Source of the DNA: a virus
Length of the DNA stretch: 26,244 bases
Reading direction: 5' to 3' (one strand)
Virus record (IMG/VR): IMGVR_UViG_3300036852_000148
Span: 1-26,244 of that record
Position numbers and translations under genes: made by a program. The number at the start of each line of letters is the position of its first letter. Positions within the stretch are counted from its first letter, which is position 1. This document shows positions 1-26,244 of the stretch, piece after piece. The notes under the pieces are model-generated. The model ran no database searches, had not been told where the DNA came from, and saw only the letters and a program-made list of their open reading frames with translations.

Positions 1-1
1 T

Positions 2-400
2 ATGCCCGCTACTCCAGCAGGTTATGTGTTGACAGAAGCAAAGTACGTGGTTATTGCTCGGCGATCTGCCAACGACGGAGCGGCAGCAGCCGGGTATGAT
101 GGCGCTTACCCTGTGCCAACAACAGTTCCATTCTTGTACTGCGAATCATCCGGTGTAACCAACTGGAGTGGTAATTCGGTAGCTCCTAGTGAGTTTGTCT
201 TCAACGATATTCCGGTTGGTTCTTTTGGGGAAGTTGTGTGTAGTGCACCTGAGGTTCTTTCGAGACTTACAGGTGCTCCGGGTGCTCAAAATCCGGCGAA
301 CCGCATCTGGGTAGAGGATTTCATTCCGGGGACAGGGCAAGGATCTGCCACAATCGATGTGGCATATTTTGCCATTCGCCTGTACTACAACCCAGCATAA
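2..400 (+). CDS. Putative virion/tail structural protein (5' end at window edge)
   Basis: The frame opens with ATG at base 2 and encodes 132 residues ending in LYYNPA before TAA. Only one base precedes the ATG, so the gene may be complete or may start upstream. The protein is soluble-looking, rich in Gly, Ala, Pro and Thr, with alternating beta-type segments and no TM helix or signal peptide. It lies directly before the tail completion and tape measure genes. By position it could be a major tail protein, a decoration protein or another virion component. I do not recognise the family; the role is inferred from context only. Confidence 0.6.
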   Translation: MPATPAGYVLTEAKYVVIARRSANDGAAAAGYDGAYPVPTTVPFLYCESSGVTNWSGNSVAPSEFVFNDIPVGSFGEVVCSAPEVLSRLTGAPGAQNPANRIWVEDFIPGTGQGSATIDVAYFAIRLYYNPA

Positions 401-444
401 ACGGAGAAAAGAAACCATCAATCAGCCTTGAAAGGAGGTAGGCA

Positions 445-834
445 GTGGCCGGCCCCATGATCAGTCTTTCTGCATCTGGAAAGTTCTCTAAGACCTCTGC
501 CTATCTCAACAAGCTGAAGCAGAATCGCATTCTGACTATTCTCAACCAGTATGGCCCCCGCGGAGTTGAGGCTCTAAAAGCGGCAACACCGGTTGAGAGT
601 GGTGAAACTGCGGCCGGATGGTACTACACAACTGGTCAGCAAAACGGACAGTACTACCTGGACTTCCACAACAGTCACGTTGAAGATGGACAGGTCATTG
701 CAATTCTCATCCAGTATGGCCACGGAACCCGTACTGGTGGTTACGTGATTGGACGAGATTTCATCAATCCGGTTGTTCAACCGCTCTTCGACGAAATTGC
801 GAAGACTGTCTTTGAGGAGGTGACCAAGGTATGA
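445..834 (+). CDS. HK97 gp10-like tail completion / head-tail joining protein
   Basis: This 129-residue protein starts at GTG 445, six bases after a strong AGGAGG; an ATG at 457 is an alternative. The C-terminal half carries the pattern QYGHGTRTGGYVIGRDFINP (about residues 91-110), followed by a helix rich in acidic and hydrophobic residues. That layout is typical of HK97-gp10-like neck or tail completion proteins, which join tail and head. The TPVESGETAAGW segment near residue 49 also fits the family. Its stop overlaps the tape measure start (ATGA at 831-834), so translation is probably coupled. I recall close relatives placed just before the same type of tape measure gene in gut Clostridia phages. 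Confidence 0.75.
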   Translation: MAGPMISLSASGKFSKTSAYLNKLKQNRILTILNQYGPRGVEALKAATPVESGETAAGWYYTTGQQNGQYYLDFHNSHVEDGQVIAILIQYGHGTRTGGYVIGRDFINPVVQPLFDEIAKTVFEEVTKV

Positions 835-3800
835 GCAACACCGTTGAAGATCAAATCGTGGCAATGCATTTTGACAACAAGCAGTTTGAGTCCGGTGTTT
901 CGCAATCCCTTGGTACCCTCGACAAGCTGAAGGCTGCAATGTCTTTCTCGGGAGCCGGTAAGGGTATTGAGGATATCAACCGTTCGGTTTCCGGGTTCAA
1001 CATGCACCCGATGGCCTCTGCCATTGAGGGCGTCAGCAAAATGTGGCTCGGTCTCACAACCGTAGCTGTCACGGCAATCTCTAACATCACCAACAAGGTG
1101 GTCGATTCGGCTCTCAAGATAGGTAAGAGTTTGACGATCGACCCACTCACTGCCGGCTTCAGTGAATACAGCACGAATCTCAACTCTATCCAGACGATCA
1201 TCGCGAACACTGGAGCCAAGCTTCCCGCGGTCAATGCCACGCTGAGACAGCTGAATGAGTACTCGGACAAGACCATCTACAACTTCAGTCAGATGGCTCA
1301 GAACATCGGTCGATTCACGGCTGCGGGTGTTGCCATGGGGCCAGCTACTGACGCCATCAAGGGTATGGCAAACGTTGCGGCTTTGTCTGGTGCAACTTCC
1401 GAGCAACTCAACAGCGCAATGTACCAGATGTCACAGGCGCTCAGCACGGGCATTATTCGCTTGATGGACTGGAACTCGTTGGCAAACGCCAACATGGGTG
1501 GTACGAACATTCAGAAGGCATTACAAGCGACCGCTGAATCTGGCGAAGATGCTGGCGCTGCCATGAAGGATGCCATTGCTAGTACTGGAAGCTTTCGTGA
1601 TTCTCTGCAGGCGGGCTGGCTGACCGGCGATATCTTCACCAAGACAATGAAGGTGATGGCTGGGCAAATCGACAAGACCACTGGTGGGTACAAGGCGTTC
1701 TCGGTTGAGCAGCTTAAGGGAATGGGATATTCTCAGCAAGCTGCTGAGGAACTCAATCGGCTCTCGCAGGCTTCTATTGAGTCAGCAACCAAAGTCAAAA
1801 CCATCGGTCAGGCTTACGATGTTGTCAAGGAATCGATCGGTTCTGGTTGGGCCCAGGTTTTCCAGAACATCTTTGGTAACTTCAACCAGTCCAAGAAGCT
1901 TTGGACTGGAGTTACCAAGTACATCACCGACGGAGTCGCAGGATTCTTCGCCAAGATCAACAAGGCGCTTGCCTACTGGAACAAGTTTGGCGGTCGCGTA
2001 GAAGTCATCGAGGGTTTGAAGCAAGCGTTCAAGGACCTTGTGCGTTTCTTCGTTCCGATCAAGAATGCGTTCAAGGAAGTCTTCCCCCCTGGGTCCGCAA
2101 AGGTTCTCGTGACCATGAGCGAGGCATTCCACTCCTTCTTCGAACTGTTCCGTCTTAACGTGAAGCAGATGCATGCGATTCGCGTAGTCTTTGTCGGGAT
2201 ATTTACGGCGGTTAAGTTCCTTGGAACCATTGTTGGCTTCGCTATCAAGATGCTTGGCAGCCTCTTTGGCTTGCTGGGCTCGGGTGCTGGTGATGGCGGT
2301 GGTTTCCTGGATACCATTGTAGAGACCATCGAATCTTTCGTAGATTGGGTCCGAGAAGGCAAGAAGCTCGAGAAGATGCTTAAGGGTGTTTCCAACATTG
2401 CAACTGCATTCTTCCGGGCTTTGCAGCCTCTCGTGCCAGTCATCCAGGCAATTGGTGACAGCATCGCAAGTTTGGCGTCCGAAGGTGGAGATATTGCCAA
2501 GGGTCTGATTGACGGCATTATTGAGGGTATCAACGGTGCAAGCATTCAAGCGGCTCTGGTGAATTTTGCCAACAACATCGTCACGTGGATCAAGGACGCT
2601 CTGGGTATTCACTCACCAGCAGAGACTATGATTCCGATCGGAGTCAACATAGTTCTGGGTATTGGACAGGGAATTATTGACGCAGGACCGTTCCTACTTG
2701 AGGCTCTCAGGAAAACATTCGAGTTCATGGCTGCTGGCCTTGGGGTATTCGTCGAGGGTCTTGGGTCGGCATTCAAGAATTCCATGGCGAGTATGGATCT
2801 CGAAAGTTTCTTAGAGATTGTTAACACGCTCCTGACAGGAGGCTTTCTACTTGCAGCGACGAATGTCGCAAGAGCATTCAGCGGAATCTCAAAGAGTGCA
2901 AGTGGCGTTCTGGATCGGATTTCGAGCAGCTTGAAGGTCATGCAGCAAGATGTCAAGGCAGACATTATCAAGAAGATTGCCATATCCGTTCTGTTGCTTG
3001 CCGGTGCAGCTTATATTCTGTCACAACTTGATGGAAAGCAGCTGGCATACTCCATGGGCGCGATTGCGGGTTTGATGACCGCTCTTGTCGCTTCGATGAA
3101 GATTCTAATTGGTGGCGATACCAGTCTGAGCGTTAAGGACATCGCTAAGAAGAGCGCTGCGATGACCGGAATGGGCGTGGCCATGGTTGCGTTCTCTACG
3201 GCAGTCGTAATTCTGGCAGGTGCTGTGAGAATCCTCGGCAAGATGGATCCAGAGGAAGTGGTCAATGGTTTGAAGGCCATTGGAGCCATTGTAGCGGGCG
3301 TTGTGGCGGCTACCGCGATCTTGTCCAAGACGGGAGGCGGAGCCACGATATTTGCGACTGCAGCAGCCCTTCTCGTGCTTTCTGGGGCCCTTGTAGCGTT
3401 CGCTGGAACCATTAAGATCTACTCCAAGCTCAGCTGGGACATGATCATTGACGGTGGCGGTAAGGCTGCTGCTGTGATTCTCGGTCTTGGTTTGGCTATG
3501 CGTGCCTTCGGTAAATTTGCGGTCACCGGGTCCATTGGCTTGCTTATCGCCTCCGTTGGGCTCTTGATCTTGGCTAAGTCGCTCGAGAAGGTGGCAAAGA
3601 TCGATAGTGAAAGACTTGGTGACGCTCTGACTGCTTTGGTTGTCACTATTGGTGCTGTAGCTCTTGCTGGTATGGCTTTGAGTGGTGGCGGAGCGGTTGG
3701 ATTACTTGCTGGTGCTGCTGCAATGATCGTCATTGCTAAGGCGTTGGAGATTCTGGCAAAGATTCCGGCAGATGATCTGACGAAGGCTTTCGTGTTCATC

Positions 3801-5054
3801 GGTCTTGCGCTGACGGCACTCGTAATTGCAGCCAACGGCCTCTTACCAGCTATCCCAGCCATCATGGCTTTCGGTGCTGCAGCGTTGCTCATCGGCCAGG
3901 CAATTGCTCTGGCCGGCTTGGGTGTTCTGGCGTTTGCGACGGCTCTGGGTGTTCTTGCCATTGTGGGTCCTGCGGGATTCCAGGCAGTCTACGACGGTGT
4001 CATTCTTCTACTGAAGTTGGTACCTGAGATTGCCAAGGCTGTTGGTGCTTTCGTCCTTGGTCTCATTCAAGGGTTTGTAGACGCGGCAGTGCCTCTGACA
4101 AAGGCGATTTACAAGTTGTTGACGGTCATGGCCGACGCGTTCATCAAGTTCCAGCCAAAGCTCCGACAGGTATTCCGAGCTCTGATTGAGACAGCATTTT
4201 CCGTGCTTGAGTCGTATATCGGTCGATTCATTCGATTCGGTATTCGTGTTATTATCGCATTCCTGACTGGTATCGAAGAGGCAATTCCCAGGATTGCTCA
4301 CAAGGCGGCCAACATCGTCATTGCATTTATGGATGCGATCGAAGCTGAGTATCCACGGGTCAAGCGCCGGGCGATCCAGTTTATTGGATTCTTGGCTGTT
4401 GAAATCGTTTCTGCAGTGAAAGGTATAGGAGGACAACTAGCCACCGCTGGAGGCGGCATAGCTGTAGATCTGATTACGGGCATAACCTCGTATCTATGGA
4501 CTACCGGCATGGATCTTCTCAGAAGCGCTGCTTCGGCTATTGCCGGTGCACTTCCTGGGTGGATGAGGAAGGTTCTCGGTATTGATAGCCCATCCAAGGT
4601 CATGCGAGATGAGGTCGGTCAATGGGTTGCCAAGGGCGTTGCTGATGGAATTCATCAGCATGTTGGCGCTGCTGAGAAGTCTTCTAAGGAGCTCGCAGAT
4701 CGGAGTCTGGATGCAATGCGATACGCATTCAACAACTCGCGCAAGATGGGCGATAGCCTCCGGGATATTCGTCCTACTATTGCGCCTGTTCTGGACCTGA
4801 CTCAGCTCGAGAAGGACGCTACGGCGATCAGTGGGCATCTGTCCGGAAGGCACACGATCAACACTGGGCTGTCCGGGCGCAAGGCTTCGGATATTTCAGG
4901 AATCGAAGGACGTCGAAGGGCTGACGCTGTGGCCTCGATCAACGAGACTTACAACTTCAACCAAACCATCAACTCACCGAAACCGGTGAACAAGGTTGAG
5001 ATCTACCGTGGAACAAAGTCCCAGTTCGCGCTATTTAGGGAGGTGAAGGGCTAA
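831..5054 (+). CDS. Tail tape measure protein
   Basis: At 1407 residues this is the longest gene in the window. Tape measure proteins set tail length and leave the tail tube with the DNA. At roughly 1.5 angstrom per residue this predicts a tail near 210 nm. The N-terminal 200 residues (FDNKQFESGV, LGTLDKLKAAM, ISNITNKVVDSA) match tape measure proteins I remember from gut Clostridia phages. The middle (about residues 700-1080) is a long Ala/Gly/Ile/Val-rich hydrophobic region that could insert in a membrane during entry. Two typical tape-measure motifs occur: HSPAETMIPIGVNIVLGI near residue 593 and IDSPSKVM near residue 1250. The gene overlaps both neighbours. No tail assembly chaperone pair lies just upstream, which is unusual. 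Confidence 0.95.
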   Translation: MSNTVEDQIVAMHFDNKQFESGVSQSLGTLDKLKAAMSFSGAGKGIEDINRSVSGFNMHPMASAIEGVSKMWLGLTTVAVTAISNITNKVVDSALKIGKSLTIDPLTAGFSEYSTNLNSIQTIIANTGAKLPAVNATLRQLNEYSDKTIYNFSQMAQNIGRFTAAGVAMGPATDAIKGMANVAALSGATSEQLNSAMYQMSQALSTGIIRLMDWNSLANANMGGTNIQKALQATAESGEDAGAAMKDAIASTGSFRDSLQAGWLTGDIFTKTMKVMAGQIDKTTGGYKAFSVEQLKGMGYSQQAAEELNRLSQASIESATKVKTIGQAYDVVKESIGSGWAQVFQNIFGNFNQSKKLWTGVTKYITDGVAGFFAKINKALAYWNKFGGRVEVIEGLKQAFKDLVRFFVPIKNAFKEVFPPGSAKVLVTMSEAFHSFFELFRLNVKQMHAIRVVFVGIFTAVKFLGTIVGFAIKMLGSLFGLLGSGAGDGGGFLDTIVETIESFVDWVREGKKLEKMLKGVSNIATAFFRALQPLVPVIQAIGDSIASLASEGGDIAKGLIDGIIEGINGASIQAALVNFANNIVTWIKDALGIHSPAETMIPIGVNIVLGIGQGIIDAGPFLLEALRKTFEFMAAGLGVFVEGLGSAFKNSMASMDLESFLEIVNTLLTGGFLLAATNVARAFSGISKSASGVLDRISSSLKVMQQDVKADIIKKIAISVLLLAGAAYILSQLDGKQLAYSMGAIAGLMTALVASMKILIGGDTSLSVKDIAKKSAAMTGMGVAMVAFSTAVVILAGAVRILGKMDPEEVVNGLKAIGAIVAGVVAATAILSKTGGGATIFATAAALLVLSGALVAFAGTIKIYSKLSWDMIIDGGGKAAAVILGLGLAMRAFGKFAVTGSIGLLIASVGLLILAKSLEKVAKIDSERLGDALTALVVTIGAVALAGMALSGGGAVGLLAGAAAMIVIAKALEILAKIPADDLTKAFVFIGLALTALVIAANGLLPAIPAIMAFGAAALLIGQAIALAGLGVLAFATALGVLAIVGPAGFQAVYDGVILLLKLVPEIAKAVGAFVLGLIQGFVDAAVPLTKAIYKLLTVMADAFIKFQPKLRQVFRALIETAFSVLESYIGRFIRFGIRVIIAFLTGIEEAIPRIAHKAANIVIAFMDAIEAEYPRVKRRAIQFIGFLAVEIVSAVKGIGGQLATAGGGIAVDLITGITSYLWTTGMDLLRSAASAIAGALPGWMRKVLGIDSPSKVMRDEVGQWVAKGVADGIHQHVGAAEKSSKELADRSLDAMRYAFNNSRKMGDSLRDIRPTIAPVLDLTQLEKDATAISGHLSGRHTINTGLSGRKASDISGIEGRRRADAVASINETYNFNQTINSPKPVNKVEIYRGTKSQFALFREVKG

Positions 5055-5887
5055 TGACAGTACTGTTGAGAACGCCGGTGATCACTTCGATCCGGCTTCG
5101 GGGGCTTGACGTAGTGAACTTGCCCTTCACCCCCTACTCTACGGATTCCGATCCGTACGTGGTGAAGAACATCGACGGGATTGACCCCCCGGACCAGACC
5201 GTGGCGATCGCCAAAACTGGCTCCGGGGGGAAGTTCCAAGGAATCCAATCGGAAGACCGCGATGTCGTGGCTTTGATCATGCTTCATGGTGACGTGAAGA
5301 ATCTTCGAAACAACCTCTACACAATGCTTCGGACGGGTTATGACCCCAAGGTCTGGATCGATCTCATGGCGGGAGGAGTACTCTTCGCTACGGTAGAAGC
5401 GTACTGTTCGAAATTTGAGTCGGCGTTGTTTGTCAAGGAACCGGCAGTTCAACTCACGTTTCGAACGCTTCATGACAAGTTTCGGGAGCCGGCGACAACG
5501 TCTTATCCAGCAACGGCTCTCAGCGAAACGAATCCCAATGTCTACAACCCTGGAACCGCGGACACTGGTTTTCAGTTTGCTGTGAAGTTCACAGACACTA
5601 TGCAGCATTGGTATCTCCGTGTTGCCGAGGATGACTCAATTGGAATGACGTTCGACAAAGCTTTTGCTGTCGGAGACATTTTGGCCGTATCGACAATCCC
5701 TGGTAAGAGATACATCCACTGGAACAAGAAGCAAGGAACTGTTCAGAACAAGATGGGCATTCTTCGAGCCGACTCGGAGTGGATTACCCTCCACCCAGGC
5801 TATAACCACTTCAAGGTTCCTCCAGGGACTACCAAGTGGCAGTGGAAGGGCCCCTTGACGTTCACTGCGCAGTACTGGGGGGTCTGA
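5054..5887 (+). CDS. Distal tail (Dit-like) / phage tail family protein
   Basis: This 277-residue protein starts at ATG 5054, overlapping the tape measure stop as TAATG, with the upstream GGGAGGTGAAGG as Shine-Dalgarno. Position after the tape measure and length fit distal tail proteins, which form the ring joining tube and tip in siphoviruses. The N-terminal half has the expected order of short beta strands, a GGKFQGIQSEDRDVVA segment and a region like NLRNNLYTMLRTGYDP. The C-terminal third (from about residue 165) is a beta-rich domain ending in FTAQYWGV. No enzymatic motif is visible. It is coupled to the next gene by TGATG. Confidence 0.7.
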   Translation: MTVLLRTPVITSIRLRGLDVVNLPFTPYSTDSDPYVVKNIDGIDPPDQTVAIAKTGSGGKFQGIQSEDRDVVALIMLHGDVKNLRNNLYTMLRTGYDPKVWIDLMAGGVLFATVEAYCSKFESALFVKEPAVQLTFRTLHDKFREPATTSYPATALSETNPNVYNPGTADTGFQFAVKFTDTMQHWYLRVAEDDSIGMTFDKAFAVGDILAVSTIPGKRYIHWNKKQGTVQNKMGILRADSEWITLHPGYNHFKVPPGTTKWQWKGPLTFTAQYWGV

Positions 5888-7047
5888 TGGATCTTCTCAC
5901 GATGAACCGGAACGACTTCTCAGTCAAGGAGTTAGTCGAGGGTTACCGAAGTCTTATATGGACGGAGCGTTTTCAGCCGTACGGAGACTTCGAGCTGCAC
6001 ACTGAAGACATTGACTACACCAGGGAGCTTTTGCCAGAACGTAGTCTTTGCACACTGCTCGACAGCAACGAAGTGATGATGGTTGACACCCACGAAATCC
6101 AAGAGAATGCCGATGGGGTCCCTCAACTGACGATAAAGGGGAGGACGATCGATGCCTTCCTGATGAACCGAGTCTGGAAGAACGCTCCATACGGCAAATC
6201 CGTCAAAATGCAAACCAAATACACCATCAAGCAGGCTTGTGCGGCATTGGTGTGGACTGCTGTGGTCAACGACACTGGGGATGATGTTCTACGGGTAACC
6301 TCAACGTACCCTGCAGGGAACTCAATTCCTCACGTGATCTGCACGGTATCGATGCCTGCCGGAACGGACGACGGAGCAGTCAAGGCAAGGAAGATAGAGA
6401 ATGGCATCATCTACGATCAGTTGATGACATTCCTGGCTTCAGGAAAATTGGGCATTCGGATTATTCGTCCGAATGGGACTAACGGTCGCAAAGTGAACTT
6501 TGGTAGCGGAGGTGCGTTCAGTACCACTGCCGAGACCAACATCACCAATTGTAGATTTGATATCTACAAGGGGCGCGACTTGACAGATTCGGTTGTCTTT
6601 AGCTGGAAAGCCGGACACTTGGACAACCCCAAATACCTCTTCTCGAGTGAAAATTTGAAAACCGGTGCGTACGTTGTGGGCGATCCTCGCAACCACTACT
6701 ACACCGATCCAGACGAACTTCCTGGTACGAATACTGGGTGGAACCGTCGAGACACATTCGTAGACGGAGGCACGAAAGAGACCGCTGAAGATGCTGATGA
6801 CTTTGAGGAAGGTCTTGAAGACAAAGGTCTAAGGGCTGTGCGAAAAGAAGGCAGTCGAATTCGTACTGTCGACGCTCAGATCTCTCCTTTCATCAATTTC
6901 AAGTATAACGTGGACTACCGGCTTGGGGATCGCGTTAAGGTGCAAGGACGATATGGATCGTCGAACGAGTATGTGACTGAATTCATTCGCACACAGGACG
7001 AAAACGGCGAGGTTGGATATCCGACGTTGTCGTCAAGGCTTTCTTAG
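5887..7047 (+). CDS. Gp37-like tail tip protein (Sipho_Gp37 / ReqiPepy6 type)
   Basis: The start chosen is ATG 5887, inside the upstream TGA, giving 386 residues; the longer open frame from 5836 would run into the Dit-like coding region. The N-terminus (LVEGYRSLIWTERFQPYGDF, then a Leu-rich segment and TIKGRTIDAFL near residue 90) is the signature I associate with the Sipho_Gp37 family, a tail tip or baseplate hub protein analogous to Tal. The C-terminus (YRLGDRVKVQGRYG, then a beta segment) fits this group. It lacks the long C-terminal extension with peptidoglycan hydrolase activity seen in some Tal proteins. A strong GGAGGAGG begins the next gene after 12 bases. Confidence 0.75.
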   Translation: MDLLTMNRNDFSVKELVEGYRSLIWTERFQPYGDFELHTEDIDYTRELLPERSLCTLLDSNEVMMVDTHEIQENADGVPQLTIKGRTIDAFLMNRVWKNAPYGKSVKMQTKYTIKQACAALVWTAVVNDTGDDVLRVTSTYPAGNSIPHVICTVSMPAGTDDGAVKARKIENGIIYDQLMTFLASGKLGIRIIRPNGTNGRKVNFGSGGAFSTTAETNITNCRFDIYKGRDLTDSVVFSWKAGHLDNPKYLFSSENLKTGAYVVGDPRNHYYTDPDELPGTNTGWNRRDTFVDGGTKETAEDADDFEEGLEDKGLRAVRKEGSRIRTVDAQISPFINFKYNVDYRLGDRVKVQGRYGSSNEYVTEFIRTQDENGEVGYPTLSSRLS

Positions 7048-7059
7048 AAAGGAGGAGGC

Positions 7060-7512
7060 ATGCAACATTTGTATCCGCATCTACATCCATGGAAATCACT
7101 TCGTCCATGGGAAAGACACAGCTTTGTCCTTCTCATCGCGGGCTTGGTCTACATAGCCATTGGTGTCTCGTTCTACACAACGGAAATCACGGCCGCGAAT
7201 GAGCGTGCTCTTCACGTTGCTCTGTCTTGGTGGGGAATGGACGTGTGGGGAATCATATTCATGTTTGCTGGTTGGCTGGCAGTCATATCGTCGCGATGGC
7301 CCGCAATTTCCACAACATGGGGCTACGTGGTTCTGACTGGTCTCTCTGCAACTTGGGCCACTTTCTATGGTGTTGGCGTTCTGTTCGATCTCGCTCCGGT
7401 TTCAAACCTTCGAGGTTCTTTTATTTGGGGGCTACTTGCTTTCGTATGGTGGGGAGTTAGCGGTTTGGTTAACCCACCTAGAGTTGAAGCAATAGAATCT
7501 AAGACGGTGTAA
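7060..7512 (+). CDS. Four-TM membrane protein, possibly lysis-associated
   Basis: This 150-residue protein follows GGAGGAGG and starts at ATG 7060. Four hydrophobic segments are visible, at about residues 22-42, 60-78, 83-105 and 116-135, with a His/Pro-rich N-terminal tail (HLYPHLHPW). It lies between the tail tip gene and two genes of holin type. A second holin, an antiholin or an entry-related membrane protein are all possible. I recognise no specific family. Confidence 0.7.
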   Translation: MQHLYPHLHPWKSLRPWERHSFVLLIAGLVYIAIGVSFYTTEITAANERALHVALSWWGMDVWGIIFMFAGWLAVISSRWPAISTTWGYVVLTGLSATWATFYGVGVLFDLAPVSNLRGSFIWGLLAFVWWGVSGLVNPPRVEAIESKTV

Positions 7513-7514
7513 AC

Positions 7515-7865
7515 ATGGATTCTGTTGTGATCACCGTCATCGGGAGTGTGATCGCTGCGATTGTAGGTGCCGCTTCGGCATATGGCGCCGCGAGAGCATC
7601 GGCCAATGCGTCAACCAAAAACACAACAACTTCAGTCGAAGGTAAGAGACTGGAGCAGGCCTACGAGCGTGCGAGGAAGTTCGACATCGACACCATATCT
7701 AGACAGGATCAAAAGATCGCGCACCAAGAAGAAGAGATTCAAGACCTCAGCGAGAAACTCGATGAGAAGGATGCTCAGATCTTGGCTTTGAGGCTTCGTG
7801 TCGCGCATCTAGAACAACGACTTGGCATAAAGCCACCAGAGGAGAACCAACGTGAATCTCAGTAA
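7515..7865 (+). CDS. TM plus coiled-coil membrane protein (lysis region)
   Basis: This 116-residue protein starts at ATG 7515, two bases after the previous stop. Residues about 4-27 form a small-residue TM segment (ITVIGSVIAAIVGAASAYGA). Residues 45-105 are a charged coiled coil with heptads such as QEEEIQDLSEKLDEKDAQIL. One N-terminal TM followed by a coiled coil is common among phage lysis accessory proteins (holin-like or spanin-like), and the next gene is a holin. The gene overlaps the holin start by 14 bases. The function is inferred from topology and position. Confidence 0.7.
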   Translation: MDSVVITVIGSVIAAIVGAASAYGAARASANASTKNTTTSVEGKRLEQAYERARKFDIDTISRQDQKIAHQEEEIQDLSEKLDEKDAQILALRLRVAHLEQRLGIKPPEENQRESQ

Positions 7866-8184
7866 TTCTGCCTACGATAAGCTCAAGTTCCTTGTGCAAA
7901 TCGTTCTGCCAGGCCTAGCGGCCCTTTACGTGGGCCTTGCGCAGCTCTGGAGCCTTCCGGAGCCGACGGCAGTGGCCGGAACCATCGCGGCAGTTGCGGC
8001 GTTCCTAGGGCTGTTTCTGAGCCGTCAGGCAGCCAGCTACGAGGGCGCTGGGGACTTGGTGCTCCACAAGGACGTGAAGGATGGAGAGGTCTATCAGAGC
8101 GTTGACTGGAATGACCATCCAGGCACTCTCAAGGACGGTCAGAACGTCACTCTGAATGTCAGAACCGAAGAGGTCGACGTCTGA
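7852..8184 (+). CDS. r1t-type phage holin
   Basis: This 110-residue protein starts at GTG 7852 inside the end of the preceding gene, with GGAGAACC upstream. Two TM segments are visible (about residues 13-30, FLVQIVLPGLAALYVGL, and 39-56, VAGTIAAVAAFLGLFLS), separated by a short LWSLPEPT turn. This matches the r1t-like holin pattern of Lys/Phe-Leu-Gln-Ile-hydrophobic-Pro, then Trp-Leu-Pro. Holins open the inner membrane at the time of lysis. The C-terminal 50 residues form an unusually long polar tail ending in RTEEVDV, possibly regulatory. No endolysin is present in the window, so it should lie upstream. Confidence 0.8.
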   Translation: MNLSNSAYDKLKFLVQIVLPGLAALYVGLAQLWSLPEPTAVAGTIAAVAAFLGLFLSRQAASYEGAGDLVLHKDVKDGEVYQSVDWNDHPGTLKDGQNVTLNVRTEEVDV

Positions 8185-8190
8185 CCGGGG

Positions 8191-8215
8191 TCGCGAGGGA
8201 TTCATGGTCTATAAT
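8191..8215 (+). promoter_or_regulatory. Promoter 1, TCGC-N15-TATAAT
   Basis: TCGC at 8191-8194 and TATAAT at 8210-8215 are separated by exactly 15 bases, and GA follows the hexamer. It is the first of eleven copies with identical spacing. It lies seven bases after the holin stop and directly upstream of the Shine-Dalgarno of the 8240 gene. Confidence 0.8.
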
Positions 8216-8239
8216 GAATCCCAATGAAAGGAGACCCCA

Positions 8240-8524
8240 GTGCTGAGCAAACGCTCGGACGAAGCTCAGAGTCTTGACCAGACGATCCAGATGCTCGAAG
8301 ACGACATGCGATCGATGAGTGGTGATTCCGAGGAATATGCAACCTGTCTGAACAGGCTGGAGAGATTGTACAAGCTCAAGGAGAAACACTCCAAGAGAGG
8401 GTTCAATCCCGACACCCTGCTCATCGTAGGAGGCAACCTCCTCGGCATCATCATCATCGTCGCGTACGAACACAGCCACGTGATCGGATCGAAAGCAATG
8501 AGCCAAGTCGGCAAACTCCGCTGA
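8240..8524 (+). CDS. Small coiled-coil protein with C-terminal TM
   Basis: This 94-residue protein starts at GTG 8240 after AAAGGAGACCCCA. Residues 5-50 are helical and charged (LDQTIQMLEDDMRSM, then LNRLERLYKLKEKHSK). A PDTLLIVGGNLLGIIIIVAYEH segment, split around residues 57-78, forms a TM helix followed by His-Val-Ile-Gly-Ser-Lys-Ala. From memory, similar small proteins with a PDTL-hAGNLhGIhhIV-hEHxHVhxSKA pattern recur in phage genomes without known function. It is the first cassette of the array and is bounded by promoter 1 and a perfect hairpin terminator. Confidence 0.8.
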   Translation: MLSKRSDEAQSLDQTIQMLEDDMRSMSGDSEEYATCLNRLERLYKLKEKHSKRGFNPDTLLIVGGNLLGIIIIVAYEHSHVIGSKAMSQVGKLR

Positions 8525-8549
8525 GTCACCACAAACGGACGATATAGGA

Positions 8550-8585
8550 CCCCTGTAGCGAAATCTACAGGGGCTCTATATTTTT
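8550..8585 (+). terminator. Intrinsic terminator after the 8240 gene
   Basis: CCCCTGTAG (8550-8558) and CTACAGGGG (8565-8573) form a perfect 9-bp stem with a six-base loop, followed by CTCTATATTTTT. Confidence 0.85.
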
Positions 8586-8588
8586 GCG

Positions 8589-8613
8589 TCGCAATACGTA
8601 CATAGCCTTTAAT
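8589..8613 (+). promoter_or_regulatory. Promoter 2, TCGC-N15-TTTAAT
   Basis: TCGC at 8589-8592 and TTTAAT at 8608-8613, then GA, with the invariant 15-base spacing. It lies immediately after the preceding terminator and 27 bases upstream of the 8640 start. Confidence 0.8.
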
Positions 8614-8639
8614 GAGCACCACCAACAAAGGAGAACAAC

Positions 8640-8876
8640 ATGGAAATGTACGCCATCAAGATTCAAAAGTCCCAGCTCCCCCTCATCACTTTCCTGAACG
8701 GAGGCGTTACGCCCGACATCGAGAAGAAGACTACATATCTTGTCTTCGACGCGGTGTTGGACAGCAATGTTCCGAACGAGATCGTGACTGAGCGAGAGCT
8801 GGCCGAGAGATTCGATATCAAAGGCTGGCAGCCGTTCGTCCTCGCCTTGAAAAAGGGTGTAGCTCAAGAGCTGTAG
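8640..8876 (+). CDS. Small hypothetical protein (78 aa)
   Basis: The gene starts at ATG 8640, preceded by AAAGGAGAACAAC. The 78-residue product is soluble, with an N-terminal beta-like stretch (MYAIKIQKSQLPLITF) and a helical C-terminal half (TERELAERFDIKG, then ALKKGVAQEL). No TM, cysteine cluster or enzymatic motif is seen, and I do not recognise it. It is an independent cassette with its own promoter and terminator; its short 5' leader suggests direct expression soon after promoter firing. Confidence 0.75.
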   Translation: MEMYAIKIQKSQLPLITFLNGGVTPDIEKKTTYLVFDAVLDSNVPNEIVTERELAERFDIKGWQPFVLALKKGVAQEL

Positions 8877-8898
8877 TCCTACATGGACTATGGCTTTT
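8874..8898 (+). terminator. Short hairpin terminator after the 8640 gene
   Basis: TAGTCC (8874-8879), overlapping the stop codon, pairs with GGACTA (8885-8890) around a five-base loop, then TGGCTTTT. It is weaker than its neighbours. The T run merges into the next promoter. Confidence 0.55.
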
Positions 8899-8922
8899 CG
8901 CAGGATATTCTAGGGCTATAAT
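8898..8922 (+). promoter_or_regulatory. Promoter 3, TCGC-N15-TATAAT
   Basis: TCGC at 8898-8901 and TATAAT at 8917-8922 followed by GA, with 15-base spacing. The spacer contains GGATATTC, as does promoter 5. Confidence 0.82.
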
Positions 8923-8946
8923 GACCCCAACCAAAGGAGAACCACC

Positions 8947-9219
8947 ATGTCCAATCTTGAAGAAGAGAACACTGAGATCATCTCAATGGAGATGCAGTTT
9001 CTGATGTTGGCCCACGACCATTCCGTAGCACTGTGCGAACAGGCTGCTCGGCTCCGATCGAAGTATGACGACGAACCCCTCGTCATCTCCCTCATCGAGC
9101 AGATGCAGACCCACCTCGCTCTGTACGAACGGACTGCTCTTCGGCTGGCTGAAGAGAACGCATCCCACTGGGAAGCTCGACTCGAGAACCTCAAGTGGAT
9201 GGAAGGCCTCGCCAAGTAA
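8947..9219 (+). CDS. Small helical hypothetical protein (90 aa)
   Basis: ATG 8947 follows AAAGGAGAACCACC. The 90-residue product is predicted to be almost all helix, acidic at the N-terminus (NLEEENTEIISMEMQF), with a His-rich segment (LAHDHSVALCEQAARL) and a C-terminal amphipathic helix (ASHWEARLENLKWMEGLAK). No TM is visible. I do not recognise the family. It is a stand-alone cassette between promoter 3 and a GC-rich terminator. Confidence 0.78.
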   Translation: MSNLEEENTEIISMEMQFLMLAHDHSVALCEQAARLRSKYDDEPLVISLIEQMQTHLALYERTALRLAEENASHWEARLENLKWMEGLAK

Positions 9220-9225
9220 GGCCTA

Positions 9226-9251
9226 GCAGACCCTTCATTGGGTCTGCTTTT
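9226..9251 (+). terminator. Intrinsic terminator after the 8947 gene
   Basis: GCAGACCC (9226-9233) pairs perfectly with GGGTCTGC (9240-9247) around TTCATT, followed by TTTT. The final T is also the first base of the next promoter's TCGC box. Confidence 0.85.
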
Positions 9252-9275
9252 CGCTATATTTACATCGCCTATAAC
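9251..9275 (+). promoter_or_regulatory. Promoter 4, TCGC-N15-TATAAC
   Basis: TCGC at 9251-9254 and TATAAC at 9270-9275 with 15-base spacing. It is the only copy with C at the last hexamer position, so it may be weaker. Confidence 0.72.
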
Positions 9276-9300
9276 GACAGATCCCAACAAAGGAGACCCC

Positions 9301-9495
9301 ATGCTCAAGCGACACGTCTACACCTGTCCTGACGTCATCCACATGCGCAAGGTCAACCGCAACCTCAATCGTACCATCATCGGTATCGAAGCAGGATTGC
9401 TGGTTGCCGTGTTCGCAGTCGGATCGTACGTCGACTGGAAAGGAAAGAAGACCAAGAAACCTGATCTTGAGATCGTTCCCGACCCCGAGAACTGA
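9301..9495 (+). CDS. Small single-TM protein (64 aa)
   Basis: ATG 9301 is chosen over an upstream in-frame ATG at 9238, which lies in the terminator and upstream of promoter 4. The chosen start has AAAGGAGACCCC in front. The 64-residue product has a basic N-terminal domain (CPDVIHMRKVNRNLNR), a TM segment at about residues 26-43 (IIGIEAGLLVAVFAVGSYV) and a charged tail (KGKKTKKPDLEIVPDPEN). Topology is probably one pass through the inner membrane. The function is unknown. Confidence 0.75.
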   Translation: MLKRHVYTCPDVIHMRKVNRNLNRTIIGIEAGLLVAVFAVGSYVDWKGKKTKKPDLEIVPDPEN

Positions 9496-9501
9496 TCATC
9501 C

Positions 9502-9536
9502 AGTAGAGCCCCGTAACAAGAGCTCTACTTCTTTTG
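9502..9536 (+). terminator. Intrinsic terminator after the 9301 gene
   Basis: AGTAGAGC (9502-9509) pairs perfectly with GCTCTACT (9522-9529), followed by TCTTTTG. The loop CCCGTAACAAGA shares CCGTAACAA with the terminator at 10058, so the two are probably copies of one element. Confidence 0.8.
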
Positions 9537-9561
9537 TCGCGGGATATTCCAGTCCTATAAT
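9537..9561 (+). promoter_or_regulatory. Promoter 5, TCGC-N15-TATAAT
   Basis: TCGC at 9537-9540 preceded by TTTG, and TATAAT at 9556-9561 followed by GA; 15-base spacing. This is among the best matches to the shared consensus. Confidence 0.85.
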
Positions 9562-9586
9562 GAATACCCAAACCGAAGGAGACCCC

Positions 9587-9730
9587 ATGGATGCTTTCCA
9601 ATTCGTCTTTCTCATGTTCCAGATCGCGTTCGCGCTGATGCTGTTGTACATCCCGTACCTCGTCATCAGCAAGCTCGCGAGAGCGTTCACGAAGACGACC
9701 AAGAAGACCAAGCACGCTCTCTTCAAGTAG
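9587..9730 (+). CDS. Tiny single-TM protein (47 aa)
   Basis: ATG 9587 lies after GAAGGAGACCCC. The longer frame from 9404 is rejected because it runs through the previous gene, its terminator and promoter 5. The 47-residue product is a long hydrophobic helix (MDAFQFVFLMFQIAFALMLL and on to about residue 29) with a strongly basic tail (TKTTKKTKHALFK). This suits a small inner-membrane protein with a cytoplasmic positive C-terminus. A membrane-active accessory or holin-like role is possible but unproven. Confidence 0.75.
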   Translation: MDAFQFVFLMFQIAFALMLLYIPYLVISKLARAFTKTTKKTKHALFK

Positions 9731-9739
9731 ATTCAGGGA

Positions 9740-9766
9740 GGAAGCCAGTACATCGGCTTTCTCTTT
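9740..9766 (+). terminator. Hairpin terminator after the 9587 gene
   Basis: GGAAGCC (9740-9746) pairs with GGCTTTC (9755-9761) with one G-U pair and an eight-base loop, then TCTTT. It leads straight into promoter 6. Confidence 0.65.
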
Positions 9767-9767
9767 G

Positions 9768-9792
9768 TCGCTGGTTATTCCTTTCCTATAAT
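9768..9792 (+). promoter_or_regulatory. Promoter 6, TCGC-N15-TATAAT
   Basis: TCGC at 9768-9771, preceded by TTTG, and TATAAT at 9787-9792 followed by GA; 15-base spacing. Confidence 0.85.
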
Positions 9793-9820
9793 GAAGACCC
9801 CACATTAAGGAGACACAATC

Positions 9821-10051
9821 ATGAACAAAAAGCAGATCGCACTGCTAGCTGGTTTAGCCACCGCCGCGTGGACTGGACTCGTCATCCTCAAGACACTCGA
9901 CATCATCAAGGGTTGGGACAAAGCTGAAGAAGCTAAACTCCAACACGAACGACAGCTCGAATGGATAGAAAAGATGGGCCAACTCACCGCCGGCCTGGAC
10001 AAGAAGCTCGACACCGCCAAGTTCTGGGAGCAAGTCACCAGAGACATGTAG
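9821..10051 (+). CDS. Small membrane-anchored coiled-coil protein (76 aa)
   Basis: ATG 9821 follows TTAAGGAGACACAATC. The 76-residue product has a TM segment at about residues 5-24 (QIALLAGLATAAWTGLVILK), then a charged amphipathic helix (KAEEAKLQHERQLEWIEKMG) and a C-terminal segment KKLDTAKFWEQVTRDM. One N-terminal anchor with a cytoplasmic or external coil is the likely topology. It is the last protein-coding cassette before the two RNA candidates. The function is unknown. Confidence 0.78.
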   Translation: MNKKQIALLAGLATAAWTGLVILKTLDIIKGWDKAEEAKLQHERQLEWIEKMGQLTAGLDKKLDTAKFWEQVTRDM

Positions 10052-10057
10052 TCTTCC

Positions 10058-10088
10058 TAGAGAGCCCCGTAACAAGGGCTCTCTATTT
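10058..10088 (+). terminator. Strong intrinsic terminator after the 9821 gene
   Basis: TAGAGAGCCC (10058-10067) pairs perfectly with GGGCTCTCTA (10076-10085), followed by TTT. The loop CGTAACAA is the same as in the terminator at 9502. Confidence 0.88.
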
Positions 10089-10093
10089 GTCCG

Positions 10094-10118
10094 TCGCAGG
10101 AAAAACAGGTGCTGTAAT
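10094..10118 (+). promoter_or_regulatory. Promoter 7, TCGC-N15-TGTAAT, driving an RNA candidate
   Basis: TCGC at 10094-10097 and TGTAAT at 10113-10118 followed by GA; 15-base spacing. No Shine-Dalgarno or credible ORF follows. The next 124 bases fold instead. Confidence 0.78.
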
Positions 10119-10242
10119 GAGAAGAGGACCCGAAAGGGTTGCCAAGACACTAATGTCCAGGTTCGAATCCTGGCTGGCGTGGCAGCACGGACCAAACAGC
10201 TGCTTAACGACAACGTTTTAGTTGGACGTTGTACCTCTTCTC
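10119..10242 (+). ncRNA. Structured RNA candidate 1, with a perfect tRNA-type T-arm
   Basis: Between promoters 7 and 8 there is no credible gene, yet nearly every segment can pair. GAGAAGAGG (10119-10127) matches CCTCTTCTC (10234-10242), 9 of 9. ACCC-GAAA-GGGT (10128-10139) is a GNRA-type tetraloop hairpin. TGCCA (10140-10144) can pair with TGGCG (10175-10179) or TGGCA (10180-10184). CCAGG-TTCGAAT-CCTGG (10157-10173) is a canonical tRNA T-arm. GCAGC (10182-10186) pairs with GCTGC (10199-10203), and ACAACG (10210-10215) with CGTTGT (10227-10232). A T-rich stretch follows (ACTTTATTTCTT). D and anticodon arms are absent, so it is not a normal tRNA; only 12 bases separate the acceptor-like strand from the T-arm. 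If transcription starts 6-7 bases after the hexamer, part of the closing helix would not be transcribed. Confidence 0.65.
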
Positions 10243-10256
10243 ACTTTATTTCTTCG

Positions 10257-10281
10257 TCGCAAGAAATACAACCCCTCTAAT
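10257..10281 (+). promoter_or_regulatory. Promoter 8, TCGC-N15-TCTAAT, driving RNA candidate 2
   Basis: TCGC at 10257-10260 and TCTAAT at 10276-10281 followed by GA; 15-base spacing. It lies 14 bases after the end of RNA candidate 1. Confidence 0.75.
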
Positions 10282-10336
10282 GAGAAGACGGTAGTAGTCT
10301 ACCCTGATCACCCTATACGGGTACGAACAGCTTCTC
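10282..10336 (+). ncRNA. Structured RNA candidate 2 or 5' leader element
   Basis: GAGAAG (10282-10287) pairs with CTTCTC (10331-10336), enclosing two perfect hairpins: GGTAG-TAGT-CTACC (10290-10303) and ACCC-TATAC-GGGT (10310-10322). TTATATTTT follows, as expected for termination. The element starts and ends with the same GAGAAG/CTTCTC pair as RNA candidate 1. The next gene starts at 10380 and has no promoter of its own, so this may be either a free RNA or a structured leader or attenuator for the 10380-12108 operon. I recognise no known RNA family. Confidence 0.6.
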
Positions 10337-10379
10337 TTATATTTTCTGTCCATCGCTAGAAGAGCTAAGGAGATTCACC

Positions 10380-10715
10380 ATGGAGAAGACACAGTTCGAC
10401 AGGTACAACAAGATCGATCCGGACACGGAGATTCGAGTCGTCTTCGACAAGACGAATCCCAACTGGCACAACCAGCAGGAGTACAATCATTTCTTCGTGA
10501 GACATGTCATGAGTTTCATGCAAGACAAGTGCATGGCTCGGGATTCTTTGTTTGTCAACGAAGTTCTGGACTATCTTGGAAGTCCGCGCACTCCCGAGGG
10601 ACAGCTTCTCGGCTGGAACAACTTCGGAGAGAGGATGGACTTCTCGTTCACCTCAGACAGCGAAGGTGGATGGATCGTCCTTAAGAATGCCAAGTTCATC
10701 TGGCACACGCTCTAG
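10380..10715 (+). CDS. Stand-alone homologue of the DUF6353-type C-terminal domain
   Basis: ATG 10380 follows AAGGAGATTCACC. The 111-residue product is soluble, with no TM. Residues 58-90 (FVNEVLDYLG, then GQLLGWNNFGERMDFSF) align by eye with the C-terminal parts of the two larger membrane proteins at 11347 (LNTFYDELGL, GHILGWASGE) and 14944 (LNDVYKAFDI, GQLVGWIIPS). All share a helix, a short loop, the hydrophobic-Gly-Trp turn, then a beta strand. This suggests a free-standing copy of a domain otherwise attached to a two-TM anchor. It opens the operon running to 12108. Its biochemical role is unknown. Confidence 0.75.
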   Translation: MEKTQFDRYNKIDPDTEIRVVFDKTNPNWHNQQEYNHFFVRHVMSFMQDKCMARDSLFVNEVLDYLGSPRTPEGQLLGWNNFGERMDFSFTSDSEGGWIVLKNAKFIWHTL

Positions 10716-10723
10716 GAGAAGTC

Positions 10724-10891
10724 ATGCAACTCGCGTCGCTCATTGTTGGGTCTGCCAGTTTGGCAGTATCCGCAACCATACTTGTGGTGATCCTGGTCGG
10801 AGCTAAGCGAGCTCGGGCAATGGTTACCGAAGCTACCCAGACGGCTGAGAGCAAGATCGGAGCTCTCAAAAAGGCTGTCGCTGACCTCTGA
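10724..10891 (+). CDS. Small single-TM protein (55 aa)
   Basis: ATG 10724 is preceded by TAGGAGAAGTC and lies eight bases after the previous stop. The product has an N-terminal hydrophobic helix (LIVGSASLAVSATILVVILV) followed by a basic turn (GAKRARAM) and an amphipathic helix (TEATQTAESKIGALKKAVADL). It looks like a one-pass inner-membrane protein. No family is recognised. Confidence 0.7.
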   Translation: MQLASLIVGSASLAVSATILVVILVGAKRARAMVTEATQTAESKIGALKKAVADL

Positions 10892-10902
10892 AAGGAAGAA
10901 CC

Positions 10903-11052
10903 ATGGAGGTTGCTTGGATTGAGTACAAGCCGAGACCCCCGAAGAAGCCTCGTGGGTACGGCCTTTCAAATCTCGTCGGCGACTTGACGCTGACGTTCAT
11001 GACCTGGGGTATCTGGGCCATTTGGTGGATCATTAGAGAGGTAAGACGATGA
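10903..11052 (+). CDS. Small single-TM protein (49 aa)
   Basis: ATG 10903 follows AAAGGAAGAACC. A Pro/Lys-rich N-terminal part (YKPRPPKKPRGYG) precedes a Trp-rich hydrophobic helix (LTLTFMTWGIWAIWWII) and a basic end REVRR. It overlaps the next start by four bases (ATGA), so translation is coupled. The Trp-rich helix suggests an interfacial or membrane-spanning role. The function is unknown. Confidence 0.65.
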   Translation: MEVAWIEYKPRPPKKPRGYGLSNLVGDLTLTFMTWGIWAIWWIIREVRR

Positions 11053-11237
11053 TTCCGAAGTGTGTTATGTGTCAACGTGAACGAACACTGGGTGGAGTCG
11101 GATCTGAGCATCCTATGGATGCTTACGATTATTCTCCTCTGCAGGTAGTGACTGGCTCAGCAATGGGTTGGTACAGCGGTGATGATGGTGAAATATGTCC
11201 TGAGGACATGGAGAAAACGATTCGAGGGAAGGGATGA
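11049..11237 (+). CDS. Small hypothetical protein (62 aa)
   Basis: The start ATG 11049 lies inside the upstream stop. The 62-residue soluble product has a CVMC pair near its N-terminus (IPKCVMCQRERTLGGV) and one later cysteine (EICPEDMEKTIRGKG). This could be half of a metal site (CxxC plus one Cys) but is incomplete for a classical zinc finger. It overlaps the next gene as ATGA. No family is recognised. Confidence 0.65.
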   Translation: MIPKCVMCQRERTLGGVGSEHPMDAYDYSPLQVVTGSAMGWYSGDDGEICPEDMEKTIRGKG

Positions 11238-11350
11238 TCAACGAGATATTTCAATGGTTGGCGATTCTCGGGATCGCCTTCATCGTGCTTTACCCACCGG
11301 TAAAGCAGTTCGTGCAAGACTTCAACAATGAAGACGAGGATTACGAGTGA
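11234..11350 (+). CDS. Mini membrane protein (38 aa)
   Basis: ATG 11234 overlaps the previous stop, with AGGGAAGGG upstream. The 38-residue product is one hydrophobic helix (IFQWLAILGIAFIVLYPP) and an acidic tail (DFNNEDEDYE). It overlaps the following GTG start by four bases. Its support is the conserved overlap style of the operon rather than recognised homology. Confidence 0.6.
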   Translation: MINEIFQWLAILGIAFIVLYPPVKQFVQDFNNEDEDYE

Positions 11351-12108
11351 ACCTCAAGCACATCACCAAGGACCTCGGGAAGTTCGTCACCAAGGAATCG
11401 CCTCAGATCCTCACCATCCTGGGGATTGCTGGCGCTGGCGTGACGGTCTATCTCACAGGCAAAGCAACCTGGAAGGCTGCACAGCAAATCCAGCATGAAG
11501 AAATCGTGGGAAAGGTTGAAAACGACGAGCAGTCTTTCCAACTCAACAACAAGGATCGTTTCGAGAAGGTCTGGAAACTCTACATCCCCGCTGCAGCGAC
11601 AGGGGTAATGGCCGTCGGCTGCATCGTAGCTGCAAATCGTGTCCAGGCGCGTCGATACGCTGCACTGGCCGCTGCATACGGATTGCTCTCGGGAGACTTC
11701 GACGAGTTCCGCGACAAGGCTGCCGAGCAGCTCGGATTCAAGAAGCTGGATGAAATCGACAACTCGATTGCCCGAAACAAGATCGATCGGGAGTTCATTC
11801 CGCCGGGGGCTGTTACCAATGAGGGCCTGTCGTGGTTCAAGGACAATTCTTCGGGCCGCTACTTCCTCTCAACACAGGAATCGGTTAAGAAGGCCATGAA
11901 CTTCGTGAATTTCGAGGCCAACAACCAGCGCGGTGCGTCCTTGAACACCTTTTACGACGAGCTTGGGCTCGATCCAACGGGTGTCGGACACATCCTCGGA
12001 TGGGCATCGGGAGAGGCGCTTGATGTCGTGTTCTCGCCGGTGTTGTTGGACAACGGAATGGCCGTGACGGAAATCAAGTTCAGACAGCAGCCGAAGCCGG
12101 GTTTCTAG
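11347..12108 (+). CDS. Two-TM membrane protein, DUF6353-like (copy A)
   Basis: GTG 11347 overlaps the preceding TGA; the product has 253 residues. TM1 is at about residues 20-38 (ILTILGIAGAGVTVYL) and TM2 at 78-97 (YIPAAATGVMAVGCIVAANR), separated by a charged segment. TM2 is followed by RRYAALAAAYGLLSGDFDEFRDKAAEQLG, split around residues 102-130. The C-terminal globular part contains LNTFYDELGL (about residue 199) and GHILGW (about 214-219). From memory, this architecture matches a family annotated DUF6353 in gut phages. Copy B is at 14944, and a free domain is at 10380. The C-terminal part is likely cytoplasmic. The function is unknown. Confidence 0.78.
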   Translation: MNLKHITKDLGKFVTKESPQILTILGIAGAGVTVYLTGKATWKAAQQIQHEEIVGKVENDEQSFQLNNKDRFEKVWKLYIPAAATGVMAVGCIVAANRVQARRYAALAAAYGLLSGDFDEFRDKAAEQLGFKKLDEIDNSIARNKIDREFIPPGAVTNEGLSWFKDNSSGRYFLSTQESVKKAMNFVNFEANNQRGASLNTFYDELGLDPTGVGHILGWASGEALDVVFSPVLLDNGMAVTEIKFRQQPKPGF

Positions 12109-12111
12109 AAA

Positions 12112-12151
12112 GGGGGTCTCGGCATCCGCTCGACTGGATATTTGAGCCCCC
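12112..12151 (+). terminator. GC-rich hairpin after copy A, terminator-like without a T run
   Basis: GGGGGTCTC (12112-12120) pairs with GAGCCCCC (12144-12151) through eight base pairs with one bulged T; the loop is 23 bases. No T run follows, so it may protect an RNA end or pause polymerase rather than terminate by the intrinsic route. Confidence 0.45.
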
Positions 12152-12163
12152 GTGTGAATGGAA

Positions 12164-12180
12164 CTGCGATTAGATCGCAG
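12164..12180 (+). promoter_or_regulatory. Palindromic operator-like site over the promoter 9 TCGC box
   Basis: CTGCGAT (12164-12170), TAG, ATCGCAG (12174-12180) is a perfect 7-bp inverted repeat with a three-base centre. Its right arm contains the TCGC box of promoter 9, so a dimeric protein bound here could block or assist polymerase. Confidence 0.5.
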
Positions 12181-12199
12181 GAATTACATCGCTCATAAT
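12175..12199 (+). promoter_or_regulatory. Promoter 9, TCGC-N15-CATAAT
   Basis: TCGC at 12175-12178 and CATAAT at 12194-12199 followed by GA; 15-base spacing. It shows that the true start of the next gene cannot be the ATG at 12198, which lies in the hexamer. Confidence 0.75.
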
Positions 12200-12233
12200 G
12201 AACGGAAACCTGTTCCTCAAGAAAGAAGGAATC

Positions 12234-12440
12234 ATGACCGAGACCAACGACCAGACCGTCCCCGAGACCCCCGAGACCACCTCGCTGAAGGACCGAGTCT
12301 TCACCCGCAAGAACGCCAAGCGCGCCGCCATCATCGGCGGAGCTGCTGCCGGCGTCCTGTGGTTGAAGAAGCGGCTCAACGCGAGCGGCTCGGTGTCCGC
12401 GGACGTCCACGTCGAGTCCGACGACTCCACCGACAACTGA
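12234..12440 (+). CDS. Small membrane-associated protein (68 aa)
   Basis: ATG 12234, preceded by AAAGAAGGAATC, is preferred to ATG 12198, which overlaps the promoter hexamer. The 68-residue product has a Thr/Glu/Pro-rich N-terminus, a basic patch (TRKNAKRA), a short hydrophobic helix (AIIGGAAAGVLWL) and an acidic Ser/Asp-rich tail ending in DDSTDN. The hydrophobic segment is only 13-15 residues, so it is weakly membrane-spanning at best. Base composition is more GC-rich than that of its neighbours. The function is unknown. Confidence 0.7.
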   Translation: MTETNDQTVPETPETTSLKDRVFTRKNAKRAAIIGGAAAGVLWLKKRLNASGSVSADVHVESDDSTDN

Positions 12441-12455
12441 ACAGTTCCCCAAGCC

Positions 12456-12498
12456 GAGAGGCCTGGTAGTCCCCACACTACTAGGTCTTTCTCTTTGT
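12456..12498 (+). terminator. Hairpin terminator after the 12234 gene
   Basis: AGGCCTGGTAGT (12459-12470) pairs with ACTACTAGGTCT (12477-12488) over 12 positions with two G-U pairs, then TTCTCTTTGT. No promoter of the TCGC family follows before the 12512 gene, so some read-through is expected. Confidence 0.75.
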
Positions 12499-12511
12499 CT
12501 AAAGGAGAAGT

Positions 12512-12694
12512 ATGTTTCGCTACCGGGTCTTTCGGCAGCTGCCCGACCATTCATTCACGGAGATTGCACAGACGACATTTCTTGAGGATGCGGAGGCCGT
12601 GTATAAACGGTGGCACTCCGGCATGATCTCTGAAGTCGGCGGCGAAATCATCCAAACTAAGAATCTCACGCACGGCGCAGAAGCGCTGTTCTGA
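12512..12694 (+). CDS. Small hypothetical protein (60 aa)
   Basis: ATG 12512 follows AAAGGAGAAGT. The soluble 60-residue product begins with FRYRVFRQLPDHSFTEIAQT and continues with a helix (EDAEAVYKRWHSG) and a beta segment (EVGGEIIQTKN). The layout resembles a small alpha/beta fold. It sits between a terminator and the chaperone-like gene, 10 bases ahead of the latter. No family is recognised. Confidence 0.72.
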   Translation: MFRYRVFRQLPDHSFTEIAQTTFLEDAEAVYKRWHSGMISEVGGEIIQTKNLTHGAEALF

Positions 12695-12704
12695 AAGGAA
12701 AACA

Positions 12705-13457
12705 ATGATCAAGCAGTTTCTCTCGTTCAAGAGTCCCAGTGGGCAGCCCGTTTCACGGACTCTCTACTTCGACCTCAACGAGTTCGAGGTCAGCCACGAC
12801 ATGGAGCTGGAGGTTCTTAAGGAGCGTCTGCAGCGCTTTCAGGACGAGGTCATCGGTGACGACAAGACCCTTCTGCGCGAGCTGACTCCTCCTGAGAAGC
12901 GTGAGATGCTCGATATCGTCCAGACGCTCATCAAGCACTCCTACGGCGTTCGTGAGCAAGGCCCTGATGGTGAGGAGTTCAACAAGGACGATCCGCACGG
13001 AAGCGGGGATATTTGGCGCCGGTTCGTTTCGACCGGGGCCTTCAATGCTTTCGTGTTGTATCTATTCGAGGACACCGATCGTGCGAACCACTTCATGACT
13101 AAGATTTGGCCTGAGGTGGTGCAGAAGGACTACGAGAAAAGCCAGCGTGCAGATCTTCGATCGGTAGAGGAGGTTCCCGATTATGACTCTCGTTTGAAGG
13201 GTACTGAGTATGCACCGATCGCTCCAGGTGATGACGGCATCCCGTCAATTGAGAGCCTTCCGCAGAAGGAGGAGCCGCTCAAGAAGGCTTGGTCGGATTA
13301 CACCCCTGATCAGCTTCTCGAGATGAATCGGAACGAGTTTGAAACGCTTTACGCAGAAGCGCGGCAGGGAAAGAACATCCCGACCATGCTTCTAAACATC
13401 CGTCAGCGTCGTAAGATGGCCGAGGGTGCCGAAGAGCCCGGGGGGACGGCCGAGTAA
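12705..13457 (+). CDS. Putative tail assembly chaperone
   Basis: ATG 12705 follows GAAAGGAAAACA; 250 residues. The N-terminal 140 residues have the pattern I remember for tail assembly chaperones of Gram-positive phages. It begins MIKQ, then a FDLNEFEV strand, a long helix, IVQTLIKHSYGVREQGPDGE (residues 71-90) and the segment GAFNAFVLYLFEDTDRANHF (111-130). The C-terminal region (about residues 195-238, YTPDQLLEMNRNEFETLYAE then NIPTMLLNIRQRRK) resembles the second part of such proteins. Both parts are here in one frame, so no ribosomal frameshift is needed. The gene lies about 8 kb downstream of the tape measure gene, which is an unusual place. A different role for a related fold is possible. 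Confidence 0.6.
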   Translation: MIKQFLSFKSPSGQPVSRTLYFDLNEFEVSHDMELEVLKERLQRFQDEVIGDDKTLLRELTPPEKREMLDIVQTLIKHSYGVREQGPDGEEFNKDDPHGSGDIWRRFVSTGAFNAFVLYLFEDTDRANHFMTKIWPEVVQKDYEKSQRADLRSVEEVPDYDSRLKGTEYAPIAPGDDGIPSIESLPQKEEPLKKAWSDYTPDQLLEMNRNEFETLYAEARQGKNIPTMLLNIRQRRKMAEGAEEPGGTAE

Positions 13458-13467
13458 TCGGTCGGAT

Positions 13468-13530
13468 ATTTGCGAGGCGGGGAGTTCACTGGCTGGATTG
13501 GGGTCTCGCCGTACTTCCCGCCTCGCAAAT
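13468..13530. repeat. Perfect 14-bp inverted repeat overlapping promoter 10
   Basis: ATTTGCGAGGCGGG (13468-13481) is the exact inverse of CCCGCCTCGCAAAT (13517-13530), with a 35-base centre. No T run follows. The right arm contains the TCGC box of promoter 10. It could be a long hairpin at the end of the chaperone transcript, an operator, or both. Confidence 0.75.
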
Positions 13531-13547
13531 GAAACACAGCCTTTAAT
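13523..13547 (+). promoter_or_regulatory. Promoter 10, TCGC-N15-TTTAAT
   Basis: TCGC at 13523-13526 and TTTAAT at 13542-13547 followed by GA; 15-base spacing. It is embedded in the right arm of a 14-bp inverted repeat. Confidence 0.78.
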
Positions 13548-13572
13548 GAACCCACTTTAGAAAGGTACCGCC

Positions 13573-13785
13573 ATGAACATCAACTTGAATGCGGACAAGA
13601 TCAAGGCTGACGTCAAGAAGGCCTGGGAGGAAAACACTGCTCTGTGCTTGCTCGCAGGAGCGACTGCGCTCTCCGGAGCCGCGAAGCTCCTCAACGCACG
13701 CGCGAACAGCCGCAACTCCAAGGCCTGGAAGAAGGAAGTCGACCGTCGCGTCAAGTCCGACAAGAAGACGGCCAAGACCAAGTAG
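13573..13785 (+). CDS. Small basic membrane-associated protein (70 aa)
   Basis: ATG 13573 follows AGAAAGGTACCGCC. The 70-residue product has a charged N-terminal helix (LNADKIKADVKKAWEEN), a hydrophobic segment (TALCLLAGATALSGAAKLL) and a strongly basic tail rich in Arg and Lys (RRVKSDKKTAKTK). The sequence seems related in layout to other small phage proteins with a central hydrophobic helix and an R/K-rich end, such as the 12234 product. One inner-membrane anchor with a cytoplasmic basic tail, possibly contacting nucleic acid, is plausible but inferred. Confidence 0.75.
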   Translation: MNINLNADKIKADVKKAWEENTALCLLAGATALSGAAKLLNARANSRNSKAWKKEVDRRVKSDKKTAKTK

Positions 13786-13792
13786 TTCATCC

Positions 13793-13826
13793 GATAGAGC
13801 TCTAGAAATAGAGCTCTATCCTTTTT
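13793..13826 (+). terminator. Very strong intrinsic terminator after the 13573 gene
   Basis: GATAGAGCTCTA (13793-13804), a GAAA loop, and TAGAGCTCTATC (13809-13820) form a perfect 12-bp stem, followed by CTTTTT. Confidence 0.9.
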
Positions 13827-13850
13827 CGCACGAAATACCCGGTCTTTAAT
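13826..13850 (+). promoter_or_regulatory. Promoter 11, TCGC-N15-TTTAAT
   Basis: TCGC at 13826-13829 (its T ends the terminator T run) and TTTAAT at 13845-13850 followed by GA; 15-base spacing. It is the last copy found in the window. Confidence 0.8.
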
Positions 13851-13870
13851 GAGACCGAAAGGAGATCTTC

Positions 13871-14032
13871 ATGCTTCGCAACAAGACGAAGATGCTGATC
13901 ATCAAGTTGTCGATTGGCGCTGTCACTGCTGCCGTGATCGGAATGATCATCAAGGCAGAGGCGCAAGCCCTCGACGAGATTGAAGAGAAGTACTTCCCAC
14001 CGAAGAACGAAGAGAAGGACGAGACTTCGTAA
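13871..14032 (+). CDS. Small single-TM protein (53 aa)
   Basis: ATG 13871 follows AAAGGAGATCTTC. The 53-residue product has a basic N-terminus (MLRNKTK), a TM helix (MLIIKLSIGAVTAAVIGMII) and a long acidic tail (LDEIEEKYFPPKNEEKDETS). The positive-inside rule suggests an N-in, C-out orientation. It is the last complete promoter-gene-terminator cassette. The function is unknown. Confidence 0.75.
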   Translation: MLRNKTKMLIIKLSIGAVTAAVIGMIIKAEAQALDEIEEKYFPPKNEEKDETS

Positions 14033-14042
14033 CACCCATTCG

Positions 14043-14072
14043 CTGAGAACCTAACACAGGTTCTCAGTTTCT
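14043..14072 (+). terminator. Intrinsic terminator after the 13871 gene
   Basis: CTGAGAACCT (14043-14052) pairs perfectly with AGGTTCTCAG (14058-14067) around AACAC, then TTTCT. The next gene starts 16 bases later without a recognisable promoter, so partial read-through is likely. Confidence 0.85.
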
Positions 14073-14087
14073 GTCCAAGGAGAAAGC

Positions 14088-14702
14088 ATGACTGAGTTCC
14101 CATCTCAGAGCCACAAGAGTCGTGAGCCGCGAGTTGTTGAGCCGGTGACAACGAATCCCGGAAGAGTTCGCGCCGCGCCAGCAGGTCGAAGGCTCAAGGA
14201 GACGATATTCCAAGGTGATGCTCGGAGCGTGTGGACGAGCATGATCTGGGACACCTTCTTCCCCAATCTGCGAGACAACTTCGCAGACGCGGTTCACAAC
14301 GGCATCGACGCGCTGTTTGGCGGATATTCTACGGCTGGACGCAGTCGTAGCCGTTACGGCGGATCATATCGAGGCCACAACATCAGCAAACACAACCCCG
14401 ACAGGGCTCTCGGCCGCGGATCAGACAGTCGGCAGCGTGATGATGCGCTTCGCGATGGTGACACGAGTGTTGTCGAGCTCGATTCTCGTGTCGAAGCACA
14501 AGAGGTTCTGAACCAGATGAACCTTCTGATCGATCAGTTCGATCAGTGCACAATGGCCGATTTCAAGAGAATGGTACAAATCACTCCTACCCACGTCGAC
14601 TTTGGACTCGGTTGGGAAGAACTCGGCGAGGCCCATGTTGTTTCATCCAAGGGGTCTTACTACCTCGATCTTCCCGATCCTATCCGTCTTAGCAGCAAGT
14701 AG
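14088..14702 (+). CDS. Conserved phage protein with C-terminal GW-type domain
   Basis: ATG 14088 follows CCAAGGAGAAAGC; 204 residues. An N-terminal basic Pro/Arg-rich part (to about residue 40) precedes a helix (VWTSMIWDTFFPNLRDNF) and a Gly/Arg/Ser/Tyr-rich linker (RSRSRYGGSYRG, about residues 85-96). The C-terminal domain has VVELDSRVEAQEVLNQMNLL (128-147), then FGLGWEELGEAHVV and a YYLDLPDP end. From memory, this matches a gut-phage protein family with an RGEAEDVL-type helix, a WGWT-type turn and an LLxLPxP end, usually encoded close to DUF6353-like proteins. It has no TM. The R/G/S/Y-rich low-complexity linker might bind RNA or promote condensation; that part is speculation. Confidence 0.72.
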   Translation: MTEFPSQSHKSREPRVVEPVTTNPGRVRAAPAGRRLKETIFQGDARSVWTSMIWDTFFPNLRDNFADAVHNGIDALFGGYSTAGRSRSRYGGSYRGHNISKHNPDRALGRGSDSRQRDDALRDGDTSVVELDSRVEAQEVLNQMNLLIDQFDQCTMADFKRMVQITPTHVDFGLGWEELGEAHVVSSKGSYYLDLPDPIRLSSK

Positions 14703-14710
14703 GAGCGAAT

Positions 14711-14947
14711 ATGTCTCGACTCAAGTTCGTGCCAAGCAAAGTAATGGACTTCACTCTAAAGATCCGCGAGGTTCTTGCGGAGACGAATTGCGAGCGCCAT
14801 TCTGCTCCGGTGGGAATTCCCTGTTTCCATTTACGTATGGACTCGCACGAGGGATACTACGCCGGAATTTGCAATGTTCGAGCTACCAAGATCTATAACG
14901 GGGTTCCCTCCAAGAGCCCTCGAACTCTTCACAAGGAGAAGCGATGA
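14711..14947 (+). CDS. Small hypothetical protein (78 aa)
   Basis: ATG 14711 follows TAGGAGCGAAT. The soluble 78-residue product has a beta-rich look (LKFVPSKVMDFTLKIREVL, GIPCFHLRMDSHEGYY) and a basic end (SPRTLHKEKR). Three cysteines and three histidines are scattered without a clear metal motif. It overlaps the next gene by ATGA at 14944-14947. No family is recognised. Confidence 0.68.
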   Translation: MSRLKFVPSKVMDFTLKIREVLAETNCERHSAPVGIPCFHLRMDSHEGYYAGICNVRATKIYNGVPSKSPRTLHKEKR

Positions 14948-15822
14948 AGTATGTGCCGCAGGCCGTCACTCGTGCAGTGGGCCGAACGGTTCTCAAGACC
15001 CAGAAGAACTCGCCGACGATTCTCTTCATCGCTGGCGTGACTGGTGCGGTCACTGCGACCGTGCTTGCTTGCCGAGCCACGCTCAAGGCACAGCCTGTCG
15101 TGGACCACATGAAGAAAGACCTGATCAACGTTGACGTTATTCAGTCGCGGAAGCAGGTCGACCAGGAGGAAGCCCGACAGCAGAGGGCTCACATCATGCT
15201 TAACAGTGCGGTCGAGGTGACCAAGCTGTACGCGCCGTCGGTTATCCTCGGTTCGGTGTCAATCTTCTGTCTGACCAAGTCTCACCGTCAGCTCACTCAG
15301 CGCAATGCTGCCCTGACAGGAGCATATGTCTCCCTCCAGCAGTTTCTGGATGGTTATCGTGCTCGAGTTCGCAAGGAGATCGGGGAGGAAAGGGAGAAGG
15401 ATGTTTACTATGCTTCGACTCCCATTGAGCTGACCGAGACGACAGGAAAGGGCACGAAGAAGACCACGGTCCAAAGGCCCACCGAGACCGGTCCGTACGC
15501 TGTGCTTTGGGACGAGAGGAGTAGCACCTTCCAACATCTTCCCGAGTACAACATCCACTACATCAAACTTCAGGAAGATTTCCTCACGGACAAGCTTCGT
15601 GCTGATGGATATTTGTTCCTGAATGATGTCTACAAGGCGTTTGACATTCCTGTCACTCAGAACGGCCAGCTCGTTGGATGGATCATTCCATCCGATCAGA
15701 GCGACGACTTCGTCGAGATCAAGTGGACGGAGATGTACAACGCGCAGCGGTCGATCATGCTCGACTTCAATTGCGCTGGCCTGGTTTATCACATGCTTGA
15801 CGACGCAAAGATGAGCCGATGA
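14944..15822 (+). CDS. Two-TM membrane protein, DUF6353-like (copy B)
   Basis: ATG 14944 is preceded by ACAAGGAGAAGCG; 292 residues. TM1 (about residues 24-43, SPTILFIAGVTGAVTATVL) and TM2 (about 96-112, YAPSVILGSVSIFCLTKS) enclose a 50-residue charged coil. After TM2 comes QRNAALTGAYVSLQQFLDGY, which parallels the YAALAAAYGLLSGDFDEF of copy A. The C-terminal domain has LNDVYKAFDI (about 225) and GQLVGWIIPSD (about 240). Copies A and B clearly share their architecture and are diverged paralogues. The gene overlaps its successor by four bases, suggesting the products act together at the membrane. Confidence 0.8.
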   Translation: MKYVPQAVTRAVGRTVLKTQKNSPTILFIAGVTGAVTATVLACRATLKAQPVVDHMKKDLINVDVIQSRKQVDQEEARQQRAHIMLNSAVEVTKLYAPSVILGSVSIFCLTKSHRQLTQRNAALTGAYVSLQQFLDGYRARVRKEIGEEREKDVYYASTPIELTETTGKGTKKTTVQRPTETGPYAVLWDERSSTFQHLPEYNIHYIKLQEDFLTDKLRADGYLFLNDVYKAFDIPVTQNGQLVGWIIPSDQSDDFVEIKWTEMYNAQRSIMLDFNCAGLVYHMLDDAKMSR

Positions 15823-16631
15823 AGTGGCTAGCGAAGACGGAGACAGTCAATCTCAAGCTTCTTGTGCCCTCTGGCCTGACGGTTGCAGCAGGCGTAGGGG
15901 CCTCTGTGGGGTATGTAGTGGCCTCCAAGATCCTGGAGAAGAAGTACAGGGAGCTGGCTGACAGAGAGATCGCGGAAGCACGCGTTCTCTATCAACGCAT
16001 GTATTCCCGTTCTCCGTTGGTACTTCACCCTGAACCCGAGAGCGAAGAAGATGACGATGATGGAGACGAAGAAGCTCCTGCAGGCACCTGGGATGAGTTG
16101 GAAGAGGTTGTCCAGGATCGGCTCATGACCAATGCCATGAAGGCGATGGGCACCTATGTTCCTCCTGCTGAAGATCATGAAGGCGTGGAGAAGCGAGAAC
16201 CCACGACACGAAACGCCTTCGCGGATTATCAGGCACCTGGCGATGAGGTTATGGACGCACTCATGGCCGATCGAGACCCATCTGAGCCGTACATCATCAC
16301 GAAGAGCGAGTACTACGAAAATGAACCCGATCACGAGCAGAAGCGCTTCACGTACTACGATGGCGATCAAGTCCTGGTCGACGATCAAGACGAGTACAAC
16401 CCGATCATGGATACTGAGCGAGTGGTGGGAGACGACAATCTCCTTCGTTTCGGTTACGGGTCAGGCGATGAGCACTCGCTGTTCGTCCGCAATGAAACGT
16501 TGGACCCACCCCTTGACCTCTACATCACAAGGTCTACCGGTCGTTACACGGATGAGGTCATGGGTCTTGACGAAGATCAGCCACATCTGAAGCATTCGCA
16601 ATCAAGAAAGTTCCGTCTGCACGATGAGTGA
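15819..16631 (+). CDS. Membrane-anchored acidic conserved phage protein
   Basis: ATG 15819 overlaps the stop of copy B; 270 residues. An N-terminal TM (about residues 14-36, LLVPSGLTVAAGVGASVGYV) is followed by a basic coil (KILEKKYRELADREIAEARV) and a very acidic run (SEEDDDDGDEEA, about 74-85). The C-terminal third has the order YIITKSEYY (about 157), RFTYYDGDQVLVDD, VVGDDNLLRFGYGSGDEHSL and VRNE. I remember the same order in a gut-phage family (IISPEEF, LTYYADGVLTDD, GEYEDDSVFVRND). It is part of the same conserved neighbourhood as copies A and B. The acidic run may mimic nucleic acid or bind cations; this is inference. Confidence 0.75.
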   Translation: MKWLAKTETVNLKLLVPSGLTVAAGVGASVGYVVASKILEKKYRELADREIAEARVLYQRMYSRSPLVLHPEPESEEDDDDGDEEAPAGTWDELEEVVQDRLMTNAMKAMGTYVPPAEDHEGVEKREPTTRNAFADYQAPGDEVMDALMADRDPSEPYIITKSEYYENEPDHEQKRFTYYDGDQVLVDDQDEYNPIMDTERVVGDDNLLRFGYGSGDEHSLFVRNETLDPPLDLYITRSTGRYTDEVMGLDEDQPHLKHSQSRKFRLHDE

Positions 16632-17136
16632 ACAGCTTGATGCCGCCTACCTGGAGTGGCTACAAGACCTGGTAGGGCCTCAAGAGCAGGGAATTCAGCA
16701 CGATCGTCTGTTGAAACATCTCTTTGAGCGAGAGTTTGTGATGCTTGTTCCGAATGACGATAACCGTTGTGCGGATGGATTAGCTCTCCGAAAGGAATTT
16801 GTTCGATCTGGACGCATGCGTCCAACCCATCATTGGATGGAGTTGGGTTGCTCAGTGCTGGAAATGTTGGTCGGGGTTGCTCGCCATCTCTCTTTCACAG
16901 CCGAAGGAGAGGTGGGCGAGTGGTTCTGGCATCTCATCAACAACTTGGGTCTTGCCCGATATTCGAATAGTCGATACCACCGTAACCGTGTGGACGAGAT
17001 CATTGAGAGGTTGGTCTGGAGACAGTACAGCTATGACGGAAACGGCGGGCTGTTCCCGCTCCAAGAGCCTCGAGAAGATCAGAGAGACGTGGAACTTTGG
17101 TTCCAGATGGAGTCTTACATTCTTGAGATGAGCTAG
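16624..17136 (+). CDS. Conserved phage protein upstream of the replicase (170 aa)
   Basis: ATG 16624 overlaps the previous gene by eight bases. The soluble 170-residue protein is rich in Trp, Leu and Arg. Notable segments are YLEWLQDLVGPQ (about 10-21), FVMLVPNDDNRCADGLALR (about 38-56), CSVLEMLVGVARHL (about 76-89), EWFWHLINNLGL and VELWFQMESYILEM at the end. From memory these match, in order, a gut-phage family containing YxWLxxLV, P-D-N-R-A-D-G, CSVLEMMVALA, GxWFWxMIxNLGL and DVEIWYQM. The function is unknown. The placement 12 bases before the replicase start, with AGGGAGG between, suggests a replication-linked or regulatory role. Confidence 0.75.
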   Translation: MSEQLDAAYLEWLQDLVGPQEQGIQHDRLLKHLFEREFVMLVPNDDNRCADGLALRKEFVRSGRMRPTHHWMELGCSVLEMLVGVARHLSFTAEGEVGEWFWHLINNLGLARYSNSRYHRNRVDEIIERLVWRQYSYDGNGGLFPLQEPREDQRDVELWFQMESYILEMS

Positions 17137-17148
17137 AAGGGAGGTGAG

Positions 17149-20100
17149 ATGGATTTCTTCAAGATTGTTCTTAGCGAAGTAAAGAGCGGACCGCGAAAGG
17201 GTGAATACGACATCATCCCAGACTTCCAGGTCAACAGATTCACGGATCTGATGGTCAAGGGGAAGCAATTCTATGCTATCTGGGATGAGGAGAAGGGTCT
17301 GTGGAGCACAGACGAATACGATGTACAGCGGCTCGTTGATGCTGAGTTGAAGAAGTACGCGGACAATCTGGATATCTCAGCACCGTTCTCGGTCAAGTAT
17401 CTTCGCTCCTCGGCCAACGGAAGTTGGAGGGCATTCCGGAATTTCATCAGCCTTCTTAGCGACAACAGTCATGAACTGAACAGCACCCTCACATTCCTAA
17501 ACACAGACGTCAAGAAGGAGGATTATGTCTCACACCGTCTTCCTTACGCTCTTGTTTCTGGAGATTGTCCTGCTTACGATGAGCTGCTTGGCACTCTTTA
17601 TTCTGTGGAAGAGCGTGCGAAAATTGAGTGGATTATTGGATGTATTGTTGCTGGTGACAGCAAGTACATTCAAAAGTTTGGTGTGTTCTACGGTCCTCCA
17701 GGATCTGGTAAGGGGACGGTTCTCGATATCATCGAGAGATTGTTCCATGGATACACCACTTCGTTCGATGCCAAGGCTCTGGGGAACAGTAACGCTCAGT
17801 TCGCAACCGAAGCGTTCGGAAAGAACCCTCTCGTAGCGATTCAGCAGGATGCAGATCTTAGTCGCGTAAGCGATAATACTAAGATCAACTCAATCGTCTC
17901 ACACGAAAAGATGCTGATGAACGAGAAGTACAAGCCCACTCACTCAAGTAGGGTAAACGCTTTCTTGCTTGTCGGCACCAACGAACCGGTCAAAATCACG
18001 TCGTCTAAGTCGGGTCTTCTTCGACGAATGATCGACATCAACCCGACCGGTGTGAACCTGCCAGAAAACCACTACCACGCTCTCATGGCACAAATAGACT
18101 TTGAGTTGGGCGCGATTGCTGCGCATTGTCTTAAGGTTTATCGCGAGATGGGGAAGGCGTACTACTCTGGATATCGTCCGAATCAAATGATGCTCCAGAC
18201 TAACGTGTTCTTCAACTACATCGAGTACAACTGGGATGTCTTCAAGCAGCAGGATGGTACGACGCTCTCTCAGGCGTACCAACTCTATAAGCAATACTGC
18301 AGCGAGGCAAACATCGAGAAGGTGCGCCCCATGTATGAGATCCGTGAAGAGTTGAAGAGTTACTTCAAGGAGTACAAAGACCGTGGACGGTTCAATAACG
18401 CTGACGTTAGGAGTCTTTACACTGGCTTCAACGCTCATCCTTTCAAGGCTCCTATCAAGGGGGCGCATGCATACAGTTTGGTCTTGGATCTCGAGGAGAG
18501 TCTTCTCGACGAAGTCTTGGCTGACTGTTCGGCTCAACAAGCAGTCTTCGATGACGAAAAGCAACTTTGGCGTCCGAAGTACAAGTGGGAAAACGCCAGC
18601 ACAATACTGGTCGATCTCGATACTTCCGAACTTCATTATGTCAAGGTACCCAAGAACCACATCGTCATCGACTTCGACATCACGGACGAGTCCGGAAACA
18701 AGTCGCTTGAGAGAAATCTCGAAGCGGCGTCCAATTGGCCTGCGACATATGGTGAACTTTCTCAAGGTGGAAATGGGGTGCACCTTCACTATCTCTACGA
18801 TGGAGACGTGTCGGAACTGTCCCTTACTCACTCTCGCGGAATCGAGGTCAAATCCTTTGATGGAAACTCCTCTCTCCGACGTCGCCTTACTCGGTGTAAC
18901 AACATCCCAATCAGTACGTTGCGAGAAGGAGCCCTCCCGCTCAAGGAGAAACGTGTGTTAGCGGAGAAGATCGTTCAGGATGAGCGTCACTTGAGGAACC
19001 TCATTGAGGGAGCTCTCAGGAAACGAGTTCATCCGCACACGAAGTCGAATGTGGACTTCATCCAGAAGGTGACAGACGAGGCTTACGATTCTGGAATGTC
19101 GTACGACGTTACAGACCTCAAGCCTCGAATCATCTCTTTCGCGAACCAGTCGTCGAATCAGTCTTCGGCGGCGCTAAACGTTGTGATGAAGATCCACTGG
19201 AAGTCGGAACTGGTCGATGAGGATGCTCTCATGCAGGATCAGCCGGAGAAGCCGATCGCCGTTTACGACGTTGAGGTCTATCCGAATCTGTTTGTGGTGT
19301 GCTGGAAACTTCGTGGCGCACACGAAAGCACGATCACTGACATGGTCAATCCGACTCCTCAGCAAATTGAGGAGTTGGTTTCCACCTATCGGCTCATCGG
19401 GTTCTACAACCGACGCTTCGATAACCACATCCTGTACGCACGTATGCTCGGATATTCCAACAAGCAGTTGTTCGATCTGACTCAGAAGATCATCGTGGGT
19501 AACAGAAACGACGCGCTCTTTGGAGAGGCGTACAACCTTTCCTACGCGGATATTTGGGACTATAGCAGCATCAAGAAGTCTCTTAAGAAGTTCCAGATCG
19601 ATTTGGGACTGCGCCACATGGAGAGCAACATTCCTTGGGATAAGGATGTTCGAGAAGAGCAGATTCCTGAGATTCTGAAGTACTGCAGGAATGACGTCCA
19701 AACCACGGATGAGGTAGCAGACGATCGAGAAGGTGACTTCAAAGCTCGACAGATCCTTGCCGAGTTGAGTGGGCTAAGTGTCAATCACACAACCCAAGCT
19801 CATACTGCAAAGATCATCTTCGGGGATGACCGCAACCCGCAAGCAAGTTTCGTTTACACGGACTTGGGTAAGGAGTTCAAGGGTTATGCCTACGATCAAG
19901 GTAAGTCTGTCTATCGAGACGAAGACCCGGGTGAGGGCGGTTACGTATACGCCGAGCCCGGCTACTATGAGGATGCTGCTCTTTTGGACGTTGCTTCTAT
20001 GCATCCGACGTCGATTCGAGTCCTCAACCTCTTCGGTCCTTACACCAAGCAGTTCAACGATCTTGTCGATGCCCGACTTGCCATCAAGGGTGGCGACCTC

Positions 20101-20961
20101 AATCGTGCCGCTAAACTCCTCGATGGGAGACTCAAGCCGTTTCTTGGTGGTGAGAAGCCTGAGCTGAAGGCTCTGTCTGATGCTCTGAAGATCGTTATCA
20201 ACATTGTGTACGGGCTGACTGCAGCACGGTTCCCAAACAAATTCAAGGACGATCGTAACAGAGATAACATCGTGGCGAAGCGCGGTGCTCTGTTCATGAT
20301 CGATCTGAAGCACCACATCCAGAGCCTGGGTTACACTGTAGCTCACATCAAGACGGACTCGGTGAAGATTCCGAATGCCGATGACTTTATCATCCGTGAG
20401 GTCATGTTATATGGCGAGAAGTACGGTTACACGTTCGAGCATGAAGCCACGTTCGACAAGCTGCTTCTAGCGAACGACGCCGTTTATGTGGGCCGATACA
20501 AGTGGAAGGCTGATGACCCTGCTATGGCAGGACAGTGGACTGCAACCGGCGCTCAGTTCCAGGAGCCCTGGATCTTCAAGAATCTCTTCTCTGGAGAAAT
20601 TACTAACCTTCGTGATCTGGCTCAGGCTAAGCAGGTCACGAAGGGTGTCATGTACTTGGATCTTGAGTACGACAAGCCTCCTCCCGTAAAGGAAGGCATG
20701 CGGTACATCGGAAAGAGCGGACTGTTCTATCCGGTGAAGGAAGGAACTCGCGGGGCCGGGGTTCTTTATCGCTGTAGCGAGGAGGACAAGCTCTTCAGCG
20801 TTACAGGCACGAAGGGGTATTTGTGGATCGAGGCCGAGCTCGCTAAGACTCTTGGAGAGTTCTCGGACGAGTACATTGACTACAGATATTTCGACAAACT
20901 GATGGACGCAGCCAAGAAGACGATCGAGGCGTTTGTCCCGGTCGAGGAATTCACTAGCTAG
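17149..20961 (+). CDS. Fused SF3-type helicase, AEP-like primase and family-B-like DNA polymerase
   Basis: ATG 17149 follows AAGGGAGGTGAG; 1270 residues. Helicase: GPPGSGKGT Walker A (about 182-190), VAIQQDAD Walker B (about 227-234), then FLLVGTNEP and an Arg-rich LLRRM, as in D5/DUF5906-type SF3 ATPases. Primase-like: VIDFDI (about 505), GGNGVHLHY (about 540) and IEVKSF (about 564), matching the hDhD, sGGxGxH and hE/D motifs of archaeo-eukaryotic primases. Exonuclease: YDVEVY (about 706), FYNRRFDNHIL (about 752) and YCRNDVQTTDE (about 844). Polymerase: LLDVASMHPTSI (about 945), KIVINIVYG (about 1012) and HIKTDSVKI (about 1066), equivalent to family B motifs A, B and C. All key acidic residues appear intact. 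I recall similar long fusions in gut Clostridia phages. The domain order (helicase before primase) is the reverse of common PrimPol-D5 proteins. It is the likely single-chain replisome core. Confidence 0.88.
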   Translation: MDFFKIVLSEVKSGPRKGEYDIIPDFQVNRFTDLMVKGKQFYAIWDEEKGLWSTDEYDVQRLVDAELKKYADNLDISAPFSVKYLRSSANGSWRAFRNFISLLSDNSHELNSTLTFLNTDVKKEDYVSHRLPYALVSGDCPAYDELLGTLYSVEERAKIEWIIGCIVAGDSKYIQKFGVFYGPPGSGKGTVLDIIERLFHGYTTSFDAKALGNSNAQFATEAFGKNPLVAIQQDADLSRVSDNTKINSIVSHEKMLMNEKYKPTHSSRVNAFLLVGTNEPVKITSSKSGLLRRMIDINPTGVNLPENHYHALMAQIDFELGAIAAHCLKVYREMGKAYYSGYRPNQMMLQTNVFFNYIEYNWDVFKQQDGTTLSQAYQLYKQYCSEANIEKVRPMYEIREELKSYFKEYKDRGRFNNADVRSLYTGFNAHPFKAPIKGAHAYSLVLDLEESLLDEVLADCSAQQAVFDDEKQLWRPKYKWENASTILVDLDTSELHYVKVPKNHIVIDFDITDESGNKSLERNLEAASNWPATYGELSQGGNGVHLHYLYDGDVSELSLTHSRGIEVKSFDGNSSLRRRLTRCNNIPISTLREGALPLKEKRVLAEKIVQDERHLRNLIEGALRKRVHPHTKSNVDFIQKVTDEAYDSGMSYDVTDLKPRIISFANQSSNQSSAALNVVMKIHWKSELVDEDALMQDQPEKPIAVYDVEVYPNLFVVCWKLRGAHESTITDMVNPTPQQIEELVSTYRLIGFYNRRFDNHILYARMLGYSNKQLFDLTQKIIVGNRNDALFGEAYNLSYADIWDYSSIKKSLKKFQIDLGLRHMESNIPWDKDVREEQIPEILKYCRNDVQTTDEVADDREGDFKARQILAELSGLSVNHTTQAHTAKIIFGDDRNPQASFVYTDLGKEFKGYAYDQGKSVYRDEDPGEGGYVYAEPGYYEDAALLDVASMHPTSIRVLNLFGPYTKQFNDLVDARLAIKGGDLNRAAKLLDGRLKPFLGGEKPELKALSDALKIVINIVYGLTAARFPNKFKDDRNRDNIVAKRGALFMIDLKHHIQSLGYTVAHIKTDSVKIPNADDFIIREVMLYGEKYGYTFEHEATFDKLLLANDAVYVGRYKWKADDPAMAGQWTATGAQFQEPWIFKNLFSGEITNLRDLAQAKQVTKGVMYLDLEYDKPPPVKEGMRYIGKSGLFYPVKEGTRGAGVLYRCSEEDKLFSVTGTKGYLWIEAELAKTLGEFSDEYIDYRYFDKLMDAAKKTIEAFVPVEEFTS

Positions 20962-20975
20962 AAGGAGCAAGAAGT

Positions 20976-21407
20976 ATGAAAATTGGGTTCACCGGTACAA
21001 GACGTGGCATGACCCACCAGCAGGACGATGCTCTTCAGCATATTCTTGAAGAGAATTGGCGGAAAGATCTGGGCGTGAGAGAGTGGCATGACGGGGATTG
21101 TATTGGAGCTGACGCGGAGGCTCGCGACGTGGTTTCAACTTTTCCTGGAGTGTACATTCACTCACACCCCTGTAACCTCTCGAATCAGCGAGCTTACAGT
21201 GAGTGCGACGTTGATTACGAGGAGTTGCCGCCTCTAGTTCGAAACAAGATCATTGTGGATTCTGTCGATCTCATGATCGCCACTCCAGGCGAAACAACAG
21301 AACAGTTTCGAGGTTCTGGAACCTGGGCGACGATTCGTTATGCGAGAAAGACAAACACAACTCTGATGATTGTTTGGCCCGATGGATCCATTTCAAGAGA
21401 AAACTAA
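20976..21407 (+). CDS. SLOG-like nucleotide-binding protein
   Basis: ATG 20976 follows GAAGGAGCAAGAAGT, 15 bases after the replicase; 143 residues. Motifs in order are GFTGTR (4-9), HDGDCIGADAEA (38-49), HSHP (62-65), RNKIIVDSVDLMIATP (89-104) and SGTWATIRYAR (114-124), then a VWPDG strand. This is the Rossmann-like SLOG/DUF2493-type pattern, in which the first Gly-rich loop and the G-x-x-G-A-D loop bind a nucleotide or nucleotide sugar. Such proteins may sense or process nucleotide signals. In this phage, position suggests a link to replication or to counter-defence; both are inference. Confidence 0.75.
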   Translation: MKIGFTGTRRGMTHQQDDALQHILEENWRKDLGVREWHDGDCIGADAEARDVVSTFPGVYIHSHPCNLSNQRAYSECDVDYEELPPLVRNKIIVDSVDLMIATPGETTEQFRGSGTWATIRYARKTNTTLMIVWPDGSISREN

Positions 21408-21418
21408 GGAGAACTGAG

Positions 21419-21682
21419 ATGACTGCCCGCAAGATCAAGCACCAGCGCGCTCTCGAAAAGAGGGAGATGTTCATGACGACGGTGAAGGAAGGCAATCTCG
21501 ATGTTTTGAACAAGGCACGCAACCAGCGCGAAGAGGAGGCTAAGCGAGCTCAGGAGGAACTCAAAAAGAAGAAGATCGAGAAGTCCAAGGAACTCGCCCA
21601 GAAAAACGGAGTTGCTAAGAAGCCGACTCACAAGCCCCTTCCGAAGCAGGCTAGGAAGAAGATCAACGGAAAGAAGAACTGA
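21419..21682 (+). CDS. Basic coiled-coil protein (87 aa)
   Basis: ATG 21419 is chosen because AAGGAGAACTGAG precedes it; the longer frame from 21374 would overlap the SLOG gene. The 87-residue product is almost entirely helix and highly charged (QREEEAKRAQEELKKKKIEK), with an extended basic tail (KKPTHKPLPKQARKKINGKK). Nucleic-acid binding is likely from charge alone. It overlaps the next gene by one base (TGATG). Confidence 0.7.
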   Translation: MTARKIKHQRALEKREMFMTTVKEGNLDVLNKARNQREEEAKRAQEELKKKKIEKSKELAQKNGVAKKPTHKPLPKQARKKINGKKN

Positions 21683-21840
21683 TGAAGCCTCACAAGCGAA
21701 ACGGACGAGAAGCCAAGCTTCGCCGCCAAGAATCCGCCAAGGATCGTCAGGACAAGAATCGAGAGCTCCTCAAGGAGATCTTCAAGAAGGAGAAGTCATG
21801 GCCGAGAGGCCGCGCAAGCCATTTCGTTTGCGAGCACTGA
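21682..21840 (+). CDS. Small basic protein (52 aa)
   Basis: ATG 21682 overlaps the upstream TGA. The 52-residue product is Lys/Arg-rich and helical (REAKLRRQESAKDRQDKNRE, LLKEIFKKEK) with a short odd tail ending in CEH. The tail is encoded by the same 43 bases that open the next gene in another frame, so these last residues may be under constraint from that gene. The function is unknown. Confidence 0.6.
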   Translation: MKPHKRNGREAKLRRQESAKDRQDKNRELLKEIFKKEKSWPRGRASHFVCEH

Positions 21841-21938
21841 CAAACCGATCCATCTCGCGTCGCAAGGCAGCGGGAAGCAAGCGGAACCGACGACAGAAGT
21901 TTGTCGGTTCTTTCAAATCTGACCACAAGGAGAAGTGA
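21798..21938 (+). CDS. Small Arg-rich protein (46 aa)
   Basis: ATG 21798 is preceded by GAAGGAGAAGTC, a good Shine-Dalgarno inside the 3' end of the preceding gene, which supports this start. The 46-residue product is very basic (RPRKPFRLRALTNRSISRRK, GSKRNRRQKF). It may bind DNA or RNA. It is coupled to the next gene by TGATG. Confidence 0.62.
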   Translation: MAERPRKPFRLRALTNRSISRRKAAGSKRNRRQKFVGSFKSDHKEK

Positions 21939-22093
21939 TGATCGAAGACAAGCTCACGCCAGAACAGCGCATTCGTTTGGAATCGGTGGCTCAGGCCAAC
22001 ATCGCTCGTAGCTCGGTGTCTGACATGGGCCGAGGCCTTATCGACATAGCAGCCAAGATCGAGGAGTACATCCTCAACGGCAAGGAGAACTGA
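21938..22093 (+). CDS. Small helical protein (51 aa)
   Basis: ATG 21938 overlaps the previous stop, with AAGGAGAAG upstream. The 51-residue product has two predicted helices (TPEQRIRLESVAQANIAR and SDMGRGLIDIAAKIEEYI) and a NGKEN end. It is neutral to slightly acidic, unlike its basic neighbours. It lies two bases upstream of the ssDNA-binding gene. No family is recognised. Confidence 0.62.
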   Translation: MIEDKLTPEQRIRLESVAQANIARSSVSDMGRGLIDIAAKIEEYILNGKEN

Positions 22094-22095
22094 GC

Positions 22096-22659
22096 ATGGC
22101 ACTGTCAAAGGGTAAGTACCCTCTCGAGCACCTCGGGATCAAGATCGCTCGTGGAGATGTTGTTGTAGTGCAAGACGACGATTCGCTTCGTGAGCGCATT
22201 CTCTGGCCCAACTTCAGTGGGAGCAAGACGCCGTACAACTCGGAGGGCGATCGGAACTTCAACATCCATCTCACCAAGAAAGAGGCCGACGATCTAGGAG
22301 CCGAGGGCTGGAACGTCAAGTGTAAGTTGCCTCGTGAGGATGATGAGGACCAGATCGAGCGCTGCGTTCTGAAATGCAAGGTCGGCTACAAGGTCAACCC
22401 GCCTCGGGTCAAGATGATCGGCGACAAGTCTCGCAATGAGACGCTTCTCACTCAGGAGAACATCGGCCTTCTCGACGATGCGGACATCGCTACAGTGGAC
22501 CTATCATTTGTTCCGTACTTCTACACGATGTTCGAGGGCACGCCGCAGGAGACTGACGGCGTTGCTGCTTATCTCAAGACCATGTATGTCGTGGTCATCG
22601 AGGATGAGCTCGACATGAAGTGGGACGAGCTCCAGAAGGACGCAAGAGGTGAAGCGTGA
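22096..22659 (+). CDS. Phage ssDNA-binding protein (OB-fold type)
   Basis: ATG 22096 follows CAAGGAGAACTGAGC; 187 residues. Segments include FSGSKTPYNSEGDRNFNIHL (about 40-59), GWNVKCKLP (71-79), LKCKVGYKVNPPRVKMI (about 92-108), ATVDLSFVPYFY (about 132-143) and VAAYLKTMYVVVIEDELDMK (156-175). From memory the same order (EGDRNF, GWNVK, PPRV, VDLIIRPY, GIKAYLKSMYVTIEEDELD) defines a phage ssDNA-binding protein family found in actinophages and gut phages. It would protect single strands and recruit the replicase two genes upstream. The acidic C-terminus (DMKWDELQKDARGEA) is mild compared with bacterial SSB tips. Confidence 0.75.
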   Translation: MALSKGKYPLEHLGIKIARGDVVVVQDDDSLRERILWPNFSGSKTPYNSEGDRNFNIHLTKKEADDLGAEGWNVKCKLPREDDEDQIERCVLKCKVGYKVNPPRVKMIGDKSRNETLLTQENIGLLDDADIATVDLSFVPYFYTMFEGTPQETDGVAAYLKTMYVVVIEDELDMKWDELQKDARGEA

Positions 22660-22988
22660 TCGATTTCGCGGACTTTGGGCGAGCGAATTTTGGGCGAGCG
22701 AATTTTGATCAGCAAGTTCGAGCCTACTCGATCGAAAAGGCGCTGAACTATCTCAACAATGCTTTCGAGTCGGGAGAGACACTCATTATCGTTGCCAAGC
22801 TGATCGAGGACTACGTCGTCAACGGCGATCTCACAAGTGTGGTTAGTTCTCTCGTCGAGGAGGGCCTCACCGAAGGGCGATTCGAGGTCAAAGAAGCAGT
22901 CGAGGAGTGGTTCTCCGGAGTGAATCTCGACGATATGTTTCAAGTCAAGGGTTGGAGTAACCCCAAGCAAGAAGGAGTGGTGAAGTGA
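22656..22988 (+). CDS. Small hypothetical protein with a duplicated N-terminal motif (110 aa)
   Basis: GTG 22656 overlaps the SSB stop; the upstream AGAGGTGAAGC gives a moderate Shine-Dalgarno. The N-terminus reads DFGRANFGRANFDQQ because a 15-base unit is tandemly duplicated. The rest is mainly helical and acidic (IEKALNYLNNAFESGETLII, AKLIEDYVVNGDLTS, VKEAVEEWFSGV). The helix-rich part may form a small bundle. It overlaps the next gene as GTGA. No family is recognised. Confidence 0.68.
   Translation: MIDFADFGRANFGRANFDQQVRAYSIEKALNYLNNAFESGETLIIVAKLIEDYVVNGDLTSVVSSLVEEGLTEGRFEVKEAVEEWFSGVNLDDMFQVKGWSNPKQEGVVK
22674..22703 (+). repeat. Two perfect tandem copies of a 15-bp unit
   Basis: TTTGGGCGAGCGAAT occurs at 22674-22688 and 22689-22703, followed by TTT. 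Five codons are duplicated in frame (FGRAN twice). Confidence 0.9.
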
Positions 22989-23329
22989 ACGAAGGAACTG
23001 CGAGTGTTGTCCGGACGCTCATAAAGTCCGCAGCTGTGGTGGTCATCCTCATCGGATGGCCCCAGCTCAGAAAGCCTCACGTGATCAACCAGACGATCAT
23101 TCAGCCGTCAGAGGCAGAAGACCTGGTCATGCGCAGCGTGATTCTGGAGCTCAATCCAAACCAGGACTCGGAGAAGTACATTTATTTCCAGCGAATGCTC
23201 GACGACGAAACTTTGATGGAACTGCTAACAGACGAATATGTCATGCTCCGAAGCTCCTGGGAGAAAGATGGCGAACCGAAAGCCATCTCTCTCACGGTCA
23301 GCAATCTGGTCGAAGGGAAGGCCGTCTGA
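22985..23329 (+). CDS. Membrane-anchored hypothetical protein (114 aa)
   Basis: GTG 22985 overlaps the preceding stop; AAGAAGGAGTGG is upstream. The product has an N-terminal TM or uncleaved signal (about residues 9-27, VRTLIKSAAVVVILIGWPQL) and a soluble domain (DLVMRSVILELNPNQDSEKY, then a helix and strand to SLTVSNLVEGKAV). One pass with a cytoplasmic or external domain is likely. The function is unknown; the next gene encodes another membrane peptide. Confidence 0.68.
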   Translation: MNEGTASVVRTLIKSAAVVVILIGWPQLRKPHVINQTIIQPSEAEDLVMRSVILELNPNQDSEKYIYFQRMLDDETLMELLTDEYVMLRSSWEKDGEPKAISLTVSNLVEGKAV

Positions 23330-23415
23330 TGTGGGTACTATTGGTTCTCGGGATTGCGCTGATCGCAACAGGACTCTTCATGTTCGGTTGGGTCCTCGAA
23401 GGCGGTAAGGACTGA
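23329..23415 (+). CDS. Mini membrane protein (28 aa)
   Basis: ATG 23329 overlaps the upstream TGA and its stop overlaps the next ATG (TGATG on both sides). The 28 residues are one hydrophobic helix (WVLLVLGIALIATGLFMFGW) and a short charged end (LEGGKD). Exact fit between two genes supports it as real although it is very short. Confidence 0.6.
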   Translation: MWVLLVLGIALIATGLFMFGWVLEGGKD

Positions 23416-23828
23416 TGGACCTCAATCTTGACAGATTCAACGTCCGGGACGCGACCCTCCGGTCGCTCCTGGCGTTGGCAAATGAGTTCGGAATCAAAGA
23501 GCCGACGAAGGAGCAGATGGAGAAGCTCCAGGATATTTCTGATGCTCTCGAGAACCGGGTTCAGGATGAGATCGATAAGCATCTCAAGAACTTTGCTCCC
23601 GTAGCTCAGGAGGAAGAGATGTACCCCGCCGCTTCAGACGAGGACGTCTTCTTGAACATGGAACATGACGAAGTTGTGCAAGTGATACACAAGGGGGTTG
23701 TGTTCGGCCGGTTCTGCAATGAGCCGGTCCACTTCGATCATGATCTTGGCAAAGGCACCACTTGCATCAAGCAGTGGGCCCACATCAATCCAGAGCACGA
23801 GGATTCGGAAGGGAGGCTTCGTCTATGA
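23415..23828 (+). CDS. Hypothetical protein (137 aa)
   Basis: ATG 23415 overlaps the preceding stop. The N-terminal 60 residues are helical (LRSLLALANEFGIKEPTKEQ, then EKLQDISDALENRV). The C-terminal half looks globular and has His and Cys residues in VFGRFCNEPVHFDHDLGKGT and TCIKQWAHINPEH, which might bind metal. No known motif is complete. It overlaps the collagen-like gene by four bases. Confidence 0.68.
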   Translation: MDLNLDRFNVRDATLRSLLALANEFGIKEPTKEQMEKLQDISDALENRVQDEIDKHLKNFAPVAQEEEMYPAASDEDVFLNMEHDEVVQVIHKGVVFGRFCNEPVHFDHDLGKGTTCIKQWAHINPEHEDSEGRLRL

Positions 23829-24151
23829 ATTTCTTCTGGACAGCAGTGGTAGTTTCTCTGTGGTCATTTGTCGTTCTGATCGTCGGAATCTACGGCGGAT
23901 ACCACATGAAGCTCGAGGAGAAAGCCGAGGACATCCGCAACCTCGAAGTTCAGGGGCCTCGAGGTCCTGAAGGTCCTCCAGGTCCGATTGGTCCTATGGG
24001 ATATGGCGAGCCAGGCCCTCCTGGGCCTCCTGGTCCTGCATCTGATGTTCTCGGCACGAAGCTTCCCAACGGAATGACTCTTGGTGGTTGGATTTCCGCA
24101 GCGGACGCTCGCTTCACTCGGGTGGAGCGCAAGGCAGGAATGAGTGTCTGA
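23825..24151 (+). CDS. Membrane-anchored collagen-like protein (108 aa)
   Basis: ATG 23825 follows GGAAGGGAGGCTTCGTCT. An N-terminal TM helix (about residues 4-24, FWTAVVVSLWSFVVLIVGIY) is followed by a charged linker (KLEEKAEDIRNLEVQ). Residues 44-72 are ten collagen-type Gly-X-Y triplets (GPR GPE GPP GPI GPM, an interrupted GY, then GEP GPP GPP GPA). The C-terminal part (TKLPNGMTLGGWISAADARF, then TRVERK) is a short cap. Collagen-like stretches normally form trimers and occur in phage tail fibres. A TM-anchored version inside an early-gene region is unusual. It may form a trimeric rod at the cell membrane. Confidence 0.82.
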   Translation: MNFFWTAVVVSLWSFVVLIVGIYGGYHMKLEEKAEDIRNLEVQGPRGPEGPPGPIGPMGYGEPGPPGPPGPASDVLGTKLPNGMTLGGWISAADARFTRVERKAGMSV

Positions 24152-24240
24152 TGACGTGTGGAATATGCAGCGCAGAGCGAAAGCCATATCAAGGATGCGA
24201 TAAGTGCGGGGCTAAGTGGCCTGCAAAGAAGGAGAACTGA
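24151..24240 (+). CDS. Zinc-ribbon miniprotein (29 aa)
   Basis: ATG 24151 overlaps the upstream TGA; the stop overlaps the next ATG. The 29 residues contain CGIC and CDKC with ten residues between (CGICSAERKPYQGCDKC), the spacing of a compact zinc ribbon, followed by GAKWPAKKEN. Four well-placed cysteines in such a short frame, flanked by exact overlaps, argue that it is translated. It may bind nucleic acid or a protein partner. Confidence 0.68.
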   Translation: MTCGICSAERKPYQGCDKCGAKWPAKKEN

Positions 24241-24620
24241 TGCGCATTGAGATCTGCTTCGAGGATGCTATTCAATACGAGTGGTTCATCGTCAAGGGGG
24301 CTCTTGAGTTTCCGGACGAAGTTCCTCTCACGTGGGGCTATGACTGGCAACGTTTTCCACTCGGCAAGGCAACGAATATTCGACGAGAAGACGACGGAGC
24401 TATCACCGCTGAGCTGATGTTCAACAAACCTGAAGAAGGGGAAGACATCGAGAGCCTCCTGAAGAACCAGCACGTCGATGTCTCGATGTACGGCACCAAC
24501 GTCACCGATGAGCGCTTCGAGAATTTGAGAATCGTTCACAAGGCGACTCTCAGGGCCGTGGTAATCATCATGAGTGCTGCGTACCCGAAGATTCCTGAAG
24601 GAGTGATTTCTGGTGACTAA
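24240..24620 (+). CDS. Hypothetical protein (126 aa)
   Basis: ATG 24240 overlaps the previous stop, after GAAGGAGAACTG; this start is preferred to an upstream in-frame ATG at 24216 inside the zinc-ribbon gene. The product is soluble and beta-rich (IEICFEDAIQYEWFIVKGAL, AITAELMFNKPEEGEDIESL) with a hydrophobic strand near the end (LRAVVIIMSAAYP). No motif is recognised. It overlaps the next gene by eight bases. Confidence 0.68.
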   Translation: MRIEICFEDAIQYEWFIVKGALEFPDEVPLTWGYDWQRFPLGKATNIRREDDGAITAELMFNKPEEGEDIESLLKNQHVDVSMYGTNVTDERFENLRIVHKATLRAVVIIMSAAYPKIPEGVISGD

Positions 24621-24939
24621 GTATATCGTCGTGATCGAAGCTTTCGATGACGAAGACGCGTTGCAGTTTGCTCGAGATGGTGGTCGAGGAATGGATCGCA
24701 AAGTTCACAAGGTCTATCGAGACGGGTACGACATTGACTTCAACATGTTCATCTTCAGGTGTTTTCCGCCTGTTGGTAATCCCCAGCCGTTGTTGGCAGA
24801 TGAGGAATATCTCTTCAAGATCGGTCTTGCTGCCACTCCGGACAACTTCGACCTGATCAAGGAGCAAGTAGAGAAGATGGCTAAGGAATTGATCATCAGC
24901 TATTTGTCTTACGAAAGTCACGGAAAGTCGGTGGAGTAA
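24613..24939 (+). CDS. Hypothetical protein (108 aa)
   Basis: GTG 24613 lies inside the end of the previous gene, with GAAGGAGTGATT upstream. The 108-residue soluble product is alpha/beta: IVVIEAFDDEDALQFARDGG at the start, a middle with FIFRCFPPVGNPQP, then helices (DNFDLIKEQVEKMAKELIIS). The first 25 residues (beta strand, then an acidic helix) resemble small ferredoxin-like folds, but no family is recognised. TAATG joins it to the next gene. Confidence 0.68.
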   Translation: MTKYIVVIEAFDDEDALQFARDGGRGMDRKVHKVYRDGYDIDFNMFIFRCFPPVGNPQPLLADEEYLFKIGLAATPDNFDLIKEQVEKMAKELIISYLSYESHGKSVE

Positions 24940-25157
24940 TGAATGAGGGCGGATGGGGTGCCGGCTTCGGTAATTTGTTCGACACTTCCTTAAGCAAGAA
25001 AGAAGAGAAGAAGCCGGAGAAGGCACCTGCTTGGAATGCCAAGAGGATCGACGGGAAGTACTACGTCTCTCTCGAGCAGGTTGTTGAACTCTTGGAGATG
25101 AACGACGTTCTGCCATCCGTTCGAAAAGGAATCGAGAGGAGGATCGCCAATGACTGA
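24939..25157 (+). CDS. Hypothetical protein (72 aa)
   Basis: ATG 24939 overlaps the previous TAA. A Gly-rich start (EGGWGAGFGNLFDTSLS), a charged linker (KKEEKKPEKAP) and a C-terminal helical part (VSLEQVVELLEMNDVLPSVR, KGIERRIAND) are visible. The pattern of flexible N-terminus and short helical domain may suit an adaptor peptide. It overlaps the next start by eight bases. Confidence 0.65.
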   Translation: MNEGGWGAGFGNLFDTSLSKKEEKKPEKAPAWNAKRIDGKYYVSLEQVVELLEMNDVLPSVRKGIERRIAND

Positions 25158-25347
25158 AATCGGAGAGTCTCGTTACTGTCCGGCATGTCACGGGTCATAT
25201 CCTGACTGGACTGCTCTCAAGACGCATCTCCAGAAGGCTCAGACCGAAGGCGACCTGAACCACATCGAGATTATCGAGTTAGAGGGCTGGGAAGAGTTTC
25301 TCCTGCTCGGTGAGGTTGCCAAGAACAATCCGGACGAGCAAACGTAA
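25150..25347 (+). CDS. C2H2-like zinc finger protein (65 aa)
   Basis: ATG 25150 lies inside the upstream gene, with GAGAGGAGG upstream. Residues 9-38 read YCPACHGSYPDWTALKTHLQ then KAQTEGDLNH. CxxC is followed by 12 residues, then one His and a later His, close to a C2H2 zinc finger with a long His-His distance. The C-terminal 25 residues are acidic and helical (GWEEFLLLGEVAKNNPDEQT). C2H2-like fingers are uncommon in phages and suggest nucleic acid or protein binding. Confidence 0.68.
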   Translation: MTEIGESRYCPACHGSYPDWTALKTHLQKAQTEGDLNHIEIIELEGWEEFLLLGEVAKNNPDEQT

Positions 25348-25535
25348 TGGGAAAGAAGGCGACCGCCTTTCTTCTCGACGAGGAGACGATTCCCGAGATC
25401 GCAAAACTCTCAGGGATCGAAGAAGAAGTTCTTAAGGGGTGGTTTCTCCATGACCAATCATGGAGCCTACAAACTAAGGTGATTGTTGTAGAAATTGCTG
25501 AGGACAATCCAGACGAGAAGGAGAGCGATGAGTGA
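25347..25535 (+). CDS. Small hypothetical protein (62 aa)
   Basis: ATG 25347 overlaps the TAA of the previous gene. The 62-residue acidic product has a helix (EETIPEIAKLSGIEEEVLKG) and a Trp-rich middle (WFLHDQSWSLQTKVIVVEI). Its end (IAEDNPDEKESDE) resembles the end of the preceding protein (VAKNNPDEQT), as does a shared GW. This may reflect an old duplication of the C-terminal part. No family is recognised. Confidence 0.65.
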   Translation: MGKKATAFLLDEETIPEIAKLSGIEEEVLKGWFLHDQSWSLQTKVIVVEIAEDNPDEKESDE

Positions 25536-25785
25536 AGATAGGGTAGAACCGGATTCACTTGGGCACAAGATGAACACTGCGGTTCTCCGCATGAATAACA
25601 GGCTCAAGGAACAAGGTTACAACGAGCGAGAGCGCGCGTTCATGTGGGGAATGACTGTCGATGAGCTGCGGGGGTTCCTCACGATTGTCTGGGAGCATGT
25701 AAACCATGCCGAGAAGGAAGAGCTGGTCGAGGAGAAGCCTAAGCCAAAGCCTCCTCCGAAGCCGGAGGAAAGGAAGGAGCCATGA
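25528..25785 (+). CDS. Hypothetical protein with a Lys/Pro-rich tail (85 aa)
   Basis: ATG 25528, preceded by GAAGGAGAGCG, is chosen over the in-frame GTG/TTG-type extension to 25495 inside the previous gene. The first 70 residues are helical (LGHKMNTAVLRMNNRLKEQG, RAFMWGMTVDELRGFLTI). The end is KPKPKPPPKPEERKEP, an extended proline-lysine tail likely to interact with a partner or membrane surface. It overlaps the next ATG by four bases. Confidence 0.68.
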   Translation: MSEDRVEPDSLGHKMNTAVLRMNNRLKEQGYNERERAFMWGMTVDELRGFLTIVWEHVNHAEKEELVEEKPKPKPPPKPEERKEP

Positions 25786-26168
25786 CCGAAACAGAAACTG
25801 ACAGCAATCTTGTCAAGCACGCCCAGCGTGAGCTTGAGATTATCGGCGAAGAGCCGGATATCGTTGCGATGTACTTGAACGTTGTTCGTGCGTTTGTCGC
25901 ATTCGGGCACTCTGGGGGCTCCGCCTCGGTGGCGATTCCCGTCATGACCCGTTTGCTCAGTTTCCAGCCGCTCAGCGATCTCACAGATGATCCGGACGAG
26001 TGGTTCTTCCATGGCGCAGATGTCTGGGGAGAAGAGGGAGGCATCTGGCAGAACAAGCGCGACAGTACAGCCTTCTCCAAGGACGGGGGAAAGACCTACA
26101 CCCTCCTCCTGGCAGATCAGGAGAAGGGTGTGGAGACGATCCATACGTCGAAGACTCATACGAACTGA
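25782..26168 (+). CDS. Hypothetical protein (128 aa)
   Basis: ATG 25782 overlaps the preceding TGA after GGAAAGGAAGGAGCC. The soluble 128-residue product begins with helices (LVKHAQRELEIIGEEPDIVA, MYLNVVRAFVAFGHSGGS) and continues with a loop-rich domain (DPDEWFFHGADVWGEEGGIW, DGGKTYTLLLADQEKG). The Gly/Ser step AFGHSGGSASVAIPVM is notable but fits no motif I know. It is the last complete gene of the window. Confidence 0.68.
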   Translation: MTETETDSNLVKHAQRELEIIGEEPDIVAMYLNVVRAFVAFGHSGGSASVAIPVMTRLLSFQPLSDLTDDPDEWFFHGADVWGEEGGIWQNKRDSTAFSKDGGKTYTLLLADQEKGVETIHTSKTHTN

Positions 26169-26213
26169 TCCCGTCCACCCACCCCATCAAGAACTGAGAA
26201 AAGAAAGAAGACG

Positions 26214-26244
26214 ATGGATATCAAGAATGCAAGGCGCAAGAGCT
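26214..26244 (+). CDS. Start of a further gene (cut by window end)
   Basis: ATG 26214 follows GAGAAAAGAAAGAAGACG, and ten codons (MDIKNARRKS) remain open to the window end. The 45 bases before it hold no hairpin or promoter of the TCGC family. Too short to assign. Confidence 0.45.
   Translation, partial: MDIKNARRKS

Follow-up and report, generated by a model that had tools for sequence, protein, structure and literature searches.

Positions 10119-10242 of the window (the whole 26,244-nucleotide stretch of viral DNA that was analysed) almost certainly hold a stand-alone RNA gene on the forward strand, for which the sequence predicts a phage-type promoter, a structured body sealed by a long helix and a U-rich tail. 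The structure is near certain; the function we infer. The gene is marked out by its folding energy (z = -4.8), by matches to covariance models and by covariation. The significance of the RNA lies in its conservation as a whole; the T-loop string alone is unremarkable and is not rare (GGTTCRANYCC is seen twice in the window, with 0.27 expected).

The limits 10119-10242, which were set in a preliminary description made from the letters, are exact: the region starts and ends with a perfect 9 bp complement, GAGAAGAGG/CCTCTTCTC, and none is expected from 100 shuffles. The minimum free energy of the region is -49.9 kcal/mol compared with a shuffled mean of -33.3, and none of 200 shuffled sequences is as good. 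We agree with the same description that there is no credible ORF, and a coding role is excluded because homologues differ by indels of 1-2 nt. It had also proposed searches with Rfam and a tRNA finder, and an analysis of covariation in relatives. ARAGORN reports no tRNA or tmRNA gene in the region and no Rfam 15 family scores above its gathering threshold; the Rfam tRNA model gives 13 bits over 21 nt, covering the T-arm only. Compensatory changes are found in 32 of the 34 pairs of an alignment of 18 sequences. The claim of a new structured RNA is very strongly backed by the homologues, the covariation, the RNA's own promoter and the lack of an Rfam match.

Distribution and structure of the RNA

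Outside the window, this RNA of about 125 nt, carried by viruses of soil actinobacteria, occurs in another 13 IMG/VR contigs and in 29 records of named phages (23 Gordonia, four Rhodococcus and the Arthrobacter phages Sporto and Qui), and there is no annotation on it in any of the copies inspected. A distant BLAST match (71%) lies in an unannotated intergenic region of Sporto, with promoter, closing helix, T-arm and further arms as in the window. Further members were found through protein neighbours, pattern scans of IMG/VR and then the covariance models R1 and R2. The IMG/VR members are contigs L006, L020, L025, L093, L089, L065, L062 and L240, with duplicates. Shorter forms are present in the complete named phages Qui, Gordonia phage Artorias and its relatives, and Rhodococcus phages ReqiPepy6 and ReqiPoco6, and there are more named members in Schwartz33, Secretariat, Fazel and Zeph. 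Model R2 is silent in DoctorPepper, Lewando, Shepard, Gordon, Makai, Truckee, Zeina, JEGGS and others. This silence is no proof of absence, because R2 is weak for the short group (17.7 bits for Fazel).

No copy was found in plasmids, and the single match in 297 Actinomycetes genomes is an ordinary tRNA; a host or plasmid origin was rejected on these grounds. Several other candidates were discarded: L124 and L147, from the first whole-genome pattern scan, are tRNA-like false positives; L071, L076, L241, L243, L260 and L261 are tRNAs or chance matches in protein-coding sequence; and H46, from phage vB_RanS_PJN03, resembles a tRNA and has a T-arm but is a different RNA. This last element (L229, 420-550) is unannotated and has a perfect T-arm and a long insertion, and is possibly an intron-bearing tRNA.

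The two strands of P1 (10119-10127 and 10234-10242) pair with each other and covary across the 18 sequences of the structural alignment. P1 encloses a junction made up of P2, P3 with the T-loop hairpin, P5 and a D-like hairpin, all on the forward strand. P2 (10128-10139) is the hairpin ACCC-GAAA-GGGT with a GNRA loop; it covaries in 10 sequences and is missing from the Gordonia phages and Qui. P3 pairs GCCA (10141-10144) with TGGC (10175-10178) in 18/18 sequences, and all four of its pairs covary. The TGCCA/TGGCG pair that had been described as acceptor-like is real and covarying, but it is an internal helix and no acceptor stem. The T-loop hairpin CCAGG-TTCGAAT-CCTGG (10157-10173) has a stem paired in 18/18 sequences and a loop of the form UNNRANN in 17/18. 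P5, GGCAGC-ACGGACCAAACA-GCTGCT (10181-10204), is paired with covariation in 12/12 sequences where it is present, and its closing G-U is conserved; it was not recognised in ReqiPepy6, ReqiPoco6, Fazel, Schwartz33 and Secretariat and is short in Artorias. In the D-like hairpin, ACAACGT-TTTAGTTGG-ACGTTGT (10210-10232), every pair covaries and the 9 nt loop has an invariant TT.....GG (18/18).

Between P3 and the T-loop hairpin sits a mini-hairpin, AGACA-CUAA-UGU (10145-10156). Its CUAA (10150-10153) pairs with UUAG (10218-10221) in the 9 nt loop of the last hairpin, a loop-loop pseudoknot which was missed in the first reading; the 12 bases said there to stand where D and anticodon arms should be are this mini-hairpin and kissing-loop strand. 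The corresponding strands are UCGA/UCGA in the Sporto group, CGAA/UUCG in Fazel and UUAA/UUAA in Schwartz33. The second pair of the pseudoknot is U-A, C-G or G-C depending on the phage, and compensations occur at three of the four positions in the 18-sequence alignment; the outermost pair fails in ReqiPepy6, ReqiPoco6, Zeph and Secretariat. The pseudoknot may be a kissing loop, if it forms within one molecule; pairing of two molecules would give the same covariation.

The main alignment consists of 18 distinct sequences aligned by hand on structure, since MAFFT on all members misaligned the short group. In this hand-made alignment canonical pairs occupy 556 of the 566 base-pair cells; some helix positions were chosen knowing the structure, and P1 was placed by eye in Artorias, Schwartz33, Fazel, ReqiPepy6 and ReqiPoco6. 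All sequences pair in P3 (4 bp), in the stem of the T-loop (5 bp) and in the D-like arm (7 bp), and those with a P5 (6 bp) pair there too. None of 10,000 strand swaps matched the real pairing, either in any one helix or in the pseudoknot. The patterns that found L093, L089, L065 and L062 included the T-loop, TTAAC and the D-like loop, and the agreement of these members in the pattern letters is partly by construction; the stems lie outside the patterns. When the first five sequences were aligned with MAFFT, both sides had changed in 16 of the 35 pairs and 97.7% of the cells paired, a result reached by none of 500 shuffles and approached by no slid register.

Promoter, ends and neighbouring genes

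The gene upstream of the RNA ends at an intrinsic terminator, AGAGAGCCC-loop-GGGCTCTCT-ATTTG (10059-10091, forward strand), which is a copy of repeated element D6 and has a near-identical copy in Qui. The promoter of the RNA gene, TTTGTCCGTCGC ... TGTAAT (10085-10118, forward strand, -10 box at 10113-10118), belongs to the promoter family D1-D4, whose motif TCGC ... TATAATGA is repeated through the window; the preliminary description was right to assign the RNA a phage-family promoter of its own. The same motif is found before all the inspected homologues except that of Fazel.

No base separates the -10-like box (TATAAT-like) from the 5' strand of P1. A sigma-70 start is expected about 6-7 bases downstream of the -10 box, and a normal sigma-70 promoter does not easily explain this position of P1. 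The start of P1 covaries (for example TAGAGGAG/CTCCTCTA in L240), and because of this the bases just after the -10-like box belong to the RNA.

P1 is followed by a U-rich tail (ACTTTATTTC, 10243-10252, forward strand). Several relatives have a T-run at or near this place, for example CTCTTCTC-TTTTTTT in L065. A U-run is found at or near the 3' end of P1 in eight members (L065, L093, L062, L240, Secretariat, Schwartz33, Zeph and Fazel), and therefore P1 is probably, on sequence, the terminator stem. In Sporto, L020 and L025 there is a separate terminator after the RNA.

A gene for a phrog_2152-type protein lies further downstream in nine loci, and this shared gene, as judged by sequence, marks the locus as orthologous; the gene immediately downstream differs. 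In the window the phrog_2152-family protein is at 11347-12105. A 111-aa protein at 10380-10712 matches the same family in its C-terminal part only.

There is a second, unrelated small RNA gene at 10257-10336 (forward strand), with a promoter TCTAAT at 10276-10281 and an RNA at 10282-10336 (z = -2.6) closed by GAGAAG...CTTCTC. L006 has a GAGAAG...CTTCTC element of different sequence in the same place. Among 160 promoter-like sites in these loci, 18 are followed by a sealed element, compared with 5-6 in controls. Sealed small-RNA candidates follow the same promoter motif in L084, L062, L089, L239, L242 and L023, and their payloads look unrelated.

The T-loop and possible functions

T-loops are a general kind of pentaloop whose gap accepts an intercalated base, and they occur widely as architectural motifs; in the tRNA elbow the T-loop pentaloop takes D-loop G18/G19, and viral tRNA-like RNAs mimic this elbow (PMC4810234). 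In the Arthrobacter-type group the T-loops have the tRNA sequence (UUCGAAU, UUCAAAU or UUCGAGU). UGAAA loops are found in L240, the Gordonia phages and ReqiPepy6, the loop of ReqiPoco6 is UACGACA, and Qui has a different hairpin there and no recognisable T-loop. By sequence, 17/18 members have the T-loop motif of a UNNRA pentaloop plus 2 nt closed by a stem, which suggests that the conserved property is the T-loop fold and not the tRNA sequence. The D-like loop ends in a GG that is placed like tRNA G18/G19 and is invariant (18/18), staying in place while its partner bases in the T-loop change without compensation. An elbow-like docking of this GG into the T-loop is plausible from the sequences.

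This anatomy suggests a mechanism. The pseudoknot would set the invariant GG of the D-like loop near the T-loop to give a compact knob resembling the tRNA elbow, and P1 with the U-run would stop transcription and shield the termini. More tentatively, the RNA could work in trans in infected cells, mimicking the elbow or serving as a decoy, and might occupy a host tRNA-binding protein or a defence factor that attacks tRNA. As a whole statement, that this is an independent phage noncoding RNA outside Rfam acting in trans as an elbow mimic or decoy is the reading we favour tentatively. Trans action is suggested by the differing immediate downstream genes and by the extra promoter that intervenes before the next gene in five loci (the window, L006, L093, L065 and Artorias). 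Six members have no promoter between the RNA and the next ORF, and a cis role is possible there. The canonical T-arm of the Arthrobacter type, the GG of the D-like loop and the adjacent sealed tRNA-like RNAs argue for mimicry. Against it, UGAAA alters the bases for the canonical G19-C56 and G18-U55 contacts while GG is unchanged, Qui is without a recognisable T-loop and P5 is missing in several members.

A tRNA-mimic role is preferred over other trans roles mainly because of these neighbouring RNAs. In ReqiPepy6 a cloverleaf annotated as tRNA-OTHER (L238, 2699-2795) lies directly upstream of the RNA; its acceptor stem runs on into a sealing helix and then a U-run, and no CCA is encoded. There is a similar sealed tRNA-like gene in ReqiPoco6 (L257, 1064-1155), with a helix followed by a U-run and CCA again not encoded. 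In Fazel (L269, 1410-1490) and Zeph (L268, 1645-1725) sealed cloverleafs adjoin the T-loop RNA, and a GAAA or GCAA tetraloop replaces the anticodon loop. These two score 42.8 and 42.6 bits, respectively, with the Rfam tRNA model, over its threshold, and neither is called by ARAGORN. The neighbouring P1-sealed tRNA-like RNAs, two of them lacking an anticodon loop, could be parts of one strategy. A broader reading is rather unlikely: that these actinobacteriophages, as a clade, have a dedicated cassette of helix-sealed tRNA mimics whose role is to decoy host proteins that bind or cleave tRNA. Such a cassette would comprise the T-loop RNA and the cloverleafs without anticodon loops, each with a dedicated promoter and its own closing helix as its end, and the open-licence papers searched describe no such class of phage anti-host RNA.

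The first reading had described a tRNA T-arm without a tRNA body, which is right for the window sequence, and had offered several roles for it. The decoy role that it offered is possible and gains circumstantial support from the sealed tRNA-like RNAs in the neighbouring genes of related phages. Recruitment of RNase P and EF-Tu was also put forward and is unsupported; the RNA has neither an acceptor nor a CCA end, its two termini being closed by a helix, and such recruitment is unlikely without an accessible acceptor end. TruB-type pseudouridine synthases accept an isolated T-arm hairpin as substrate, so members of the UUCRA group may carry a modification at position 55. The UGAAA members have no U55, which rules this out as a general feature, and mimicry that needs the exact bases of the T-arm, such as recruitment of tRNA-modifying enzymes (TruB, TrmA), fails as a general role: relatives have UGAAA or UACGA loops and Qui has neither.

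It is quite possible, though somewhat doubtful, that the RNA acts in trans in a job other than mimicry, as an antisense regulator or protein scaffold, with the T-loop as an internal tertiary module as in rRNA and riboswitches. The T-loop fold is kept in 17/18 members, some of which have loops that depart from the tRNA sequence (UGAAA, UACGA), a structural role for the T-loop hairpin follows from the loop-loop pseudoknot, and T-loops are widespread as architectural motifs (PMC4810234). This is countered by the Arthrobacter-type arm, which fits the tRNA consensus beyond what UNNRANN needs (a fit due in part to the design of the search), and by the separate tRNA-like RNAs in the same neighbourhood of relatives.

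A role as a cis leader of the next gene, like a riboswitch or attenuator in which a ligand or tRNA controls read-through of the terminator, is improbable. In Sporto, L020 and L025 a promoter does precede the RNA, which a terminator, an RBS and an ORF follow within about 50 nt, and no second promoter is present; the order is similar in L240, L089 and L062. However, the downstream genes vary among members, another promoter intervenes in about half of them, and no conserved alternative pairing was noticed between the RNA core and the terminator.

It is very improbable that the RNA is a divergent phage Y RNA of the YrlA type, in which a permuted tRNA-like module on a stem is bound by Ro60/Rsr. The parts do follow the same order within the closing stem (T-arm, helix, arm with a GG loop), and the permuted order is present in the window group. 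On the other side, RF02553 has no match at E<=10 in nine records, and a search for phage-encoded PF05731 (TROVE, Ro60/Rsr) found none in the nine records or in the five complete genomes of Sporto, Qui, Artorias, ReqiPepy6 and ReqiPoco6. Several members have lost the acceptor-like helix P5, the D-like loop takes part in the pseudoknot, and in YrlA the T-arm abuts the acceptor helix. A YrlA RNA with a Ro60 partner was rejected on the model score, the missing Ro60 and the dispensable P5. A permuted tRNA with the last hairpin as D-arm was downgraded, as the loop of that hairpin pairs with the bulge beside the T-loop hairpin. Finally, that a functionless remnant of a decayed phage tRNA has left its T-arm inside an otherwise non-tRNA body is already refuted by the strong compensatory evolution of all helices across Arthrobacter, Gordonia and Rhodococcus phages.

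If the decoy reading is true, the RNA would represent a new phage way of handling tRNA-centred host defence or control. The split between UUCRA and UGAAA loops tells imitation of tRNA sequence apart from imitation of tRNA shape.

Comparison with known RNAs

No description of the RNA was found in the open-licence papers searched for phage tRNA decoys and actinophage noncoding RNAs, which is in itself no proof of novelty. The RNA adds a well-supported structured RNA family to phage intergenic space annotated as empty, and several of the carriers are isolated phages whose laboratory hosts are non-pathogenic (Sporto, Qui, Artorias, Fazel and Zeph).

With tRNA (RF00005) the RNA shares the same 5 bp T-arm, GG-TTCGAAT-CC, identical to the tRNA consensus. 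In contrast with tRNA it has no anticodon arm and no cloverleaf with a 7 bp acceptor stem and 3' CCA site, its termini are closed, and relatives have UGAAA. The tRNA-like domain and tag ORF of a tmRNA were not found with ARAGORN or Rfam.

The nearest known RNA in the order of its parts is YrlA (RF02553), which is also found in phages (ScoobyDoobyDoo). The RNA described here differs in having a linker and P3 between the T-arm and the helix, a 7 bp D-like arm, the pseudoknot and a dispensable P5. The YrlA-like Y RNA of Mycobacterium phage ScoobyDoobyDoo (L230, 480-760), which the same Rfam library did pick up, is unannotated, scores 28.8 bits, below the Rfam threshold, and adjoins gp224, a gene for a Ro-like RNA-binding protein.

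The RNA-based prophage-origin RNA of mycobacteriophages is also a noncoding RNA of actinobacteriophages; it is parABS-proximal and required for prophage replication (PMC7157519). Compared by setting, it was rejected as a counterpart: its setting is different and no link to the RNA locus was seen. T-box RNAs, RNase P and the L1 stalk share the UNNRANN T-loop as a tertiary docking module, but their architecture is unrelated and no interdigitated T-loop pair was found here. Plant-virus tRNA-like structures of the TYMV type are viral RNAs that copy the tRNA elbow, with pseudoknots elsewhere (PMC4810234). These structures form the 3' termini of RNA genomes and can accept an amino acid, whereas here there is a separate gene of a DNA phage with no acceptor end. 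On its sequence, we file the RNA as a new family of the broad kind 'viral tRNA-like or T-loop RNA'.
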